IMG/VR virus record: IMGVR_UViG_3300032722_000004
Coordinates: 62,001 to 126,000 of that record
Length of the DNA: 64,000 bases
Source: a virus
Strand: one strand, 5' to 3'
Part shown: positions 1 to 64,000 of the stretch, in pieces
Numbering within the stretch: position 1 is the stretch's first letter
How the letters are laid out: every line of letters starts with the position of its first letter
Notes under the pieces: model-generated
The model's database searches: none
Told to the model about the DNA's origin: nothing
The model's input: the letters and a program-made list of their open reading frames with translations, nothing else
Made by a program: the position numbers and the translations under genes

Positions 1-1891
1 ATATTTCATGCATGGCAAATGCAGGATTAGTAGAAACTACTCCCGCGACCCTACTTGTTTCGGGGGAGGCTACAGTTACTTCTGCTGTTCCCCCAAACTG
101 TAATACGGTGCCGGGTTCATATGTGCTAATATCAGCGGTATAGTATTCTGCTAAGTCAGCGTAAGTTGATTGTAGTTTTGATCCGCTAGACAGGGACCAA
201 TTACCTGTGATTGTTCCGGCAGTTGTGTTTGCTCCAGTAGTAAGCGCGGTTGCTCCTACCGTTCCGGTATACGTAGGCAAATATGAGGCGACGTTTGAGT
301 TGCTATATGCGCCATCAAAACTAATTGCTACGCCATTGGCATAATAATAATTATCAGTCTTAATTCCGCCCGTTGTTACGTTTGCAGTAACGGAGACTGC
401 GGACAGCGTACCAACTGATGTGATGTTTGGTTGTGCATTAGTTGTCACTGTACCTGCTGTAGTTGCAGATGTAGCAGAACCACTAAGTGTTCCTACAAAA
501 CCAGTAGCAGTGATGTATCCATTAGCTAGGTTAGCGAAGAAGTTGGCATTTGATGCGTGTGTATAATTGCCATTCGCAGTAGACGAGATGAATGGAATAT
601 AATAAGTACCAGTTGATGCTGAATTATTAAGGACTGCGGCTGCATTCGTAGCACTAGTTGCAGAAGAAACTGTACCAGAAACATTGCCGCCTGCCACTGC
701 GTTTGCTGTCGTAGCATATGTGGCTAGACCTACCGCGCCTGAAACATTGGCGCCTGCCACTGCGTTTGCTGTAGTTGCGTATGCGACTGCACCCGATACG
801 TTTGCACCTTGAATGTTAGATAGGTTGTTGCCGGCACCATAATGGTTTCCAATTATATTTGCACCACTTATGTTTCCAGTAACTGTTAATGATGTTAGTG
901 TACCAACTGATGTGATATTTGGTTGTGCGTTAGTTGTTACCGTACCTGCGGTACCTGCGGTTGCAGAATTTAAGTTTGCTACTTGAGTAGTCGATGTAAC
1001 TGTAAATGGTGCAGTTCCGGTAGTTACATTTGACACAAATCTAGTAGATGTAACAATACCGTTGGAGTTGAGATTACCTACGTTTGCGTCACCATTAAGA
1101 GATAAAACCTTACCTGTGTAATCATAAACTAAGTTTGCATCTCCAGTTATCACGCTGCTGGCATTATATTGAATTGAAGTGTTTGAACCGCCAGCTGCTG
1201 CGGTTCCGCTACCCGAAGAAATAATAGCAGTTGCAATAGCGTTGGGAGAATTGGTGTAAGTTAATCCAGTTCCATTAACTCCAGTAGTTAAACCTGCATC
1301 AGTATACAAGGATACGTTACCAGACGAAGGGAAATCACTCGCAAGCTTAACATAAAATGTGTTACCATTAACATTGGCATTAGCAACACCGTTAACACCA
1401 CTAATAGTAACCTGCAAGTCATTTGTGTATGGAGTAGTATTTGCTACTGTCATGACAACAGGAGTATCATTGCTTAGAGCCACGATGTTGGTATAAAGTG
1501 AACCTTTTGGTGTCCAAGAAAGATTACCTAAACCATCAGTGCTTAACACATAACCAATAGCTCCGCCGGTAATTTTTACATTTGATATACTACCAAAATT
1601 TAAAGTGCCACCAGAAGACCCACCTGTGTTTACCCAACTACTTCCATTGTACGCTAGTACCTGTCCAGCAGTTGGAGAAGTAATTAAAAGGTTCCCAACC
1701 ACGCCATCAATTTGACTGAAGGCTATTTTCGAATAGCCAGTAAGAACTTCAATGTTTTCGTTAGGAGTAGTTTTACCTACAAACAAACGTTTATTATCTG
1801 TGGCCCAACCAAATTCACCTTCATCTAGTTGCGGTAGATCAACTAGGTTACCTGTACGAACTTGAAGTTTTGAAATTTGTAAAATCGACAT
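1..1891 (-). CDS. tail fibre-like protein, 3' end beyond window
   Basis: Open from an ATG at 1891 to the window edge (630 codons visible). The N-terminus carries the phrase LPQLDEGEFGWATDNKRLFV, typical of T4-like and cyanophage fibre proteins. The middle is Gly/Ser/Thr/Asn/Val-rich with repeats of the type ANVSGAV..ATTANAVAG and NAQPNITSVGTLT, as in trimeric beta-structured shafts. The visible C-terminal part has YADLAEYYTADISTYEPGTV followed by a G-x-x-R-V-A-G-V-V stretch, common in the tip regions of marine and freshwater myovirus fibres. It probably contacts the host surface; the receptor cannot be told. A late promoter lies directly upstream. Confidence 0.85.
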   Translation of the reverse strand, partial: MSILQISKLQVRTGNLVDLPQLDEGEFGWATDNKRLFVGKTTPNENIEVLTGYSKIAFSQIDGVVGNLLITSPTAGQVLAYNGSSWVNTGGSSGGTLNFGSISNVKITGGAIGYVLSTDGLGNLSWTPKGSLYTNIVALSNDTPVVMTVANTTPYTNDLQVTISGVNGVANANVNGNTFYVKLASDFPSSGNVSLYTDAGLTTGVNGTGLTYTNSPNAIATAIISSGSGTAAAGGSNTSIQYNASSVITGDANLVYDYTGKVLSLNGDANVGNLNSNGIVTSTRFVSNVTTGTAPFTVTSTTQVANLNSATAGTAGTVTTNAQPNITSVGTLTSLTVTGNISGANIIGNHYGAGNNLSNIQGANVSGAVAYATTANAVAGANVSGAVGLATYATTANAVAGGNVSGTVSSATSATNAAAVLNNSASTGTYYIPFISSTANGNYTHASNANFFANLANGYITATGFVGTLSGSATSATTAGTVTTNAQPNITSVGTLSAVSVTANVTTGGIKTDNYYYANGVAISFDGAYSNSNVASYLPTYTGTVGATALTTGANTTAGTITGNWSLSSGSKLQSTYADLAEYYTADISTYEPGTVLQFGGTAEVTVASPETSRVAGVVSTNPAFAMHEI

Positions 1892-1930
1892 AAGAGTATT
1901 TTCACCCAACTGGTATATACTCTTATTTAG
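1892..1930 (-). promoter_or_regulatory. late promoter with start-codon hairpin
   Basis: The minus strand reads CTAAATAA at 1930-1923, a T4-type late promoter. It runs straight into an 8-bp perfect inverted repeat (AAGAGTAT 1924-1917, ATACTCTT 1899-1892) whose 3' arm touches the ATG at 1891. A late transcript should start inside or just after the 5' arm, leaving the start codon free, whereas read-through mRNA would fold it away. Confidence 0.6.
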
Positions 1931-1951
1931 TCTTTACATATTAGAATTCCG

Positions 1952-2638
1952 CTAAAGGAATTTAGTGTAGTACTGTTCTACTCGTTTCCACCACAAGTCA
2001 GCATAACGATCAAACTCATTTCCTTCAATTATGAATTCTTGATAGATCACGTCAGCAGAACACATAAAAATAACACCCTTTCGAATTTTGGTTCCCCAAA
2101 CTTCGTTATGAGCATTAGCATATGCAGTGGTTTGCACGAAATAGTCGTCAATCCATTCGCGCTTTTTAGGTTTATTTGTTTGTTTGTGGTCCATAACCGC
2201 TTCATCACCTGCATGAACTCCGACCAAATCTGTCGTGCCTGCATAGATTTCAGGAAAATACAAACCTACTTCGGTTCCCCAATATTCAGTGCAATTGACT
2301 AGTCCCTGAGAAATAATGCTCTGTGCCATAGCATGACTTTGTGTGCTGTATGGATTAGTACCTGGATCACCAGTAGCATCTAACTTAATGTAGTTTTCGA
2401 TCCACTTGTGCATACGAGTACCTCTACCCGCTGCCTCAGTGGTGATTTCCTGAGCTTTGGCATGACCTACACGATTTCGCCAATTTTGAAGTGCTTTTTT
2501 CGAATCTTCTGATTTTGTAGCATCGAGTATAGTCGTTACAGAAGGTAGTTTGTTACCATCAGGAGTTACGTATCTTCTTGATCCGTCAACATTTACTCTT
2601 TGTAGGTCTGTATAAGGGAATTTATTAGTTATAGCCAT
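1952..2638 (-). CDS. PD-(D/E)XK family nuclease
   Basis: 228-residue protein. The core is G-T-T-D-L-V-G near residue 134, then A-V-M-D-H-K-Q near 147 (the D...D-x-K catalytic pair), then the Q-T-T-A-Y helix near 170, the QxxxY motif of RecB-like and phage exonucleases. The N-terminus (LPSVTTILDATKSEDSKKAL) also resembles phage PD-(D/E)XK exonucleases. It probably acts on DNA during recombination or degradation of host DNA; substrate and polarity cannot be read from the sequence. It sits among structural genes but has its own sigma70-like promoter, not a late one. Confidence 0.75.
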   Translation of the reverse strand: MAITNKFPYTDLQRVNVDGSRRYVTPDGNKLPSVTTILDATKSEDSKKALQNWRNRVGHAKAQEITTEAAGRGTRMHKWIENYIKLDATGDPGTNPYSTQSHAMAQSIISQGLVNCTEYWGTEVGLYFPEIYAGTTDLVGVHAGDEAVMDHKQTNKPKKREWIDDYFVQTTAYANAHNEVWGTKIRKGVIFMCSADVIYQEFIIEGNEFDRYADLWWKRVEQYYTKFL

Positions 2639-2644
2639 CTGTAC

Positions 2645-2672
2645 AGTATACAGTAATGTATAATCAAATCAA
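2645..2672 (-). promoter_or_regulatory. sigma70-like promoter, leaderless geometry
   Basis: TTGATT (2672-2667), 16-nt spacer, TATACT (2650-2645), then six bases to the ATG at 2638. No Shine-Dalgarno sequence lies between. The start codon falls at the expected transcription start. Confidence 0.45.
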
Positions 2673-2685
2673 TGGTATTGGGCTA

Positions 2686-3042
2686 TCATTTATTGGCTGA
2701 CTTAAGATTAGATAGCGCAGAATTGGCCATTTTAGATACTATCTTTTTGTTTTCATCTTCTGGTGCTTTTGTCTCAGCAGAATCATCTTCTTGTCCTTTA
2801 AAGACTACTTTATCACCTTGAATGTTCTTAACAAGTGTTTTGAGCGGCGCGACCTTAATCATGTTGTATAAATCGTTAACATCTAGAATAACGTCATATT
2901 GTTGAAAGTAATCCAGCAATTCATCAACGGTAAAATTGTCACTATCAACTTCGCCGTTTTCTACATCATCTTTCAATTGATTGGTTAGCGCAACAATTTT
3001 TGCGACTTGTGCGCTATCCTGATCGAATTCAAAAAGAAACAT
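2686..3042 (-). CDS. acidic protein, unknown function
   Basis: 118 residues from the ATG at 3042, five bases past the upstream gene's stop. An in-frame ATG at 3099 would add 19 residues but overlap that gene by 53 bases, so the shorter form is preferred. N-terminus MFLFEFDQD; the middle is acidic and helix-rich; the C-terminus (about 90-118) is charged and low-complexity, ending in a basic Ala/Ser tail. It shares a transcription unit with the acidic-tailed gene before it and may be a virion or scaffold component by position only. Confidence 0.6.
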   Translation of the reverse strand: MFLFEFDQDSAQVAKIVALTNQLKDDVENGEVDSDNFTVDELLDYFQQYDVILDVNDLYNMIKVAPLKTLVKNIQGDKVVFKGQEDDSAETKAPEDENKKIVSKMANSALSNLKSANK

Positions 3043-3046
3043 TAAA

Positions 3047-3754
3047 TTATCGCTTTGGGCGGCCTGCACCGCTGAATCTAGGTGGAAGTTCTTCCTCATC
3101 AGACTTTGGTTCAGAGAGATCCATATCTAAATCTTCTTCGTCACCAAGTTCGCCACCTAAGTCGGCTCCTAACTCTGCACCCATGTCAGCTCCAAGCTCA
3201 GGTTCGTTGGTTGCAAATGCATCTTCGCCGCCTTGACCAGTGAGTGTGCCTAGCGCACCTTGAAGCGCAGCCTTTGTTTCTTGTAGAGTGCTATTGAGAG
3301 TAGTAAGTGCTTCGGACACTTGCTGATTGAATTGTGTGCTTTCGTTGACACCAATTTCTGATTGAATCGAATCGACCAGTGCCGGAAGTTCCTTAACAAG
3401 CATATCATTGACATCTTCATAGTACTTTTGTACAGTGTCAACCATATCTTGTGCAGCAAGAATGACCTGTGACTTCTCTACTTCTTCATTTTCAAATACG
3501 ATGCGAGGAGACTTAGCATAAGGTAAATGCTGAGTTAGAGCCTGCTCCATAAACTTCAACTTCAAATAAGTTGGATTGTTCTGTGCTTTATGAAAATTAG
3601 GTGATCGTCTTGATTCGTTGATCAGACCAGTAACCTTCTTTAACATAGCACGGGTTTTTGCGCGGTCTAAGTTCGATACGTCAAAATTCATAGAAAAGGA
3701 TTCCTTAAGTGCTCTTTCAGCAACGTTATTCTTGTCTAAATCGTTAAGTTTCAT
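3047..3754 (-). CDS. putative virion or scaffold protein with acidic Gly-rich tail
   Basis: 235 residues. The first about 130 residues are helical, with a conserved-looking NFDVSNLDRAKTRAMLKKV segment. About 135-175 is a predicted coiled coil rich in Gln, Leu and Ala. From 180 the protein turns Asp/Glu/Gly-rich with repeated G-A-D-x-G-A/G-E-L units, then ends basic (GAGRPKR). A late promoter and an AGGAAG ribosome site precede the ATG at 3754, so it is a late gene and likely structural or assembly-related. No enzymatic motif is seen. Confidence 0.65.
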   Translation of the reverse strand: MKLNDLDKNNVAERALKESFSMNFDVSNLDRAKTRAMLKKVTGLINESRRSPNFHKAQNNPTYLKLKFMEQALTQHLPYAKSPRIVFENEEVEKSQVILAAQDMVDTVQKYYEDVNDMLVKELPALVDSIQSEIGVNESTQFNQQVSEALTTLNSTLQETKAALQGALGTLTGQGGEDAFATNEPELGADMGAELGADLGGELGDEEDLDMDLSEPKSDEEELPPRFSGAGRPKR

Positions 3755-3779
3755 AAGTTAATCTTCCTGTTGATTGTAA

Positions 3780-3787
3780 TATTTATC
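3780..3787 (-). promoter_or_regulatory. T4-type late promoter
   Basis: GATAAATA on the minus strand, 25 bases before the ATG at 3754, with AGGAAG between them. Confidence 0.7.
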
Positions 3788-4274
3788 ATCGGTATGTAAA
3801 TTTACGTTCTTTTGACTTGTCAAACTTACGAGCCTGAATCATCATAGAACTATTTATGAAAGAATTGACTTCATTGACTACTTGTTTTTTCTGAAAGGTG
3901 TCTTCCTGTAACTTCATTCTATACATTTGTTTAGTGTAAACATTGGTTGATGTTCTGCTCATATTTTTATGTAGAGTAATCTCTACTTGCAAGCTACTAA
4001 GTTTTGCATCTAGTTGTTGTAACCTTCTTGCTTGTTTTCCCAAATCAGCATGCTGCAATGTACACCAGGTAACAGCATTTCTTAGTGTAGTAAACTCATG
4101 GGCGTCTTTATTTTTTAATACAACTACTTTATACCAACCTGCAGGTGTGAGTTTAACTAAATATTTACCAAATAGACCATATTCTCCAAATTGGTATTTA
4201 GTAACTAACACTTCACTGAGGTTAGAATTCAATTCTTCGTCAAAAAATTTAGCTAGTTTTACCACATTTTTCAT
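3786..4274 (-). CDS. conserved phage-type protein, coiled-coil C-terminal half
   Basis: 162 residues. The first about 75 form a compact mixed region (QFGEYGLFGKYLVKL, then AGWYKVVVLKNKDAHEFTT). Residues 78-150 are a long amphipathic helix rich in Gln, Lys and Leu. The C-terminus is strongly basic. It follows the 146-residue gene by one base and was probably transcribed with it from the late promoter at 4721. Function unknown; a small virion or assembly role is only a guess from position. Confidence 0.65.
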   Translation of the reverse strand: MKNVVKLAKFFDEELNSNLSEVLVTKYQFGEYGLFGKYLVKLTPAGWYKVVVLKNKDAHEFTTLRNAVTWCTLQHADLGKQARRLQQLDAKLSSLQVEITLHKNMSRTSTNVYTKQMYRMKLQEDTFQKKQVVNEVNSFINSSMMIQARKFDKSKERKFTYR

Positions 4275-4275
4275 A

Positions 4276-4716
4276 TTACATTATCTCAAAATAGATATTT
4301 TTTAACTCTACTGTAGTATTTAAAAAGGATGAAGTGGGAACATTCTGTTCTCCGCAAACTATCATCGGTACTCCGTCACAATCGCTGTACAATGATCCCA
4401 ACGGTACAATTCCATTTTCAAATACGCTAGTGTGTTGAATCTCAAACTCGAAACTCCAGCAGTAACTAAATTTATCTTGCATCTCATATGCAAACCCAAA
4501 TTTTTCAAATTCAGATTCACTCATTTCTATTTTAGTAGGTAATTTAGTTACCTCAGGCTGCGATCTTAAAGATATAATCTGAAGTACTGTATCGAAATTG
4601 CATTGTGTATTACGTTTACGTAGCCAACCGTCAATGTCATCCACATTCGGTCTAGAACGATTCATCACTCCAGTTTGGGTGATGTCAAATAACGTATAGC
4701 ACCGAATTCTATGCAT
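4276..4716 (-). CDS. unknown late protein, leaderless start
   Basis: 146 residues beginning MHRIRCYTLFDITQTGVMNR. No catalytic motif or membrane segment is visible. The C-terminal part is rich in beta-type residues with two Cys (D-C-D-G, V-C-G-E). The late promoter TAAATA ends five bases before this ATG, so transcription would begin at the start codon; there is no ribosome-binding site. Confidence 0.65.
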   Translation of the reverse strand: MHRIRCYTLFDITQTGVMNRSRPNVDDIDGWLRKRNTQCNFDTVLQIISLRSQPEVTKLPTKIEMSESEFEKFGFAYEMQDKFSYCWSFEFEIQHTSVFENGIVPLGSLYSDCDGVPMIVCGEQNVPTSSFLNTTVELKNIYFEIM

Positions 4717-4720
4717 AGTG

Positions 4721-4728
4721 TTATTTAG
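4721..4728 (-). promoter_or_regulatory. T4-type late promoter, leaderless geometry
   Basis: CTAAATAA on the minus strand, with ACACT between TAAATA and the ATG at 4716. It lies just after the terminator of the preceding gene, so the downstream gene must be expressed from here. Confidence 0.65.
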
Positions 4729-4737
4729 AGCAACAAA

Positions 4738-4767
4738 AAGCCCGGAAATAATATTATTTCCGGGCTT
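4738..4767 (-). terminator. rho-independent terminator
   Basis: A perfect 30-base palindrome centred on AAATAATATTATTT with GC-rich CCCGG/CCGGG arms, followed on the minus strand by a T run. It ends the gene at 4793-5176. Confidence 0.92.
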
Positions 4768-4792
4768 CGTTAGTTAATAATAACTTTTTATA

Positions 4793-5176
4793 TTAGAGGT
4801 CTGAACCAGCAACGAAAGTTGCGCCGGTTGCAGTAGTTGTACCAGTTACGCCAGCTGCGGTTAGAGCAGTGTCGATTGCAGAAGCAGTCCAAGCTGATGC
4901 TGGGTAAAGAGCAGCAGCGAAGGTGTCGTTTGAGCCACCAGTTGTGAACTGATAGATGTGTACTGTTGCAAGTTGCTCAAGAGTCTGAACAATGGTTAGA
5001 ACTTGGGCGCCAGTCAAGTGGCCAGTAGCAGTAGAAGTGAAGTAGTCAAGCTTTGGGCCCTGTGGTTGTACAGCTACGCCTGAAGTTACAGCGTTAAGAG
5101 CGCCAGTTGTATATGCTGGTGAGTCAATGTGTAGTACTGGTTGAAAATCACCATGTGTCTTTGTAAATTGTGCCAT
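4793..5176 (-). CDS. probable abundant virion protein
   Basis: 127 residues, low in charge and rich in Ala, Thr, Gly and Val. The first half has a hydrophobic beta-rich stretch, the centre an amphipathic helix (GAQVLTIVQTLEQLATVHIY), the C-terminus Thr/Ala/Gly repeats. It forms its own unit: late promoter, a stable leader hairpin, AAGGA ribosome site, and a strong terminator immediately after. That layout fits a highly expressed structural protein such as a capsid decoration or tube-like protein, but the family is not recognised. Confidence 0.7.
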   Translation of the reverse strand: MAQFTKTHGDFQPVLHIDSPAYTTGALNAVTSGVAVQPQGPKLDYFTSTATGHLTGAQVLTIVQTLEQLATVHIYQFTTGGSNDTFAAALYPASAWTASAIDTALTAAGVTGTTTATGATFVAGSDL

Positions 5177-5190
5177 CTTGATGGATCCTT

Positions 5191-5230
5191 ATTAATATTT
5201 GGAACCTGCTGTTCCATATTAATATTTATG
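5191..5230 (-). promoter_or_regulatory. late promoter and 5' leader stem-loop
   Basis: CATAAATA (5230-5223) is followed by a long inverted repeat (minus 5223-5191; arms ATTAATATGGAAC and GTTCC-AA-ATATTAAT around an AGCAG loop). Such leader hairpins often stabilise phage late mRNAs. The ribosome site AAGGA and ATG lie just after it. Confidence 0.65.
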
Positions 5231-5257
5231 CCTGGCAACAAAAAAGTCGGTTTTGGG

Positions 5258-6403
5258 TTATCGGCCTTGAAGATTTTGACGAGAAAATCCCATACGATCA
5301 ACAAACTTAAGACCTTGTGCGACGAAACCCTCATGTGTCTGTGATCCATCCTGCAAATATCCCTTTACGGGACTATGTGTAGCTGATGCGTCTAATTGTT
5401 TCACTACATTCATTTTAAGATTGTACAATGATATCCAAACTTTGAAGGCACCTACTAGGCCTTCTTTGTTTACTTCTAGATGTTCTAGAATTTTTTGCTT
5501 CATGGCGTCGGACATAGGTCTAGCTTTTACATACTCTAAAAAGTCTTTTATTAAATTAGTAAGACTACCTGACACAATTTTCTTGTTGATGTAAACTGTA
5601 AAAAGTTGATTGAATGTATTTCTAGCCTGAGGGGCAGTATTCATCAAATCTTTGATTGATGGTCCATACTGCTGTAGTTCTCTTTCTGCTACGTTCTTGA
5701 GTCTAGCTGGCATTTTTAATTTAGGTGTAATCGGCATCTTACTAGGTACTATAGCTACATTAGAAGCATTTTGTAGATTACCCAATGATCCGTTCAATGA
5801 AACAGCCTCATCAGTTGACGCCGACTGAGCCGGTATAAACTGGTGGACAGCAATACCAGCGGCTTTTCCTGCTAGTAGTTTACCAACGTCGCTGTTTACA
5901 TCTACTGTATATGCAATTCCATTAGGATTGGCTCTAAACTTGAATACCCCATTTTCATCCTTAAGTGGACTGCTAAATAAAAGATCACCCCAGTAGTAAC
6001 CATTTCCACCGCGATCATCTTTTTCCAAACCAGACCAAATAGTACCAATCAGATGGTATAGATTTCCTCTGTCTACTCCTCTGGCCCGATCATATTCCAT
6101 AAATTGTTCAGGACTGTATACTGCTCTACCAGTGCCGTCCTTTTTATTAAACATGTGCTTATCCATGATGGAGAATTTTCCATCAGATCCTCGACCGAAT
6201 ATAAGCGCAGGATACCCGTCCCATTTGATAGTTATAGAGTTTGGTTGATTTACAGTTGCTTCTATTGCAGATATTGCGCGTTTTGCACCTTCCTCATCCC
6301 CTAAAAAAACTAAATCTTCAGGATGATCCAAATGACCTTTGCCTTCAACAACTACGGTGTTGATGGATTCCAGTTTATCTATTAAGGCCCTGAGGTCACT
6401 CAT
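5258..6403 (-). CDS. ligase-like (nucleotidyltransferase-fold) protein
   Basis: 381 residues. K60-W-D-G-Y-P-A-L-I-F-G-R resembles motif I (KxDG) of ATP-dependent DNA/RNA ligases. Y-W-G-D-L-L-F near 137-143 could be motif III. Near the C-terminus E358-G-F-V and, five residues on, L-K-F-V-D-R resemble motifs IV and V. Between them is a helical insert of about 120 residues. I infer a lysine-adenylating protein, perhaps a nucleic-acid ligase or end-sealing enzyme; the substrate is unknown. Its ATG overlaps the stop of the 445-residue gene upstream (ATGA), so the two are translationally coupled. Confidence 0.6.
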   Translation of the reverse strand: MSDLRALIDKLESINTVVVEGKGHLDHPEDLVFLGDEEGAKRAISAIEATVNQPNSITIKWDGYPALIFGRGSDGKFSIMDKHMFNKKDGTGRAVYSPEQFMEYDRARGVDRGNLYHLIGTIWSGLEKDDRGGNGYYWGDLLFSSPLKDENGVFKFRANPNGIAYTVDVNSDVGKLLAGKAAGIAVHQFIPAQSASTDEAVSLNGSLGNLQNASNVAIVPSKMPITPKLKMPARLKNVAERELQQYGPSIKDLMNTAPQARNTFNQLFTVYINKKIVSGSLTNLIKDFLEYVKARPMSDAMKQKILEHLEVNKEGLVGAFKVWISLYNLKMNVVKQLDASATHSPVKGYLQDGSQTHEGFVAQGLKFVDRMGFSRQNLQGR

Positions 6404-7737
6404 TGTGCTGTTTGATTAATGTCTGCTATAATTTTTTTATATTCAGCTGGGTTTTTGTTTTTTAGTGAGTCCAACGAGGCCTTTATTTGTTCCGAAGAAG
6501 TAGAGAGTGACCCTGATGTAGATGGGGTATTTTTTATTAATTCAGGTTTAGCTGCGGCTGTAAGTTTGAACGCTAATAATGCCAATTTTTGGAGTGCTTC
6601 ATTGCCCTTGTCTTTGCTATACGTAGCATCTACTTGGCTAAGTAAATCACTGATTAGCTTTTGTTGGTTATCATTAATGTTTACTCCGTGCATATAGTTA
6701 TAAAACCAGCTATTCAATATCTGAGAAGGTTTTCCTTTAGGGGCAGCGGGTTGTGGTGGCGCCGTCTTTGGTGCGGCGGCCTGTGGCGCTACCGTCTTTG
6801 GTGCGGCGGCCTGTGGCGCTACCGTCTTTGGTGCGGCGGCCGATGACGCAGGCTTTGTGCCGAATCTAGGAGTATTAACCGCTTTAGGCGCAGTTGGTTT
6901 TGGTGCATTGCCGGTAGTTCTAGCCAAAGTAGGATCATATTCTGATATGATACTTTCAAGTACGTAATTTAATCTATCATACGGTGAGACTACGACGGAA
7001 ACTGGCTTGCAAGTGCTTATAAAGACTCCAGATCCTTTAACACTTTCAGTCAACCTAATACGAAGACCTAGATTAGCCCAAACCAGTCCGTGTTCCTTAA
7101 GCATTTTACTTATAGCGCGATATACACTCTGGGTCAAGAACCTTTCACCTGCCTTGCTGCTTGCTGTCCATGCTGGTGCTAGCTTACTGACATCGTATCC
7201 AGCATTTGCAAATTTTAAAATCTTATTAGCAGCAAAGGCGCCACTTTCCTTATCACCCTTAGCTAATTTTTGCATATCTCCTTGCAAGCTTGCAACCATA
7301 TTAGCCGGAAGAGGCTTTGCATTTGGTGTAGGTTGAATACTACGTACTTGTCCTTTAAGGTTTTCATAAGGGTCTGTGGATGCTGTATTTTGTGTAGTTG
7401 CAGTTGCAGCAGTCGGGGCAGAAGATGCTGCTGTTGGACCCGCAGACCCTGTCGGGGCAGAAGATGCTGCTGTTGGACCCGCAGACCCTGTCGGGGCAGC
7501 TGGTGCTGCTGATACCCTAGTGGCAGGAGCAGCTACATTAGCCAAAGCCGTTGATGCACTCTTAAGAAAGCTATTGATGAAGTTTTTCTGGGTTAAATTC
7601 TGTTGTGCCCGTTTCATCATTGGCTCAGCGTACTTACCGAGTGTATTCGTAATAGTAGATGCTCCGTAATCTCCAAATACGTTGCTCAATAGACCCTCAT
7701 CTACTTGCTTAGGTGAATTAAACTCATTTATCTTCAT
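6400..7737 (-). CDS. virion-type protein with Ala/Pro/Thr linkers
   Basis: 445 residues starting MKINEFNSPKQVDEGLLSNV, a short leader like those on other late proteins here. A low-complexity linker at about 75-115 has a tandem TGSAGPTAASSAP repeat. A globular region spans about 120-275 (KGDKESGAFAANKILKFANA and following). A second linker at about 285-340 repeats A-A-P-K-T-V-A-P-Q-A three times. A helical C-terminal domain follows. The linkers suggest a flexible multi-domain structural or packaged protein; function unknown. It overlaps the 82-residue gene before it by 14 bases. Confidence 0.65.
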   Translation of the reverse strand: MKINEFNSPKQVDEGLLSNVFGDYGASTITNTLGKYAEPMMKRAQQNLTQKNFINSFLKSASTALANVAAPATRVSAAPAAPTGSAGPTAASSAPTGSAGPTAASSAPTAATATTQNTASTDPYENLKGQVRSIQPTPNAKPLPANMVASLQGDMQKLAKGDKESGAFAANKILKFANAGYDVSKLAPAWTASSKAGERFLTQSVYRAISKMLKEHGLVWANLGLRIRLTESVKGSGVFISTCKPVSVVVSPYDRLNYVLESIISEYDPTLARTTGNAPKPTAPKAVNTPRFGTKPASSAAAPKTVAPQAAAPKTVAPQAAAPKTAPPQPAAPKGKPSQILNSWFYNYMHGVNINDNQQKLISDLLSQVDATYSKDKGNEALQKLALLAFKLTAAAKPELIKNTPSTSGSLSTSSEQIKASLDSLKNKNPAEYKKIIADINQTAQ

Positions 7738-7972
7738 GATTCCTCCTTATGGACTTCGAAAATCTTGCTTGATCTTTACCTTTGATAGCGCTAAGCAATT
7801 TCTTTTCAAGAAATTCTGCTTTTTCAGGAGAATAATTACGATTCATCAATTCAATTAGATTGATAGCACTGGTAATAATATTGGAAGCCCGAGACTCAAT
7901 AATATGATTGACATCACGGTTTTCACCATATGCTTGTAATTCCTCAAGAAGGCTTTTTGTTTTCTTTTGCAT
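7724..7972 (-). CDS. small helical late protein, unknown
   Basis: 82 residues, basic, all predicted helix, with NHIIESRASNIITSAINLIE and a Lys/Arg-rich C-terminus ending EDK. A late promoter stands 22 bases upstream inside the end of the helicase gene, separating this late unit from the early helicase-primase unit. No family recognised. Confidence 0.65.
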   Translation of the reverse strand: MQKKTKSLLEELQAYGENRDVNHIIESRASNIITSAINLIELMNRNYSPEKAEFLEKKLLSAIKGKDQARFSKSIRRNHEDK

Positions 7973-7994
7973 TGGGTAAAGATCCTACTGACAG

Positions 7995-8002
7995 TATTTA
8001 TG
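7995..8002 (-). promoter_or_regulatory. T4-type late promoter
   Basis: CATAAATA on the minus strand overlapping the stop codon of the gp41 gene, followed by AGGATC and the ATG at 7972. Confidence 0.65.
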
Positions 8003-9407
8003 ATTTCTTGAGAGAATTTAACAACGATTTTAATTGTGCAGATTTGACATCTGCAACTACGTGCTTTGGTGCTGCTTCTACAGTTGCATGTACCGCTGCG
8101 TCTACTGAGCCAACTTGGCTAGTTGTTTTTATTTTACTGATAATGTCATTAGCAGACGGTTGTGGTTTGTAATCATTTTCTGGATCTTCGTCGGTTATTC
8201 TCATGGTTTCGATGTTATATTCTAAGTCGATCTTTTGACCCACTCCAGTGGAACTACGAGACTTCATACACTGAATTTGATACTTTCCGCGTTCACGCAT
8301 TGACCTGGAAGTGAAAATACCAAACACATAGTCTGCTGTGTTGATCTTTGAAATACCACCAGCAATGTGTGAGTGATCGAACTCAATTTCTTCAACTGCC
8401 GAACGATTCAACTGCGATGCCGTAACCATCAGAACACCTAATTCCTTAGCTAGATTACGTAGTTCTTCTGAAACATACTTGTCCTTGATAAACTGATCAT
8501 TAGGATTTACTTTTACGGAGACTGGCATGACTAGATCGAGATAATCGATCATCACAAAATCTACTTTGATGCCAGTCTGAATCTGAACTTCTTTTAGATA
8601 GCTTCGAATATCATTTACGTTAGACTGTGCCGGAAGACCCTTAACACGATACTTACCAGACTTTCTAGCAACCATCTTGACTTTTAGCTCAGCAGTATCC
8701 ATATCCTTTCGAATATCTTTTGTACTCATGCTAGTCAACATGGCATCAGTACGTAGCGAAGTCAATTCTTCTGATAGTTCTAGCGTTATGTATACTCCGC
8801 TTAACCCTTGCTGTAGCCAGTTTAGAGCCAGATTCATCATCACCAATGATTTACCCGAGCCCGAACCACCTGCAAAGATGTTCAACTCTCCTCGACTCAT
8901 GCCACCATACATGACACGATCAAGCTGTGGCCAACCTGTGCTTACTTGACCACCTGCATTGAAGTATTTGTTTAGTCGCTCTTTTGGATCAGCAAAGTAG
9001 TCTGTACCCATATCTCGTTGCAATGAAATCTGAATAGCATCTTTTATTAATTTTTCAATTGGATTAAAGTCGCCCTTCTCTAGCATATCCGCTGCTTTAA
9101 GAATGGCTCGCTCAAGCTCTTGTCTCTTAGTGAATGATTCGAATTCTTCTAGAAACCAATCATAGTGTCCATCAGTAAGCTCTGGTATAGGTTCTATGCT
9201 AACACCAGTCGTAGCCTTGATCTGAATAGGATCCGGCATAACATTATATTTGGTAGCGTGTTCTACCAAGAATTCTGCGGATGCTCTCAGCGTCCTATCA
9301 AAATTATTTGGATTCATGATGTTTATGACGCGAGTATATAACTCGGCGTTGGTTACCATCATACGTAGAAAGAGCGTCTGTACGTCTATGTTATATTCTT
9401 TTGTCAA
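7998..9407 (-). CDS. 41: replicative DNA helicase, gp41/DnaB family
   Basis: 469 residues, near T4 gp41 length. RecA-type ATPase core: Walker A G-G-S-G-S-G-K-S at 180-187, TLELSEE after the next strand, Walker B F-V-M-I-D-Y-L-D near 284-291, then V-T-A-S-Q-L-N-R and the IAGGISKINTADYVFG segment typical of DnaB C-domains. The N-terminal about 130 residues are the helical interaction domain. It forms the hexameric 5'-3' helicase of the phage primosome with the primase gene just upstream, which it overlaps by 17 bases. The C-terminal 50 residues are a variable tail. Confidence 0.96.
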   Translation of the reverse strand: MTKEYNIDVQTLFLRMMVTNAELYTRVINIMNPNNFDRTLRASAEFLVEHATKYNVMPDPIQIKATTGVSIEPIPELTDGHYDWFLEEFESFTKRQELERAILKAADMLEKGDFNPIEKLIKDAIQISLQRDMGTDYFADPKERLNKYFNAGGQVSTGWPQLDRVMYGGMSRGELNIFAGGSGSGKSLVMMNLALNWLQQGLSGVYITLELSEELTSLRTDAMLTSMSTKDIRKDMDTAELKVKMVARKSGKYRVKGLPAQSNVNDIRSYLKEVQIQTGIKVDFVMIDYLDLVMPVSVKVNPNDQFIKDKYVSEELRNLAKELGVLMVTASQLNRSAVEEIEFDHSHIAGGISKINTADYVFGIFTSRSMRERGKYQIQCMKSRSSTGVGQKIDLEYNIETMRITDEDPENDYKPQPSANDIISKIKTTSQVGSVDAAVHATVEAAPKHVVADVKSAQLKSLLNSLKKS

Positions 9408-10368
9408 GCGTTCTCCGTTGCATCTTAAGCTTGATTTTGCTAGTAGTTGCGCTTTGCAATATACTTAGCAGAGTAGGAAGTCTTCCATACTTTCTAACAG
9501 CATCATTGGTGTCTTTTATTCCTTCGGCCCAATTTGGTATACTCACCTGAAAACCCAAATCTAGCGCTCGGTCACATATAGCTAGCCCTGTCTTATCCAA
9601 ATCAGGAACTACAATAATACGTTTATTAAGGCGACGAAGAACCTCTGCTTGTTCGTCGCTTATAGTATCATGAGTTAGTGCGCAGCCATTGATACTGAGT
9701 GCGTCAAATATGCCCTCAACAACGATACATACTTCCCATTCTGGTTTTTGTAAGTCGAAGCCAAATACGAATCCGGGTTGTTGCTCCTTAATATATTTGG
9801 GAAATCTGTCATCTAGATATCTGCTTATATGACCGACAACTTTATTATTGAAAGTATATGGAATGATAATTCTATTAGCATTTCTACCTTCATCTTTAGG
9901 AGTGATTAAAAATGGATAATCGTTTGGTTGAAATCCTCTTGTGGAAAGATAGTCTATAAAAGGTTTATGCTCAGGACAGGCAGAATCAATCATTATAGCA
10001 TTTTGTGGTAGCGGTATCTCATTAAATCTTACTTTCTTGAGATTTTTCTTTATCGTATATAGGTCTACTAAATCTCGATGCTGAAGGCTCTCAAAATTCC
10101 ATTTAGTAATCTCACTGTCACCGACACCGCACCAAAGCAATAATTGTCGTAGATTCTTACTAATTTGTTTACCTAAGGTAAATCCGCACTTGTAATCGCA
10201 GTTAAAGCAATGAAACGACCAGTTAACGTCTGTTATAAACTTGATTCCGCCGCGCATACGTTTATCTGCTTTATGACCGCGATGATGACAGCACGGTGCA
10301 TTAAAGCTAATCCAGCCACTACCGGTAGTCTTCTTTTTTCCCGGAATTACTGACAGAATATTAAACAT
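9391..10368 (-). CDS. 61: DNA primase, gp61 family
   Basis: 325 residues. N-terminal zinc-binding region with C-C-H-H-R-G-H at 26-32 and H-C-F-N-C at 53-57. A TOPRIM core has V-V-E-G-I-F-D-A-L-S near 215 and V-V-P-D-L-D-K-T near 255. It makes RNA primers for the lagging strand together with the gp41 helicase encoded directly after it. The ATG at 10368 has no good ribosome site. Confidence 0.95.
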   Translation of the reverse strand: MFNILSVIPGKKKTTGSGWISFNAPCCHHRGHKADKRMRGGIKFITDVNWSFHCFNCDYKCGFTLGKQISKNLRQLLLWCGVGDSEITKWNFESLQHRDLVDLYTIKKNLKKVRFNEIPLPQNAIMIDSACPEHKPFIDYLSTRGFQPNDYPFLITPKDEGRNANRIIIPYTFNNKVVGHISRYLDDRFPKYIKEQQPGFVFGFDLQKPEWEVCIVVEGIFDALSINGCALTHDTISDEQAEVLRRLNKRIIVVPDLDKTGLAICDRALDLGFQVSIPNWAEGIKDTNDAVRKYGRLPTLLSILQSATTSKIKLKMQRRTLDKRI

Positions 10369-10415
10369 AAAGGTATTGTAACACTTACTGAGTAAAACTC
10401 AAGTAATACGGTAAC

Positions 10416-11195
10416 TTAGCGAGATAGAATATTGGTGACCGCGCCGGCGTTGCTAGAAAATACCATACGAACAAACGGATGGAAACCTTTTATAGTGTAT
10501 CCAAAAGTATCAGTAACATCCTCGTATGTATTGTTAAGAATAGGATACCAATCAGCGTCAGGTTGGGTAGATCCTTCAATTGTCACATCACCATTGTATT
10601 GGTCATAGCTAGCCTGTATAGTGAGTATAGGATTGTCTTCTGTGTTTATGACACTACTATAGTATGCTCTTGAATTCGCAGGAACAGACCATTCAGCATT
10701 ATTGTTTAGATTAGGAAAGGCTTGACCAGACGGAATAGTAACATTGGATGAAGGGACAAATGCAGGAAGCACAGAATTGACAATATTCATATCGCCCCTT
10801 GCGCCTGCATTTTGATCCACGAAGACCGGATATCCGAAGTCTCCGATAGGAATCTCTAGAGAATAGTGACATTTCTGCGCAGGAATGTCCTCGATGTCAG
10901 CCGCATTTAAATTCAAAGACGCAATTCCAGTAAGAGGAAGATCCAAATCTAAGGCTTTGTTAATTAATACAGCATTACCGTCATAGCTGATAACTCTGCA
11001 GGTGATTGATTTACCTGTAATGTCGACGGGCTTTTGTTCCTGATTGAGAAACTGAAATTGGATTTTATTGTCCACACCTCTGTGTAGCGTTAGTGGTTTG
11101 GCGTACTGGGGCATGTATATTCTCGCTGAGTTACCTACTAGTAGGACAACAATCTGGCGTTGGACATACACGAATACTTGAGTACTATAAGCCAT
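10416..11195 (-). CDS. structural protein, baseplate/neck-like beta domain
   Basis: 259 residues. Residues about 30-115 (LTLHRGVDNKIQFQFLNQEQ, then ITGKSITCRVIS) resemble the beta-sandwich found at the start of baseplate upper proteins and virion decoration proteins. The rest is beta-rich with tryptophans (DADWYPILNN, GYTIKGFHPFVRMVF) like receptor-proximal or neck proteins. It is transcribed from its own late promoter, although it lies upstream of the primase gene. Exact place in the virion unknown. Confidence 0.65.
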   Translation of the reverse strand: MAYSTQVFVYVQRQIVVLLVGNSARIYMPQYAKPLTLHRGVDNKIQFQFLNQEQKPVDITGKSITCRVISYDGNAVLINKALDLDLPLTGIASLNLNAADIEDIPAQKCHYSLEIPIGDFGYPVFVDQNAGARGDMNIVNSVLPAFVPSSNVTIPSGQAFPNLNNNAEWSVPANSRAYYSSVINTEDNPILTIQASYDQYNGDVTIEGSTQPDADWYPILNNTYEDVTDTFGYTIKGFHPFVRMVFSSNAGAVTNILSR

Positions 11196-11220
11196 GGTTA
11201 CTTGTTATCCCTATCATCAT

Positions 11221-11228
11221 ATATTTAG
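11221..11228 (-). promoter_or_regulatory. T4-type late promoter
   Basis: CTAAATAT on the minus strand, followed by AGGGATAACA and the ATG at 11195. The 88-bp gap is shared with a plus-strand gene that has its own TAAATA at 11269-11274, nine bases before its ATG. Confidence 0.65.
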
Positions 11229-11283
11229 TCTTAGAAATATGAAAATATTATCTTTGGGCAAAATAGTGTAAATATAGTATAGT

Positions 11284-11664
11284 ATGAGCAGCAACGAATT
11301 TTTCAAGAAATTAAGTGAAAATCACCCGTTTATTTCGGTGTGTTCCTATGCGCAACAAGATTATGTGGGCATCATTCAAAACAGGGATGATATGGTCACT
11401 ACGCTCTATGACTATGGTGCAATAGTTCAGTCTGAGTTGCGAGCTAAGTTTTTAGAATTAGGTGATATATGGTGGTGGGAATCGAATAGATCGATCCCCA
11501 TCAACATATTTCTCAAAGAAGAATGGGCTATCTTTAGACCATACATTCGAACATTCAATAACAAGAGTTTGATCGTTCTTCACGGACCCGTAGTTAGCAT
11601 TACTGAATTTACTAAAAAGCGGGCTAAAAGAAAGAGCATCACACTGGTTAAGCGTTTGCCCTAG
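11284..11664 (+). CDS. unknown plus-strand protein
   Basis: 126 residues, one of only two supported plus-strand genes. It begins MSSNEFFKKLSENHPFISVC, has a W-W-W-E cluster in the middle (GDIWWWESN) and ends in a basic tail. Codon use matches the neighbours and the frame is closed by a proper stop overlapping the deformylase stop by four bases. No family recognised; the isolated orientation suggests separate control. Confidence 0.65.
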   Translation: MSSNEFFKKLSENHPFISVCSYAQQDYVGIIQNRDDMVTTLYDYGAIVQSELRAKFLELGDIWWWESNRSIPINIFLKEEWAIFRPYIRTFNNKSLIVLHGPVVSITEFTKKRAKRKSITLVKRLP

Positions 11665-12158
11665 CGGCCTTTTTTTGCGTCTTTGGTTCTCTTTTCTTTA
11701 GCCATTTTCATACTAAGATCACCCACACGCTGATCAAATGTTATTCCCATCAGATGATCATACTCATGAAGGAAAACACGGGCCATAAACCCAGAAATTT
11801 CTTCTTGTTTGGTTTCTCCTGTGGTCGTTTGATATTCAACCATGGCGCCGGCGGGCCTCTTTACCTTAAGGTAAAGATTAGGAAAGCTTAGACAGCCTTC
11901 AAGCGAAAAGTCTCGTTCCTCTGATAACGCGACAATCTTTGGATTGATGCAGACAACCATCTTAGTAAAGTTACCCATGATAAAGATACGCTTCTTAATT
12001 CCGCACTGCGGAGCGGCAAGACCGACGCCCCCGTTTTCAGTTAGAACACGAACCATTTCCTTTACTAGATCGGTCGGATCACCGTCAACTTCAAAATCCC
12101 ATAATTCGGAAACTTCTAATAGTTGCGGATCGTTTTCTTTTAAGAGTTCTAATTTCAT
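11661..12158 (-). CDS. def: peptide deformylase
   Basis: 165 residues with all three deformylase motifs: G-V-G-L-A-A-P-Q at 44-51, E-G-C-L-S at 87-91 (metal-binding Cys) and H-E-Y-D-H at 131-135 (two metal-binding His and catalytic Glu). It removes the formyl group from new N-terminal Met residues. Phage deformylases are known from cyanophages and other aquatic myoviruses, where they are thought to support rapid translation of phage proteins. Its ATG overlaps the stop of the membrane protein gene upstream. Confidence 0.95.
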   Translation of the reverse strand: MKLELLKENDPQLLEVSELWDFEVDGDPTDLVKEMVRVLTENGGVGLAAPQCGIKKRIFIMGNFTKMVVCINPKIVALSEERDFSLEGCLSFPNLYLKVKRPAGAMVEYQTTTGETKQEEISGFMARVFLHEYDHLMGITFDQRVGDLSMKMAKEKRTKDAKKGR

Positions 12159-12403
12159 CGCTTTAACACATCCATCATTTTTTCTTTACCCATTTTGTCT
12201 TCGTCGTATAGTTGCACATATCTAACTACAATGACTGTTATCAGTACTATCAGTCCAAATATGATGGCGGTCGCAACATATCCAAAATGTCTTAACGCAT
12301 ATATTTCACTAAATATCAACGCAACAACACCAATTGTAATAGGTAACCACTTTACACCGTCCCAGATGGCCTGTAATACTAACCTAATGTTAATTAATTT
12401 CAT
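12155..12403 (-). CDS. small two-helix membrane protein
   Basis: 82 residues from the ATG at 12403, with AGGA eight bases upstream; a TTG at 12418 would add five residues. Two hydrophobic segments at about 19-36 (LPITIGVVALIFSEIYAL) and 43-62 (VATAIIFGLIVLITVIVV) are joined by a short loop, followed by a charged C-terminal tail. It should sit in the inner membrane. Overlaps both neighbours. Function unknown. Confidence 0.65.
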   Translation of the reverse strand: MKLINIRLVLQAIWDGVKWLPITIGVVALIFSEIYALRHFGYVATAIIFGLIVLITVIVVRYVQLYDEDKMGKEKMMDVLKR

Positions 12404-12674
12404 CTCCTTTTCCTGCAAAAATGTTAGACCAGATTTTTAGACGTTCTAGCTTAGCTGCCTTTGATATCTCTAGTTGGTCTGCTGAGATAATTCCTCGTGA
12501 TACCAATAAGTCTACCATGCACAATAGATCACCTAACTCATTAGCCAGTAGCTGTCTATTAGTCGGACCAGTAAAGTTAGAGTCCAAACCAAATCGAAGT
12601 GATTTAGTTACTATCTGTGTTACCTCGGCACATTCTTCTGCTGTAATAACTAGAATTTCTTCATTCACTGTCAT
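12390..12674 (-). CDS. MazG-like nucleotide pyrophosphohydrolase
   Basis: 94 residues, the size of a single all-alpha NTP-PPase domain. I-T-A-E-E-C-A-E-V at 10-18 gives the first E-x-x-E metal site, and N-E-L-G-D-L-L-C-M-V-D-L-L at 46-57 supplies the E-x-x-D motif. Such proteins hydrolyse (d)NTPs or related alarmones; in phages they are proposed to tune nucleotide pools or the host stringent response. Overlaps both neighbouring genes in one operon. Confidence 0.8.
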   Translation of the reverse strand: MTVNEEILVITAEECAEVTQIVTKSLRFGLDSNFTGPTNRQLLANELGDLLCMVDLLVSRGIISADQLEISKAAKLERLKIWSNIFAGKGDEIN

Positions 12675-13008
12675 CAGTTTCCCATTCCCAACCTTGCTCT
12701 GGTCTCAGGTCTATTAAGAATTCTTTTTCTTTGGGACAACTGCTAAACTCCAACTGGCAGTCCAACCTGTAAAAATCATCCCACGGTTCACCCTCAGTTG
12801 AGATGACATATCCTTGACTTTTTAGGCAATCAAGAAATATGTATCCACCTACTGCACTGTGCCAGTAGACAGATCCGTCTGCCTTTTTCATGATCAGATA
12901 GGCATCGTGTTTGTCTTCGGCGTATCCAATCAACCGCACAACCTCAGTGTCTACCAGTACTGGTTCGTTGAAATGCTTTTCACACATTTCTCGAATGTGA
13001 TTACGCAT
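12661..13008 (-). CDS. unknown conserved-looking protein
   Basis: 115 residues, first gene of the short operon leading to MazG and deformylase. Mixed alpha/beta composition with a tryptophan-rich acidic C-terminus (EQGWEWETDDSE) and a central AVGGYIFLDCLKSQGYVIS. No motif recognised. Overlaps the MazG gene by 14 bases. Confidence 0.6.
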   Translation of the reverse strand: MRNHIREMCEKHFNEPVLVDTEVVRLIGYAEDKHDAYLIMKKADGSVYWHSAVGGYIFLDCLKSQGYVISTEGEPWDDFYRLDCQLEFSSCPKEKEFLIDLRPEQGWEWETDDSE

Positions 13009-13070
13009 TTTGTTCCATTATGGAAACTTGAACGTCAACTTCTAAAATTTTGTTCCTAGAAAGCACTTGC

Positions 13071-13760
13071 TTAGGTGTCATCATTTCGTGTATCATGTTC
13101 TTCGATCATAGTATATAATTCGTCAAGAGTCAACTCGCTTTTTGACCCTTTACTTGAGTTTACCCTTGCTTCAAGTATGCGAAGATTGGCAGGGTGATTA
13201 ACTATATGCTCCGGTAAGTTGTTCTTCCATGCGTCTAATACACTAAACCGATGATCAACATGATAAGTCTGTTTTCCCAAAACATGCCCATTTTCAGTAG
13301 CCCATTTTTGGGCCCGAGCCCGGACAAGCCGGGCGTAGTGGCGATAATCTACCGCTCGTTCCGGATCGTATGTTCCAAACTTTTTGCGTCTAGTATTAGA
13401 CACCTTTTCATAATTTTCATTATTGTGTAAACGTTTTCGTAGTGACCTTGCAGTTTCTTCTTTTCTAGCTACTGCTTCCGGTCTTTGCCAGTGTTCTTTA
13501 ATTCTTTCGGAATGTTTCTCTAAATAACCCGGACAGTGTTGTGATATTTTAGAGCAGGAATAAGTTCCTTTGGTATTCCTAAATCTTGCGGTATTCCCAC
13601 AGCCAAACTGACACCTAGTTCCATCAGGTATCATTTGGTGTGTCTTGTCGTGATAATGCCACATCTGTGGATTATTAGATACATAATCGCAATGATTGCA
13701 TTTTCGAGGATAAGCAATACCTGATTGAATCTTGTTCTTTGAACCTTTTGGTCTTCCCAT
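13071..13760 (-). CDS. HNH homing endonuclease, free-standing
   Basis: 229 residues. Zinc-finger-like N-terminus (C-N-H-C at 22-25 with H-Y-H-D-K-T-H, then C-Q-F-G-C), a basic DNA-binding linker, and an HNH core Y-H-V-D-H-R-F-S-V followed by H-P-A-N-L-R-I-L-E-A-R-V-N-S-S-K-G, as in group I-type phage HNH nucleases. It is inserted between the DnaE-like gene and a short operon. Its own late promoter overlaps the DnaE-like stop and forms a hairpin with the start region. The likely cleavage site is the uninterrupted junction in a related phage. Confidence 0.9.
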   Translation of the reverse strand: MGRPKGSKNKIQSGIAYPRKCNHCDYVSNNPQMWHYHDKTHQMIPDGTRCQFGCGNTARFRNTKGTYSCSKISQHCPGYLEKHSERIKEHWQRPEAVARKEETARSLRKRLHNNENYEKVSNTRRKKFGTYDPERAVDYRHYARLVRARAQKWATENGHVLGKQTYHVDHRFSVLDAWKNNLPEHIVNHPANLRILEARVNSSKGSKSELTLDELYTMIEEHDTRNDDT

Positions 13761-13790
13761 ATAAATACTCCATTGTATGTAGTATTTATT
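13761..13790 (-). promoter_or_regulatory. late promoter folded onto endonuclease start
   Basis: AATAAATA (13790-13783) is a late promoter. ATAAATACT (13789-13781) is the exact complement of AGTATTTAT (13769-13761), which touches the ATG at 13760 and the GGAG ribosome site. Read-through mRNA would form a 9-bp stem hiding the initiation region; mRNA started from this promoter lacks the 5' arm. Confidence 0.7.
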
Positions 13791-14371
13791 TAAACTTTCT
13801 CACTGTTTTCTTTTAGTAAATTCATGTGTACCACCACTAAGTGACTGTAACTAATCGCGTGGCTACGTTTATAAGCATAACCAGTCTGATCCTTTTCCCA
13901 AACAGTCTCGTTTATTTCTTTCCAGGTCTTATTAAGCAAGTGTCGCTTCGCAGGTCTAATTGCTGCAAGAAACATGGCCAGCCTAGGAATAGAGTTTATA
14001 GGCTCCGGCATTCGTCTAACTGCTTCAAATTGGCTATTCAAGTGAATCAGTTGCTCAACGATATTTTTATCATTGAGCATTGACCAATCCGGTTCTTGCA
14101 TTAACCTAATTAGATGTTCTTCATCTTTGACCATATTATATACGTAAACATTCAGTAAATCAATCTTAAAATAGCCACGGGCTTCTGCTTCTGCATAATC
14201 GATTGCAGCCATGTCATACACGGGATCATAAGGAATATCTGTGGGATATATACCAGACGGGTGCTTTCTGATAGGATTGACTTTTCGCATTGCAGCATGG
14301 ACATGCTTAATCAGTGACAACACTGCGTCACGATTTCCCAAATCAATGTCAATGTCTGAATCTATTCTCAT
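13790..14371 (-). CDS. miniature DnaE-like (C-family polymerase) protein
   Basis: 193 residues, about one sixth of bacterial Pol III alpha. S-D-I-D-I-D-L-G-N-R-D at 5-15 matches the P-D-F-D-V-D-F..R palm motif with two catalytic Asp (here D8, D10). Y-D-M at 52-54 followed by G-Y-F-K-I-D-L-L-N at 66-74 matches the QYDM...GLVKFDFLGL segment with the third Asp (D71). F-E-A-V-R-R-M at 115-121 and F-L-A-A-I-R-P at 134-140 resemble the FQ.ES.GM and VALYRP motifs. G-Y-A-Y-K-R-S-H-A-I-S-Y-S at 164-176 matches YGFNKSHAAAY. PHP, thumb and tau-binding domains are absent. Its start overlaps the stop of a DEDD exonuclease gene. Polymerase activity is not established. Confidence 0.7.
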   Translation of the reverse strand: MRIDSDIDIDLGNRDAVLSLIKHVHAAMRKVNPIRKHPSGIYPTDIPYDPVYDMAAIDYAEAEARGYFKIDLLNVYVYNMVKDEEHLIRLMQEPDWSMLNDKNIVEQLIHLNSQFEAVRRMPEPINSIPRLAMFLAAIRPAKRHLLNKTWKEINETVWEKDQTGYAYKRSHAISYSHLVVVHMNLLKENSEKV

Positions 14372-14916
14372 TTGATATGAGTAAAGCCAGCCTTAATTAA
14401 CTTTTGGTAAGCACGTTGAACCACGATAGCCTGGCGTTCGGCATCTTCTACTGCTTTGTGAGTAGTGACGTGCCCGTCATCTTTCAACGACACACCTGCA
14501 AGATCGTAGATTGTACGACAGTCACGAATAGTCCAAAAGGGCCAGGGAATACGCATGTCTAATTCACGGAATGCATTCTCTGCTACCACCACATCGAACC
14601 CTGCGCCGTTGGACCAGATAGCCTGTTGATTCCAACAAAACTTGTACAGCTTTTCCATACATTCTTTGTAAGAGATTCTGTCCTGGTCTCCCATAGATTC
14701 GTTGATCGCTTCTGCGCTCTGAGTACTCCACCAACGAAGGGTGTCGTCACTGATGCTTCGACCAAAAGTATCTGTTTGTTCGTCAATGGTTGGACGAAGT
14801 TCTAGTTTCTCGATTACGCCTGACCCGCGCGGATCAAACTTAACGAGTCCGATAGTTAGAATGACAGTGGTTGGCGCTGTGTCCAGCGTCTCCATGTCAA
14901 GCATAATATGTGCCAT
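14368..14916 (-). CDS. DEDDh 3'-5' exonuclease (DexA/RNase T-like)
   Basis: 182 residues. Exo I is L-D-M-E-T at 6-10, Exo II is S-N-G-A-G-F-D-V-V-V in the middle, and Exo III is H-K-A-V-E-D-A-E-R-Q-A near 155-165 (catalytic His and Asp). W-W-S-T-Q-S and D-D-T-L-R-W are typical of the phage exonuclease group containing T4 DexA. It degrades DNA 3'-5'. The ATGA overlap with the DnaE-like gene downstream resembles an epsilon/alpha pairing, though a physical complex is only inferred. Confidence 0.88.
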   Translation of the reverse strand: MAHIMLDMETLDTAPTTVILTIGLVKFDPRGSGVIEKLELRPTIDEQTDTFGRSISDDTLRWWSTQSAEAINESMGDQDRISYKECMEKLYKFCWNQQAIWSNGAGFDVVVAENAFRELDMRIPWPFWTIRDCRTIYDLAGVSLKDDGHVTTHKAVEDAERQAIVVQRAYQKLIKAGFTHIK

Positions 14917-14979
14917 AGTTAGTACCTTTCAAATTTAAACATACTTTACATTATGGTGTGATTCAAGTAATTCGGATAA

Positions 14980-15192
14980 CTATTCACATAGCTTCCAATG
15001 GACATAAGTTTTCTCGTCCATGACAATATGTGAATGTGTTTTAAACCATGCACCTAAGTATTCTCGTTTGGTTCGATAATACTGGTTGCACCAGTCTTCT
15101 AATTCCTTAGTTTGTGGCAACAGAATGAATGTCATATCATGCCATTCACCGTATAACCATATCTTTTTCCGTATTTTTCGTTGTTCTACCAT
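14980..15192 (-). CDS. small protein of the W-x-L C-terminal group
   Basis: 70 residues, ending Y-V-H-W-K-L-C-E. Last of five small genes in a row (16166 to 14980) with overlapping ends and a shared aromatic-hydrophobic C-terminus. Basic N-terminus (VEQRKIRKKIW) and a central LEDWCNQYYRTKREYLGAWF. Function unknown. Confidence 0.55.
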   Translation of the reverse strand: MVEQRKIRKKIWLYGEWHDMTFILLPQTKELEDWCNQYYRTKREYLGAWFKTHSHIVMDEKTYVHWKLCE

Positions 15193-15488
15193 CGCAACTT
15201 AAACCACATATAATCTTTCTCATATCTAAACTTAACTCTAGTAGCATTAGGATTGTTACTAGGATCCACAGCCCATCTGCAATGCCGCTCGCACATGTCT
15301 ATGTTATCATATAACCATTGTACTACTTCGTCGTGCTTTCGATGCTGTGCTTGATAGGTTGTTCCGTTATGTATGACTACTGCCTCATACCAACCCGGTT
15401 TGGTTTCTTGCCAATTCATTTGTTCTTTAATAGATGAATCATAATCTACTACTCTAACCTGCTGATTATAATGTTCTCTATAAATCAT
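15186..15488 (-). CDS. small protein ending W-F-K-L-R-W
   Basis: 100 residues. C-terminus F-R-Y-E-K-D-Y-M-W-F-K-L-R-W is the clearest version of the pattern shared by this gene run (aromatic, acidic pair, then W/F-x-L-R/K-W). The middle has EVVQWLYDNIDMCERHCRWA, reminiscent of a helix-loop with paired Cys/His. Overlaps the next gene by seven bases. Function unknown. Confidence 0.6.
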   Translation of the reverse strand: MIYREHYNQQVRVVDYDSSIKEQMNWQETKPGWYEAVVIHNGTTYQAQHRKHDEVVQWLYDNIDMCERHCRWAVDPSNNPNATRVKFRYEKDYMWFKLRW

Positions 15489-15706
15489 TGATACTTAAGC
15501 ATAAACCAAGCTAAAATAGCTTCATCGTGTATTACCAGTCGGACACTCATATTGTAATCTGAGTCAACTGTTATGATAACATCATCTAGTTCCGGATAAA
15601 TTTGCATTATCTCATCTTTTATTTGTTCTATCAAAGCAGGAGTATATTCAGCAAAGGCGTACATATCAAATAGGCGGCGCTCAAGATCAGCAGTGTTCAT
15701 AACCAC
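15485..15706 (-). CDS. small protein ending W-F-M-L-K-Y
   Basis: 73 residues, acidic, ending I-H-D-E-A-I-L-A-W-F-M-L-K-Y-Q. Member of the same C-terminal pattern group; start overlaps the stop of the upstream gene. Function unknown. Confidence 0.55.
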   Translation of the reverse strand: MVMNTADLERRLFDMYAFAEYTPALIEQIKDEIMQIYPELDDVIITVDSDYNMSVRLVIHDEAILAWFMLKYQ

Positions 15707-15897
15707 CTCAATGAAAACATAACCGCATCTTTGTCGGTTTCAAAATAAAACTCAGTGTAGGTAAAACCATATAACCCGCAATCCAGTTCCAATCCTAAAA
15801 ATGTAGGACAATTGCTAATTGCCCAATTTTCTACTTCTCGCAGATTATCGGTATTTTCGGTATTTAACTTTACAACAGTTATCTCCGTCATGACCAT
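15697..15897 (-). CDS. small protein ending F-S-L-R-W
   Basis: 66 residues, ending Y-F-E-T-D-K-D-A-V-M-F-S-L-R-W-L. Member of the C-terminal pattern group, overlapping both neighbours by about ten bases. Function unknown. Confidence 0.55.
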   Translation of the reverse strand: MVMTEITVVKLNTENTDNLREVENWAISNCPTFLGLELDCGLYGFTYTEFYFETDKDAVMFSLRWL

Positions 15898-16166
15898 CTC
15901 ATGTTAAACCATAACAGGTCTTTTTCATCTCTTAGGTAGAACGCATTGGGTATCTTGTACCGAGCACCAGTGCCACTTACTAATTCTGGATCATACCATC
16001 TAGCTGAAATGGTTTGATCATTACCTGATTCTCCAAACATTCGCGTACACCATTCTTTACATTCTGCAATATTAAATGTATATACTATGTAATATGTCTT
16101 ACCGTATATATACGCAAAACTTGGTGGTTCACTGAACGGATTTATATCCTGTTGATAGTACATCAT
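15888..16166 (-). CDS. small protein ending W-F-N-M-R-W
   Basis: 92 residues, first of the small-gene run, ending F-Y-L-R-D-E-K-D-L-L-W-F-N-M-R-W. Tyrosine-rich N-terminal half; a W-C-T-R-M-F-G motif in the middle parallels W-C-N-Q-Y in the 70-residue gene. Its start overlaps the stop of the zinc-finger gene. Function unknown. Confidence 0.6.
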   Translation of the reverse strand: MMYYQQDINPFSEPPSFAYIYGKTYYIVYTFNIAECKEWCTRMFGESGNDQTISARWYDPELVSGTGARYKIPNAFYLRDEKDLLWFNMRWS

Positions 16167-16897
16167 TAAAATCCGGCCGAAGTTAACAGAGATTTTACTT
16201 GAGGTACTCTATCAGCGCTTCGTCTAAATTTAATTGCCCATTGTTCTGGATTAATGTAATCTAGAACCATCTTCTGTTGTAGTTCGTCAAAACTTTCTAG
16301 TAAATCGATGCCACTAGGGCATTGATATAACATCCATGGACTGATTTTACCCGTAGTTATAATGTGACATAGCTTGTTACGATTGCCGTAGCGAAGATAG
16401 TCTTTGCTTTGAATACCTTCTTCGTTGGCCTTAGCAATACAGGTTTCTATGCTGCGAGCAATCGCGTCTAGGGGGTCTTCGGTTTTTAGATAATCAATGA
16501 TGAATTTAGTATAATTCGTATCGCTGCACCAACTGTCAATCTTAACATCGTTCTTTAGCAACCAATCCGCATAAGCGTTGACATTAAGTACGTTAACGTT
16601 CACGCAATAGTGACCGAACTTAACGAAAGCAAGGTAATATGCACTTTTTGTAAAGTCCAAATATGTTTTTGTCTTTTTGGAAGCCGTGTTCTTTTTGTAG
16701 AAGCGTAACCAAGAATGAAAGCCAATTCTGTTTCCAGCTAAGTCCTTATCTTGCCATCTGCGTTTATTTTCGCATAGGTGATTCATCATGGTCGTTTCTT
16801 TCTGAAACCCACGATTGCAAAACTCACAACTAAATTCTGGTTTAGTTTCCCCAGGCTTTTTCGTAGTGTTCAATGTCGTCGTCTGTAATAAGGTCAC
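16166..16897 (-). CDS. C2H2 zinc-finger protein of unknown role
   Basis: 243 residues from a GTG at 16897 (TTG at 16873 is an alternative). F-S-C-E-F-C-N-R-G-F...M-N-H-L-C-E-N-K-R-R at 23-46 is a single C2H2-like finger followed by an arginine-rich stretch. The rest is helical with AYYLAFVKFGHYCV and KISPWMLYQCPSGIDLLESF. Clustered with the gp62 candidate and exonuclease, so a DNA-replication role is plausible. The overlap of 56 bases with the gp62-like gene is unusually long. Confidence 0.65.
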   Translation of the reverse strand: MTLLQTTTLNTTKKPGETKPEFSCEFCNRGFQKETTMMNHLCENKRRWQDKDLAGNRIGFHSWLRFYKKNTASKKTKTYLDFTKSAYYLAFVKFGHYCVNVNVLNVNAYADWLLKNDVKIDSWCSDTNYTKFIIDYLKTEDPLDAIARSIETCIAKANEEGIQSKDYLRYGNRNKLCHIITTGKISPWMLYQCPSGIDLLESFDELQQKMVLDYINPEQWAIKFRRSADRVPQVKSLLTSAGF

Positions 16898-17429
16898 TTA
16901 ACAACTCAATCTCGTCGTACTTTAATGTAGGGAACTTATCAGCAAGATACATCTTTTTCTTGTGATTTTCAATGTAAACCTCAGTGATTAGGGCAACGTC
17001 TGCATCACTTGATTTAGGATAAATCTTCTTGAAATATTCCTTAATTTCTTTAGGCTTTGCGTTTTCGCGTAATTTAACTACACGTTCTTTGATTTGGGGT
17101 ACCCACTGATGGAATTGTTTGCCTATACCCGGACTAGATGCACACAGCATCATCCAAAGCAATTTAGGATGCTCTTGTACATTCTCGTTAAAGAAATGTT
17201 TATTGGCATGATAGTCGGTACTTTGAACGTAATAGCGCTGGATATCTCTGTTAGCTTTTACTGCACTGACCCAATGCATTAAAACAAATGGAACAATTTT
17301 CTTTTGTTGTGCGGCTGTTAATCTATCATAGTACCCATAGTCTTTTCTGTCTATAGCAGCCAAAACGTCAAATAGAACTAGGTCCTGATCGGGCAACGTT
17401 TCGTCTACGGGAACCTGCTCCTTTGCCAT
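16842..17429 (-). CDS. 62: probable clamp-loader small subunit, gp62-like
   Basis: 195 residues (T4 gp62 is 187). The central H-P-K-L-L-W-M-M-L...G-I-G-K-Q-F-H-Q-W-V parallels the T4 gp62 segment containing GKRYGKW, and helical content and length agree; the C-terminus D-D-D-I-E-H-Y-E-K-A-W echoes the T4 ending. In T4, gp62 joins four gp44 subunits to load the gp45 clamp. gp44 and gp45 are not in this window. The match is by pattern only, hence moderate confidence. Confidence 0.6.
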   Translation of the reverse strand: MAKEQVPVDETLPDQDLVLFDVLAAIDRKDYGYYDRLTAAQQKKIVPFVLMHWVSAVKANRDIQRYYVQSTDYHANKHFFNENVQEHPKLLWMMLCASSPGIGKQFHQWVPQIKERVVKLRENAKPKEIKEYFKKIYPKSSDADVALITEVYIENHKKKMYLADKFPTLKYDEIELLSDLITDDDIEHYEKAWGN

Positions 17430-17755
17430 TAGTTCTTTAGCGCTTCCAGAGTTATGATATGTGCAACAGTCTGACCCAAATCTGTTCCATGCGGGACTAT
17501 AGTTAGTTTGGGCATATGATTTGCAGACGTGACATTAGCGTATGATGCGTCTGACATGTATTGTACAATGAATCCTCCGTCAGCCTTAAAGACAGTGAAA
17601 TTGATGCAATTTCCTTCCGGAGTACGTCCCGGAGTACGTCTACTGTTAGAAACTAACCGTGCTTTGGGAGAAGATATAAATTCATCTTGTGGCTCGTCCC
17701 AGACCCGGCGACACATTTTAGCAAACCATCGATCAAACCACTTCATACGTATCAT
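17429..17755 (-). CDS. unknown small basic protein
   Basis: 108 residues from the ATG at 17755. Arg-rich N-terminal third with a tandem S-R-R-T-P-G-R-T-P-E-G, then a beta-rich C-terminal part (NFTVFKADGGFIVQYMSDAS, then LTIVPHGTD). One base shared with the gp62-like gene (TAATG). Overlaps the short gene upstream by 23 bases. Function unknown. Confidence 0.6.
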   Translation of the reverse strand: MIRMKWFDRWFAKMCRRVWDEPQDEFISSPKARLVSNSRRTPGRTPEGNCINFTVFKADGGFIVQYMSDASYANVTSANHMPKLTIVPHGTDLGQTVAHIITLEALKN

Positions 17756-17879
17756 CCTTTGCAGTTAAGTCTAGCAAGACCTTTATTTCTATCTTCGGAT
17801 AAAGTGTTCTAATAACACCTACGATATCGAAATCCTTGTTGTTGTCCTGAAACTTTTCAAGTTCGTCTGTCTTAATCAT
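17733..17879 (-). CDS. short 48-residue protein
   Basis: ATG at 17879 preceded by a strong ribosome site AAGGAGAG four bases upstream. Predicted protein begins MIKTDELEKFQDNNKDFDIV and ends DLTAKDDTYEVV, acidic, with a hydrophobic centre (VIRTLYPKIEIKVLLDL). It fits exactly into the gap between its neighbours, overlapping the next gene by 23 bases. Function unknown. Confidence 0.6.
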   Translation of the reverse strand: MIKTDELEKFQDNNKDFDIVGVIRTLYPKIEIKVLLDLTAKDDTYEVV

Positions 17880-17888
17880 TTTCTCTCC

Positions 17889-18392
17889 TTAAAATGCTTG
17901 GCTATAGTCTACAGTCTCACAGTTCCTGCTGATTTCCTTGACAAAGTAAACACACCTTGGTTTAGGTCCATCATCGATTGGTACTGCTAAAAATTGTCCA
18001 TTACGTAATCTCGGTGCATACCATGTCACGTCTGTATAGATATCAACAATTTCAATTGGTAAAAATGTCGGGGAATGAGAAGTCAACGGATTAAATTGAA
18101 ATGCATGAAATCCACGATCATTCAAGCTTGATAAGGGTAGAGTCTCTAGGTCACCGTGTTCTTGTTCACCTATCAAGACTTGCCAGTCGACCGGCATCTT
18201 GATTGTTCTCTCACCAATTTTTAAAACCAGTGCCGGTGAATTAAATGATTCTAGAAAAATAAGAGGAATAAAATGATAGTCTACGTTTGTGGGAGTAGAG
18301 TTGTCTAATATTGCAAATCGCAAATCATCAATTTCTTCCGGTAGATGTTCTAGATTATATGCCTCGTTGGTGTCCAGTGATAAAATTCTCAT
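17889..18392 (-). CDS. unknown conserved-looking protein, leaderless start
   Basis: 167 residues starting MRILSLDTNEAYNLEHLPEE. Mixed alpha/beta with W-Q-V-L-I-G-E-Q in the middle and a YAPRLRNGQFLAVPIDDG segment near the C-terminus. No catalytic motif. The -10 box of a good sigma70 promoter ends six bases before the ATG and no ribosome site is present. Confidence 0.6.
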   Translation of the reverse strand: MRILSLDTNEAYNLEHLPEEIDDLRFAILDNSTPTNVDYHFIPLIFLESFNSPALVLKIGERTIKMPVDWQVLIGEQEHGDLETLPLSSLNDRGFHAFQFNPLTSHSPTFLPIEIVDIYTDVTWYAPRLRNGQFLAVPIDDGPKPRCVYFVKEISRNCETVDYSQAF

Positions 18393-18398
18393 AGTGTT

Positions 18399-18427
18399 AT
18401 TCTAGCAACAATGTGTGTAAAAGTCAA
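18399..18427 (-). promoter_or_regulatory. sigma70-like promoter, leaderless geometry
   Basis: TTGACT (18427-18422), 17-nt spacer, TAGAAT (18404-18399), then AACACT and the ATG at 18392. The start codon lies at the expected +1. Confidence 0.55.
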
Positions 18428-18431
18428 CATT

Positions 18432-19268
18432 TTAGTAATCCAGTTTCTCTATAGTAAAGGGATATTTAGCCTCTTTATAAAAAGCCTTACGCTGGGTTAA
18501 ATGCCTCTTTGCAAACTTACACGTACTAGTAACGTCCCAAATCTGCACGTGGTCTTTGTCTTCTGCTTTTCTTATGCCACGACCAATGCTCTGTATAACT
18601 CGTACAAATGATTTGCCTGGTTCGATGAGAACCAAATTAAAGATTCGAGGAATGTTGATGCCCACAGCCGCAACACCATATGTAGCTACAATTATCTTAT
18701 CATCACTGATCGCAACCTCATCGTATTCTTCTTTGCGTTCTGTTAGTTTTGTTCCACCATTAACAAACACTGAATTTTGTAGTCTGCTGACTAGTTCTTT
18801 ACCTGCATTTACTCTATCAACCAAAACCAATGTGTTGCCTGTTTTATTGACGGCTCGTACAAGATCAGCGATTTTGTCTAAACGATGGCCGTCCTCTAGT
18901 AGAAACTTTAACTCGCTTTGATAGTTTGTAAACTCCGAAGTATCTTTAAGCTGCACTATGTTAACGTGACAACTTGCAAGAACACCTCGATCTTGTAGCT
19001 CACTTGCTGCTAACTTCCCGATGACTGGCCCAAGAGATACTAGAATCGAAGCGCGATCCATTTCGGCTTTAGGTATGGTACCGGTTAATCCCCAGCGAAT
19101 AGGAACATCAGCGAATACCCCAGTAAGCATTTGCTTGAGAACATCAGCTTTTGCCATGTGACAGTTGGATACTACTGCACCGTCAACTATGTAATTATGA
19201 TCATTTTCAATGTGGAGATTGAACACTTCGTCAGGTTTATCAATTTCGGTTTTTCTTATTAGCTTCAT
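18432..19268 (-). CDS. uvsW: UvsW helicase C-terminal half with split intein C-part
   Basis: 278 residues. The first 35 are an intein C-fragment (DEVFNLHIENDHNYIVDGAV, then V-S-N), and Cys36 begins the C-extein with C-H-M-A-K, completing the helicase DECH box started by the other gene. The penultimate Ser instead of His and a Cys at +1 resemble DnaE-type split inteins. The following 243 residues hold helicase motifs: L-T-G-T-I-P (III), T-L-V-L-V-D-R (IV), A-T-Y-G-V-A-A-V-G-I-N-I-P (V), Q-S-I-G-R-G-I-R-K (VI). UvsW unwinds recombination intermediates and controls late replication in T4. The ATG has AAGGAAG upstream. Confidence 0.93.
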   Translation of the reverse strand: MKLIRKTEIDKPDEVFNLHIENDHNYIVDGAVVSNCHMAKADVLKQMLTGVFADVPIRWGLTGTIPKAEMDRASILVSLGPVIGKLAASELQDRGVLASCHVNIVQLKDTSEFTNYQSELKFLLEDGHRLDKIADLVRAVNKTGNTLVLVDRVNAGKELVSRLQNSVFVNGGTKLTERKEEYDEVAISDDKIIVATYGVAAVGINIPRIFNLVLIEPGKSFVRVIQSIGRGIRKAEDKDHVQIWDVTSTCKFAKRHLTQRKAFYKEAKYPFTIEKLDY

Positions 19269-20160
19269 ATAACTTCCTTATCTTTGTTGCGGTTTTTTCA
19301 TCAAATCCAGAGAGGTCGGAAGGGCAGCTATTATTCAATAGCCATTCCCGTGTTGCGACAATGACACTAAACCCATTTTGATCTGCCCACTCTTTAAGGG
19401 CAACCATTTTTGCGTCAAATATCTTACCTCGGCATAACTCCGTCGGCTTCACTTCTACTACCTGTTTGGTTTTATAATCAACAAAATCAACTATGTATAT
19501 TTTTCGATTACCGTTGATAATGTATTCTAATCTCAATGTTTCATACGCTGCATCCTGATACATATACTGAAACAACGCTTCCCAACTCGATCTATATTTC
19601 TTTCTGTTAAACGTTGCTTCCCAGTGCGTGTTTCTATTGTTGGAATTTGGGGTAAAGTCTCCATATAAAATTTTATCCTTCATTATATCCGATCGGAATT
19701 TTTTATCCTGGTCAGACATTTTTACACCATACATACCGTTTGCTTCCCCGCTATTTACTCTAGCAGCAACCCGACTGTCGGTTTGTTTAGTCAAACCCTT
19801 CGCCCAAGAAGTTTGTAGTCCTGTTTTCCCTTTATTCCACGGCACACCTGTATTTAAATTGCGACTACTAAGTTCAGGATGTAATTTATGAACGGCTTCG
19901 CCACCAATTGCAGCAAGCTTAGCCTTGACTTCCCGATCAGATATTAATCCGGATAGAAGCAAATCCATATTCTTCACCCAAAGATCAGTCTTGGAATTCA
20001 TTACCCTCTTTTTAAAATTATTAAACTCGGGCTGTATTAATATCTCGCCGGTTGATAATTCTAGTGTTGATTTTCCAAAAGTAACGACCCTTACCTGTTG
20101 GTTATGTTCTGCTAGTCGCTTGTTTAACCGATCTTTCCATTGTTCATATGTAATTTTCAT
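19240..20160 (-). CDS. homing endonuclease between split-intein halves
   Basis: 306 residues from the ATG at 20160 (AGGAG five bases upstream); an in-frame ATG at 20181 lacks a ribosome site. The middle has G-V-P-W-N-K-G-K-T-G, a NUMOD3-like DNA-binding repeat. The catalytic half has SSWEALFQYMYQDAAYETLR, Y-I-V-D-F-V-D and V-V-E-V-K-P, the D...ExK pattern of the Vsr-like PD-(D/E)XK fold. This matches the published fractured-gene arrangement in which a Vsr-like endonuclease lies between genes for split-intein halves. Overlaps the IntC gene by 29 bases. Confidence 0.88.
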   Translation of the reverse strand: MKITYEQWKDRLNKRLAEHNQQVRVVTFGKSTLELSTGEILIQPEFNNFKKRVMNSKTDLWVKNMDLLLSGLISDREVKAKLAAIGGEAVHKLHPELSSRNLNTGVPWNKGKTGLQTSWAKGLTKQTDSRVAARVNSGEANGMYGVKMSDQDKKFRSDIMKDKILYGDFTPNSNNRNTHWEATFNRKKYRSSWEALFQYMYQDAAYETLRLEYIINGNRKIYIVDFVDYKTKQVVEVKPTELCRGKIFDAKMVALKEWADQNGFSVIVATREWLLNNSCPSDLSGFDEKTATKIRKLYEANKKNRN

Positions 20161-20187
20161 GAATACTCCTGCCTTAGCCATATGTAT

Positions 20188-21213
20188 TTATGTTTTATTT
20201 ACTATTTCGTGATTTTCAGTAAGTTCGTCAGCCCGGCACCAGCCTAGATTTGTTAGAAATTGATGATTTCCAGTAACCCTAATTACACGTCCGTTATCAA
20301 ATTCCATCTCATACATTTTTTCAGTGGACGACACAGTAAGATTGTGCTGTTGTTTTACCACTGTATCTTCCTTGAAGGTTCCGGACTGTTCACAATAATT
20401 GATTACTTTATCTCCGGCTTTAATGTCCTTGATGGGTACATATCCAACCGGGGTTAGCACCACTGATTCTCCGTGAAAACATTCATCAACCATGACACAA
20501 ACAACATCATCAAAGAAAAAGTCTTCCATATCAGGATCCTTGTTAGGATCTTGTTCAGCTTTAACCTTGAGCAAATTGTTCAGTGATTGCCATGTACAGA
20601 TGGTATGTGTTTTACCGTAATCCTTTCGATCACCAAAGTACACGCCTACCTCAAGTTGAAGATTTTTGTAATCTGCTTCGGTTTGTACTACCAACGACTT
20701 GTTGGGAACAACTACGATAGATCGACCATATGGCTCAATACTTTTAGACAATGCGGCTGTCATTAATGTCTTGCCAGCGCCTGTTGCTATTTCTTGAAGT
20801 GACTGTGGATTGGCTAAAAAGTTATTGACGATTTCCACTTGATAATCACGCAGAATTATAGGTTGACCTTCACGTTCATGTCCGGCGGGCCAGCATATGT
20901 TAGCAAAAGTATTCTCGTTTATCAGGTCAAACTTTAGGTCTAAGTGATTTTTTCTCTTGTCGTCTAGTACTATGTCATAGCCGTAATCGATTAGTATCGG
21001 AATGATTTCATCCAGTAGATTTAGATAGGTACTCCCTGCTAAAGAAAAATAGCTGATCTTACCATTCCATCTACCCAATCGAACTGCTGGTTGATATCTG
21101 GCACCGGGCTTCTCGTACTCAAATTTTTTCATGAGAGCGCGCCTTACATCTAACTCAAGTCCTAAAATTTTAACGTTTACTTCGTCCTTAATTTCTATTG
21201 TTGCTGTTTTCAA
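20188..21213 (-). CDS. uvsW: UvsW helicase N-terminal half with split intein N-part
   Basis: 341 residues from a TTG with AAGGA upstream. Residues 1-244 are the UvsW N-extein: L-R-D-Y-Q near 121, Walker A A-T-G-A-G-K-T at 143-149, V-V-V-P-N-K-S-L, and Walker B V-M-V-D-E ending at 244. Residues 245-341 are an intein N-fragment: C-F-H-G-E-S-V-V-L-T with P-I-K-D-I-K-A-G-D-K-V (block A) and R-V-I-R-V-T-G-N-H-Q-F (block B, TxxH). Reassembly by protein trans-splicing gives a 487-residue helicase with an intact D-E-C-H box. Confidence 0.94.
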   Translation of the reverse strand: MKTATIEIKDEVNVKILGLELDVRRALMKKFEYEKPGARYQPAVRLGRWNGKISYFSLAGSTYLNLLDEIIPILIDYGYDIVLDDKRKNHLDLKFDLINENTFANICWPAGHEREGQPIILRDYQVEIVNNFLANPQSLQEIATGAGKTLMTAALSKSIEPYGRSIVVVPNKSLVVQTEADYKNLQLEVGVYFGDRKDYGKTHTICTWQSLNNLLKVKAEQDPNKDPDMEDFFFDDVVCVMVDECFHGESVVLTPVGYVPIKDIKAGDKVINYCEQSGTFKEDTVVKQQHNLTVSSTEKMYEMEFDNGRVIRVTGNHQFLTNLGWCRADELTENHEIVNKT

Positions 21214-21266
21214 TGTTTATTCCTTGGGTCTTTCCTTCTCCATAGCCTGTTGATAATGAGATTTCG

Positions 21267-22259
21267 TTATTTAACTACTACTGGATTTGAATTTGATAGG
21301 GTTACTATTTTACCTAAATCTCTAAAGCCGCGATCTATCGTTAATGTTGAGGTTGGTTGAATTAGCACGTCTGCTTTGGTTAAGGTTGCACCTTGCAAGG
21401 ACCTATAGTAGATGTTTGCCTCATTTAACTTGAGTGTCAACTCATTATATACCTGCTTATTTAATGTGATTCCTCTACCCAAAATTACATTTTTACAATC
21501 TAACTCTTGTAACCAAGATATGAGCGACGTAAGATCACATAAGTCCACTTGCGTAGAATATTCATGTGCAAACTTCAATTTTGGTTCTGTAAGCAAGGCA
21601 GGATCAACCTTAACACCCGCATTAGATAGCGTATACAGAGTTTTAGGTTCAGTATTTAATTCCACATCAGAGAGTACATCAGCTATGATCGGATTGCACG
21701 CTGCAATAAAATATGAATTCCCCACTTTTACCAAAGTCGGGTCCCAAACTGTGGCGGCCTCATACTGCTTAAGTTGATCTAGTATGGCTTGTAAGGTATC
21801 ACAAAACCTAACTACAGAAAAATATTTCTGTAACTTAGTAGCAGCAACATGCAATGCAGTCGTGCTGAATGGTGCAGTGTACACTTTTCGATCTTTGTTC
21901 CATTCGAATGTGTTGTACTTTATATCTCTGAATTCTGAAATGAACGTTTTGTTGAAGGGTAGCTTAATAGTTAATTCATTGCCTACCAAACTGACTTTGG
22001 CGCTGGTATACTCTTCGGTGCTTTGTACAACTGAAGTTTTCCATGGCAACGACTTCAGTGTATCTACATTAAATTCGGTCTTAATCAACTGTTTACGATA
22101 TTTACTGACCAGTTTATCGAACAGTTCAACCTGATTAGTCGTAATCCTATGGTTCGCGTGAATCATCTGTTGAAGATTCGACATGAACTTATAGTCGTAT
22201 TGACTTAAGCTTATTTTACCTTGAAGGAAAAAATGCAGGAGGTGTTCTTTATAGTTCAT
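21267..22259 (-). CDS. unknown protein next to uvsW, leaderless start
   Basis: 330 residues starting MNYKEHLLHFFLQGKISLSQ. The central LPFNKTFISEFRDIKYNTFE-W...Y-T-A-P-F segment resembles the strand-rich accessory (HARP-like) domains in some SNF2-type helicases; this is tentative. The C-terminal half has an alpha/beta pattern with repeated strand ends (NVILGRGITLNKQ, ADVLIQPTSTL) and could be a Rossmann-like fold. It heads the uvsW unit, so a link to recombination is likely. Confidence 0.6.
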   Translation of the reverse strand: MNYKEHLLHFFLQGKISLSQYDYKFMSNLQQMIHANHRITTNQVELFDKLVSKYRKQLIKTEFNVDTLKSLPWKTSVVQSTEEYTSAKVSLVGNELTIKLPFNKTFISEFRDIKYNTFEWNKDRKVYTAPFSTTALHVAATKLQKYFSVVRFCDTLQAILDQLKQYEAATVWDPTLVKVGNSYFIAACNPIIADVLSDVELNTEPKTLYTLSNAGVKVDPALLTEPKLKFAHEYSTQVDLCDLTSLISWLQELDCKNVILGRGITLNKQVYNELTLKLNEANIYYRSLQGATLTKADVLIQPTSTLTIDRGFRDLGKIVTLSNSNPVVVK

Positions 22260-22265
22260 CTTAGC

Positions 22266-22293
22266 ATTATGACATACTTGCGATAAAAAGCAA
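22266..22293 (-). promoter_or_regulatory. sigma70-like promoter, leaderless geometry
   Basis: TTGCTT (22293-22288), 16-nt spacer, CATAAT (22271-22266), then GCTAAG and the ATG at 22259; no ribosome site. Confidence 0.4.
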
Positions 22294-22346
22294 TAGTTAA
22301 GGTTACCTATTATGTTTGATAATAGACAATTTCGCCAGTAGTCGGA

Positions 22347-22643
22347 TCATAGTATAGCTGGAACATTCCCGTTGCGTACAATTGTCGGGTTACCTGAAGT
22401 TATCGTATTAATAGTGACATTGCTGGCCGTTAGGTTACCGAAGGATCCGCCACCTCCGCCGCCGGTTACTAAATTTAGAACACCGTTTGAATTACCTATG
22501 TACAAAGAATAATCACTAGTATCGACTACTAGTTGGCCTGGACGCGCATTTCCGTCGTAGTTTGCTTTAGTGTCATCAACGTGCTTATCAATCTGTACAT
22601 ATAAGCCATTAATACCGCTGTATGGCGGAGGAGGTATAGCCAT
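22347..22643 (-). CDS. small fibre-associated protein
   Basis: 98 residues. MAIPPPPYSGINGLYVQIDK at the N-terminus, then G-N-A-R-P-G-Q-L-V-V-D-T-S-D-Y-S-L-Y-I-G, the same kind of head domain found on fibre and neck proteins, then a six-Gly run and a Thr/Asn/Ile beta-type tail. It looks like a truncated or minimal fibre protein. Ribosome site AAGGGA lies upstream within the preceding terminator. Confidence 0.6.
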   Translation of the reverse strand: MAIPPPPYSGINGLYVQIDKHVDDTKANYDGNARPGQLVVDTSDYSLYIGNSNGVLNLVTGGGGGGSFGNLTASNVTINTITSGNPTIVRNGNVPAIL

Positions 22644-22647
22644 TTAA

Positions 22648-22692
22648 AAAATCCCTTTGTCATGCATAAATAATGTAAGGCAAAGGGATTTT
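22648..22692 (-). terminator. rho-independent terminator
   Basis: 12-bp stem (AAAATCCCTTTG with its complement) and a 21-base loop, followed on the minus strand by a T run. It follows the AAA ATPase gene. Confidence 0.75.
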
Positions 22693-22715
22693 AATTCACT
22701 AAAATTCAGTTTTTG

Positions 22716-23726
22716 TTAATTACGCTTAGTACAAGTGCTCAGCGCAAGAGATTTCCAGTTGTTGGGAGAAATCTTAACTAGATCAGCGATTTTGAGCGCC
22801 ATTCGAATGGACAGTTCTCTTAGCTTCAACTCGTTATCTTCCATAAACTTGAAAATCTCGGCGCCTTGATCATCAGCAAAGTTGTAGCTACCAAACAGAC
22901 CATTTTCAACATCACGATCCACTTGCCGAATGCGCAACATTTTGTCACGCTGAGAATCGATAGTCAGATCCAAGAAGTGACAACGAGATTCCAGCGCTTC
23001 AAGGTGATCTTGCATACGCTTAGACTTCACGCTGTCAAACTTAAGGTTAGTGATAAAGATAGCAGACCCGTTGAAGTTAAAGGAATTCGGAATGCCTTCA
23101 TCACGAAGCAGACGAGAATCCGAATTCCAACAAATCTTTCGATGACGTCCAGAATCCAGCGCCGCCTTCAGAATGTTCAGTGACAATTCATCACCGAACA
23201 CGCTGTCGCAGTCATCAAATACTAGCACATTTTTCTTGTCACTGTACTTGTATAGCTGGGCGTAAAGACCCAGCGCAGTCATAGCACCCTTAACCACAGT
23301 ATGCTTAATGCGATTTCCAGCGATCTTGTCGAACATAGAAGCCCGCTCAAGTTGCATTTCAACACCGTGTGACTTGCCTACGCCAGGTGGACCAGACACG
23401 ATCATCGCACGAATGTCACCGTTAATACACGCAGCAGACATTTCGTCAAGGATCTTAAATCGAGCAGCAATGCGATCCATCGCCTGTTCGTCGGTCTCGA
23501 TTTCCGCCGGAGCGGCTTCTACTGGTTCACCATCAACAAACTCAATGTCAGAGATATAATTTACCTTAATTTTGATGGTGTCGATAGCAACAGAGAAGTG
23601 CCCGTCATTCTTTACGGTGACGTAGCTGCCCTTTTTTCCGATTTGAAAACCCTTCACCAAAGTGAAATGAGTGTTGACGACCGGCTGGTTACGGTATTCA
23701 CCTCTCTTGATCAAAATTCGAGACAT
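22716..23726 (-). CDS. AAA+ family ATPase
   Basis: 336 residues. N-terminal beta-rich domain (1-75), Walker A S-G-P-P-G-V-G-K-S near 112-120, Walker B N-V-L-V-F-D-D-C-D-S near 165, sensor I I-F-I-T-N-L near 225 and an arginine-finger candidate S-R-C-H-F after that. Helical lid at the C-terminus. It lacks the clamp-loader zinc module and differs from gp44. Role unknown; it lies upstream-first in its own monocistronic unit with a strong promoter and terminator. The gene is visibly richer in G+C than the fibre and glycan genes. Confidence 0.85.
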   Translation of the reverse strand: MSRILIKRGEYRNQPVVNTHFTLVKGFQIGKKGSYVTVKNDGHFSVAIDTIKIKVNYISDIEFVDGEPVEAAPAEIETDEQAMDRIAARFKILDEMSAACINGDIRAMIVSGPPGVGKSHGVEMQLERASMFDKIAGNRIKHTVVKGAMTALGLYAQLYKYSDKKNVLVFDDCDSVFGDELSLNILKAALDSGRHRKICWNSDSRLLRDEGIPNSFNFNGSAIFITNLKFDSVKSKRMQDHLEALESRCHFLDLTIDSQRDKMLRIRQVDRDVENGLFGSYNFADDQGAEIFKFMEDNELKLRELSIRMALKIADLVKISPNNWKSLALSTCTKRN

Positions 23727-23757
23727 GCGTTATCCTTTGTCGATTGTTTTATATTTC

Positions 23758-23786
23758 AATATAACAGAACATTTTGCTGCTGTCAA
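23758..23786 (-). promoter_or_regulatory. strong sigma70-type early promoter
   Basis: TTGACA (23786-23781), 17-nt spacer, TATATT (23763-23758). The 13 bases TTCTGTTATATTG at the -10 recur in the promoter at 45229. Confidence 0.75.
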
Positions 23787-24250
23787 CTCGCAGCGTACAC
23801 TCGAATCTCAGAAAATCCTTCGGCCTCAGTGGGCATGACAAAATTCTGTTCCATAAGAGTCAGAACGTGTTTCGGAATAGTCTTACCGATACGAGAATTC
23901 AGGCGGCGATTCCATTCAGCGTCGTCGGGCTTCTCAAACACGATAGCGTCGATAGTGTAGCCATAGGGCTTGAGAATGTCAATGATGCGCTTACGGCTCT
24001 TGACCGACATGTTAGTACGATCAACATCAAAGTCCTCACCGGCTTCGCAGTACGCTTTGATTTGCTTCCAAAACTGGGCATCAGCGATGCTCATAGCGTC
24101 AGCAAAGACCTCGTTGTACGTGGAACCTCGTTCCTTAGCAATTTGGTCGATGATATTGTCCGAAGACGCGACATTACGAGCCTGCACCTTTTCCAAAAAG
24201 GTGCTCTTGCCACTAGCGGGAAGACCGACGAGAATGTTACACTTAGGCAT
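23783..24250 (-). CDS. polynucleotide 5'-kinase
   Basis: 155 residues from the ATG at 24250 (AAGGA upstream). P-loop G-L-P-A-S-G-K-S-T at 9-17, D-x-x-R-T-N (D-V-D-R-T-N-M) near 75-80 as in T4 Pnk substrate binding, a lid with R-R-L-N-S-R. It corresponds to the kinase domain of T4 Pnk without the phosphatase domain. With the RNA ligase gene just upstream in transcription it should form an RNA end-repair pathway, classically used to heal tRNAs cut by host anticodon nucleases. Confidence 0.85.
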   Translation of the reverse strand: MPKCNILVGLPASGKSTFLEKVQARNVASSDNIIDQIAKERGSTYNEVFADAMSIADAQFWKQIKAYCEAGEDFDVDRTNMSVKSRKRIIDILKPYGYTIDAIVFEKPDDAEWNRRLNSRIGKTIPKHVLTLMEQNFVMPTEAEGFSEIRVYAAS

Positions 24251-24275
24251 GTATTTATCCTTCATTACAAAGTGC

Positions 24276-24304
24276 ATTATGCACTGAATGACGCAAGGTA
24301 TCAA
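24276..24304 (-). promoter_or_regulatory. sigma70-like promoter for the kinase gene
   Basis: TTGATA (24304-24299), 17-nt spacer, CATAAT (24281-24276), 25 bases before the kinase ATG, with the -35 directly after the previous gene's stop. Confidence 0.55.
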
Positions 24305-24310
24305 CCAAAA

Positions 24311-24593
24311 TTATTCCGGTTCCTTGTCCGGTAGAGGCGGAGTCAGAATACGAGGCTTAAATGCCTTATACCGGTTACTGGCTTCTTCGTCTAGTGCTGC
24401 TTGTTCGATACAATTTTCTAGCCTTTGTTTGGCTTCATCATACGGAAAGGAATCGCGGCCACAATACAGATAAAGAACAAGCGTCACCATATACATTCTT
24501 CCAGACAAAAAGCTTCTTTTCTTCTACAACAAAGTATGTAGGTCCAGTGGTATTGTAATTGAATATTTCTCTTAGTCGATATTGCTTAGTCAT
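24311..24593 (-). pseudogene. small protein gene split by a +1 frameshift
   Basis: An ATG at 24593, overlapping the RNA ligase end, opens a frame encoding MTKQYRLREIFNYNTTGPTY then F-V-V-E-E-K-K-L-F-V-W-K-N-V and stops at 24438. A second frame, open from before 24508 to 24311, encodes Y-L-Y-C-G-R-D-S-F-P-Y-D-E-A-K-Q-R-L-E-N-C. Together they give one familiar small phage protein pattern (W-K-x-V...DSF..xEAxxx-I). The second frame lacks a good start of its own. A one-base insertion, a sequencing error or programmed frameshifting would explain it. Confidence 0.5.
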
Positions 24594-25791
24594 TATGTTT
24601 AATTCCTTTAAACCAAACGTCCTTAATCAGGTCATAGCTCTTGTTGCTCGACAGTTTGATAGCCACAGTTTTAGTAATATGTTCCTGGGCAGACTCAATA
24701 GTACAACAGTCAAACAGCGAGAAGATCGCTGCTTTCATGAGCGAATCAAAATTTTGAGATTCGTTCAGCGCAAAGTTCTTACGATCAACGTTTCGGGCAC
24801 GAATATGAGCCACATTGTCATGCAGTTCACGAGCCAGATACTTGATGCGAGTGACAACCTTATCCTCAAATTCTTCCAGGCGAACTCGATCTTCAGTAAG
24901 AAGATGAGCCTTAACATCATCGAGGGTGTTGCTCAGGATCATTTCCACGATATTACGATCTTGCAGAATGGCTTCCTTAGCCTTATGAATTTGAACGTAC
25001 CAGTCACACTTAGCCTTAACCATGTGACCGTCATCGAAACGAATCACAAAGCCTTCCATATCTTTCAGACCAGCAACATAAGCCATAAATTCATTCATAT
25101 CCGTAGCAGGCTCGAAAGCCTTTACGACTGGGAGATTCCAGTTCTTAGCAATAAAGGTCATTTTATCATACTTAACATACTCACCTGTGTCATTAAAACG
25201 GAGAGCGATAAGGACTAAGTGATCTTTGCTCCCGTAATCGATGACGATGCGTTGCTTACGCGAACACCATTCAAAGATAGGGGTGATGAAAGATTGAGTT
25301 AGATAAACGCGAGCGAATTCCTCGTACTTAGGATTATTTTTAACGAATTCCTCAACAGGAGCAGCAACGTCAGTCAGACCCATCTTAGTACCCCAACGAA
25401 CTTCGTCGTTGAGCATGAAAGGAACTAGCATAGAGCCGTCAAGCTTTTCAAGAATAACGTGCGGACGAGACAGATCCAAAACATGGTCTTGGGTTTCTTC
25501 TCTTTCGTTGACATTGAAAAATTTATGCAGGGGACGCCGCAGAAGGTCTCCGGTCTTCGAACAGAAGATGATACCGCGACACTCACGCCGCAGCATATTG
25601 TGCAAAGAGCGTTCTGCACGCATCTTAGCAGAACCGCCAGCGACGTTAATGGTGGGAAAGGTATCTGACATCATTACGTTGTAGTTGATGACGGTATAGC
25701 CGTCACGCTCAGCCACAACGAACTCAGGAGCATCCTTAATCGCAGGAAGCACCTCTGAGATATTCTTAATTACAGGGAATTCGTAATTCAC
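24586..25791 (-). CDS. rnlA: RNA ligase, T4 Rnl1-like
   Basis: 401 residues from a GTG (T4 Rnl1 is 374). Motif I E-K-L-D-G-S-M at about 117-123 provides the lysine that is adenylated. Further motifs: F-E-W-C-S near 172 (III), E-G-F-V-I-R-F near 245 (IV), V-K-A-K-C-D-W-Y near 257-264 (V). A helical C-terminal domain of about 130 residues follows, as in Rnl1. It seals 5'-phosphate and 3'-OH RNA ends, pairing with the kinase gene downstream. Confidence 0.92.
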   Translation of the reverse strand: MNYEFPVIKNISEVLPAIKDAPEFVVAERDGYTVINYNVMMSDTFPTINVAGGSAKMRAERSLHNMLRRECRGIIFCSKTGDLLRRPLHKFFNVNEREETQDHVLDLSRPHVILEKLDGSMLVPFMLNDEVRWGTKMGLTDVAAPVEEFVKNNPKYEEFARVYLTQSFITPIFEWCSRKQRIVIDYGSKDHLVLIALRFNDTGEYVKYDKMTFIAKNWNLPVVKAFEPATDMNEFMAYVAGLKDMEGFVIRFDDGHMVKAKCDWYVQIHKAKEAILQDRNIVEMILSNTLDDVKAHLLTEDRVRLEEFEDKVVTRIKYLARELHDNVAHIRARNVDRKNFALNESQNFDSLMKAAIFSLFDCCTIESAQEHITKTVAIKLSSNKSYDLIKDVWFKGIKHND

Positions 25792-25826
25792 TTTAAATCA
25801 ACCCTTTCATGCACCATTGATCGTGC

Positions 25827-25982
25827 TCAATTATTTATTCGGCCTTGATCATAACCAAAATCATATGCGGCTTCCCATGCAGATCGTGCTGCCGATTGCG
25901 CAGCATCTAATTCTTCATCGGTAATGTTTGAATACGCATAACTCGGCAGGTGTACCTGTTGCCACCATTCTTCGAACGTCAT
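25827..25982 (-). CDS. short acidic protein
   Basis: 51 residues from the ATG at 25982 (M-T-F-E-E-W-W-Q-Q). Helical, Ala/Asp/Glu-rich with repeated A-A-x-S-A-A-x-x-A-W-E-A-A-Y-D-F-G. An upstream in-frame ATG would extend through the preceding gene and is rejected. Function unknown. Confidence 0.55.
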   Translation of the reverse strand: MTFEEWWQQVHLPSYAYSNITDEELDAAQSAARSAWEAAYDFGYDQGRINN

Positions 25983-25983
25983 T

Positions 25984-26190
25984 TTATTTTCCACGAATAA
26001 TGTCAAAGACAGAATTTTGTAGCGAGGACGATTCCTCATATGACAGATAAAAATCAGTCGTCGGATCCCAATAAGCACCTTCCTTAGGATCGTAGTAGAT
26101 CACCCGACCATTAGGATACACGAACGGACCTTCAAGGCCCTTACGCGGTTGCCATTTAGCATCACGTTCAGGAAGATTCTTGTAGCCCAT
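25984..26190 (-). CDS. short unknown protein
   Basis: 68 residues starting MGYKNLPERDAKWQPRKGLE, containing V-Y-P-N-G-R-V-I-Y-Y-D-P-K-E-G-A-Y-W-D-P, an aromatic two-strand pattern. AAGGAG precedes the ATG and a sigma70-type promoter lies upstream. One base before the next gene. Function unknown. Confidence 0.6.
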   Translation of the reverse strand: MGYKNLPERDAKWQPRKGLEGPFVYPNGRVIYYDPKEGAYWDPTTDFYLSYEESSSLQNSVFDIIRGK

Positions 26191-26215
26191 GTCGTAGCTC
26201 CTTTGCTATCTTTAA

Positions 26216-26244
26216 ATCATAGCAACAGAGTTATGCGGTGTCAA
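26216..26244 (-). promoter_or_regulatory. sigma70-type promoter
   Basis: TTGACA (26244-26239), 17-nt spacer, TATGAT (26221-26216), just after the stop of the preceding gene. Confidence 0.65.
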
Positions 26245-26250
26245 CCAAAA

Positions 26251-27006
26251 TTAATCGACCGAAACGAATTTCCAAGAGTTAGCTTGATAAAAATTGAGGG
26301 TGTCCTTATGACGAGGATCATAATTTGCCTCAATCTTGACCTTATGATTAAGAACAGTTTCGAACAATGGAGTGAGTGGATTCTTCTTGTCAATCGTTAG
26401 CAATATTCGGTTACCGTGTTCGTCCGAAAACCAAAAATCTTCAACCGCAAGCAGTCTACGATGAGGATCCAATCGCTTGATAAATGTCAGAGTTTTGTTG
26501 CCACTTAATCGATTACCAGGTCCACGAAGATTGTAATAGTCGCCGCCAAATACTTCATACAAACCCTGATCATATTCATGAAAGTAAGGAAGCTTGTATA
26601 TCAATCCGGCAAAGTTAATAGGATACATGTATCCGTCAGCGATAGAATAAGCTGTATTTAAAAATTTAGATAGATCAGTTCTGTACTTAGATAGAGATTC
26701 ACCTCGTATTCTAGCCAATACTAACTTACTATTAAAATAAGAACGAACGTGGTCTGCTAGTATTCTATCGTCTTGTGTAATTTTGTCTGTGGGTACAGAA
26801 AGTAGACCAAATGCGTTCCAATAATTTTTGTCTTCTTCAGTGGTAGCGGTTGTTTTTAATCTATACAATACACAACTAAGAACCAAAACGTCTTCTTTTG
26901 TAGTAAACATTTCCGCAGATTGCTTTGCTTGTGTAGTTGCGGTTAACGAAGCGAAGAAGTCATCATCTTCGTTAGTATCATCTAGAGAAGTGAATGCTGG
27001 GTGCAT
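26251..27006 (-). CDS. unknown protein, possibly conserved phage family
   Basis: 251 residues. Acidic N-terminus (D-D-T-N-E-D-D-D-F-F), a helical region to about 120, then an aromatic beta-rich half (MYPINFAGLIYKLPYFHEYD, LRGPGNRLSGNKTLTF, then AVEDFWFSDEHGNRILL). No nuclease, ATPase or methylase signature found. Own sigma70-like promoter and an AAGGA ribosome site. Confidence 0.6.
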   Translation of the reverse strand: MHPAFTSLDDTNEDDDFFASLTATTQAKQSAEMFTTKEDVLVLSCVLYRLKTTATTEEDKNYWNAFGLLSVPTDKITQDDRILADHVRSYFNSKLVLARIRGESLSKYRTDLSKFLNTAYSIADGYMYPINFAGLIYKLPYFHEYDQGLYEVFGGDYYNLRGPGNRLSGNKTLTFIKRLDPHRRLLAVEDFWFSDEHGNRILLTIDKKNPLTPLFETVLNHKVKIEANYDPRHKDTLNFYQANSWKFVSVD

Positions 27007-27030
27007 CTTTTTGATTTCCTTATTATTCTT

Positions 27031-27059
27031 ATAATAGAATACTTGTTACATTAATACAA
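27031..27059 (-). promoter_or_regulatory. sigma70-like promoter
   Basis: TTGTAT (27059-27054), 17-nt spacer, TATTAT (27036-27031), between uvsY and the 251-residue gene. Confidence 0.5.
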
Positions 27060-27067
27060 TAAACTTG

Positions 27068-27526
27068 TTACCCAATGCTAATGTCTTCCATGCCTGCGGT
27101 ACGTAGACGCACCACATGACCCAGCATGAAGTTTTTAGATTCGATTGCTTTAAGCACGCCCAACCATTTGTTGCGAAGTAGTGCAACTTCATTTATGAGA
27201 ACTTCAAAATCGATGACTTCTTGTTCACCGTCAACATACTTCTCTGCGTCCCGTGACGTTAACGCACGAGCATAACCTTCAAGATATTTTTGAAAGTGTT
27301 TTCTACGAATCTTGCGAAGCTGGATGTTTAGAAAATTGAGTACCGCTTCGATTTCTTGGAGTTGGTTGAAACGGTACTCAGTTATTCCAGGAAGTGCGGC
27401 AATGTTTTTCTCTACATTGCCATACACCTTAACATCTTGTTTGGCAGAGACTAGCTCATTCTCGTAATGAGAGATGAAGTCAGGGAGAACGGATAGATCG
27501 CCGGTAATTCGGCTATACCAGGACAT
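27068..27526 (-). CDS. uvsY: UvsY recombination mediator
   Basis: 152 residues (T4 UvsY 137). R-K-I-R-R-K-H-F-Q-K-Y near 92 and L-T-S-R-D-A-E-K-Y-V-D-G-E near 110 are typical of UvsY proteins of T4-like marine phages. It loads UvsX on gp32-coated ssDNA. Genes run uvsX, a 93-residue gene, uvsY in transcription order, each overlapping by one to four bases. Confidence 0.88.
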   Translation of the reverse strand: MSWYSRITGDLSVLPDFISHYENELVSAKQDVKVYGNVEKNIAALPGITEYRFNQLQEIEAVLNFLNIQLRKIRRKHFQKYLEGYARALTSRDAEKYVDGEQEVIDFEVLINEVALLRNKWLGVLKAIESKNFMLGHVVRLRTAGMEDISIG

Positions 27527-27807
27527 CAGTAGTCCTCGTCATACCCATCTTCATCGTCATAGTACTCATCGTAAAATAATTCTTCTTTAACTTGATGATA
27601 TAAGCCATCTTCTGGGGTTTCTAGATAGAAAGACAGTGCATCCTTAATGTCCGAGTCTCCTCGAAATGCTTGCTTAATTTCATTAGGAGAGTAGTCTTCA
27701 TCAACTAGATAATTGACCAACACTTCTGCGGCAGTACTAATGTCACCTGCTTCAATATTAGGTCTAAGTACCTTCCAAATTTCATTAACCAAACTTAAGT
27801 TGCTCAT
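27526..27807 (-). CDS. acidic small protein between uvsX and uvsY
   Basis: 93 residues, ending in an Asp/Glu/Tyr tail (D-E-Y-Y-D-D-E-D-G-Y-D-E-D-Y). The acidic tail could mimic nucleic acid or contact basic recombination proteins such as UvsY. Translationally coupled to both (ATGA with uvsX, TGATG with uvsY). Family not recognised. Confidence 0.65.
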   Translation of the reverse strand: MSNLSLVNEIWKVLRPNIEAGDISTAAEVLVNYLVDEDYSPNEIKQAFRGDSDIKDALSFYLETPEDGLYHQVKEELFYDEYYDDEDGYDEDY

Positions 27808-28877
27808 TCTGCTACTTCCTCTTCCTCGCTAGCGACAGTACTTAGTGCAGTATCTGCCCTTTTGTGGAATTCTTCCATAACAGTATCTAGGCAACCGTCA
27901 TCATTTCGTTCCCATCCCTTTCGGAACTTCTTAATGATAGACCCGTCAAGCTTAGTGTAGACGAGAGAGTTTCCTTCTTTCTTGAAAATCTCCATACCTT
28001 CAAACATCTCAGTTAATCCCGAATACGGACTCATTCCTGTGTCATACGGAATCTTAACTTGTACGTTTTCAAAAGGCTTTGCATAACGAGTTTTCATGAC
28101 CTTACAAGCTGCACGAATGCCACGCACTTGTGAAATCTTGTTTCCGTCCTCGTCCTCTTTAAGCTTTAGCTTCTTCATCGCAACTACGATAGAAGACGCA
28201 TAGATAAAGCCTTGTCCACCTGAAATCTTGTCATCAGGATCAAACATATCTTGTGATGCATATGTGTGATTTGTGGCCACTAATCCTACATTACATGAAC
28301 CGAACATGTTAACACAATTACGTACCAAAGATGTAAGAGCCTTAGGCTTACGACCCATATCACCCTTCATATCGCCTGCCTCAAACTGATTTACATCAGT
28401 AGGAGTAAGCAACATACCAAGTGAGTCGATAACGAAAAGAACCTTAGGGCGATCCGTTTCGCTCATTCCCTTATAGCCCTTCATGAACTCGCTGATCGTC
28501 TTTGCAACATCATCAATCATTGCCATATTAAGCTTTAGTAGCTTTTCTGCACTAGTGTCTACACCAAGTGCCTGTAGCCATGATTCGTCTAGTGCGTTTT
28601 CGCTATCAATTAGAACTACGTAAATGCCCTGTTCTTGGGCATGTCGTACAATATTTCCGGAACAAATATATGATTTGCCGGCTCCTGATTCACCAGCAAA
28701 TACGGTTACTTTTCCAAGAGGAATTCCCTTGTCAAATTCGCTGCTGATGCGGTAGTTAAGTGCATAGTTTCCTGTGCTGATCCAATCAGTGGGATCATTA
28801 AATCCAATGCTGAGACCATCGATGGCCTTAGTAATGTCTTTACGGAACTTGCTGAGGTCGAAAGGTTTAGTTGTCAA
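27804..28877 (-). CDS. uvsX: UvsX, RecA-like strand-exchange protein
   Basis: 357 residues from a TTG with AGGA upstream. Walker A G-E-S-G-A-G-K-S at 62-69, V-L-I-D-S-E-N-A-L after the next strand, Walker B V-L-F-V-I-D-S-L-G-M-L near 148, V-A-T-N-H-T-Y near 202, and S-G-G-Q-G-F-I-Y-A loop 2-like segment. Length and C-terminal acidic tail match phage UvsX. It catalyses strand exchange in recombination-dependent replication, with UvsY and gp32 encoded next to it. Confidence 0.96.
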   Translation of the reverse strand: MTTKPFDLSKFRKDITKAIDGLSIGFNDPTDWISTGNYALNYRISSEFDKGIPLGKVTVFAGESGAGKSYICSGNIVRHAQEQGIYVVLIDSENALDESWLQALGVDTSAEKLLKLNMAMIDDVAKTISEFMKGYKGMSETDRPKVLFVIDSLGMLLTPTDVNQFEAGDMKGDMGRKPKALTSLVRNCVNMFGSCNVGLVATNHTYASQDMFDPDDKISGGQGFIYASSIVVAMKKLKLKEDEDGNKISQVRGIRAACKVMKTRYAKPFENVQVKIPYDTGMSPYSGLTEMFEGMEIFKKEGNSLVYTKLDGSIIKKFRKGWERNDDGCLDTVMEEFHKRADTALSTVASEEEEVAE

Positions 28878-28886
28878 GTATATATC

Positions 28887-29117
28887 CTATCTTACAATCT
28901 GTTTCATCTTATCATTAACTGATAATTTTTCGAGTAATTCGGGACTATTCACTGCGATTTGGTCTAATTCATAGTCATTCGGAAAATGTCTTAGTACGCT
29001 CCGCGCCCGGTCTCTTACTATACTCGGAACTCTTGGAGTTTTGCCTGGATCACACAGTTCCTCCAACAGTTTTTTACCTTGCTTTATTGCACGGTATCTA
29101 TCATCTGAATTGGTCAT
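28887..29117 (-). CDS. BPSL0761-like small protein
   Basis: 76 residues. D-D-R-Y-R-A-I-K-Q-G-K-K-L-L-E-E-L, then K-T-P-R-V-P near 27 and H-F-P-N-D-Y-E-L-D near 44-52, the pattern of the small BPSL0761 family known from Burkholderiales and other proteobacteria. The function of the family is unknown. Its presence suggests gene exchange with such a host. Ribosome site AAGGAG; follows the gp32 terminator. Confidence 0.65.
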   Translation of the reverse strand: MTNSDDRYRAIKQGKKLLEELCDPGKTPRVPSIVRDRARSVLRHFPNDYELDQIAVNSPELLEKLSVNDKMKQIVR

Positions 29118-29138
29118 GGTATTCTCCTTAGCCAGAAT

Positions 29139-29164
29139 TTTGGGGAGGATTTCTCCTCCCCAAA
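29139..29164 (-). terminator. rho-independent terminator of gene 32
   Basis: 11-bp stem (TTTGGGGAGGA and its complement) with a four-base loop, directly after the gp32 stop, as is common for this very highly expressed gene; only a weak T stretch follows. Confidence 0.82.
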
Positions 29165-29169
29165 CCTAA

Positions 29170-30150
29170 TTAGGCCTTATTCTGTCTTTCGCGGATCATC
29201 TTTAGAATGTCCTGTGCCTTATCGCTCGTTGGTGCAGTAGGAACAACGATTGGTTGATCTACTTCGAAAGGAGGCTCATCGATTGGCGCAGATGCTACCG
29301 TAGTCGGTGCACTAGGTGCAGCAGAAGCAGTTTGTGCTTGTGCGGTGCTGGACGGAGCTTCAATGCCATACGGACGATAATATGCGCCCCACTTATCAGT
29401 GTCATACGGGCGTCCATCAACTGATGCTTCAAACATCTCCTTAATGACCCGAAGTTCGGCTTCGCTTGGCTTCTTTGGCAAGAAGTCAGCGAGATTGTAC
29501 AACCCAAACGAATCAATCGCTGCTTGCTCGGCTTCCGTAAGCGGTGACTCCTTACGAGACCAAGTGGAAGTTGAATAGTCTGCATAACCGCCCTTAGAAG
29601 TCTTCTTGATGTTGAAGTCAAGACCGTGAACGTAGTCGGTTGGCAATTCATCAAGTTCCGGATCCATCAAAGATGCCTTGATAATAGTCTGAATTTGCGG
29701 GGAGATGATGAAGCGACGAATTGGGTTCGCTGGAGTTTGATCATCACCTAGTGGATTTTGGCGAACAAAGCCTTGATAAAGATATGAACGCTTCTTCCAA
29801 TACTTGTTAGCAAGGTCCTTAAGAGTGTCGTCTTTGTACCACGGACGAACTTCTGCGAGAACCGGGCAATTATCGCCATACATCTCGACGCAAGGAACTT
29901 GTACAGTAACTTGCTTCATGTTGGAATCACCCTTAACGCCATTGAACGGAAGCTTGATAACTTGACGTTCTACCCAAAAGAATTCGTTAGTAGGATTGCC
30001 GTCTGGCAACAGACGAATAGAAGCAGTTGCTCCTTCGTCAATATTCCAGAAAGGATAGATTGCGTTATCTGATTGAGTGCCAGAAGCCTTGGTCTGACTG
30101 CGATTTTCTTGTGCCGTTAACCGCGCACGGATTTCTGCTAGACTAGCCAT
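29170..30150 (-). CDS. 32: single-stranded DNA-binding protein gp32
   Basis: 326 residues (T4 gp32 301). The N-terminus A-E-I-R-A-R-L-T-A-Q-E is the basic cooperative-binding segment. The OB-fold core includes Y-P-F-W-N-I-D-E-G and a zinc-site candidate C...Y-G-D-N-C-P-V near 100, plus R-S-Y-L-Y-Q-G-F-V. The C-terminus is low-complexity Ala/Pro then acidic with a basic end, the part that recruits partners in T4. It has its own strong promoter, leader and terminator. Confidence 0.95.
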   Translation of the reverse strand: MASLAEIRARLTAQENRSQTKASGTQSDNAIYPFWNIDEGATASIRLLPDGNPTNEFFWVERQVIKLPFNGVKGDSNMKQVTVQVPCVEMYGDNCPVLAEVRPWYKDDTLKDLANKYWKKRSYLYQGFVRQNPLGDDQTPANPIRRFIISPQIQTIIKASLMDPELDELPTDYVHGLDFNIKKTSKGGYADYSTSTWSRKESPLTEAEQAAIDSFGLYNLADFLPKKPSEAELRVIKEMFEASVDGRPYDTDKWGAYYRPYGIEAPSSTAQAQTASAAPSAPTTVASAPIDEPPFEVDQPIVVPTAPTSDKAQDILKMIRERQNKA

Positions 30151-30234
30151 TTTTATTTTCTCCTTTTAAATGTGCCTAAGTTGAGCCTGAGTATGTTTTA
30201 ATGTCGTTGTTTGGAGACAACTAACATATGATGA

Positions 30235-30263
30235 AATATAACGTATACTTCATCAGATGTCAA
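30235..30263 (-). promoter_or_regulatory. strong sigma70-type promoter for gene 32
   Basis: TTGACA (30263-30258), 17-nt spacer, TATATT (30240-30235). It is followed by a leader of about 75 bases with a GTTGT/ACAAC stem whose CTCCAA loop can pair with the AAGGAG ribosome site, a possible translational control element. A TAAATAC just upstream may add late transcription. Confidence 0.75.
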
Positions 30264-30308
30264 TGTATTTACCCCAGTAATGGGTAAGTAATATAATAGT
30301 TTATTGCG

Positions 30309-32168
30309 TTATAGTCTAAAACGGGCAATGTCCATAATACGCTGTAATTCTTCTGGGAATTCAGTCGATTCATTTGCGCCTACTAGTTTGCCAATATTAT
30401 TATTCTTGACCTTTTCTGTAGGTCCAAGTTGTCCGGCGCGCTTTTGATTTGCATCTAAGTCTTCTTCAACCGTTTCATCTACTTTGGACACGTAGTGGAT
30501 TTCGTAGTTGCCCTCGTTATCTGGATGATCAAAAAACTTGTCTTGTGCCGCTTGATTTTTAAACTTCTTGTTAAAGGACTTAGACTTTGCACCATAAACT
30601 CCAGAAACCTTTCTAGGTTCGTGATCTGCTAGATCCTTTTCGTAAGCAGTTTCTTTTACTTCTTCTGGATTGTCCTTAACTCTACGAAGTTTTGGTCCGC
30701 CCAATTCTGCGTCCTTCTTTGCATCGTCATACTTCTTCTTACGAAGGTAAGCAGGCGTATCAAGGTCCTTACCCATCCAAGGTTCTAAAGCTTCTTCTAC
30801 TTCTTCATTACTGAATGGCTTTTTACCTTTAGCGATTTTGTCAAATCTTTGTGCCGCACGGGCCGCAGACTTACCTAAATTAATGTCCTTAGGATCAGTC
30901 GCAGAATCACCTTCTATTTCTCCGTGTAACATTAAATTAGCAAGAGTTTTATTGTCTTTAGACTTTTCACCAGCTTGATATCTCTTGAATCCTGGTATCT
31001 TTCTTAACATCTTTTCAGTACCAGTAGCTTCTTCAATATCATCCAAATCCTCTACATTTTTGAGATCCGGATTGGTTGATTTTAATCCTTGACGCTGTTG
31101 GGTCTTGAAATCTTTCATTTCGTCTTTCTTGTACGGATCAGAAACTTCTTCCAGATGCTCGTTAGCGATTCCATCAGCCCACTCTGCTAGTTCGTTGACT
31201 TCGCTCATTTCATTTACCTTCTTCTGAAGGCGAGCAAGGATAGGCATTACTGATTCGATGCGAGGGTCAGTAGTTTCTTGTACGAAAAGTTCATTTATAG
31301 AAGACGAATCGTTTTCGTTTTCCATAAGAGTAGGAGTCCATGATTCGAAATATGCAGTGTATCCGCGATGACCAGTCATTTTGTTTAGGTTTTCGCGCAA
31401 CTTATTATAATGATTTAAGCCCTCATTAACTAAAGCTTGTGCTGATTCGTTAAATTGCTTATTACGGGTAGCTCTCACAAAGCCTGCCATCTTGTTGTAT
31501 TCTTCGCATAGTCCCTTGATGTGGTTCCAGCGCTCATCATTAGGCAGACCACCTTCAGCAATATGACGTGCATACACTCGTGCGACACCTGGCTTGTTTG
31601 TAGGTGCTAAGAATCTTTCGCCATCGACGTTTTCTAGATAGATGCGAGCGACGTTGCGATAGCGCTGTTCACCTTCTTCGATATTGCGATTGTGCTGTAG
31701 GATGATCTTTACGTTTGGTACTGCGTCATTGTAGCTGGCCTTCTTACCCATCGGGTAGTAGCCTTCTGAAACTTTTTCTTTCATCTTGTAATATTCCCGT
31801 TGTCTCATGTCGTCGCCCAAGCGATCTTTGTTTGATAATTCGAAGCTAAGCTGTCTACGTTGTGCCCATGTCTTAAGGTTCTTTAAGAACCCTGTCCAGG
31901 TATCATCGTATTCGACTCCCGGTGTTATATTATTGGGACTATCTTGTTGTTCACTATCATAATACACAATGACATTTTGTACATCATCGATACTTACCCA
32001 AGCTTTACCATACTCTTTGTCATCCTTGACAAACGTAAATTCCATAACATCTGCACTTTGCGATGCAGGAACACGTTGGTTTTTTGAATCGAGCGGTACA
32101 GGTTTATACCCTCTCACTTTAAGTAAGTCGTACAAATCGCGGTTAAAGGATTCTGAATCTGTGGCCAT
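30309..32168 (-). CDS. large late structural protein, leaderless start
   Basis: 619 residues, highly charged, mostly helical. N-terminal domain (1-290) with W-T-G-F-L-K-N-L-K-T-W-A-Q and a conserved-looking Y-Y-P-M-G-K-K-A-S-Y. The rest alternates charged helices and linkers, ending ESTEFPEELQRIMDIARFRL. Such proteins follow the terminase gene in several aquatic T4-like phages and are counted as virion proteins, perhaps internal. A late promoter ends five bases before its ATG and there is no ribosome site. Confidence 0.65.
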   Translation of the reverse strand: MATDSESFNRDLYDLLKVRGYKPVPLDSKNQRVPASQSADVMEFTFVKDDKEYGKAWVSIDDVQNVIVYYDSEQQDSPNNITPGVEYDDTWTGFLKNLKTWAQRRQLSFELSNKDRLGDDMRQREYYKMKEKVSEGYYPMGKKASYNDAVPNVKIILQHNRNIEEGEQRYRNVARIYLENVDGERFLAPTNKPGVARVYARHIAEGGLPNDERWNHIKGLCEEYNKMAGFVRATRNKQFNESAQALVNEGLNHYNKLRENLNKMTGHRGYTAYFESWTPTLMENENDSSSINELFVQETTDPRIESVMPILARLQKKVNEMSEVNELAEWADGIANEHLEEVSDPYKKDEMKDFKTQQRQGLKSTNPDLKNVEDLDDIEEATGTEKMLRKIPGFKRYQAGEKSKDNKTLANLMLHGEIEGDSATDPKDINLGKSAARAAQRFDKIAKGKKPFSNEEVEEALEPWMGKDLDTPAYLRKKKYDDAKKDAELGGPKLRRVKDNPEEVKETAYEKDLADHEPRKVSGVYGAKSKSFNKKFKNQAAQDKFFDHPDNEGNYEIHYVSKVDETVEEDLDANQKRAGQLGPTEKVKNNNIGKLVGANESTEFPEELQRIMDIARFRL

Positions 32169-32173
32169 AATGA

Positions 32174-32181
32174 TATTTATG
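32174..32181 (-). promoter_or_regulatory. T4-type late promoter, leaderless geometry
   Basis: CATAAATA with TCATT between TAAATA and the ATG at 32168. Confidence 0.65.
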
Positions 32182-32186
32182 CCAAC

Positions 32187-33734
32187 TTAGCCAAAGATTG
32201 CAAAGAATGGAAGCGGAGCAACAAACTCGTCATGGTCACGAATTTGAGATTCCAGATCACCATGAAAATCCGCTAGTTGTTGCATCATTCTAACTGCTAA
32301 CAGGGATGACATAACTAAATCATCGGTATCGCCGATCTTAGCAGCATAACTGCCCCCGTTTGCGACAAAAGCCTTAAGTTCGCTGATCAGCGATCGGCTA
32401 TATATTGTCATCTTTTTTGATTCTAACAGTGTCTTGAATTTTGCACACGCTGCTAATTTGGGCTTTTGGCTAGTGTTGAATCCTTTACGTTTCTTACCTG
32501 GTTCACTGATAAACGTACCCTGAATGTTGGCTTCTCCGTATTCTGCCAGTGAGATCAATGACGCTTCACCAATAGAGTTATTTTCCACAGAATAATAAAT
32601 GTTGTTGGGCTCACCAGTGCATTCAGCTATGTATTTGGTGATCTGTGCCATTAGCTTAATCTGACTGGGAATATCAGTTTTGTTATGCTTCCACTCACCT
32701 ATTTGAGTAGTCGTACTGGCTTCAAATATTTGCATAGCAGCCGGATCTCCACCAGTACCCAATGAGGGGTCCAATGCAACTACATACAACTTTCCCTTTT
32801 CTGGTGTCTTATACCAGCGAACTTGTCCCATTCTAGTTATAGGTTCTATGCCATCTAACATCAACAGTGTATTTGGATTTATTAAGGTTTCATCCGCAAT
32901 GATGAAGTTACAATCTATTTCTCGACCAAAACGATCATCACCTAACTGGGCGCGGATCTCGTTTGCCCATTTCTCATCTCTTCCTGGCTGCTCTTTCCAA
33001 TAAGCTCGATATGCTCTGAATCCGTTTACACCTAACTCAGTCGTATTACCGAACTCATCTTCCGTTTTATTTGCACCCTTCCAAATCAACGCGAATTGGT
33101 CTTCGTCTGAGTTTGGCGTTGACGTGATGATTGCCTTACCACCAGTTGCTAGCGTAGGAGTAATGGATGTCCAAAATTCTTTAGCAATGCTAGGTCTAAC
33201 GAACGCAAATTCGTCAAGATATAGCAGCGTGATAGACATACCACGACCGGTGTTTTCAGTAGTAGTGGCGGATACAATACGAGAACCGTTTTCAAAATCT
33301 AAAGAGCCCTTATTGTATGTAGTGACTCCTGCCTTTATGTGATCTGGACAGTTTTCATACGCATACCTTATTCTCTGCATGATTTCTTGTGCACCAGTAT
33401 ATTTGTGTGCTGCAATAAGAATCGTAGAGTCAGGAACGAACATTGCATACCAAAGTAGGTAACCAGCAGCGGATGTTGACTTACCTGACTGTCTAGGCAT
33501 TAGCGATATAGAGAATCTATACTTGTGGTATGTTTCTATCAATCTTTCTTGATAAGGCCACGGGTGATATAACATACTACCTTTAGTAGGATGTTGAATG
33601 TAGAAAAAGTTATCCATAAAGTATAGATATCCGGTTTCAGGATCACAACACTTCATGAAGTCCTCAAGTTCTTTTTTATTCTTGAAGACCGTCTTCTTAT
33701 ATGGATCTTTTATTAGTGTTGGTTGATTGCTCAT
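32187..33734 (-). CDS. 17: terminase large subunit, gp17
   Basis: 515 residues. ATPase domain: Walker A-like M-P-R-Q-S-G-K-S-T at 79-87, Walker B L-Y-L-D-E-F-A at 171-177, coupling motif I-T-S-T-P-N near 203. Nuclease domain: V-A-L-D-P-S-L-G near 319-326, V-E-N-N-S-I-G-E near 374, and a final D-D-L-V-M-S near 475, the three acidic metal sites. It packages DNA into proheads and cuts concatemers. A late promoter stands five bases from the ATG. Confidence 0.97.
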   Translation of the reverse strand: MSNQPTLIKDPYKKTVFKNKKELEDFMKCCDPETGYLYFMDNFFYIQHPTKGSMLYHPWPYQERLIETYHKYRFSISLMPRQSGKSTSAAGYLLWYAMFVPDSTILIAAHKYTGAQEIMQRIRYAYENCPDHIKAGVTTYNKGSLDFENGSRIVSATTTENTGRGMSITLLYLDEFAFVRPSIAKEFWTSITPTLATGGKAIITSTPNSDEDQFALIWKGANKTEDEFGNTTELGVNGFRAYRAYWKEQPGRDEKWANEIRAQLGDDRFGREIDCNFIIADETLINPNTLLMLDGIEPITRMGQVRWYKTPEKGKLYVVALDPSLGTGGDPAAMQIFEASTTTQIGEWKHNKTDIPSQIKLMAQITKYIAECTGEPNNIYYSVENNSIGEASLISLAEYGEANIQGTFISEPGKKRKGFNTSQKPKLAACAKFKTLLESKKMTIYSRSLISELKAFVANGGSYAAKIGDTDDLVMSSLLAVRMMQQLADFHGDLESQIRDHDEFVAPLPFFAIFG

Positions 33735-33739
33735 GATAT

Positions 33740-33746
33740 TATTTAG
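33740..33746 (-). promoter_or_regulatory. T4-type late promoter, leaderless geometry
   Basis: CTAAATA on the minus strand with ATATC before the ATG at 33734; no ribosome site between. Confidence 0.6.
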
Positions 33747-33755
33747 TATAATATA

Positions 33756-34034
33756 CTACTTTTTTGAGAAGGGATCCTCACCAGTAAGATGTGGTTTAGC
33801 AAACATTACTTTAAACCATTCCGGAGCTCCGGGCCTAATATTGTTGTCCCGGATATATTGATGCTTTTTGGTGTTTAGGGCAGGGTCTACTGGTTCTACT
33901 TCACCATTTACCCTGCCGTTTCCACTGAGACGTTTTAGTTCTTCAATCGTCGTTTCTTTTTCCGGCGGCAATTGATAGTTGCGCATAGTCTGATATGCAT
34001 TTTGTAGTTTTGCTTGTTTAAATGCATCAAACAT
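33756..34034 (-). CDS. small protein upstream of terminase
   Basis: 92 residues starting MFDAFKQAKLQNAYQTMRNY. The C-terminus G-A-P-E-W-F-K-V-M-F-A-K-P-H-L-T-G-E-D-P-F resembles a short conserved protein of T4-like marine phages. Position suggests a gp16-like small terminase candidate, but it is shorter than T4 gp16 (164 residues) and no homology is visible. Strong AAGG ribosome site. Confidence 0.6.
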   Translation of the reverse strand: MFDAFKQAKLQNAYQTMRNYQLPPEKETTIEELKRLSGNGRVNGEVEPVDPALNTKKHQYIRDNNIRPGAPEWFKVMFAKPHLTGEDPFSKK

Positions 34035-34035
34035 G

Positions 34036-34326
34036 TTAACTTACCTTTATAACAGCAAAATTGATTACCAATGTATCTGCGGCATTAGAGCCCGAGCCTG
34101 TACCATCACAGTTATCAATTACTATTACAAAACTACCTGCGGCATTTACAGAATTGACACTGACTGAATAATTTACAGATGCACCGCTAGCGATGTTTAC
34201 AATGACCATATCTTTTGCACTAGTAATATATGAATTATTAACAGTAAAAGCTGCTGTCGTGCCCTTGTTTATAGTAGTGTTTGCGGTTGTAATTTGGCCG
34301 GTGCGTCCATTATTCAGATCCTGTGT
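34036..34326 (-). CDS. beta-rich virion domain without clear start, possible frameshift product
   Basis: A frame open from 34326 to the stop at 34036, with no ATG/GTG before codon 42 (an internal ATG). It encodes L-N-N-G-R-T-G-Q-I-T-T-A-N-T-T-I-N then VNNSYITSAKDMVIVNIASG and A-G-S-F-V-I-V-I-D-N, a pattern common in small phage virion or fibre domains. It overlaps the 95-residue frame upstream by 17 bases, so a +1 slip near 34312-34321 would join them. Alternatively it starts at a non-standard codon, or the sequence has a one-base error. Confidence 0.45.
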   Translation of the reverse strand, partial: TQDLNNGRTGQITTANTTINKGTTAAFTVNNSYITSAKDMVIVNIASGASVNYSVSVNSVNAAGSFVIVIDNCDGTGSGSNAADTLVINFAVIKVS

Positions 34327-34597
34327 TTACATGAGGGGCTCCCAATTCCGTTATCGAGAACGGTGCAGCGGTGCCATTAACATTAATATAGGCAATATAA
34401 TTGCCTTGTCCTACCAGGAAGCTGCGCTCTACTGTATTTGCAGGAATTACTTCACATGCAGTAACATTTGCGGTGACACTAGAATTACCTACGTTCACCG
34501 CAATTGCCGATGAAGTAGTAGCAATTCTCACTTTGTCTGTTAATATGGGACCAACTCTTGCGGTTGAACCCGACGGTGTTTGAATATATGATGCCAT
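34310..34597 (-). CDS. small virion protein
   Basis: 95 residues, MASYIQTPSGSTARVGPILT at the start, beta-rich and low in charge, ending N-T-G-S-E. Late promoter and AAGGG ribosome site upstream. The next frame probably belongs to the same protein. Confidence 0.6.
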   Translation of the reverse strand: MASYIQTPSGSTARVGPILTDKVRIATTSSAIAVNVGNSSVTANVTACEVIPANTVERSFLVGQGNYIAYINVNGTAAPFSITELGAPHVNTGSE

Positions 34598-34617
34598 TGA
34601 TATCTAACCCTTTAATG

Positions 34618-34625
34618 TATTTATC
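34618..34625 (-). promoter_or_regulatory. T4-type late promoter
   Basis: GATAAATA, 20 bases before the ATG at 34597 with AAAGGG between. Confidence 0.7.
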
Positions 34626-34653
34626 ATGGCTTGTAGAAAATTCATTTCCTACA

Positions 34654-35358
34654 TTACTTGATATCCAGAGGTCTAGCTTTAGTAGCTACTATGCAGAAGT
34701 ACTTTTCTTTAACAGTTTTAGTTTTAGTAGGATCTTCCGCATCTGGTACATTCAAGTCAAACTCTAGATTATTAAACTGATCAATGTTGAATCCACATCT
34801 AATCAGAAGGGCACCCAATTGGTTAGAACCTAAAATGCTATAGTGATTGAGATTAAACTCATGCTGACGCTCGCAGTCAGGTGCAGGAACTTCGATATAA
34901 ATCTTTGATCCTTGCTTCAAAACTCTATTGTACTCCATAAGAGAGAAAATAGGATAGGGTGAATGTTCCAATGCATGGCGCAAGAAAATAAAGTCTACTG
35001 ATTCATCATAGTAACCGTCAGTTTGAGGCAGAAATGATAAATCATACTTCTTGATCGTATGACCCTTATTTTCACAAACTTGGATATCTCCAGGACTTAG
35101 TGTCACTCCGACCAGATTAGTATAGTTGCGTTCCTTCATTTCATCTAGAAAATATCCGGTGCCGCATCCCAAATCTAAGATGTGTGCATCCTTAGGCAGG
35201 TTAAGCGGATCGATGTACGTTTCCACAACTTGTTTAGTAAGTTGAGCGTGAAATTGGCTTTCACCTTCATCATAGATATGAGCATGGTATAGCCAATCGT
35301 TATAAAAACGTAGCTTAACTAGGTCTAGAGTTTGATTGATGTCTGCTGATGTTGTCAT
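34654..35358 (-). CDS. SAM-dependent methyltransferase
   Basis: 234 residues, class I Rossmann methyltransferase: motif I I-L-D-L-G-C-G-T-G-Y-F near 59-69, motif II region L-V-G-V-T-L-S, motif IV V-D-F-I-F-L-R-H-A-L-E-H near 125-136 and R-V-L-K-Q-G-S-K-I-Y-I-E-V-P near 150. The HALEH segment is typical of methyltransferases acting on sugars or small molecules rather than DNA. Its substrate could be a glycan linked to the sugar genes at 37.5-39.5 kb. C-terminal L-D-I-K ends by the late gene region. Confidence 0.85.
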   Translation of the reverse strand: MTTSADINQTLDLVKLRFYNDWLYHAHIYDEGESQFHAQLTKQVVETYIDPLNLPKDAHILDLGCGTGYFLDEMKERNYTNLVGVTLSPGDIQVCENKGHTIKKYDLSFLPQTDGYYDESVDFIFLRHALEHSPYPIFSLMEYNRVLKQGSKIYIEVPAPDCERQHEFNLNHYSILGSNQLGALLIRCGFNIDQFNNLEFDLNVPDAEDPTKTKTVKEKYFCIVATKARPLDIK

Positions 35359-35387
35359 GAAATTACTTATTCATGAAAACAACTCAG

Positions 35388-35771
35388 TTATTTTTTCTTA
35401 TAGCCCTTAAATGCTTTAATTGGGCTATTCTTTTGAGTGTTAGATAGCTCTGTACTACGATTATCACTCAGTTTCTTTACTCTGCCCGCACCAACTGTTT
35501 TAGCAGCAACATTGATTATTTCTAGTTCAACATCAGTGTAGGTAGAAAGTAGAGGGTCGCCTGCCATCGGACCAACCGGCGGAGTTGGATAATCCGGAGC
35601 TCCGGCCATCGCAATACCAAAACGCCAAGCCAGATAAGGATTACCGTTTGACTTATTGATGCTTATATCCGGCATGCTGATCGCGCCCTTGATAGCATCC
35701 ATTTGACCATCAGCAAATGCCTTAGGGTTTGCAGGTGTGTCAGATTCAGTAATAAATTCGTGCGCTCTCAT
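35388..35771 (-). CDS. late virion-type protein, paralogue 1
   Basis: 127 residues. MRAHEFITES leader, then N-P-Y-L-A-W-R-F-G-I-A-M-A-G-A near 45-60 and a C-terminus S-P-I-K-A-F-K-G-Y-K-K-K. The next gene upstream has the same three blocks, so the pair is a tandem duplication. The leader resembles other late proteins here and may direct packaging into proheads and removal by the prohead protease. Overlaps its paralogue by four bases. Confidence 0.65.
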   Translation of the reverse strand: MRAHEFITESDTPANPKAFADGQMDAIKGAISMPDISINKSNGNPYLAWRFGIAMAGAPDYPTPPVGPMAGDPLLSTYTDVELEIINVAAKTVGAGRVKKLSDNRSTELSNTQKNSPIKAFKGYKKK

Positions 35772-36193
35772 CTCTTGTATCCTTTAAATGCCTTCAATGG
35801 ACTGCTTTTATCAACATCCTTAGTTTCAATACTAGTAGGGCTGCTAATCATCTTTTTGCCTCGCAGTCCCATTTGTTTTAGTGCGTCATCAATGTATGGT
35901 CCAGCATCATGACCATAACTAACTACTATCTCACCCTCGCCGAAAGGACTTTCACGAGTCATGCTGCTTACTCCGTCATCCCTGCGGGCAGAAGCACCTT
36001 TGGCTCCAGCAATAGCTACACCAAATCTATACTGTAGATAGGGATCCTGATTAGGTAATCCTGGTATAGTATACGTTGCAGGTAAAGCATCAAATTGGTC
36101 TGGTAAAAGTTTAGTTTCCGGTGGTGTAGGAGAGCCTGGTTGTTCCGGAAGTAACGGCTGTGCGCTTTCTACTATAAACTCCCAAGCTCTCAT
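35768..36193 (-). CDS. late virion-type protein, paralogue 2
   Basis: 141 residues. MRAWEFIVES leader, D-P-Y-L-Q-Y-R-F-G-V-A-I-A-G-A, D-D-A-L-K-Q-M-G-L-R-G-K-K and C-terminal S-P-L-K-A-F-K-G-Y-K-R. Paralogue of the gene that follows it; overlaps the 185-residue gene by one base. Confidence 0.65.
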   Translation of the reverse strand: MRAWEFIVESAQPLLPEQPGSPTPPETKLLPDQFDALPATYTIPGLPNQDPYLQYRFGVAIAGAKGASARRDDGVSSMTRESPFGEGEIVVSYGHDAGPYIDDALKQMGLRGKKMISSPTSIETKDVDKSSPLKAFKGYKR

Positions 36194-36750
36194 TACGGTT
36201 GCTCTGTGGTGATGTCTACTACTGTTTCAGTAGCCAGAGACGAATTTAAGGAGTTTTCTGTGGAGATATATGCACCCGGAACATTTGGACCAACCCACAT
36301 AATTTGAGAAGAAATGAAGTGTGTTAAGTCCGCTGACAGTAGAGGATTGGACAGTATTTGTACATTTCCGCTACCCGAATCAACAATCATGTCATAGAGT
36401 GATACGCTGTTTCCAAAAAAGGTCGATCCATATCCAGTAAATTTTACTGCATTACCGCCATCGTTAACTTGTGCATATAGCTGAATTGTCTGGCTGTCTG
36501 GTGTTCCGTCATTGTATGACTTGATGTAGAATTGTCCCTCAGTAAACGTAGAGACCGGTGTCTCAAATATTACTTGTCCTGGAACATTACCGGATGTATA
36601 TGATATAGTTGAATTTACAAAGGTCTGAAACAGAGTTGAGAAATTATTGTTGATCTTACTGAATGCAACACGTAACGGATCACCTTGTTGGTCATTAGGT
36701 GCTGCGCCAATATTAATAATTTCTTGACTGTATTGAGGTGTCGTACTCAT
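36193..36750 (-). CDS. structural protein, neck/fibre-type
   Basis: 185 residues. N-terminal I-I-N-I-G-A-A-P-N-D-Q-Q-G-D-P-L-R-V-A-F then S-K-I-N-N-N-F-S-T-L-F is a recurring head region of structural proteins in T4-like aquatic phages. The rest is beta-rich with Gly/Asn/Ser/Thr turns. Expressed from a late promoter lying in the loop of a hairpin. Confidence 0.7.
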   Translation of the reverse strand: MSTTPQYSQEIINIGAAPNDQQGDPLRVAFSKINNNFSTLFQTFVNSTISYTSGNVPGQVIFETPVSTFTEGQFYIKSYNDGTPDSQTIQLYAQVNDGGNAVKFTGYGSTFFGNSVSLYDMIVDSGSGNVQILSNPLLSADLTHFISSQIMWVGPNVPGAYISTENSLNSSLATETVVDITTEQP

Positions 36751-36756
36751 AGAGAC

Positions 36757-36790
36757 CTTCCGTTGTTATTAAGTATTTATCTAACGGAAG
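36757..36790 (-). promoter_or_regulatory. late promoter inside RBS-blocking hairpin
   Basis: CTTCCGTT (36790-36783) is exactly complementary to AACGGAAG (36764-36757), which contains the ribosome site for the ATG at 36750. The late promoter GATAAATA (36781-36774) is in the loop. Read-through mRNA from the spanin genes would hide the site; late mRNA starts after the 5' arm and leaves it open. Confidence 0.7.
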
Positions 36791-36802
36791 TTACAATTCT
36801 AC

Positions 36803-37069
36803 TTACTTGATAGCAGATTGATATATCTTTTTTTGTTCGTCATACCAGCTATTCCAAGCCTTGTTTTGGTTTTTACAGATATGATACTTGACATAATTTT
36901 CAGTTACCACTTTTAAAAGATCACTAAGTTTAGCGTTTTCCGCTAACAATGATAGTTCTTCGCAATCTTTAGAAAGCGCAGGTGGCCTATCTGGAAATTT
37001 AGGTGCAGCAACTACGGTTGCACATCCAGTTAACATTACTGCGAGCAATGTTATTATTAGTGGTTTCAT
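36803..37069 (-). CDS. o-spanin, Rz1-like outer-membrane lipoprotein
   Basis: 88 residues. Signal peptide ending in the lipobox L-T-G-C (Cys16 lipidated), then a Pro-rich stretch (KFPDRPPALSKDCEELSLLA) and a charged helix to the C-terminus. Unlike lambda Rz1 it is not nested in Rz but follows it, overlapping by four bases. With the i-spanin it would fuse inner and outer membranes at the last step of lysis. Confidence 0.8.
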   Translation of the reverse strand: MKPLIITLLAVMLTGCATVVAAPKFPDRPPALSKDCEELSLLAENAKLSDLLKVVTENYVKYHICKNQNKAWNSWYDEQKKIYQSAIK

Positions 37070-37533
37070 TGCGGTGCTCCAGAAGATGGTGCTTCGGTCG
37101 CCTCAGCATTGATAGTTGCTGCTATATTGTGTGCTTTAATTACCTCTTGCGGAATTACACATGCATTATCATACTTCACAACTTCTCTGTCGATATATTT
37201 AATGATATCATCACCCTTTTCGTGAATGATCTTTTCGGCGGCGTCCACTTTATTTTGAATTTGAGTGTTTGTGCTGGCGCTTTTTTCAGCAGCCACTGCA
37301 ATCTTAGTTTCTACTTTTGCTGTACGTAAATCTAAGTCTTTTTTGTATGACAGTCCACCTTCGTAGTACAAACCAAAACACACTAGAACGTATCCTAAAA
37401 CACGAATTGGAATAGTATATTGCTTTACAAAAGGTATAGGTCCGAGAAAATAGGAAACCAAAAGGGCAAGGCCTCCTGCTAACAAGAGCAGGTGAATCAA
37501 AAGACCCGGAAAAAAAGAAAGCAACCAAAGCAT
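37066..37533 (-). CDS. i-spanin, Rz-like inner-membrane protein
   Basis: 155 residues. Hydrophobic segments at 1-27 and about 43-60, then a periplasmic coiled-coil (A-K-V-E-T-K-I-A-V-A-A-E-K, DAAEKIIHEKGDDIIKYIDR) and a Pro/Ala tail. Start codon follows a perfect TATAAATA late promoter. Partner of the lipoprotein gene. Confidence 0.78.
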   Translation of the reverse strand: MLWLLSFFPGLLIHLLLLAGGLALLVSYFLGPIPFVKQYTIPIRVLGYVLVCFGLYYEGGLSYKKDLDLRTAKVETKIAVAAEKSASTNTQIQNKVDAAEKIIHEKGDDIIKYIDREVVKYDNACVIPQEVIKAHNIAATINAEATEAPSSGAPQ

Positions 37534-37541
37534 AACAACTT

Positions 37542-37549
37542 TATTTATA
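37542..37549 (-). promoter_or_regulatory. T4-type late promoter, perfect TATAAATA
   Basis: TATAAATA on the minus strand, eight bases before the spanin ATG at 37533. Confidence 0.75.
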
Positions 37550-37563
37550 CTTTGTTGAATAAA

Positions 37564-38640
37564 TTACATACTGTAAAAAGTAATTACCGTATTAGCAATA
37601 TATTCAATTTCATTGTCCGTAAGCTCGGGATATATAGGTAAACTTAATACACCTCTAGTAAGCATCACGCCGGTACTAATGAAATCTGGCTTGACTAAGT
37701 TCTTTGCAATAGGAAGTTCACTTAGAGCATAAGGATAATGAACTTTCGTTTCTATACCATTTGTATTAAGGTAAGCTGCTAATTCATTCCGACGGTCGGT
37801 TTCAATAACAAATTTTTGATCCATATGAAACATGAAGTCTCTACTTAGACAGCGCAGGGGCAAATCCTTAAATGCATTCAAGTAATATTGTCTAATTTTC
37901 TTTCGACGGATTTGCCATCCGTCTATATATTTGGATCTGACTAATAGGTGCGAGCAATCTATTTCGCTCATCTTACTATTAGTACCTGCGCATTCATGTC
38001 TCTTTCCGCCATTAGACACATAATCTTTAGCAAACTTATAAATTTCTATGTCATTAGTGACGATGGCACCACCATTACCAGAGGCATTTAGATTTTTAGT
38101 AGGATCAAAACTAATTGCCATAGCGATACCTATGTTACTAGGATCTGCTAACCAATGCTGGGCGCCATCTACTATTATATGAGTATCTGCAACTTGCTCA
38201 AATTTAGCTAAGCTTCTACTGCCGGCGGCGCCGTATAATCCTACGTAACAAGTATGTATGTTGTGCGGGAATTCTGTTATCAATCCGTTTTTATCAACAT
38301 CGACTAATTCCACATTCCATCCTGCAGTCAAAAAAGCGTTGAGAGTTGCAGGATATGTCAGATTAGGAATGCGAATAGTATCTGATACTGGATAGTGATA
38401 TTCTTTTTCTACATTCAATTCGGCTCGGGCAATAATCTCTAGTGCTTGTGTTCCGGAATGAGTTACCAACGCGAATTCGGCACAGCATCGGTCCCGCAAC
38501 CAAGCTTCAAACATTTCAGTTTGCGGCCCGGAAACAAGGATTCCTTCCTTAAGGGCATCGTGAGTTGCTGATGCTAACTCATCCTTAAGATTGTTGTACT
38601 GTCTTGCTAGACCAGTAAAGGGAACTTGTAAGATACTCAT
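37564..38640 (-). CDS. DegT/DnrJ/EryC1-type sugar aminotransferase
   Basis: 358 residues of the PLP-dependent fold I sugar aminotransferase family. L-V-T-H-S-G-T-Q-A-L near 59 binds the cofactor phosphate, V-D-G-A-Q-H near 157 contacts PLP, and S-F-D-P-T-K-N-L near 178-185 holds the Schiff-base lysine. C-terminal segment T-R-G-V-L-S-L-P-I-Y-P. It would transaminate a nucleotide-bound keto-sugar. The gene starts inside the end of the epimerase gene, suggesting a joint pathway for a modified surface sugar. Confidence 0.9.
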   Translation of the reverse strand: MSILQVPFTGLARQYNNLKDELASATHDALKEGILVSGPQTEMFEAWLRDRCCAEFALVTHSGTQALEIIARAELNVEKEYHYPVSDTIRIPNLTYPATLNAFLTAGWNVELVDVDKNGLITEFPHNIHTCYVGLYGAAGSRSLAKFEQVADTHIIVDGAQHWLADPSNIGIAMAISFDPTKNLNASGNGGAIVTNDIEIYKFAKDYVSNGGKRHECAGTNSKMSEIDCSHLLVRSKYIDGWQIRRKKIRQYYLNAFKDLPLRCLSRDFMFHMDQKFVIETDRRNELAAYLNTNGIETKVHYPYALSELPIAKNLVKPDFISTGVMLTRGVLSLPIYPELTDNEIEYIANTVITFYSM

Positions 38641-39559
38641 AGTATCGTTGGAATCCTTCTTCGATATCTATTTTTGGATTAAAACCAAAATCTCTTTGCG
38701 CCGCAAAGGTGTTGAGAGACCCTCTACTAGGATAATTTTGATTTTTGGGATTGATGACAATATTGCCTTTACCTGCAATTTTTATAGCTAACTCAGCAGC
38801 TTCCAGTAGACTACGGCTTTGGCTTCGTGTTATATTGTAAGTTTTATTAGCAGTGTTTTCACTTAATGCTGCTCCCACTATGCCGGCGGCAGCATCTTCT
38901 ACATAAGTAAAATCCAAATGTTCTTTTGAGCCGTTAACATTTAAAGTCTCACCCCTGATGGCAGCTAACATGAACTTAGCAACCACTCTATCTTCAACGT
39001 CACGAGGGCCATATACTGCACTAGGGCGAACAATCGTGTGATCAAAGTACCCGTGTGCAGTGCAATCTTGTACTATTTTTTCCCCTGCGTGTTTTAGAAT
39101 ACCGTATTGACCTTGCGGGTTACATAGCGCTGTTTCTGGTACATTTTCAACAAAATCTCCATATACCATACTGCTGCTGACGTTTACGAATCGGGTTACT
39201 TTATGCTCTCGACTAAGTTCGCACAGATTCACTAATCCTTCTATCATCGTTCTTGCACCCATAATAGGATCAGCGCTTACCGTCTTTTGTCTAGGAAAGC
39301 TGGCTAAGTGAATTACTATGGTGGGACAATGTGTTTGAAAAACCTTATTAAGTACTTTAGATTCTATATCTAAACGATAGTTTGCATTAGTTTTTATAAA
39401 CTGACTGCGTTCTTTCTGAAGTGAGAACAGTTCTTTCCATGGAATGCTATCATAATTTGTACAGTTATCAACTATGACAACTGAATGACCCAGATGTTCT
39501 AACTGTTGAACAACGTTATGGCCTATAAAACCATATCCGCCAGTTACTAAGACTTTCAA
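38585..39559 (-). CDS. NAD-dependent sugar epimerase/dehydratase
   Basis: 324 residues, extended SDR family. V-T-G-G-Y-G-F-I-G at 5-13 is the NAD site, D31 in V-D-N-C-T-N selects NAD, V-S-S-S-M-V-Y near 128 and Y-G-I-L-K near 150-154 provide the catalytic Ser/Tyr/Lys, R-P-S-A-V-Y-G-P follows. Closest in pattern to GalE-like and UDP/GDP-sugar epimerases. Works with the aminotransferase downstream. Confidence 0.9.
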   Translation of the reverse strand: MKVLVTGGYGFIGHNVVQQLEHLGHSVVIVDNCTNYDSIPWKELFSLQKERSQFIKTNANYRLDIESKVLNKVFQTHCPTIVIHLASFPRQKTVSADPIMGARTMIEGLVNLCELSREHKVTRFVNVSSSMVYGDFVENVPETALCNPQGQYGILKHAGEKIVQDCTAHGYFDHTIVRPSAVYGPRDVEDRVVAKFMLAAIRGETLNVNGSKEHLDFTYVEDAAAGIVGAALSENTANKTYNITRSQSRSLLEAAELAIKIAGKGNIVINPKNQNYPSRGSLNTFAAQRDFGFNPKIDIEEGFQRYYEYLTSSLYWSSKTVQQS

Positions 39560-39736
39560 CTATTCTTCCTCAACCTTATCCCAATGAAGCGGGCCAATTG
39601 CGCTACCGACGTAAACTTCATCAGTTTCCATGTCTATTAGCAACCACTTCTCTGGACACTTTGTCTTTACGTGCAAAGTGACTGGCTTGTCCAATTCTGG
39701 CACTTCACTGCCGTCTTTAAGTTTTCTCGTCTTCAT
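39560..39736 (-). CDS. small unknown protein
   Basis: 58 residues from the ATG at 39736 with GGAG upstream; an in-frame ATG at 39757 adds seven residues. L-K-D-G-S-E-V-P-E-L-D near the start and W-L-L-I-D-M-E-T-D-E-V-Y-V-G-S in the centre form a beta-rich mini-domain. Overlaps the gene before it by 20 bases. Function unknown. Confidence 0.6.
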   Translation of the reverse strand: MKTRKLKDGSEVPELDKPVTLHVKTKCPEKWLLIDMETDEVYVGSAIGPLHWDKVEEE

Positions 39737-40043
39737 TATCTTCGACTCCGCAGGCATCTAATTCTTCCCCGTAATTGTACCAACGTTGTTCATCGTAATT
39801 CCAATGCCGATTATCGTAGATTTGGAAGGCAATACGGTGGCCCACAAGTCCCAATTCTAAAGTAATACCAGCATGATCTTCTCTAGATGTGATTCTAAAA
39901 TCAACCGCTAGGATACTATCGTCTCTCATACCTTGAATCTCCCAACATTTATGTTCGGAGATTTTGCCGTGCTTCTCGTAGACAGAAGCAAAGTAGTCTG
40001 AATTCCAAAATGGATTAGTGATGCTAAATGTCAAGTTAATCAT
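39717..40043 (-). CDS. unknown small acidic protein
   Basis: 108 residues beginning MINLTFSITNPFWNSDYFAS. Beta-rich with G-I-T-L-E-L-G-L-V-G-H-R-I-A-F-Q-I-Y-D-N-R-H-W-N and an acidic C-terminus. The N-P-F/W...H-W-N pattern is familiar from small proteins of T4-like phages but no function is assigned. Confidence 0.6.
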   Translation of the reverse strand: MINLTFSITNPFWNSDYFASVYEKHGKISEHKCWEIQGMRDDSILAVDFRITSREDHAGITLELGLVGHRIAFQIYDNRHWNYDEQRWYNYGEELDACGVEDNEDEKT

Positions 40044-40270
40044 TCGAATTTAAGCTTCCAAAAAGTTAAAAGTTCAGGGGTAAAAATTCCATATATTCTA
40101 TGTATTGTTAGGTCTCGCTGCGCGTCCCGTAATTGCTCATGATTTATCGCAATTCTATTACGGTCTAAGAAATCTGATTTATCTTGCGGCAAACACCACT
40201 GCAACGACGCCGGAAGTTCATAGGCAGTAGAATAATACTCATATATGAGATACTTATAATTCGTTTTCAT
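40040..40270 (-). CDS. small protein ending F-W-K-L-K-F
   Basis: 76 residues, ending F-T-P-E-L-L-T-F-W-K-L-K-F-E, the same C-terminal pattern as the group at 15-16 kb. Coupled to thymidylate synthase by a four-base overlap. Function unknown. Confidence 0.55.
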   Translation of the reverse strand: MKTNYKYLIYEYYSTAYELPASLQWCLPQDKSDFLDRNRIAINHEQLRDAQRDLTIHRIYGIFTPELLTFWKLKFE

Positions 40271-41160
40271 ACAGCCATAACGGCCTTTATGGTACTGTGG
40301 CTGATGTAGTCATCTAACACTATATCATCCATTGTAAATTTGTCAATATCTTTTACATCTGGATTCAGATAAAGAATGGGAGAAGCATACGGTTCTCTTA
40401 ACAACTGCTCCTTAACTTGTTCCACATGATTTTGATAGATATGAGTATCACCAGTAGAGATTATCAACTCTCCTACTTCCAGATCACATACATGCGCAAT
40501 CATGCTAGTTAGTAGAGCGTAACTTGCGATGTTAAAGGGAAGGCCTAAAAAGACATCCACACTCCTTTGGTACATATGACAGCTTAGCTTTCTGCCCGTA
40601 CTGACATAGTACTGGCTCATAACGTGACACGGAGGAAGTGCCATTTGATCTAATTCACCTACGTTCCACGCCGATAGGATGTGGCGACGACCATTGGGGT
40701 CTTTCTTGATGCCTTCGATTAGATTCTTTATTTGGTCAACTTCTGCAATTGGACCACTTGAGACATGCAAGTCTCCGTGTTCGTAGATGTAATCCGGCGG
40801 TGTTCTCCAGTGCCGCCACTGGACTCCGTATACTCGTCCAAGGTCTCCGACGTGTCTCTTTTTATCTGCCCAGTAAGTTGCTTGAGCATTTCCTGTCCAG
40901 ATCGTGTTATACCCTGACTCTCTGGTATCGTGTAGAATCTCACATAACCTTCGTTCATCATTACTTCCTTCTAAAAACCAAAGTAATTCAGACTTACATG
41001 CGTTCCACGCAAGTTTCTTTGTCGTTACTGCCGGAAATCCTTTTGACAAGTCAAAGCGAAGTTGGCGCCCGAAAACACTGATCGTGCCTACACCAGTGCG
41101 GTCATTTCGTAATTCACCATTATCTAAAATGTCCTGTAATAGGTTTAAGTATTCTTTCAT
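40267..41160 (-). CDS. thyA: thymidylate synthase ThyA
   Basis: 297 residues. D-R-T-G-V near 20, Y-G-V-Q-W-R-H-W near 100-107, catalytic Cys in L-P-P-C-H-V near 179, R-S-V-D-V-F-L-G-L-P-F-N-I-A near 200-213. The Asn of L-P-F-N marks dUMP use rather than dCMP hydroxymethylation. Makes dTMP from dUMP with methylene-tetrahydrofolate, coupled with the DHFR gene before it. Confidence 0.97.
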   Translation of the reverse strand: MKEYLNLLQDILDNGELRNDRTGVGTISVFGRQLRFDLSKGFPAVTTKKLAWNACKSELLWFLEGSNDERRLCEILHDTRESGYNTIWTGNAQATYWADKKRHVGDLGRVYGVQWRHWRTPPDYIYEHGDLHVSSGPIAEVDQIKNLIEGIKKDPNGRRHILSAWNVGELDQMALPPCHVMSQYYVSTGRKLSCHMYQRSVDVFLGLPFNIASYALLTSMIAHVCDLEVGELIISTGDTHIYQNHVEQVKEQLLREPYASPILYLNPDVKDIDKFTMDDIVLDDYISHSTIKAVMAV

Positions 41161-41621
41161 TTACGCTTCCAAATTTGATACTCATGGTCAGGAAATACAT
41201 CGCTGTCTAATATATAATAATGATCTGTTAAGTATAACAAATCAATGAATTTATCACAATCGTATTGGGCAAAGGTCTTAGACAAATAAACTTCGGTTAC
41301 GTAATCCCAACATGCATTTACAAGCTGAGCACCTCCGATGAGCCATGCGTCATCAAATGATGACATGTTTTTTATTAGGGCAGCGTATGTAATGCATTCC
41401 GATTTTTCAGGCATGGTAAACGTTTGACTTGAAACTACTATATTGTGCCTATTGTACAACGGTTTTATAGGAAGACTATCCCAGGTGTTTCTTCCCATAA
41501 TTACGGTTTGGTTATCGGTTAAATACTTAAATCTTGGCAAATCGCCCTGAAGTTTAATCCAGGGCAATCTGTTTTTATATCCTATTCCACCGTTGGGGTC
41601 CGCTGCAATACTGAGTTTCAT
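41157..41621 (-). CDS. frd: dihydrofolate reductase
   Basis: 154 residues. G-G-I-G-Y-K-N-R-L-P-W near 11-21, D-L-P-R-F-K (substrate region, Asp27-like), M-G-R-N-T-W-D-S-L near 42-50, L-I-G-G-A-Q-L near 94-100. Regenerates tetrahydrofolate for ThyA. ATGA overlaps on both sides. Confidence 0.95.
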   Translation of the reverse strand: MKLSIAADPNGGIGYKNRLPWIKLQGDLPRFKYLTDNQTVIMGRNTWDSLPIKPLYNRHNIVVSSQTFTMPEKSECITYAALIKNMSSFDDAWLIGGAQLVNACWDYVTEVYLSKTFAQYDCDKFIDLLYLTDHYYILDSDVFPDHEYQIWKRK

Positions 41622-41914
41622 AATCCATTCAATAGTTTATCTGTTTCAGGCTGAACAGTTTCTGCTATGCTTTGTATATCTAACATAAACTCAATACTAA
41701 GCACATCATCGCCAAGTTCGATAAGTTTTCTGCTTATCACTTCTTCGATTTCCTCAGGAGCAACTCCTTGACCCAATAGCTTAGCAATATTAATTGTCTG
41801 TTGCTTTTTACCGCGTAAACGTAATATTAGCTTCTTGACAAACTGTAACGGAAAGGTCTGCTTGTCAACACCTTCAATTAACCGCTCCCATTTTTGAATA
41901 AATTCAGGGGACAT
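41618..41914 (-). CDS. unknown helical protein ahead of DHFR
   Basis: 98 residues, all helix, with a basic patch L-R-L-R-G-K-K-Q-Q-T-I-N and an acidic C-terminal half. Coupled to DHFR by ATGA. Family not recognised. Confidence 0.6.
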   Translation of the reverse strand: MSPEFIQKWERLIEGVDKQTFPLQFVKKLILRLRGKKQQTINIAKLLGQGVAPEEIEEVISRKLIELGDDVLSIEFMLDIQSIAETVQPETDKLLNGL

Positions 41915-41928
41915 TTATTTACTAGCCT

Positions 41929-42633
41929 TTATGCGGTAATGGTGACCTTCTTTGGTCTACCTCGTGTCTTCTTATCTTCGGATGTTTTTACCGAAACCGT
42001 AGTTGCTTGTGGCACTACAGTTGGATCTAACGACCGGGCTTCATTGAGTAACCGATCTGCTTCGGTTAGTAGCCCCTTAGCTTCTGCACTCATGCGTTCT
42101 GCTTGTTGACGAAGATTGTTAGCTAATACCGAATCACCTAAAGCATCACCGCTTGCTTGAAGCCCCACTGGTGCTGTGGGCTTTGGTTCACTATCGCCGC
42201 GCATTCTCTTAGCGACTTGCATTGGGTCTTGCATACCCATCTGCTTGTCCATTTCAGCTAGCTTCTTTACTGCTTGCTCACCTTGCTTCATTTCGTCTAG
42301 AATCTTATTAAGCTCATTGAGCTTGATTCTTGTGTTTGGTGCAGGTGTCATAACGATATGTTCAGTCTGAACCTTCTTCAACATACCTTCAGCATGTAAC
42401 TTCTGTAGAATAAGTTGTCCATCTTTGGTGTAAGACCGGTTAAGTGCGTTAGCTAGGTCTTCACTGCTTTGACCAATATCGCTTTCGATGCATTGAATCA
42501 TCGGATCGTGAATATTCTGATTGAGTAGTTCCGTATACACTACTAGACACATATGGGGTTCACCGGGCACTTCCCGAAATACAATTGCTACCTTACGGTC
42601 TCCGTGCTTCCCTACATGGCGGATAAATGACAT
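41929..42633 (-). CDS. late protein with AT-hook-like tail
   Basis: 234 residues. N-terminal domain to about 120: MSFIRHVGKHGDRKVAIVFR, then V-P-G-E-P-H-M-C-L-V-V-Y, E-S-D-I-G-Q-S and H-A-E-G-M-L-K-K-V, a pattern I associate with virion proteins of cyanophage-like myoviruses. A coiled coil covers about 125-205. The C-terminus T-R-G-R-P-K-K-V is AT-hook-like and could bind DNA. Late promoter and AAGGAG upstream support a late role. Confidence 0.65.
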   Translation of the reverse strand: MSFIRHVGKHGDRKVAIVFREVPGEPHMCLVVYTELLNQNIHDPMIQCIESDIGQSSEDLANALNRSYTKDGQLILQKLHAEGMLKKVQTEHIVMTPAPNTRIKLNELNKILDEMKQGEQAVKKLAEMDKQMGMQDPMQVAKRMRGDSEPKPTAPVGLQASGDALGDSVLANNLRQQAERMSAEAKGLLTEADRLLNEARSLDPTVVPQATTVSVKTSEDKKTRGRPKKVTITA

Positions 42634-42655
42634 TATTAATTCTCCTTTGCTAAAA

Positions 42656-42663
42656 GTATTTAG
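42656..42663 (-). promoter_or_regulatory. T4-type late promoter
   Basis: CTAAATAC, 23 bases before the ATG at 42633, with AAAGGAG between. Confidence 0.7.
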
Positions 42664-42689
42664 TGAGTAGGGTGTGTTGGTATAAAAAA

Positions 42690-42770
42690 GATAAATAAGT
42701 GTGAGTCGCAGTATTACTAGTACCCACTCACTCTAACAGCTTATAAGTAGCAATCAGCATGTGTATTTAT
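42690..42770 (+). promoter_or_regulatory. conserved endonuclease leader: late promoter plus RNA structure
   Basis: GATAAATA (42690-42697) is a plus-strand late promoter. A GTGAGT/ACTCAC stem (42701-42706 with 42726-42731) follows. TATTTAT at 42764-42770, just inside the coding region, is complementary to the promoter core. The same arrangement, with shared sequence, precedes the HNH gene at 53517. Confidence 0.65.
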
Positions 42771-43403
42771 TGTGGTACAAACAAGTACCGTAATATCTAT
42801 GAACATCACTACGGTCCAATTCCTAAGGAAGAGTCGGGTCGGTCATATGAAATACATCATATAGACGGAAATCATTCCAATAATAATCCTGCTAACTTGA
42901 AATGTGTATCTATACAAGAACATTACAACATTCATTATTCACAGGGTGATTGGGCAGCTTGTGTAAAAATGTCAAGTAGGATCAACTTACTTCCCGATGA
43001 GCTAGTAGCCCTCGCAACAAAAAATGCTAACAAGCTAGTTAAAACGGGCAAGCATCCTTGGGTTGGGCCCAACAAGCACCAAGCGCAACTAAACAGAGAC
43101 CGCATTCTTAATGGAACACATAATTGGTTGGACAGGGAAGCTGCCAGTAAACGACAATTAAACAGACTTGCTGCCGGGACTCATCATTTTGTTAATGACC
43201 CCAAGAAAAAAGAAAAACATCCGCAGTATGACCATACTGTTAGAACTTGGAAAAATCGTATGACCGGGGAGGTAGTATCAATGACGAATTATCAATTAAG
43301 GACATGTTATAATCTCAAGTCCGGTGCAATTAGTCGTATTGTAAATAACAAAGGACTTAACGCTACTGGAGGGTGGGAACTAGTAAGACCTAGCCCCACT
43401 TGA
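42759..43403 (+). CDS. HNH homing endonuclease, free-standing, plus strand
   Basis: 214 residues. C-I-Y-C-G near the start, Y-G-P-I-P-K...Y-E-I-H-H-I-D-G-N-H-S-N-N-N-P-A-N-L is the HNH core (about 24-50), then E-H-Y-N-I-H. Linkers with N-G-T-H-N-W and A-G-T-H-H-F are NUMOD-like DNA-contact repeats. The C-terminal helix-turn-helix-type segment (Y-N-L-K-S-G-A-I-S-R-I-V-N) resembles NUMOD1. Homologous to the gene at 52855-53517. Transcribed against the neighbouring genes, overlapping the end of the next minus gene by 14 bases. Confidence 0.92.
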   Translation: MCIYCGTNKYRNIYEHHYGPIPKEESGRSYEIHHIDGNHSNNNPANLKCVSIQEHYNIHYSQGDWAACVKMSSRINLLPDELVALATKNANKLVKTGKHPWVGPNKHQAQLNRDRILNGTHNWLDREAASKRQLNRLAAGTHHFVNDPKKKEKHPQYDHTVRTWKNRMTGEVVSMTNYQLRTCYNLKSGAISRIVNNKGLNATGGWELVRPSPT

Positions 43404-43641
43404 GTTCGTAAAACACTGCTTCTTGTGGATCTTCAAACGATGGACAAAGTGCTATTCTATTCATAATATAGGTCGATGTGTTGGGGTAATGTGTAGAAAA
43501 TCTGCCTTGAAGGCTTTCCAAAATCCACATGCGCGACTCGATAGTAAAAGGAGTGCTTGATCTTATAAAATGTTCAGGGGTATGACTTAATTCTCGGTCC
43601 ATGAACCACTGATTTATGTTAATGTCGTCAATTGTTTTCAC
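43390..43641 (-). CDS. small protein ending F-Y-E-L-K-W
   Basis: 83 residues from a GTG at 43641 (AAGG nine bases upstream); a TTG at 43686 is an alternative. Ends F-E-D-P-Q-E-A-V-F-Y-E-L-K-W-G, another member of the C-terminal pattern group. Helical middle (SRMWILESLQGRF). Function unknown. Confidence 0.55.
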   Translation of the reverse strand: MKTIDDININQWFMDRELSHTPEHFIRSSTPFTIESRMWILESLQGRFSTHYPNTSTYIMNRIALCPSFEDPQEAVFYELKWG

Positions 43642-43738
43642 GGTTTTCTGCCTTAACAAGTGCGTATAACATTTCCAGCTTTTCAAGTTGGTCGTTTAGT
43701 GCAACGTTGTTTTCTGCTAGCCTTACTATGTCATACAT
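43628..43738 (-). CDS. 36-residue coiled-coil peptide
   Basis: ATG at 43738 overlaps the stop of the preceding frame. Predicted MYDIVRLAENNVALNDQLEK, then L-E-M-L-Y-A-L-V-K-A-E-N-R-E-N-N, an ideal heptad pattern. It fills the space between two genes, overlapping each by about a dozen bases. Reality rests on position and composition only. Confidence 0.4.
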   Translation of the reverse strand: MYDIVRLAENNVALNDQLEKLEMLYALVKAENRENN

Positions 43739-43932
43739 GATATCGCAACGTTTTTTACGCGCTCTATAATCGGATTCTGCTGTCCTAATTCAGATTTTAA
43801 ATCTTGTACTAGAATGCGATCAGACGACCCACGCTTTCTGGCGTAGATCGTCTTTCCGCTATCTGGGGATTCATAGATTACTTCCCCGATGCTTAGTATG
43901 CCCTTGAAGTTAGGACTTGCGATGGTCATCAT
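43726..43932 (-). CDS. small unknown protein after the VWA gene
   Basis: 68 residues from the ATG pair at 43932-43929 inside the end of the VWA gene. M-M-T-I-A-S-P-N-F-K-G-I-L-S-I-G then Y-A-R-K-R-G-S-S-D-R-I-L-V-Q-D-L-K-S. A longer in-frame start (43998) would overlap the VWA gene by 89 bases. Function unknown. Confidence 0.5.
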   Translation of the reverse strand: MMTIASPNFKGILSIGEVIYESPDSGKTIYARKRGSSDRILVQDLKSELGQQNPIIERVKNVAISCMT

Positions 43933-45199
43933 AAATGGCCCATTGACCGAAGGGCGGGTGAGGATCGGGGTCACCGTGAATGATCCAAGTCGTATCACAG
44001 TAATTTTGATCGCCCCAGCTGCCGCAAGGATACCCGTCCGTGAAGACGATCAGACGAGCCGGAACTCGTCCTGCTTCCTTAAGGTCATCGAATACGCAGT
44101 CAAAGTCAGTGCCACCGCCACCGAACAGTTGATACTCCTCAATGTTTTCCATGTTTTCAGAAGAAAATTCTTGAGTGTTATAGACCTTAGTGTCGAATGT
44201 CGAGACCCGAAGGCTGTAGCCATCGAACGCATCCATCATGCCGGCAACTTCCGAAAGAAACTGCATACCTTGCTTCTGCGAGATAGAACCTGACATGTCG
44301 ATATAAATGTCAACGTCAATTTCTTCGCCAGGATTCATGCCGGGCATGACAGCGTCCATGTGCCAGCTGCGACGAGAAGGACGCATCCAAGTATAATCAG
44401 ACTTGATAGCAGAGGTCAGATTAGTTTGGATCAATTCGCGCCAGGGCATGATCGGGCTAGTCAGTTGCTTGATCATGCGTTCAACGCCCTTCGGAACAGT
44501 GCCAGCCTCAGCCGTAGAAGCAGCGTTGATTACCGCTTGACGGACCTCTTGACGAATGCGGTCCTTTTCTTCCTGAGAAAGCTTGGGGCGGCCCTTGCCA
44601 GGTTTGTCGCCGCCTGCGCGGCCGTCGCCGTCGTCGTCACCGTCAACGTGATCGTCCAACATCTTGTCGAGGAGATCCTCAATATTGATGTACTTGACAT
44701 TCTTCATGAGGTCATCGTAGATGGCTTCTGCGGCCCAGTTTTCGTACTTAGACTCATACAAGCAAGGCACAGTAGTAATAAATTCGCCCACGCGGTGACG
44801 CTTCAAGTCTGCGTTGACTGCATAGTCATCAGCGATGTTCCAGATTTCCGGATCACGATTGTCACGACGACCCATGTGATCGTAGACCACGTGCAGAACT
44901 TCGTGACCAACGAGGAATTCAACTTCCTTCGTCTTGAGCATCATGATGAAGCGAGAGTTATAGTAAAATCTCAGACCGTCGGTCGCAGCAGTCGGACACC
45001 ATTCGTCCGCATTAGTAAGAGCAAGACGAGTAGCAAGGTTGCCGAAAAACGCATGACGCAGAAGGAGACCGATGCGTGCCGTAACAAGACGTTCGCGGGC
45101 TTGAGCATCAATCTTAGGATCCATAGGACCGATAAGATTTTCGTACTTCTTGCTGCGAGTACGCTTGCTCTTTTTAGTAGGGGTAATTACGGCGCTCAT
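43910..45199 (-). CDS. VWA-like protein with metallopeptidase motif
   Basis: 429 residues. H-E-V-L-H-V-V-Y-D-H at about 99-108 is a zincin-type HExxHxxxxH metal site. A helical region and an acidic Gly/Asp-rich linker (about 175-200) follow. The C-terminal third is a VWA-type Rossmann domain: D-I-Y-I-D-M-S-G-S-I-S near 300 is the MIDAS DxSxS loop, G-G-G-G-T-D-F near 350 and I-V-F-T-D-G-Y near 375. It matches bacterial DUF2201-type putative metallopeptidases, which travel with MoxR ATPases, as here. Confidence 0.88.
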   Translation of the reverse strand: MSAVITPTKKSKRTRSKKYENLIGPMDPKIDAQARERLVTARIGLLLRHAFFGNLATRLALTNADEWCPTAATDGLRFYYNSRFIMMLKTKEVEFLVGHEVLHVVYDHMGRRDNRDPEIWNIADDYAVNADLKRHRVGEFITTVPCLYESKYENWAAEAIYDDLMKNVKYINIEDLLDKMLDDHVDGDDDGDGRAGGDKPGKGRPKLSQEEKDRIRQEVRQAVINAASTAEAGTVPKGVERMIKQLTSPIMPWRELIQTNLTSAIKSDYTWMRPSRRSWHMDAVMPGMNPGEEIDVDIYIDMSGSISQKQGMQFLSEVAGMMDAFDGYSLRVSTFDTKVYNTQEFSSENMENIEEYQLFGGGGTDFDCVFDDLKEAGRVPARLIVFTDGYPCGSWGDQNYCDTTWIIHGDPDPHPPFGQWAIYDDHRKS

Positions 45200-45228
45200 G
45201 AATGTGTCCTTTGATTAAGTTATAAGAC

Positions 45229-45257
45229 AATATAACAGAATGCGGCATGATATGCAA
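45229..45257 (-). promoter_or_regulatory. sigma70-type early promoter
   Basis: TTGCAT (45257-45252), 17-nt spacer, TATATT (45234-45229). The -10 region TTCTGTTATATTG is identical to that before the AAA ATPase gene. Confidence 0.7.
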
Positions 45258-45273
45258 TAGATAATAGAAAAAA

Positions 45274-45301
45274 GGGGAGGGACTGTCTCTAATCCCTCCC
45301 C
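45274..45301 (-). terminator. rho-independent terminator
   Basis: Nine-bp GC-rich stem (GGGGAGGGA/TCCCTCCCC), ten-base loop, then a T run on the minus strand. It ends the MoxR gene, so the MoxR and VWA genes are separate units. Confidence 0.9.
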
Positions 45302-45314
45302 AGGAGCCGCTGAC

Positions 45315-46415
45315 TTAGTTGCCAGCTTCTACAATGTACTTGCCGTACTTCTTGTAGAATTCATCAAAGTTACGCAGTTGCGAGGGCTCAAGCGGCAGCT
45401 TGTAAGTCTTGAGGGCGATCTTAGCGCCCATGACCACCAGTTCCGTCTCGAAATTATTCATGATGTATTCGATGAAGTTGCTGCCCATTTCATGGAACTT
45501 CTTGTTGTCCACACGCTTGTTTTCGAGAGCGTCCTTCAGTTCATAGCACATGGAGATCGTCAACGAGTACATAGCCGAGATTTCCTTGACCTTAAGATCC
45601 TTGACCCTACCTTCAAGAATGTCAGCCGGGTCAGGCATCTGACCAGCAACTCGACGGTGAGCCATGAACTTCGTTGCGAGACCATCACCGATCGCGCCGG
45701 CAACGAGATTGAACAGAGTATCGTTATCCACGTTTTGTTCGTCAACGAGCAGATCGCTCACGAAAGTCCAAGAACGAGGAGTAGCGAAGGCTCGACTGGA
45801 GCTCTTAGCGTCGAAGTCATAACCGTCTTGCTTAGAGAAAGACAGATAGCCGACAACGTCCTTGTGAATGTTCTTGTTGACCGCCCAAATCTGCCAAGAA
45901 GCGAAATCATACTTCATTTCGAGGTGAACGAAGCGATTAGCAAGGGGCATGGGCATACGATACGTGACACCCTTGTCACTGTCACGGTTGCCAGCAGCAA
46001 CGATGACGACGTTATCGGGGAGGACGTACTTACCGACTCGACGGTTCAGAACCAGCTGATAGCCAGCAGCTTGCACCGAAGGGGGAGCAGAGTTCATTTC
46101 ATCGAGGAACAGAACGACGATCGGATATTGATCGGCGACTTCTTGACTGGGCAGATCGACGGGCTCAGCCCAATCCATCTTGCCGATGTACTTATTGTAG
46201 AAGGGAATACCGCGAATGTCAGTAGGTTCCATCTGCGCCATACGCAGATCAAACATGATACCACCGAGTTCGTCAGTGATTTCCTGAACGACTTCCGACT
46301 TGCCGATGCCCGGAGGACCCCAGAGGAAGACAGGACGCTTTGCCTTGAAAGCAGTGAGGATGGCCTTTCGGGCCTGAGTAGAAGTAATCGTGTGAGTGTC
46401 AATATCACGAGACAT
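45315..46415 (-). CDS. MoxR-family AAA+ ATPase
   Basis: 366 residues. Walker A G-P-P-G-I-G-K-S near 33-40, Walker B V-V-L-F-L-D-E-M-N-S near 98-107, sensor I V-I-V-A-A-G-N-R near 137, and M-P-M-P-L-A-N-R-F (arginine finger region) near 153. D-L-R-M-A-Q-M-E-P-T-D-I-R-G after the P-loop is typical of MoxR. The family acts as chaperone-like ATPases for VWA partners; the next gene encodes such a partner. Confidence 0.92.
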   Translation of the reverse strand: MSRDIDTHTITSTQARKAILTAFKAKRPVFLWGPPGIGKSEVVQEITDELGGIMFDLRMAQMEPTDIRGIPFYNKYIGKMDWAEPVDLPSQEVADQYPIVVLFLDEMNSAPPSVQAAGYQLVLNRRVGKYVLPDNVVIVAAGNRDSDKGVTYRMPMPLANRFVHLEMKYDFASWQIWAVNKNIHKDVVGYLSFSKQDGYDFDAKSSSRAFATPRSWTFVSDLLVDEQNVDNDTLFNLVAGAIGDGLATKFMAHRRVAGQMPDPADILEGRVKDLKVKEISAMYSLTISMCYELKDALENKRVDNKKFHEMGSNFIEYIMNNFETELVVMGAKIALKTYKLPLEPSQLRNFDEFYKKYGKYIVEAGN

Positions 46416-46486
46416 GTTTATATAGCTCCTTAAGTTTGTTAAAAAACGAGATTGAGATTTGTTTCCTGTTGGTCAATCTATGATTA

Positions 46487-46515
46487 AAAATAACGCAGCT
46501 AGAAAGCTAAGTCAA
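46487..46515 (-). promoter_or_regulatory. sigma70-type promoter for the MoxR gene
   Basis: TTGACT (46515-46510), 17-nt spacer, TATTTT (46492-46487), followed by a leader of about 70 bases and AAGGAG before the ATG at 46415. Confidence 0.6.
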
Positions 46516-46538
46516 CCGCTTTTTTGTTTCTGAATGTT

Positions 46539-46808
46539 TCAAGCCATCAACTGCGCAATGAGTAGCAATTGAGCTAAGTAGGACATGGCAGTTTGGATCT
46601 CCGCCTTCTTCTTATTACGTGCGATAGTCCAACGAGAGCGGGGGCCGGTTCTCCTTGCATACACCTCAAGTTTGCTTAGTTCTGAAATCAGACCATACAG
46701 ATTAATATGTAACCTGTGCAAGTCGGAATTATAAGGAAGTCGGTTGAGTTGTTTAGTTAGATCGACTAGGACAGTCTGCGCTTCGATGGAGTCTAGAAAT
46801 GTAATCAT
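46539..46808 (-). CDS. small helical protein, leaderless start
   Basis: 89 residues, three predicted helices, basic patch R-R-T-G-P-R-S-R-W-T-I-A-R-N-K-K-K. The promoter -10 ends six bases before the ATG and no ribosome site is seen. Function unknown. Confidence 0.6.
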   Translation of the reverse strand: MITFLDSIEAQTVLVDLTKQLNRLPYNSDLHRLHINLYGLISELSKLEVYARRTGPRSRWTIARNKKKAEIQTAMSYLAQLLLIAQLMA

Positions 46809-46814
46809 GTCCGC

Positions 46815-46843
46815 ACATTAATAAGCATTTGGGTAAATGTCAA
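46815..46843 (-). promoter_or_regulatory. sigma70-type promoter, leaderless geometry
   Basis: TTGACA (46843-46838), 17-nt spacer, TAATGT (46820-46815), then GCGGAC and ATG. Confidence 0.5.
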
Positions 46844-47418
46844 CCCCAGCCCAAACTCGCATTGTTTTTTTGTGCGAATTGAATAATCTGAATGAGTCTG
46901 TCCACGTACTTATTAATCTGATCTTGACTGAGGCCATAGTCGTGCATCGTTGGGCCGCGACCTATATGTGTGATTCCATGGTCATCTGTCCATTGATGTG
47001 TCGGGCCACGTTCTTGTTTAGGCTCTCTGGTGTACTGCTGAGCACCTTTGTTTTTAAGCAGTATCAATCGACGCATTATGTTAGATAAGTCTTTATTATG
47101 AATGACACCTGAATAATCCGGATCCAAACCTAACATTTCTTGAATAATTTTACCATTGGCGTTACTGACCGAAAGCTCCGGCGCATCTGAAAAAGTTTCC
47201 TCTTCGTACCCTTTGCCGCCGCAGAATACGCAAGGAAATTCGCCGTTTGAATATGTTCCCTTGCCTGTACCTTTGCAGTCAGGACATTCGTGTTTCTCTT
47301 TGCGTTCCCAATCAGAACCAGTCCAATACGTTTCGCCGGCATGTTCCCCTTTAGTAAAAGATTTTTCTACTACAGGATTAAACGTCATTCCTTCGTTCAG
47401 TACATCTTTGATTTTCAT
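46840..47418 (-). CDS. late-type protein with DnaJ-like zinc motif
   Basis: 192 residues. MKIKDVLNEGMTFNP leader like other late proteins. C-P-D-C-K-G-T-G-K-G near 44-53 and C-V-F-C-G-G-K-G-Y near 63-71 form one DnaJ-type zinc-binding unit (CxxCxGxG twice). The C-terminal half is helical with D-Y-G-L-S-Q-D-Q-I-N. It may stabilise or bind unfolded protein in the virion; no J-domain is present. Confidence 0.7.
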   Translation of the reverse strand: MKIKDVLNEGMTFNPVVEKSFTKGEHAGETYWTGSDWERKEKHECPDCKGTGKGTYSNGEFPCVFCGGKGYEEETFSDAPELSVSNANGKIIQEMLGLDPDYSGVIHNKDLSNIMRRLILLKNKGAQQYTREPKQERGPTHQWTDDHGITHIGRGPTMHDYGLSQDQINKYVDRLIQIIQFAQKNNASLGWG

Positions 47419-47419
47419 G

Positions 47420-49429
47420 TTAAATCTTTCCGTTAGGATTGGCTTGTGGAGGTATACCTGCCCGTGATGTTAGCCATCCGAATGCCTTAGCATTTTTCTT
47501 TATTGCGTTCGGTTTCACGTCTACCGTAAGCGCGGTTTTAAAACGAGGATCGTTCTTTTGGGAATTGCTTGGAATGTACCCTGAGGCTTCGGTTAGCGCT
47601 TGATAGAAAGTAGACGCAGGCTTGTTCCAGTTTGTTTCACTACGAATTACTCGCTGTACGCTCGGATCAAACGGATCAGCATCAGTAAACCATCCCGGGT
47701 TGTCATCACCGTACTGGTCTTTGGCGATATCTAACAGCGTGTTAGGTGTCACGACCCCTGTGCCATCATAATATTTGCCGTTATATTCAACTACAACATG
47801 ATACAAGTCAGCTTCGTTGGCTACAATATCAGAAGGGGTTCCTAAATTATTAGCATCATTAAACAGCAAACCCAGCGTGACCGGGATTCCATCCTCTTTC
47901 AATTTTTTTGCTAAAGCCAACGAGAACATTCCACAGTTTCCACCGTATAATGCATCTTCGCCCATTCTTTCTCTTGCTTTATCGACAAGAGATAATACAG
48001 GATCATTCTTTTGGGCACTGTTTGGAATGTATCCTGAGTCTTTGTTTACGTTACCTGATTGTTGTTTTTTTTTGGTCAATCTGAATCCCACAGAATTACC
48101 GTATGTAGGATCTCTATACGAATATGGTCCACCAACTTCATATGGAAACTCTTTTGACAGACGTTTTGCCATACTAGTGTACAGCTTAACCTTTGTGGGT
48201 TCGTCTGCATAACATCCAAATGAGATTGAAGACGGTGAATTTTCTTTTATGTATGAACGAAGAATTGTAGCGATAGTAGACATTACCTTAATAGAGTCGC
48301 CGGTTTTAGTGATGCGAAATCTATCATCATTGCTAGACTGTCCCGCAGCATGAAATCGCAAACTAACTCCACCGTACATAACTTTAAGTTCAACTATATA
48401 TTTTATATTATTTGCTGCTGTAAATTGGTACTCTAGCATGTGAGGTCCGCTAGAAGTTAGAGTATACGGATAAGGAGCATCTGCTAGTTCAGTTAAAGTC
48501 TGTTCCTCCAAAGAAGCCTTAGCTAACTTGTCATAATACTTCGGATCCTCGCTGATATGATCCAATGCAATCTCTCGCGCAATGTCTTTATGACTAGTAT
48601 GTTCTAGTTCGACCTTTATACCTTTGTCCAGTTGCTTTGCTATGGACATTCGGTCTACACCGTGTTTTCTAGCCAGTTCATCTACGGTGAGGGTTGGTTT
48701 ATCTAGTAGCTGGTCATCTTCTTCGATGCTTAGCTTTTTACTGTGTAGAGAATCACGCACTGCATATAGGTCATCGATTCCGCCTTGCGCACGAATTGCT
48801 TTATATGCAAGATTTTCTGGACTAAATTCGCCACCTGTGTCAAGACCTGCCTGGCGATATCTCTTAATTAGCTTAATAGCTTTGTTGACACGATCTTCAT
48901 CTTTAGTCTTTACTGCTAGACTGATTAGGTCGGTTAATTGATCGTACTTTGCTTTGGTAGCATTTTGATCTAGATTGGCTGTTTTTCTTTTAGGAATCTT
49001 GATCCACTTGTCATGAAGCAGGCTGTATTCACCTAATGATACGACCGGCTCTGCGGCATTCTGCGCATATAGTTCGACTGGAATGCCATGCACTGTGATA
49101 TCGTGCGAATCGTTATATAGAGTTTTCTTTGCTCTGAACAATTCCTGATAGACTTCATCGTCGTGTAGCTTGCTCATATTCACAACAACGTGAAGGTCTA
49201 AGTCAGAATGAGGAGTATATGAGAAAGCTGCGTTAGATCCAGATATAGTTACGTCAACCACATCAAGATCACCTACGCCCAATTGGCTCACAAAATCTTT
49301 TGCTATGACTAATAATTGGTCTCTGACCAATGGATCAAGCTGGTCATTCTTCCAAAGCTTTGGGTTTAGTTTGGTGTGGAATTTGACCGCATCTGATAAT
49401 TTAAAAGAATGAAGTTCGTTGATGTCCAT
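47420..49429 (-). CDS. multidomain late protein: nucleotidyltransferase and papain/transglutaminase-like parts
   Basis: 669 residues from the ATG at 49429 (TTG/ATG at 49453/49450 would add eight or seven). Near residue 63 I-S-G-S-N-A-A-F-S-Y-T-P-H-S-D-L-D-L-H-V is the Pol beta-type nucleotidyltransferase signature (GS...DxD). A helical linker follows. Near 500, Y-G-G-N-C-G-M-F-S-L-A, D-L-Y-H-V-V-V and Y-Y-D-G-T-G give a Cys-His-Asp pattern of a papain/transglutaminase fold. The motif S-G-Y-I-P-(x)-S-x-Q-K-N-D-P occurs twice, once followed by F-K-T-A-L-T-V-D-V-K-P and A-F-G-W, a tail I have seen on phage structural proteins. Probably packaged or toxin-like; activity unproven. Confidence 0.65.
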   Translation of the reverse strand: MDINELHSFKLSDAVKFHTKLNPKLWKNDQLDPLVRDQLLVIAKDFVSQLGVGDLDVVDVTISGSNAAFSYTPHSDLDLHVVVNMSKLHDDEVYQELFRAKKTLYNDSHDITVHGIPVELYAQNAAEPVVSLGEYSLLHDKWIKIPKRKTANLDQNATKAKYDQLTDLISLAVKTKDEDRVNKAIKLIKRYRQAGLDTGGEFSPENLAYKAIRAQGGIDDLYAVRDSLHSKKLSIEEDDQLLDKPTLTVDELARKHGVDRMSIAKQLDKGIKVELEHTSHKDIAREIALDHISEDPKYYDKLAKASLEEQTLTELADAPYPYTLTSSGPHMLEYQFTAANNIKYIVELKVMYGGVSLRFHAAGQSSNDDRFRITKTGDSIKVMSTIATILRSYIKENSPSSISFGCYADEPTKVKLYTSMAKRLSKEFPYEVGGPYSYRDPTYGNSVGFRLTKKKQQSGNVNKDSGYIPNSAQKNDPVLSLVDKARERMGEDALYGGNCGMFSLALAKKLKEDGIPVTLGLLFNDANNLGTPSDIVANEADLYHVVVEYNGKYYDGTGVVTPNTLLDIAKDQYGDDNPGWFTDADPFDPSVQRVIRSETNWNKPASTFYQALTEASGYIPSNSQKNDPRFKTALTVDVKPNAIKKNAKAFGWLTSRAGIPPQANPNGKI

Positions 49430-49433
49430 ACTG

Positions 49434-49440
49434 TATTTAG
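49434..49440 (-). promoter_or_regulatory. T4-type late promoter, leaderless geometry
   Basis: CTAAATA with CAGT before the ATG at 49429; no ribosome site in between. It supports 49429 as the start. Confidence 0.55.
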
Positions 49441-49475
49441 TAATGAACATCAACTAACTTCACTTATATAAAGAA

Positions 49476-49847
49476 TTAACGACTGCCGATTGGTTGTCCA
49501 TTAACCGCAACAGATACGAGCGAGCCACCGTTCGTGCCATCCTTAAGAGGATGTACAACTACGACAGCCTTATCGCCGGACTTCAATGAAGTGCGCTTCC
49601 AACCGGAACGTGATAGACCATTTGGGCTACCGCCTTCGATTGACCATTCAACTGGCTTACCAGAGGAATCAGTCACAATTAGTTGAATCCAAGAATGCGG
49701 ATTAGTCCATTGAAATTCTTTTACTGTTCCTTCCAATGTCACCGACTTTTGGTTGTCGAACATTGCGAACGAGTGGTGTGCGGATGCAGGTGCAGCCAAA
49801 CTTAGTGCTACCAATGCAGCGATTGCAATAATTGACTTGTTTTTCAT
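49476..49847 (-). CDS. exported DUF6152-like small protein
   Basis: 123 residues from the ATG at 49847, with AGGAG upstream. A classic Sec signal peptide (MKNKSIIAIAALVALSLAAP-ASA) with cleavage before H-H-S-F-A-M-F-D. The mature part is a small beta-domain: V-T-L-E-G-T-V-K-E-F-Q-W-T-N-P-H-S-W-I, G-K-P-V-E-W-S-I-E-G, G-D-K-A-V-V-V-V-H-P. This is the pattern of bacterial periplasmic DUF6152 proteins (His-His after the signal, NPH motif). A late promoter precedes it. Role during infection unknown; host-derived acquisition is likely. Confidence 0.8.
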   Translation of the reverse strand: MKNKSIIAIAALVALSLAAPASAHHSFAMFDNQKSVTLEGTVKEFQWTNPHSWIQLIVTDSSGKPVEWSIEGGSPNGLSRSGWKRTSLKSGDKAVVVVHPLKDGTNGGSLVSVAVNGQPIGSR

Positions 49848-49873
49848 GATTTGTTCTCCTAACATGTCAAAAT

Positions 49874-49881
49874 TATTTATG
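49874..49881 (-). promoter_or_regulatory. T4-type late promoter
   Basis: CATAAATA on the minus strand, 26 bases before the ATG at 49847. It lies directly after the tmRNA gene. Confidence 0.7.
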
Positions 49882-49920
49882 ACCTATAGGACGATATATC
49901 ATATTTAAAGGTTTTATAGG

Positions 49921-50250
49921 TGCTAGTTGATTCTGTTTCGAGGCTCAACTAGCAAAGCCCAAAAGACTTATGCGGCTAACGCAAGGCCTTCATATGCATC
50001 ATTTTCGTTTGCATTTAGTAATTTGAACTGATTGACGGTCGTTTCTTACCGTGTTCTCCACTTTCCTACTAGCCGTGAATCGATACTATACGCCCCCATA
50101 AGAAAACACACGATGCTCTCCCCGTCTTCTCGGCAGCTACCCCGATATCCCGCTTCACAGAGCCAGCGTCCTGTTATCGTGTGTTTACTGGTGGAGGCGA
50201 GGGGAATCGCACCCCTGTCTTCCCCGGTTTTAAGTCCGTATCAACGAACA
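49921..50250 (-). ncRNA. ssrA: permuted two-piece tmRNA (ssrA)
   Basis: Minus strand, in order: an acceptor piece ending C-G-C-C-T-C-C-A-C-C-A (50199-50189) with a T-arm AGGGG-TGCGATT-CCCCT; an intervening segment closed by a 10-bp stem (50185-50176 with 50114-50105); a coding piece starting GGGGGCG (50097-50091) that pairs with CGCCTCC, giving G3-U70, the alanine identity pair; a PK1-like ACGGT/ACCGT hairpin; and the tag frame 50012-49968 encoding ANENDAYEGLALAA then TAA. A hairpin (49954-49945 with 49930-49921) ends it. The 3' part before the 5' part is the circularly permuted form known in alpha- and some betaproteobacteria and cyanobacteria. It would rescue stalled ribosomes. The 5' limit is approximate. 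No protein gene lies in this 400-base interval. Confidence 0.92.
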
Positions 50251-50255
50251 AATAC

Positions 50256-50285
50256 TATTTAATCATATATGACATTGCATGTCAA
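50256..50285 (-). promoter_or_regulatory. sigma70-like promoter for tmRNA
   Basis: TTGACA (50285-50280) with TTAAAT 17 bases (50262-50257) or TAAATA 18 bases downstream, placing the start near 50250. The -35 overlaps the end of the 846-residue gene. Confidence 0.5.
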
Positions 50286-52822
50286 CCGTATTTTTGCACG
50301 AAGCGTGATTTTAACCATTCCCACTCGTAGCTCAATCGCAGTGCATCAAAATCGCCATCAACTTCATCGTAATAGGCTTCTGCGTCTTTTGCACCCTTGA
50401 TGCTATATTCTGCAAAATCACCTTCAGCTTTAGTAAGCCAAGCTTCTAATCGCTCTCGGGCAATGTCGGTATCTTCGGCCTTCAATTTGACCACTTCACG
50501 GAATGCGGTACGCCAAGTAGAGAACGGATCAGTGTTATAGTTTGCAGTACCGGACATGAGTGGAACAACTTCGTGCAGGTCATCCAACGTAAAGTCTAGT
50601 CCATAACCGTCATTCTCTAGCACTAATTGCTTATTATACGCGATCATCGCTTGGTGACCGTAGATCAATCCATTGACCGGATTCTTCGCATGAAAGATAT
50701 AATGCTTAGGTGCTTGCATTCGATCTGGTTGCCATGACCAATCAAAATTAGAATTGATGTGTAACTTAGCGAATACCGTAAATAACCATGGTGTCTCGCT
50801 GGCTTCGGCAGCAGCATGATATGCAGCAACTCGACCATTAACTCCATCCACTCTGACTACCCTATTTGGTATGTTTTTAGTAATTTGAAGTAGATGCTCC
50901 CAGTTTTTTTCGGCCCCGGCTTCACCGTTACTGAGATACACTATGTCCATCGGTTTAGATTTGGTTAGTTTTTTTGCTCGCTTTATATACGGGTAATCAT
51001 ACAGTTCACTTTTGACATAGTTTTTAGCCTCGCGAGGAATCGTAACTCTAGTTGCACCTGTACTAGAAATAATGATTGCTTTCTGTTCGGGTGACCAAAG
51101 ACACATAGGTTCGGGATCAATTTCAGGATCCATATCCCAGTTTTCTTCAGTTACTAGAGTTACATAAGGAAAATCCCATTCATAATTTCTAGCATAATCC
51201 ATATGTGTTTCATTTGGAAAATATGCACCTTCGATAGTTGTGGGTGTCATCAATCTTGAGACAACTTGATGTTGATTATAATTAATCTTTTCATAGTCTT
51301 CTAGACGATGCATATCTGCTATCAATTTGCGCAGCTTGTTGACGTTTACTAGAAACGTGTCTCCTAATTTTTGATTACCGCTCGGGAAGACGTGGAGTTG
51401 TTCTTTGGTGTACGGATCGCAGATATAGCTAAAATCAAATCTGCTATAATCACACACGCTACTACAAATCCATACATAATGTTCACGATTGACATCTAAT
51501 TTACTGAGTACCTCCTTGAATGTTTTTAGATAATTGGTATCATATTTCACAGCAATGATGTTTCTTTCGCTCAGATTTTTACTGAGTAGATCATCTTTTA
51601 CTGTATCAACACCGTTACCATGGTCGATGATTACTATAGCATAAAGACAATCAACTGCCTTAGCAGGTGATCGTTTTACAAAATTTATATTAGGCAAATG
51701 CTCAATGACTTTTATATATTTGGTATCATCAGCAAATGTATTTTTGTTAACCATAAAGGTTGTTCCCCAGTGTGACCACTGAGTTCCAAACACATGAACT
51801 AAGTTCATCTGCCATGGGCTAGGATAGAAATCAAACTCAAATGACGAATAGTCTAATTCACTATTGAGAATCCAACATAGATTGGTAGTTGATTTAGTCA
51901 CACAACGATTGATCGTGTCAACCCAGCTGTTCAGATATCTAGTTTTAGTTACGTTGCCCATACGCTCAGATAATTGCTGAAAGCGTTCTTGTGCCTGAGG
52001 ATTTCCTTTATCGACAAAGAAAATATCGATCTTGGTTCGTACATCTAGTACCTTATCCTCAATGTAGTTAATGTCCCGATAACCACGTGCCCACATCTTA
52101 CCATTAACAAAGTAAGTCTGGGAGTTTATATTGTCTTTCGTACCAAATGCATTTATGTGATATACGTTCTTACTGTCAGGGACCCATTTAAAGTCAAACC
52201 CAGAATAATCAATTTCAGGATTCAATGCCCAAAAGATTTCATTAGTGTGGTCGTTGATTAAATCTTCCAATGTAGTAGTGATGTAGTACTTCGAAAACTC
52301 TAGGTCTTCTAGTATGACCTCCTTGCGTTCTAGATGTACTATGGTTCCGTCATTATAGGGAGTGACGTATCTGGGTCCGTCGTTTTCATCGAGCAGAGTA
52401 CCGAATTGATATATGTATGGAGGAGACGTAGGATCTGGGTGCCAAGAAAAGTCAAACCTAGATTTATCCAGGGCCGGATCTATAATCCAAAAATCATTGA
52501 TTTCATTCTTGCGTTGAATTGGGGGAACATCGGTTCGATAGATAGTATAATCACCGGCTACCTTAGGACACAGCCATGTACCACTATCTTTTTGATGTTG
52601 GCTAGGCCATACATTGTCGTGTGCCTCTGCCCAAATATCTTCGTCAGGTAATAGCTCGAAATCAAAGTCCCAATCAAATTTACGGTAGTCACAAAACTCG
52701 TTGATAATCCAAAAATGCTCAGTCGTACACTGATTCCTAGCATCTTCTAGTGATTCAGCAAATTTTTCTCTTGGATGGACATTGGGTTTGGAACCGGAGT
52801 AGAATACTTCTCTAATTGCCAT
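50282..52822 (-). CDS. six-repeat glycosyltransferase-like protein
   Basis: 846 residues. Six copies of a module F-W-I-(x)n-D-Y-S-x-F-D-F-x-W-x-P-D...H-V-F-G-T occur, for example E-I-D-Y-S-G-F-D-F-K-W-V-P-D and E-L-D-Y-S-S-F-E-F-D-F-Y-P-S. Between modules 5 and 6, P-M-D-I-V-Y-L-S-N-G-E, R-V-D-G-V-N-G-R-V-A-A-Y-H-A-A-A and T-P-W-L-F-T-V-F-A-K look like a GT-A-type glycosyltransferase. It begins the surface-sugar cluster and may synthesise or bind polysaccharide. A late promoter lies five bases before the ATG. Confidence 0.65.
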   Translation of the reverse strand: MAIREVFYSGSKPNVHPREKFAESLEDARNQCTTEHFWIINEFCDYRKFDWDFDFELLPDEDIWAEAHDNVWPSQHQKDSGTWLCPKVAGDYTIYRTDVPPIQRKNEINDFWIIDPALDKSRFDFSWHPDPTSPPYIYQFGTLLDENDGPRYVTPYNDGTIVHLERKEVILEDLEFSKYYITTTLEDLINDHTNEIFWALNPEIDYSGFDFKWVPDSKNVYHINAFGTKDNINSQTYFVNGKMWARGYRDINYIEDKVLDVRTKIDIFFVDKGNPQAQERFQQLSERMGNVTKTRYLNSWVDTINRCVTKSTTNLCWILNSELDYSSFEFDFYPSPWQMNLVHVFGTQWSHWGTTFMVNKNTFADDTKYIKVIEHLPNINFVKRSPAKAVDCLYAIVIIDHGNGVDTVKDDLLSKNLSERNIIAVKYDTNYLKTFKEVLSKLDVNREHYVWICSSVCDYSRFDFSYICDPYTKEQLHVFPSGNQKLGDTFLVNVNKLRKLIADMHRLEDYEKINYNQHQVVSRLMTPTTIEGAYFPNETHMDYARNYEWDFPYVTLVTEENWDMDPEIDPEPMCLWSPEQKAIIISSTGATRVTIPREAKNYVKSELYDYPYIKRAKKLTKSKPMDIVYLSNGEAGAEKNWEHLLQITKNIPNRVVRVDGVNGRVAAYHAAAEASETPWLFTVFAKLHINSNFDWSWQPDRMQAPKHYIFHAKNPVNGLIYGHQAMIAYNKQLVLENDGYGLDFTLDDLHEVVPLMSGTANYNTDPFSTWRTAFREVVKLKAEDTDIARERLEAWLTKAEGDFAEYSIKGAKDAEAYYDEVDGDFDALRLSYEWEWLKSRFVQKYG

Positions 52823-52827
52823 AACAA

Positions 52828-52835
52828 TATTTACA
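52828..52835 (-). promoter_or_regulatory. T4-type late promoter, leaderless geometry
   Basis: TGTAAATA with TTGTT before the ATG at 52822. Confidence 0.55.
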
Positions 52836-52854
52836 CTAATTACAGTATGTCATA

Positions 52855-53517
52855 TTATTTTAAGACCCTACACTTATCGAAATGGTATCGATGCATGTTA
52901 GTTTTTCCGCCAGTTTTGTTGCAATGCGGACAAGTTACCTGAATTTTATTTGGATGATTCGTAAGAAAGTGGTGAGTTCCATTCTCTAACAATGTTTTCT
53001 GAACATTTCGTTGAAATTCTCCGTTCCCCATTAAATGATGAGTCCCGTTCTCCACCAACCTTTGTTGAGTTCTTCTTTGTATATCACCACTAAGAAAATG
53101 GTGAGTTCCTTCCCTCACTCGCTTAGCGTTAGATTTTCTTTGAACTTCTCCTCCAGAGAAAGCATTCGTCCCGTTTTCAGTTTGTCTGAGTACACTGTCT
53201 TTTCCTAACGATGACCCATCTGGCCTTTTTAAAAAGTGATGTGTGCCGTTTGCGATGCGGTTGGCGCCGGTTAATTTGGCGAGGTCTGATAGTTCCTCTG
53301 GCGTCAACCGTAGCTTTCTTGAAATGAGCCAACATGCACCATAATCTCCTTGCTGATAATGAATATCGTAATGATCTTGTATAGACAATGCGATTAAATT
53401 TTCCGGTACATTATTATTGCGGTTACCATCTATATGATGAACATCGCAACTTCTTCCGTCACCGTCTTTGGGTATGGGACCAAAATTCTGTTCGTAAATT
53501 TTACGATAAATAGACAT
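52855..53517 (-). CDS. HNH homing endonuclease, free-standing
   Basis: 220 residues from the ATG at 53517 (AAGGAG eight bases upstream); the longer in-frame start at 53538 is not favoured. HNH core Y-E-Q-N-F-G-P-I-P-K...C-D-V-H-H-I-D-G-N-R-N-N-N-V-P-E-N-L, then a series of E-N-G-T-H-H-F-L repeats separated by Q-R-K/R-x-N and a C-terminal C-P-H-C...H-x-x-x-C zinc motif. Homologous to the plus-strand gene at 42759. It sits between the repeat protein and the carbamoyltransferase gene. Confidence 0.92.
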   Translation of the reverse strand: MSIYRKIYEQNFGPIPKDGDGRSCDVHHIDGNRNNNVPENLIALSIQDHYDIHYQQGDYGACWLISRKLRLTPEELSDLAKLTGANRIANGTHHFLKRPDGSSLGKDSVLRQTENGTNAFSGGEVQRKSNAKRVREGTHHFLSGDIQRRTQQRLVENGTHHLMGNGEFQRNVQKTLLENGTHHFLTNHPNKIQVTCPHCNKTGGKTNMHRYHFDKCRVLK

Positions 53518-53583
53518 GCTGATAGCTCCTTCTAGCATTAGAGTGAGTGGGGATTGCAGTCCCGCGACTCACATCTATTTATG
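53506..53583 (-). promoter_or_regulatory. conserved endonuclease leader: late promoter plus RNA structure
   Basis: CATAAATA (53583-53576) is followed by GTGAGT/ACTCAC (minus 53571-53566 with 53546-53541). ATAAATAGA (53582-53574) is exactly complementary to TCTATTTAT (53514-53506), codons 2-4. The 5' leader shares long stretches with that at 42690. Confidence 0.7.
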
Positions 53584-53585
53584 CT

Positions 53586-55067
53586 TTAAGAGCAGACTTT
53601 TACCCCATATAGTAGCTGGAACCGATCAGCATCTGCCCGGTCATTTACCATAGGCTCACCTCTAATATTTAGGGATGTATTAAGTAGCATTGGACAGCGT
53701 GTCTCATTATACCAACGTTCTAAGAGTCTTCTGATTCCCGAACCGTCTTTCGGTACTGTCTGTACACGAGAAGTCCCGTCAGCGTGAACGATAGCAGGAA
53801 ATAAGTCAGGAGCCCTACAAGGAGCGATGACTTGCATATACCTACTGTTGTTCCAACCGCAAGGCATATTAAAATAATCGCCACATAGTTCCTCCAGAAT
53901 GACCGGCGCAAAGGGTCTGAACTGCTGTCTTCGCTTGATTTCATTTACTGTATCCTTTATATCAGGGCCGCGTGGATCTGCTAATAGTGAACGATTGCCT
54001 AATGCTCTAGGACCGAATTCGGCTCGTCCGCTAGCAACACCAACCATCTTCTTAGTATACAATTGGTTAATTACATTGTTAATAGGATATTTGCCTTTTA
54101 TATTATATCCTAAAAAGGCATCGACCCAATTTACTCGTTTTCCATAACCTAATGCAGCAGCACCCAATGAGTTTCCTGCATCACCCGGATTAGGCATGAT
54201 CCAGATGTTATCGAAGTATCCGCCTAGATTACGATTTGCTGCACAGTTGAGTGCGACTCCTCCACCAAAAACAAGATTATGACTTTTACCGATATTAATA
54301 GCTTTTGCTATGACATGGTGTATCAAACTTTCAGTAAGTTCTTGAGTAGATGAAGCTATATCCATATTATCAGCATCTTTGAGGAAATCATCTCTCACCC
54401 CGGTATGTAGATTTTCTTTGAAAGATAATGTACCACTATTATGAATCAACGCTTTTTGAATCGTATTAACATGAATAGGTTTACCGTAAGCAGCCATTCC
54501 CATAAGAATATATTCTTCATCTAATGGCTTCAGTCCTACTTTCGCAGTCATAGCAGAATAGAATAAACCGATAGAATCTGGATATTGCTTTCCCCAAAGC
54601 CTCTTATATACGGCTCTACCGTTATCATCATAATACGCATCCCAGATAGTAATCGTATCTAACTCGCCGATAGCATCAATAATGACTACAGTAGCATGGT
54701 CAAATGGACTAGTTTGAAAACCAGCAGCAGCATGAGATAAGTGATGATTGTGTGTTTTCACTTCTCCGTCATGGCTAAAACGAACCATCATGTTTTTACC
54801 GATGACATCCTTTGCAGAGAAAGGTCCTAACTTCTGTCCAGCTCTGAGCTGGCGGATTACCTTTAACCAAGGCTTCTCATAATAATGAAGCTCATAATGC
54901 CCATCTATATATTTGTGGGCATCTTTTAATAAGCCTAAACAAAGATCAGCGTCATGCTTCTTCTTACTGTATCGTTCACTGTGGCCGGCGTATAGGATAT
55001 TGCCAGCATCATCAATGACACTCAATCCAGCGTCGTGAAACCCGCAACTGACACCTACATAATTCAT
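53586..55067 (-). CDS. carbamoyltransferase, NodU/CmcH family
   Basis: 493 residues. N-terminal kinase-like (TsaD-type) domain: G-V-S-C-G-F-H-D-A-G-L, H-N-H-H-L-S-H-A-A near 103-111 (metal-binding His), V-V-I-I-D-A-I-G-E. C-terminal domain: V-F-G-G-G-V-A-L-N, A-R-R/G-R-A-E-F-G-P-R-A-L-G-N-R-S near 345, F-R-P-F-A-P. It should carbamoylate a hydroxyl group of a sugar using carbamoyl phosphate. First large gene after the HNH insertion, next to sugar genes. Confidence 0.93.
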   Translation of the reverse strand: MNYVGVSCGFHDAGLSVIDDAGNILYAGHSERYSKKKHDADLCLGLLKDAHKYIDGHYELHYYEKPWLKVIRQLRAGQKLGPFSAKDVIGKNMMVRFSHDGEVKTHNHHLSHAAAGFQTSPFDHATVVIIDAIGELDTITIWDAYYDDNGRAVYKRLWGKQYPDSIGLFYSAMTAKVGLKPLDEEYILMGMAAYGKPIHVNTIQKALIHNSGTLSFKENLHTGVRDDFLKDADNMDIASSTQELTESLIHHVIAKAINIGKSHNLVFGGGVALNCAANRNLGGYFDNIWIMPNPGDAGNSLGAAALGYGKRVNWVDAFLGYNIKGKYPINNVINQLYTKKMVGVASGRAEFGPRALGNRSLLADPRGPDIKDTVNEIKRRQQFRPFAPVILEELCGDYFNMPCGWNNSRYMQVIAPCRAPDLFPAIVHADGTSRVQTVPKDGSGIRRLLERWYNETRCPMLLNTSLNIRGEPMVNDRADADRFQLLYGVKVCS

Positions 55068-55071
55068 GCTA

Positions 55072-55173
55072 TTATTTGTATATAAAGGGATCTCTTTTTC
55101 TTAGTTCTTTAATCCTTTTTCTATATAGAATCTCACGTTTAATCTTATTGATTAATGTTCTTATAAAATGCAT
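55072..55173 (-). CDS. 33-residue basic protein before carbamoyltransferase
   Basis: MHFIRTLINKIKREILYRKR then I-K-E-L-R-K-R-D-P-F-I-Y-K. AAGGG lies seven bases before the ATG at 55173. The basic helix ending R-K-R-D-P-F-I-Y is a pattern I associate with small proteins beside carbamoyltransferase genes in aquatic phages. Too short for standard gene callers. Confidence 0.6.
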   Translation of the reverse strand: MHFIRTLINKIKREILYRKRIKELRKRDPFIYK

Positions 55174-55198
55174 TGTTATTCCCTTATCATTAAATCTA

Positions 55199-56203
55199 TT
55201 AATGGTATCCTAATCTATATTCATCTAAAATAGAAAACAATCGGTCTTGTAATAGTGCTTTATATTCTCGCATATCTATTACTTGTTTTAATTCTTTACA
55301 ACATGGATGTTCGAATAGATAGTGTGCTGAACTGATAAAGCGGTCTTTGTCATTATCTACATCAACCGTACACCATTTTTTATAATATCCTGATTCTATC
55401 ACAACATCAATGAACTTAGTTAATTCTTTTGTACCCAAACCCAATGTATATAACACACTACTAGCTACAGTACCGAGTTGCGGAGCAATATTTAATGCAT
55501 CCACTCCTGTATTTTTACGTAACTTTACTTGGTCAACTGTAAGGTAGTCAGCGTTGTGTTCTTTGAACATGTAACCATTCTGATGTATTACATTTATCAG
55601 TTTTTGTGTTTGTTCTACATTGAACGTACCTACTTGAGTTTGTTTAGTCAAGCTTCCAGTCTGGGAAACAATATAACATATATTATTTTGCCAAGGCTTG
55701 ACATACTCTAGTTGCATATTCAACATGTTCAAGGTTTCTGTCGTATTACCAGTGTTGTCTTCGGTACCGAATTCAAACATAATTTTCGGATTCAATGCCA
55801 TAGCATAAGAAAACAACTTTTCTGCAACAGCACGTTGTTTGTCAGTCTCGACTCTGCTCACGTCAATATGAATTAGGTAGAATTTTGCATCGACATCAGC
55901 TTTGATCGTATTCATGCATCGTTCTATTACCGTTTCGAGGTCTAGATTTTTGTCTGCATCACTAAAGTAAGGTCCGCAGTGGTCTCTACACAGCAATATT
56001 CTATCTCGGTCATAATACTCACTATTGAATACTAGGTCAGATAGTTCTTTAGTGTTCATAGCATAGCCACTATCATAGTCTACTTGATTGCGACTAGCAA
56101 TAATCATTAGTGGATAGTCGTTCTGATGACTATAGCTGAGACATAGCTCAACTATTTCTTTGCTCATCGGACCTATACCTAAATTAAATCGTTTCAAGTC
56201 CAT
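55199..56203 (-). CDS. GatZ/KbaZ-like aldolase-family protein
   Basis: 334 residues. A-S-R-N-Q-V-D-Y-D-S-G-Y near 36-47 and L-L-C-R-D-H-C-G-P-Y near 70-79 match the NQV...GGY and GGDHLGPN blocks of the D-tagatose-bisphosphate aldolase subunit family (TIM barrel). F-E-F-G-T-E-D-N-T-G and E-H-N-A-D-Y-L follow. It probably makes or rearranges a sugar for the glycan cluster; actual substrate unknown. Confidence 0.72.
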   Translation of the reverse strand: MDLKRFNLGIGPMSKEIVELCLSYSHQNDYPLMIIASRNQVDYDSGYAMNTKELSDLVFNSEYYDRDRILLCRDHCGPYFSDADKNLDLETVIERCMNTIKADVDAKFYLIHIDVSRVETDKQRAVAEKLFSYAMALNPKIMFEFGTEDNTGNTTETLNMLNMQLEYVKPWQNNICYIVSQTGSLTKQTQVGTFNVEQTQKLINVIHQNGYMFKEHNADYLTVDQVKLRKNTGVDALNIAPQLGTVASSVLYTLGLGTKELTKFIDVVIESGYYKKWCTVDVDNDKDRFISSAHYLFEHPCCKELKQVIDMREYKALLQDRLFSILDEYRLGYH

Positions 56204-56223
56204 CGATCATTCTTTCATATAGA

Positions 56224-56715
56224 TTATAGTTGGCGCCACCACCAACCTTTGATCATCTTTTCAATATATAAACATGCATCAAGAACTGCGCCGCTAGCAG
56301 CATCACTCGGTGTCACATACTTAGCACTAGTTCTCGCTTCAATTCTAGCACTCTTAGGTGCGATGCCTAGAGCTACTTTTTTTAATATAACAGCATCATG
56401 ATATCCATCTGCGATATATGCGGTTGTGTTGAAATTACAATTTTCTATAAACCATTCTAGTCTAGATTCTTCCGGAACTAAGACTAACTGATCATCCCGA
56501 TACTTCCAATCAGTGACAATTCTTGCGTAAGTGATGTCAAATCCAGTCTTATCCGCAGTAATAAAAGTGATATCATTTATATACTTACTGATCAGCTTGA
56601 GACCATCTCTGTCATGCGGTCCGAAAACTTTAAAAGTTTTGCCTAAATTGTTGTACAGCATGTGTCCGGATGTTAATACACCATCAACATCGATAATGAG
56701 TTTATCTATAATCAT
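56224..56715 (-). CDS. KdsC-like HAD phosphatase
   Basis: 163 residues from the ATG at 56715. D-V-D-G-V-L-T at 8-14 (HAD motif I, as in KDO-8-phosphate phosphatase and related enzymes), H-D-R-D-G-L-K near 33, F-I-T-A-D-K (motif II) and I-A-D-G-Y-H-D-A (motif IV) near 101-108, then G-I-A-P-K-S-A near 119. Removes phosphate from a nonulosonate or KDO-type sugar. Overlaps the AroE-like gene. Confidence 0.85.
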   Translation of the reverse strand: MIIDKLIIDVDGVLTSGHMLYNNLGKTFKVFGPHDRDGLKLISKYINDITFITADKTGFDITYARIVTDWKYRDDQLVLVPEESRLEWFIENCNFNTTAYIADGYHDAVILKKVALGIAPKSARIEARTSAKYVTPSDAASGAVLDACLYIEKMIKGWWWRQL

Positions 56716-57439
56716 TTCCTGTAGCCTCGTTAAATTGATCAATCGTGATATGCATACCAGTATATATCTCAAACTGCTTTAGAAATTGATGGGCATAAAA
56801 ACTCAGACCACTTATATACTTTACTTGACTCTGCAAACTTTGTTCATATAAAATAGTTTTACGTAGTGCTAGATCAATTACGCATCTTGTTTTATCAGGA
56901 ACTGATAGCAATGGTGATGCCTCTTCACTCGTCCCTAAACTAGTACAATTGATTATAATGTCAGCCGGTTCATGTCTGTCATGCCAGTTGTTGTTTTTTC
57001 TGCTATACATATTGACATTCATATAATCGTTTTCGATGAGATAATGATAGAACATCTGTCCTATCGATCCGTCACCTAGTATCAAAATCTTATCATCGAT
57101 TGAAATCTCAGATATGATACCCATCAATCCGTATATGTCACAATTGTAGCCAACGGTATGTCCATTATTCACAGCTATGGTATTGCAAATACCATACTTA
57201 TGTGCTAGACTATCTAGATTATCACACAGATAAGTTACAGTGTTCTTATATGGCATACTCACGCTAATACCATATGTAGTATGATCGCTTGTTAAGTGCT
57301 TGAAAGTATCTTCGAACTCGTTTGGATTACAAGCTAAAGCCGTATAGGTTGCGTCAATGCCAAACTTATCAAAAAACAAATTGTAGTAATAAGTTCCGGT
57401 TTTGCCAGGATATTGACTTAGACTATAAAACTGCTTCAT
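56702..57439 (-). CDS. shikimate dehydrogenase (AroE)-like protein
   Basis: 245 residues from the ATG at 57439; an ATG at 57460 would add seven and overlap the previous gene more. S-M-P-Y-K near 62-66 (catalytic Lys), N-T-I-A-V near 86, G-Y-N-C-D-I-Y-G near 97-104 (substrate Asp), L-G-D-G-S-I-G-Q near 120 (NADP loop), N-C-T-S-L-G near 162. AroE usually reduces dehydroshikimate; in a phage sugar cluster it may act on a related polyol or quinate-like precursor. Confidence 0.78.
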   Translation of the reverse strand: MKQFYSLSQYPGKTGTYYYNLFFDKFGIDATYTALACNPNEFEDTFKHLTSDHTTYGISVSMPYKNTVTYLCDNLDSLAHKYGICNTIAVNNGHTVGYNCDIYGLMGIISEISIDDKILILGDGSIGQMFYHYLIENDYMNVNMYSRKNNNWHDRHEPADIIINCTSLGTSEEASPLLSVPDKTRCVIDLALRKTILYEQSLQSQVKYISGLSFYAHQFLKQFEIYTGMHITIDQFNEATGNDYR

Positions 57440-58982
57440 TGCTAGAGTATTTAGTTTCATACTCTTGGAACAATTTTATACCTAAGTACCAGAGAAATTT
57501 GTCGAAGGGACTAGTATGTAATGGAGACATATTCCAAAATATAATAGGAATCAATAATTCCACTTTCTTCCACTCTAACTGTTTTTCATTCACAAACTTT
57601 TTTAATAGGGTGAAATACTGTTCGTGGTTATCTATATAAGGAATCTCTAAAGTAACATGATTGTTTTTAATATCAACCTTGAAGTTGTTCTCTTTGATCT
57701 TACTATAATTTATGATGAATCCGCCGGCGAGTTTTGCTAAGTCATAATATATGTCGCCGGTGTTGGTATTACCTGCAAAATCAGGGCGCCAATCGATGAG
57801 CTTGAAGTCTTTACCTATTACGATATTATCAAACTGCAAATCACCGTGTATATAAGATGCTTGCACTGTCTCAGTAAGATAAGAATAGTCGATGTTGTTT
57901 AGGTAATATGCATAGTCCTTTACGTCAACACCGTTAATACTGCTAACCTTTTCTTGTGTGTTATACTTGGTCAAGTATTTTTCGATCCTACCTAATGTCT
58001 TATTTTTATAAAATTCTATGCATTCATCTTTGATGTCAACATCAGCCCGGTGCCAGACATTATTGTCTAACCAATTCAATAGACTATTGAAATGCTCAAC
58101 ATCATTGTGTTGGTATAATGTTTTTCCTGAATACCAATCGTATGCTAGATAGTTGCCAACAATCTTGCAATTGTCGGGATATATTCCATCATGATCTAGC
58201 GTTCGTTTATATTTGTTCTCAGTGATAGTTTTATTCGCCCACCATTTGATAACTTTAGAATCGGTTATGTAGGTGATCTCATCTTCTTTACTAAAGTCAA
58301 ATTTTTGGCTGCTATTAACTGCATTCGCATAACTCTCTATATTGCCAAAATCGATCCAACTGTCTAGGTTAACAATAGACTCACCTTTTTCTATAACAAA
58401 GATAAACTCATTATTGTTTAGTTCGGTTAACCGGGTGATGAAATCTACATGATCACCTAGATACATCACGCCAGTAAAAGCAACATAATCAGCAGGGCAG
58501 TGTTCTTTAAACACCATATCAGTGATCGTCAAGTTGTCTAATTTGAACATAGTGTATAGGTCAGATAAATCTTCACTTACCTGTTTAGTGAAATAGTAGT
58601 TTTTACTTGTATCTTTGATCTCTGATATCAAGTCTGTATCGAAATAAGTGTCACACGGTATGTACCAGAATGGTTTATCTAATAGGTTAGTACATTTTTT
58701 CAGTGTGTAGGCAGTACCACTCCGACTAGAGGTATAGTCATCGATATCAACAAATGTGATATTTACATCATCATGTGCTACTGTGCAATAGTCTTTAACC
58801 TGCTGGCTCAGATAACCAACAGGAATGATGAAGTGCGTGTCTTTGGGAAACTGATCTATTATGTGTGATAGAAACGGTTTATTCTTGTAGGGCAACAGTG
58901 CTTTGTTTAGATTCTTAGTCAGATTGCCCATCCTAGAGCCTATACCGGCTGTAGGTATAACTACTGTGTTAACGGTGCTCAT
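57423..58982 (-). CDS. sugar nucleotidyltransferase fused to APH-like kinase
   Basis: 519 residues from the ATG at 58982 (11 fewer than the longest frame). The N-terminal half is a NTP-transferase: V-I-P-T-A-G-I-G-S-R-M-G at 7-18 then N-K-A-L-L-P, and W-Y-I-P-C-D-T-Y-F-D. The C-terminal half has the aminoglycoside/choline-kinase signature Y-I-H-G-D-L-Q-F-D-N-I-V near 370-381 and L-I-D-W-R-P-D-F near 386-393. Such a kinase/nucleotidyltransferase fusion could phosphorylate and then activate one small molecule, as in choline or polyol activation. Substrate unknown. Confidence 0.85.
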   Translation of the reverse strand: MSTVNTVVIPTAGIGSRMGNLTKNLNKALLPYKNKPFLSHIIDQFPKDTHFIIPVGYLSQQVKDYCTVAHDDVNITFVDIDDYTSSRSGTAYTLKKCTNLLDKPFWYIPCDTYFDTDLISEIKDTSKNYYFTKQVSEDLSDLYTMFKLDNLTITDMVFKEHCPADYVAFTGVMYLGDHVDFITRLTELNNNEFIFVIEKGESIVNLDSWIDFGNIESYANAVNSSQKFDFSKEDEITYITDSKVIKWWANKTITENKYKRTLDHDGIYPDNCKIVGNYLAYDWYSGKTLYQHNDVEHFNSLLNWLDNNVWHRADVDIKDECIEFYKNKTLGRIEKYLTKYNTQEKVSSINGVDVKDYAYYLNNIDYSYLTETVQASYIHGDLQFDNIVIGKDFKLIDWRPDFAGNTNTGDIYYDLAKLAGGFIINYSKIKENNFKVDIKNNHVTLEIPYIDNHEQYFTLLKKFVNEKQLEWKKVELLIPIIFWNMSPLHTSPFDKFLWYLGIKLFQEYETKYSSNEAVL

Positions 58983-59418
58983 GCTGTATTCTACCGTGCG
59001 TTCTATTTTGATCATCCTGAAGCCTTATCACATCATCAAGTTCTGTTGTACTTGCTTCAAAGAATTCAAGGTCTGTAATAGCAACGACACGGTGAACATA
59101 GCCCGGATGAACGTCGAATGATACTCCAGGTTCAAGTCGAATGATATCAAACGTTGATTCGTATTCAGAAACTTCTTCTGCGGTCATCGGGTTAGATAGA
59201 AAATGTTCTACATCAAATTTTTCTTTGCTTATGTACAATGTTCCTGTACCGGAAAAAACATAGTTGGTTTCGAATTTTTGTTGATGTACTTGCAAGCTTG
59301 TTCTATTGCCAGCCTTGAAGAATATACGCTTTAGTGCATATGGTGTCCTGACACCATCTGCTATCCAGACTTCATGACCCCAGTGCTTGACTACAGTTTT
59401 GATTTCATTTATACTCAT
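58969..59418 (-). CDS. cupin, mannose-6-phosphate isomerase type II-like
   Basis: 149 residues. W-G-H-E-V-W near 13, F-F-K-A-G-N-R-T-S-L-Q-V-H near 33-45, G-T-G-T-L-Y-I and L-E-P-G-V-S-F-D-V-H-P-G-Y-V-H-R near 95-110: the two cupin motifs with metal-binding His/Glu. Probably isomerises or epimerises a sugar phosphate or nucleotide sugar in the same pathway; overlaps the nucleotidyltransferase gene. Confidence 0.85.
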   Translation of the reverse strand: MSINEIKTVVKHWGHEVWIADGVRTPYALKRIFFKAGNRTSLQVHQQKFETNYVFSGTGTLYISKEKFDVEHFLSNPMTAEEVSEYESTFDIIRLEPGVSFDVHPGYVHRVVAITDLEFFEASTTELDDVIRLQDDQNRTHGRIQHEHR

Positions 59419-59419
59419 G

Positions 59420-60301
59420 TCAAATATTTAGTAACTCATGATCTTGTATGTATTTTAATAATTCATCAGCCCAAACAGTATGACCTAGTTCATTTGGATG
59501 CCAGCCAGTATATCCAGCTTCTCCGCAGTTTTCATCTACATATGTCTTGAATGAATTATTAGTGATGTCTTTGTTATAGTACCTAATACTATCTATCGTT
59601 TTCCATATAGTGTTATAGTTTATTTTATGAATGATACGGACATCATCATCTGATATACTGATATTACCTAAACCTAAAGAGTTTATCTGTTCTTCAACAT
59701 TGATGTCTTGCCACTGATCGATATTAATCTGATTCAATCTATAAAAAGCATTGAAGTTTAAGAATCTGATTTTATTCGTTAGGCAAAAATTCTGGAAGTT
59801 CAATATTGTAGTAATATACCTAGTAATGTATTCTTCAGGATTCCAAAAATTCAATACATATGTTTTAGTAAGATTGGCTAATGGTTTTTGTTTATGATCA
59901 GTCATGTGCGGATTGAGCCTAAACTTGTAGCTTTCTTTGTCATCATCACTCTTGTACCAAAAATCTCTGCGTTCCGGCGTAGTCCAACCTACTATGATAA
60001 ACAGACGATCCGGGTTTATACCTTGGTTTAGTAGGTGCAAAACATATTCTTGCGTCCTAGCTAAGATACTAGCATTATCATCTCCGGGTTCAGCTAGGTT
60101 TATCACACGACATCTCAATAGTTCTGCTAGCTTAGTTGGCCATATCCGCGGTAATCTATAACTATCATTCTTAGGAAGATAGTCGATAGTAGTCAGATGA
60201 TTACCTGGATGTTTTTGTACTAAAGCAGGATCTACTATCTCACACCCGAACGTCCAGCTATCACCGTTCGTTATCAAAATCAATTCATCAGGTGTAGCCA
60301 T
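59420..60301 (-). CDS. SGNH-hydrolase-like protein 1
   Basis: 293 residues. N-G-D-S-W-T-F-G at 12-19 is block I (GDS), N-L-A-E-P-G-D-D-N near 68-76 is block II, V-G-W-T-T-P-E near 105 takes the place of GxND, and G-W-H-P-N-E-L-G-H near 268-276 is the DxxH-like block V. Likely esterase or acyltransferase acting on glycans. First of three related genes in a row. Confidence 0.78.
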   Translation of the reverse strand: MATPDELILITNGDSWTFGCEIVDPALVQKHPGNHLTTIDYLPKNDSYRLPRIWPTKLAELLRCRVINLAEPGDDNASILARTQEYVLHLLNQGINPDRLFIIVGWTTPERRDFWYKSDDDKESYKFRLNPHMTDHKQKPLANLTKTYVLNFWNPEEYITRYITTILNFQNFCLTNKIRFLNFNAFYRLNQINIDQWQDINVEEQINSLGLGNISISDDDVRIIHKINYNTIWKTIDSIRYYNKDITNNSFKTYVDENCGEAGYTGWHPNELGHTVWADELLKYIQDHELLNI

Positions 60302-61091
60302 TCTCTAATAACCTTTCAATTATCAACTGTGCAGTATATTCATGTGCTGGATAATCTGCATGCTGACTTCCTATAGTATCAGGATATTGTAGAGTCAGCT
60401 CTCCCCAATTATGATGTATCAAATCTTTTTTAGGTATCAGATCATCGAACTTATCGTCACTTGCAAGCACTAAGCAATGTATATCACTGTTTGTTATTCT
60501 AGTGTATGCAGACAGTATCAACCCTCTATCATAATCAGATTTGATATTATTGTTAGACCAAACAGTTAGATAATGTTCTAATAACATTTTTAGTTTTTCA
60601 GGTGATTGTGAATGTAGACGTTGGTAATAATCGCTAGGCATTTTCTTTTGTTTTTCTAATGTCTGTAGATAATCAGGTATCGCCCCGACCTGCTCAGTGA
60701 GCAACTTTGGATTATAGCTTGCATCATCTTTTAGATAAAAATCTAACGGTCGATCATGATGCGGTTGTGCATGATGATGCGGCGGATACTGATGGTAGTT
60801 CAAATGTGATAGGTCTAATGTTATATGCTTTTGAAATTCGTCTTCTAACCATTCGATCCTATCATAACTAGTTACACATAAAATAACGCACTTTGGTTTG
60901 GACAGCATCTTACTAGCATATACACCTTGGAGGAATACTGCATAATTAGACGCACTGCCCCTAGCTAATACGACCAAATCATATTCTAACTTATCTGCGA
61001 CAAGTTGACCATACCGTTGTTTTTCCATATCAACTAGTCCAATGCCGACATTGAAACTATCACCGCACACCACGATCTTTTCTTTATTCAT
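60288..61091 (-). CDS. SGNH-hydrolase-like protein 2
   Basis: 267 residues. V-C-G-D-S-F-N-V-G at 8-16, A-R-G-S-A-S-N near 43, V-T-S-Y-D-R near 75 and D-Y-P-A-H near 249-253. Same fold as the neighbours but diverged. Overlaps both. Confidence 0.72.
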   Translation of the reverse strand: MNKEKIVVCGDSFNVGIGLVDMEKQRYGQLVADKLEYDLVVLARGSASNYAVFLQGVYASKMLSKPKCVILCVTSYDRIEWLEDEFQKHITLDLSHLNYHQYPPHHHAQPHHDRPLDFYLKDDASYNPKLLTEQVGAIPDYLQTLEKQKKMPSDYYQRLHSQSPEKLKMLLEHYLTVWSNNNIKSDYDRGLILSAYTRITNSDIHCLVLASDDKFDDLIPKKDLIHHNWGELTLQYPDTIGSQHADYPAHEYTAQLIIERLLENGYT

Positions 61092-61878
61092 AGATGTTAT
61101 TAAACTCCTGATATAAATGCTCTGCCCATCTTCTGTGACCTTCTATCATAGTATGATGATCAGCAGCCATTGGAATTTGATTAGCTACGCAAAAAAGACT
61201 CATCACATTTAATGATTCATCACATGAACGTGTATTCAGAATGCATGGTTTCTGCAATACTGAAATTTCTTGTTCAAATTGTTTTGATATATTAATTTTT
61301 TTATATTCCGGTAACCATACTGTTCGCCACGGCAGACTACTAAAAAACAAGTACTTTACACCTAAGTTTTCTAATAGATTTTTCATAATATACATTTCTT
61401 GAAAAAATCTGATGTAATTGGCACGAAGTGAATATACATTCAAAATATAGTCTTTCTGCCAGTCATCAATAAGTTTTAAATAATCATTACTAAAGTCAGG
61501 TCTAAAGAGTACATCATGCGAACTTACCGGCTGCGTAGCATTAAACATACACCACCCCTCTTTCTGTCCTTCGTGTAAATAGACTTCACTCCTATCTACA
61601 GTTGTCCAGCCTAACATAACTACTAATGAACTATATTTTTCTTTAGGATACTTTCGTAGAAAGTCACATGTAGTTCTAACCATACGTGCATTGCTTCCTG
61701 CACCAAGAGCTTCATTTATATGATCAACTCCAAACTTTTCTGCGACTACCGACGGCCAGGCACATTTCAAAAAATAGTTCCATCTTTCTATTAATGGTAT
61801 GTTTGATAAGCTCGGATCATCATCGATACCGTTTCCTGCTGTCCAGCTACATCCGTTAGCATATAAAAAATCAATCAT
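61084..61878 (-). CDS. SGNH-hydrolase-like protein 3
   Basis: 264 residues. A-N-G-C-S-W-T-A-G at 7-15 (Cys precedes Ser, as in several phage members), A-L-G-A-G-S-N near 58, L-G-W-T-T-V-D-R near 89 and M-I-E-G-H-R-R-W near 244-251. Shares L-G-W-T-T/V-G-W-T-T with protein 1. Overlaps both neighbours. Confidence 0.75.
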   Translation of the reverse strand: MIDFLYANGCSWTAGNGIDDDPSLSNIPLIERWNYFLKCAWPSVVAEKFGVDHINEALGAGSNARMVRTTCDFLRKYPKEKYSSLVVMLGWTTVDRSEVYLHEGQKEGWCMFNATQPVSSHDVLFRPDFSNDYLKLIDDWQKDYILNVYSLRANYIRFFQEMYIMKNLLENLGVKYLFFSSLPWRTVWLPEYKKINISKQFEQEISVLQKPCILNTRSCDESLNVMSLFCVANQIPMAADHHTMIEGHRRWAEHLYQEFNNIYE

Positions 61879-62699
61879 CTTATTGTTCCGTATAATTTAT
61901 TCTCATTGTTATCCCGAAAAACCTTATATATTTCTTCTTCTGATATAGAACTATAATGTATTAAATCATTCATAAAACACTCACGAAAATTTGTCATAGG
62001 ATCAAACATATAAGACTCATAACGATATATCGTGTAACAAACTAAATTAGTTTTGCTCAATGGTTGATTTATAATTCCCCTATTTTGTAAAAATCTGTTT
62101 AATGCAGCAGATGAATCATGCACTGAGTGTCCAGGCTCTTTGACCAGATCAATCATAATATCAGCAACATTGCTGTTTGTAACCCAAAAAACATCAGCTA
62201 ATATATTATCACAGTGCGGGTCACTATAAATCGTCGATTTGGATAAGTCTATGTTAGATAGCTCACTTCCAAAGTTTTTAGCTGTAGGAAATATAACATC
62301 AGGACGGATCTTTATGACTACATCATATTTAAAATTGTTCTCTATCTCGTACTGCCTTTAAAGCTCAAAGCTTCTACAAAGAGTATGCCATACTATAGGA
62401 AATTGGTTATTAGTCATATGACTATTCATGAACTCTGAATAACTATCTACTTTGTATCTTATCGGATTATATAATTCGATAAATTTCTGTAATTTTTCTT
62501 GAGATAAGGCTTCATCCGGGCGTTGAATAAATCGAATATTATTCCAATGTGTTCTAGCAAACGGTTTATTAGTTTCATAATCCCAGGTGTGCAGGAAAAA
62601 ATCACAATCCGGCAGCATATCTCCTAAGTAACGGGTGATGTTAACATAACAGTTTATCCCTGTTCTGATCAATCCACTGAAACACACAGCAATCTTCAT
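61875..62699 (-). pseudogene. glycosyltransferase-like gene with in-frame stop
   Basis: One frame from the ATG at 62699 to 61875, broken by a TAA at 62360-62358. Before it: M-K-I-A-V-C-F-S-G-L-I-R-T-G and W-H-T-L-C-R-S-F-E-L. After it: R-Q-Y-E-I-E-N-N-F-K-Y-D-V-V-I-K-I-R-P-D, which aligns with L-K-R-Q-Y-E-I-E-H-N-F-E-Y-D-V-V-F-R-M-R-T-D in the paralogue at the window end. The TAA stands where the paralogue has Lys. It may be a recent nonsense mutation, a sequencing error or a read-through site. An internal ATG at 62156 could express the C-terminal 93 residues. Confidence 0.75.
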
Positions 62700-63562
62700 C
62701 TGAATAGATTTCTTTCTACTTGTAGTATTGCATCTGCGTCTTGCGGTAAACTATACAATTCTGCTGCCTTTTTCCTAAATATATAAGTGTTAAATATTAG
62801 GTTTGTTTCTTGTACTCTTATATTCTTTAGCATAAGCCATTTATATAAGCAGACATTATATCCGCATATTTTTATATAAGGATCATTCCAGTTAGCATCT
62901 AATAATTCCCAGAATTTACCTGTACTATAGTATCTATAAAAATCACAAACAGTATTCATCACCCTACTTGAACCGAAGAATAACACATCAGTAAAATGAT
63001 TCTGCCAATATTCCATCGGGAATGTATTTGTCGAACCATATATTGCAGTTGGTTCTATTCTACCTGGTAAGTAATCCTCAAACTTTGTACCCGGTGTATA
63101 ATAACTATCATGCCTTGCTCTGACAACTAGATCAAAACGCATGTCATTTTCTATTTCATACATAGTTTTGAGCCAGTTAGCCTGCATGATACTGTAGCTC
63201 ATGTGAACGTATACTGTAGGTTTAGCTAGGTTAGCTGCTACTTTCATACCAAAAGTACATTCATCAAAACTTAATACGCTTGGTATCGGAGTGACATCGA
63301 TTACAGTTTTATCTTCGATCAATAATTTTTCGTAGTTTATAGCTGATATCATATTCTGGTATAGCTCGTCCTTAGGATAAGATTCACATTTCTCTATACC
63401 ATAAAATCTATGTTCTTTCGTGTATTCACTGTCTGTCCACGTGTGTCCAAAAAACTTTATGTCATGGATATCACTCTTGAAAAATTCAAGTATATTCTCG
63501 CTACAATGGTTCCATGTGCGAGGCTCTCCGCTCAGACACACTGCTATTTTATATGACTTCAT
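62696..63562 (-). CDS. glycosyltransferase-like protein, paralogue 2
   Basis: 288 residues. Y-K-I-A-V-C-L-S-G-E-P-R-T-W at 4-17 and M-Y-E-I-E-N-D-M-R-F-D-L-V-V-R-A-R-H-D-S near 145-164 are blocks shared with both neighbours. The R-x-R-x-D motif resembles the metal-binding Asp region of GT-A glycosyltransferases. Probably transfers sugars for the phage-specified glycan. Overlaps both neighbours. Confidence 0.72.
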   Translation of the reverse strand: MKSYKIAVCLSGEPRTWNHCSENILEFFKSDIHDIKFFGHTWTDSEYTKEHRFYGIEKCESYPKDELYQNMISAINYEKLLIEDKTVIDVTPIPSVLSFDECTFGMKVAANLAKPTVYVHMSYSIMQANWLKTMYEIENDMRFDLVVRARHDSYYTPGTKFEDYLPGRIEPTAIYGSTNTFPMEYWQNHFTDVLFFGSSRVMNTVCDFYRYYSTGKFWELLDANWNDPYIKICGYNVCLYKWLMLKNIRVQETNLIFNTYIFRKKAAELYSLPQDADAILQVERNLFR

Positions 63563-64000
63563 ATGATGCTAACTCTTTCTTGATATCAAGATATTCTTGG
63601 CTTCTCAATATCTTTATACTCTGAGGACAACTGACGTTTTTTATTCCACTAGCACATAAAAAAGGATATAGTGCAACTTCCGGCGCCGGCGGGGGACATT
63701 GTATGTGCGGGGGCACCACATGATTACTATCGATAAACTGCAATGAATGAATAAATTCTGCTGCTTGGTCATACGTATAGCTATCAGCAAAATGAAACGT
63801 GTCACCGATCATAAATGATTCTACATTATCCACGTATCCGTTGCTCTTAGAATATAAACAGTTGGGACGAACTTCACGGGGCATGTTTAGATTTTCCATG
63901 AAGTATAGATCAGTCCGCATCCTAAACACAACATCATATTCGAAGTTGTGTTCGATCTCATATTGTCGTTTTAGATTAGCAGCATAATATATACTATAAT
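63549..64000 (-). CDS. glycosyltransferase-like protein, paralogue 3, 5' end beyond window
   Basis: Open to the window edge; about 150 codons visible. A-A-N-L-K-R-Q-Y-E-I-E-H-N-F-E-Y-D-V-V-F-R-M-R-T-D is the shared motif, followed by L-Y-S-K-S-N-G-Y-V-D-N-V-E-S-F-M-I-G-D and a C-terminal cap. Overlaps paralogue 2 by 14 bases. Confidence 0.75.
   Translation of the reverse strand, partial: YSIYYAANLKRQYEIEHNFEYDVVFRMRTDLYFMENLNMPREVRPNCLYSKSNGYVDNVESFMIGDTFHFADSYTYDQAAEFIHSLQFIDSNHVVPPHIQCPPPAPEVALYPFLCASGIKNVSCPQSIKILRSQEYLDIKKELASYEVI

Follow-up and report, generated by a model that had tools for sequence, protein, structure and literature searches.

A gene for the probable C-terminal half of a split, minimal C-family DNA polymerase in a large T4-related phage

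The window, the whole stretch of 64,000 nucleotides that we analyzed, is part of a virus record of 175,742 bases (G000), and matches to terminase, UvsX, UvsW, gp41 and gp61 inside it place it in a large T4-related phage. On its minus strand, a gene that starts with ATG in the open reading frame (ORF) list encodes a protein of 193 residues, and an exonuclease gene adjoins it (Table 1). The two genes overlap by 4 bp, with the + strand reading CAT at 14369-14371 for the start codon of the former and TCA (TGA) at 14368-14370 for the stop codon of the latter, which confirms the overlap described in an earlier note on this DNA. The motif positions given there for the 193-residue protein also agree with the ORF translation.

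Table 1. Genes around the polymerase half in the window
Feature	Position	Strand	Basis or remark
gp41/DnaB-like replicative helicase	7998..9407	-	phrog_19, E 3e-74
gp61-like DNA primase	9391..10368	-	phrog_47, E 6e-36
Conserved neighbour, no assigned function	10416..11195	-	in 86/124 C-half loci, duplicates included
Small conserved opposite-strand gene near the polymerase half	11284..11664	+	in 106/124 C-half loci, duplicates included
C-terminal half (C-half) of split minimal Pol III alpha (C-family), 193 aa	13790..14371	-	D6/D8/D71 = E. coli D401/D403/D555
DEDDh 3'-5' exonuclease, Rv2179c-like, 182 aa	14368..14916	-	PF16473, E 4e-33; DEDDh read by eye

In most loci of the window protein and its relatives, hereafter C-halves, the gene lies between uvsW and gp61/gp41 with the small opposite-strand gene adjoining; gp61 was present in 87 and gp41 in 73 of the 124 loci, many of which are cut short and 14 of which are second copies. 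In the stretch from the polymerase half to the primase genes of the window lies an ORF (11661-12158, minus strand) that resembles peptide deformylase, with the motifs GVGLAAPQ, EGCLSFP and HEYDHL. The uvsW gene of the window is found in two ORFs (20188-21213 and 18432-19268, minus strand) with an endonuclease-like ORF (19240-20181) between them. Since a single ORF matches both pieces in each of the loci L006, L008, L011 and L015, the stretch at 18432-21213 (minus strand) looks like uvsW with a homing-endonuclease-type interruption. Farther along the window, ARAGORN predicted a tmRNA gene at 49877-50282 (minus strand; tag ANENDAYEGLALAA, starred in the output), the sole tRNA or tmRNA gene that it reported there, and a Nol-like carbamoyltransferase is encoded at 53586-55067 (minus strand; phrog_1601, E 3e-91).

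In Pfam, PF16473 was the only family that the adjoining exonuclease matched above the cut-off, and PF00929, the DnaQ/epsilon type, was not among its matches listed at E <= 10. The exonuclease gene lies within 2.3 kb upstream of the C-half in all 19 close relatives, five of which have an identical C-half. Single-sequence phmmer, which can miss diverged exonucleases and did miss one in RAS14, found it beside the C-half at none of 80 distant viral loci and none of 11 named-phage loci, and exonucleases of the RNase_T type are situated 2-5 kb from the C-half in GAP32, XacN1 and RAS14. Considering that the 19 close loci have the exonuclease and the 80 distant and 11 named-phage loci do not by this search, its pairing with the polymerase half appears, judged by gene order, to be a local arrangement and not the defining one. 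The alpha/epsilon-like coupling suggested earlier is therefore weak, as the neighbour is Rv2179c-like (PF16473) and not of the DnaQ/epsilon type, and the single-sequence search found the pairing in close relatives only.

The 193-residue protein is a homologue of the palm and finger core of bacterial Pol III alpha. It belongs to PHROG 11778 ('DNA polymerase') with an E value of 2e-55, and tblastn with it gave 63 phage records, 61 covering at least 80% of the query, with RaK2, GAP32, CBB, 121Q, Atu_ph07, PA5oct, XacN1 and SCTP-2 among the carriers. The 60 C-half records among the matches listed are genomes of at least 284 kb, bar three records of 86-110 kb. The window protein alone had no Pfam match at E <= 10, and phmmer against the PDB at E <= 10 returned three chance matches and no Pol III chain. 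When a C-half profile was searched against the PDB with hmmsearch, only Pol III alpha chains were matched, at E values of 1.8-1.9 that we do not count as significant, and 36 of the 65 relatives, but not the window protein itself, had a PF17657 (DNA_pol3_finger) match at E <= 0.1, the best being 0.0016. We then aligned a profile of 102 C-halves with one of E. coli DnaE and 80 gammaproteobacterial DnaE sequences, a shallow profile with Neff 2.1. Three collinear segments were obtained, in which C-half residues 35-142 pair with DnaE 509-642, 164-178 with 753-767 and 3-54 with 398-471. As their scores of 43.6, 37.2 and 26.3 exceed the maximum of 23.3 from 60 column-shuffled DnaE profiles, the likeness is beyond chance; a reversed profile reached 17.4.

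In this alignment, D6, D8 and D10 correspond to E. coli D401, D403 and D405, and K69-I-D71 corresponds to K553-F-D555. K36-H37 matches the GKHAGG motif of DnaE, A136-IRP matches ALFRPGP, and YKRSHAISY matches FNKSHSAAY, with K168-SHAxxY lying on NKSHSAAY. According to a passage in Timinskas et al. (PMC3919608), D401, D403 and D555 are conserved across the C-family, and D405 is conserved in DnaE and replaced by Asn in PolC. Because the phage family has Asp at the D405-equivalent position, whereas PolC has Asn, it is DnaE-like there, as far as the alignment can tell. All three catalytic Asp residues are kept, as had been proposed, but the alignment and the conservation assign the first pair to D6/D8 and not to D8/D10.

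The AlphaFold2 model of the C-half, built from a 65-sequence alignment from which the rows of loci L279 (in-frame stop) and L291 (stop close to where the matched range ends) were left out, had a pLDDT of 93.2 and a pTM of 0.84. In Foldseek, Pol III alpha ranked top with a probability of 1.00, though the E values were modest, the best being 2.4e-3 and none below 1e-3. VIA-align against 724 chains gave 14 best entries with Z of 6.4-9.5 and 176-190 aligned residues, and the next entry had a Z of 3.1. Eleven of the 14 are Pol III alpha, and the other three are labelled 'DNA polymerase' (9qrn, 9qpc and 9qrl), with matched numbering that resembles PolC. In E. coli alpha, the alignment spans residues 397..781. 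The C-family homology claimed in the earlier note is thus upheld by the profile alignment, PHROG 11778 and a predicted fold that fits Pol III alpha far above the other chains aligned.

The C-half is much smaller than the corresponding part of alpha. In the profile alignment, about 104 E. coli residues of the thumb region (406-509) are replaced by about 25, and about 110 residues of the fingers (643-752) are replaced by about 21. Pfam found no PHP domain in the 193-residue protein, and PF02811 was in none of 14 records. The clamp-binding region of alpha was not among the parts matched by the C-half in the profile alignment. The PHP and clamp-binding parts are accordingly gone, as had been stated, and little is left of the thumb region and of part of the fingers. 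The conserved neighbour and the small opposite-strand gene were considered as a missing thumb or fingers fragment and rejected, since their best scores in the DnaE comparison (15.1 and 20.1, respectively) were at the shuffle level.

The GS/GRGS triphosphate motif is also missing from the C-half chain and is present in a separate protein, the N-half. In passages of the corresponding phage papers, CBB_328 was noted as a truncated Pol III alpha in CBB (PMC5259590), and gp316 of Atu_ph07 is the N-half protein (PMC6102473). Loci from three viral contigs match the window letter for letter along their full lengths of 6.9, 7.5 and 12.6 kb. Two of these contigs, G001 (181 kb) and G003 (259 kb), for which 6.9 and 12.6 kb were compared, have an N-half gene, situated about 128 kb away from the C-half. 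This own-phage N-half has 169 residues, belongs to PHROG 11127 ('DNA polymerase') at E 2e-37 and matches PF07733 above the cut-off (38.7 vs 23.9 bits). The N-half profile matched E. coli alpha at 318-393 and ended there (hmmsearch, E 1e-4), and its hhalign score against DnaE was 53.0, the best of 60 shuffles being 25.0. The N-half model, for which the row of locus L047 had lost its first codons before folding, had a pLDDT of 89.9 and a pTM of 0.70 and aligned to E. coli alpha 279..393. VIA-align listed 16 entries with Z of 7.7-12.4, comprising 13 Pol III alpha or PolC entries and again 9qrn, 9qpc and 9qrl, and the best Foldseek E value was a weak 5e-2. The two halves tile the Pol III alpha palm (279-393 and 397-781), and the break lies between E. 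coli 393 and 397. Read from these sequences, the GRGS part of the putative active site is encoded in the second gene about 128 kb away and not in the window protein, which argues against the self-contained miniature polymerase envisaged earlier.

We found no fusion of the two halves. In all 132 phage N-half matches, the stop comes no more than 9 residues from the end of the profile, and the C-half ORFs are 187-232 residues from stop to stop, apart from the two broken ones at L018 and L279. The statement rests on ORF ends and lengths because the C-half profile at E <= 1e-5 misses the C-terminal part of E. coli dnaE, which only the N-half profile matched.

The N-half was found in 58 of 60 C-half records, 60 records being listed for each half, and since OP752703 (RAS14) was positive by profile, 59 of the 60 have both halves; these records include many near-identical phages or GenBank/RefSeq pairs. 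In PP728206 (109 kb), the C-half is present and the N-half was not among the matches listed. Neither single-sequence nor profile searches found the N-half in G000, the window's own record. G000 and five other contigs without the N-half (G002, G004, G005, G017 and G019) show no more than weak AAA similarity to the gp44 clamp-loader family (best E 1e-12 to 9e-5), whereas six N-half-bearing contigs match it at E 5e-71 or better. Because the contigs without the N-half also have no strong gp44 match, its absence from G000 and like contigs is best read as a sign of truncated records. Three of four tested C-half contigs of at least 200 kb carry the N-half, and the fourth, G017, also has no strong gp44 match. 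Conversely, among 11 N-half contigs of more than 100 kb, the C-half is present in all six of at least 200 kb and in none of the five shorter ones, four of which also lack the gp61 primase. In G009, the 110-kb viral contig of locus L048, the N-half, gp61 and gp41 are present with about 14-16 kb between the N-half and the primase/helicase genes, and the C-half was not found; this may be a phage with one half only or a contig with a part missing.

The neighbourhood of the N-half is that of the clamp loader. Downstream of the N-half in G003 come a phrog_14844 gene, a GroES-like gene and gp44. An annotated clamp-loader gene lies a few genes downstream of the N-half in six of 11 named phages (CBB, RaK2, PBECO4, Atu_ph07, SCTP-2 and XacN1), and an AAA gene lies downstream in two more (PAC2 and Phosso). 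In Vibrio 2.275 and XaC1, the short stretch shown after the N-half contains no clamp-loader gene, and CM1 is unannotated. A B-family polymerase was found in 23 of 24 records, including G001 and G003, with G000 as the exception, so the coexistence of a C-family relative with a B-family polymerase, anticipated in the earlier note, holds. The B-family polymerase of G003, which lies outside the window on a contig identical to it where compared, is itself in two ORFs (559 and 414 residues), separated by a homing/HNH endonuclease ORF on the opposite strand (70500-79500, locus L339).

To follow the residues of the two halves across the family, we used 102 C-halves and 113 N-halves, a set that omits C-half matches shorter than about 150 residues (the broken L018 and L279), N-half matches shorter than 80, E. 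coli dnaE and exact duplicates. D6, D8, D10, H37, G40, K69, D71, R139, P140, K142, H171 and Y175 are invariant in 102 of 102 C-halves, and GRGS is present in 113 of 113 N-halves; the invariance is partly biased, because one of the two C-half search patterns contained K-x-D and one N-half pattern contained GRGSS, and D6, D8 and D10 were in none of the patterns. Two pairs of relatives gave dN/dS values of 0.054 and 0.046, and for pairs with the window gene dS was saturated or no value was obtained. The conserved active-site residues and the low dN/dS speak for an enzyme under selection, as judged from the sequences. The C-half ORF is split in two by a stop in 2 of 124 loci (L018 and L279), which may reflect either sequencing error or decay, and the 133 N-half loci include 6 second copies.

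Taken all together, the product of the gene in the window is probably the C-terminal subunit of a minimal C-family DNA polymerase made of two chains. By comparison, the C-half contains the Pol III alpha palm strands, the three metal-binding Asp residues and shortened fingers, and the N-half supplies the remainder of the palm, including the GRGS motif. Together they would form one active site, with the triphosphate of the dNTP bound by the N-half, and the template/primer and the two Mg ions by the C-half, and the resulting enzyme would add nucleotides to a primer. The C-half is probably active within such a two-chain polymerase, whose assembly, activity and role are inferred from the comparisons above. 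The contacts to template/primer and dNTP may be incomplete, given the missing thumb and finger residues. Because the enzyme has no thumb, PHP or clamp-binding tail, its processivity on its own would be low, and it most likely serves as an accessory polymerase beside the B-family gp43, in primer extension, gap filling or repair, much as an enzyme of Pol X size would, with replisome partners recruiting it. Considering that 23 of 24 records have the B-family polymerase and that PHP is in 0 of 14, gp43 is presumably the main replicase. We put at about even chances a more specific picture, in which one active site is made from two proteins, the GRGS half tied to the clamp loader and the metal-binding half to the primase-helicase, giving the phage a second, working polymerase, of the C-family, beside the B-family replicase; it would perhaps be the smallest C-family enzyme and possibly one that is assembled only when both replisome arms meet.

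The two chains could instead form a palm that does not polymerize DNA and serves as a structural or regulatory subunit of the replisome, comparable to ImuB, which is described in a passage of PMC12926913 as a catalytically inactive polymerase relative. The missing thumb and part of the fingers, the B-family polymerase that the phages already have and the conserved replication-gene neighbourhood would all suit such a subunit, but a scaffold would not need the metal-binding Asp residues, the Lys beside the third Asp and GRGS, all of which are invariant, and we regard this reading as unlikely. Retention of a Pol beta-type core after loss of the parts that grip the duplex could also point to a nucleotidyltransferase acting on another substrate, in template-free tailing or in primer or RNA modification. 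Against this stand the invariant RP and H-x3-Y finger residues, which are common to Pol III alpha, and the synteny with primase, helicase and clamp loader, so that such an activity of the pair seems distinctly improbable.

The resemblance of the C-half to part of the host enzyme might suggest that it acts as a decoy, binding or poisoning the clamp or the replicase of the host. Yet the parts that it matches do not include the clamp-binding region of alpha, the catalytic residues are invariant, and the gene adjoins replication genes in phages of different hosts, and we see very little chance that it is a decoy. The degenerate polymerase considered in the earlier note, as a decaying remnant of an acquired dnaE, would account for the absence of much of alpha and for the two stop-broken loci. 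It would not account for active-site residues kept in all full-length sequences, for dN/dS of about 0.05 in two pairs or for a similar length and the same split point throughout the family, and such decay is hardly credible.

If the N-half and C-half pair is active, it would set a minimum for C-family DNA synthesis and would mean that the palm of a polymerase can form in trans from two proteins. The two-chain polymerase, if real, would account for the presence of both polymerase families in large T4-related phages. In a passage of Iyer et al. 2021 (PMC7824862), such split versions were proposed to model early Pol III, and an active pair would offer a test case for that proposal. In the literature searched, which was mostly open with few subscription papers, we found no bench study of a split phage Pol III alpha; the question of activity can be addressed directly, since the constructs are small and the phages are laboratory-tractable.

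Among known proteins, PHROG 11778 and PHROG 11127 are the families of the C-half and the N-half, respectively, and differ from them by sequence divergence only. The palm fold, the three Asp residues, the D405-equivalent and the FRP and KSHxxxY-type motifs are shared with bacterial DnaE of E. coli, T. aquaticus (2hpi and 3e0d) and M. tuberculosis (7pu7), whereas the phage version consists of two chains and is without PHP, thumb, the parts past E. coli 781 and about 110 finger residues. Family X polymerases such as Pol beta are single chains with a Pol beta-type palm and with fingers and thumb unlike those of the phage pair. The total of 169 and 193 residues is about the size of a Family X enzyme, and the comparison with that family is an analogy of role only. 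The earlier note was unsure whether such a protein had been described; in the relevant passages of Iyer et al. (PMC7824862), a split minimal Pol III alpha had been reported in group 2.2 jumbo phages, which encode a B-family polymerase as well. That system and ours have in common a C-terminal Mg- and template-binding unit and an N-terminal NTP-binding unit encoded by separate, distant genes, a B-family polymerase alongside and the absence of the other Pol III domains. The identity of the window C-half with their C-terminal unit rests on this description and on shared phages. The present analysis adds the break point, the missing segments, the invariant residues, the synteny of both halves, the lack of fusions and the models. 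Compared with those passages, we found no difference in kind, the window C-half being one that adjoins an exonuclease gene.
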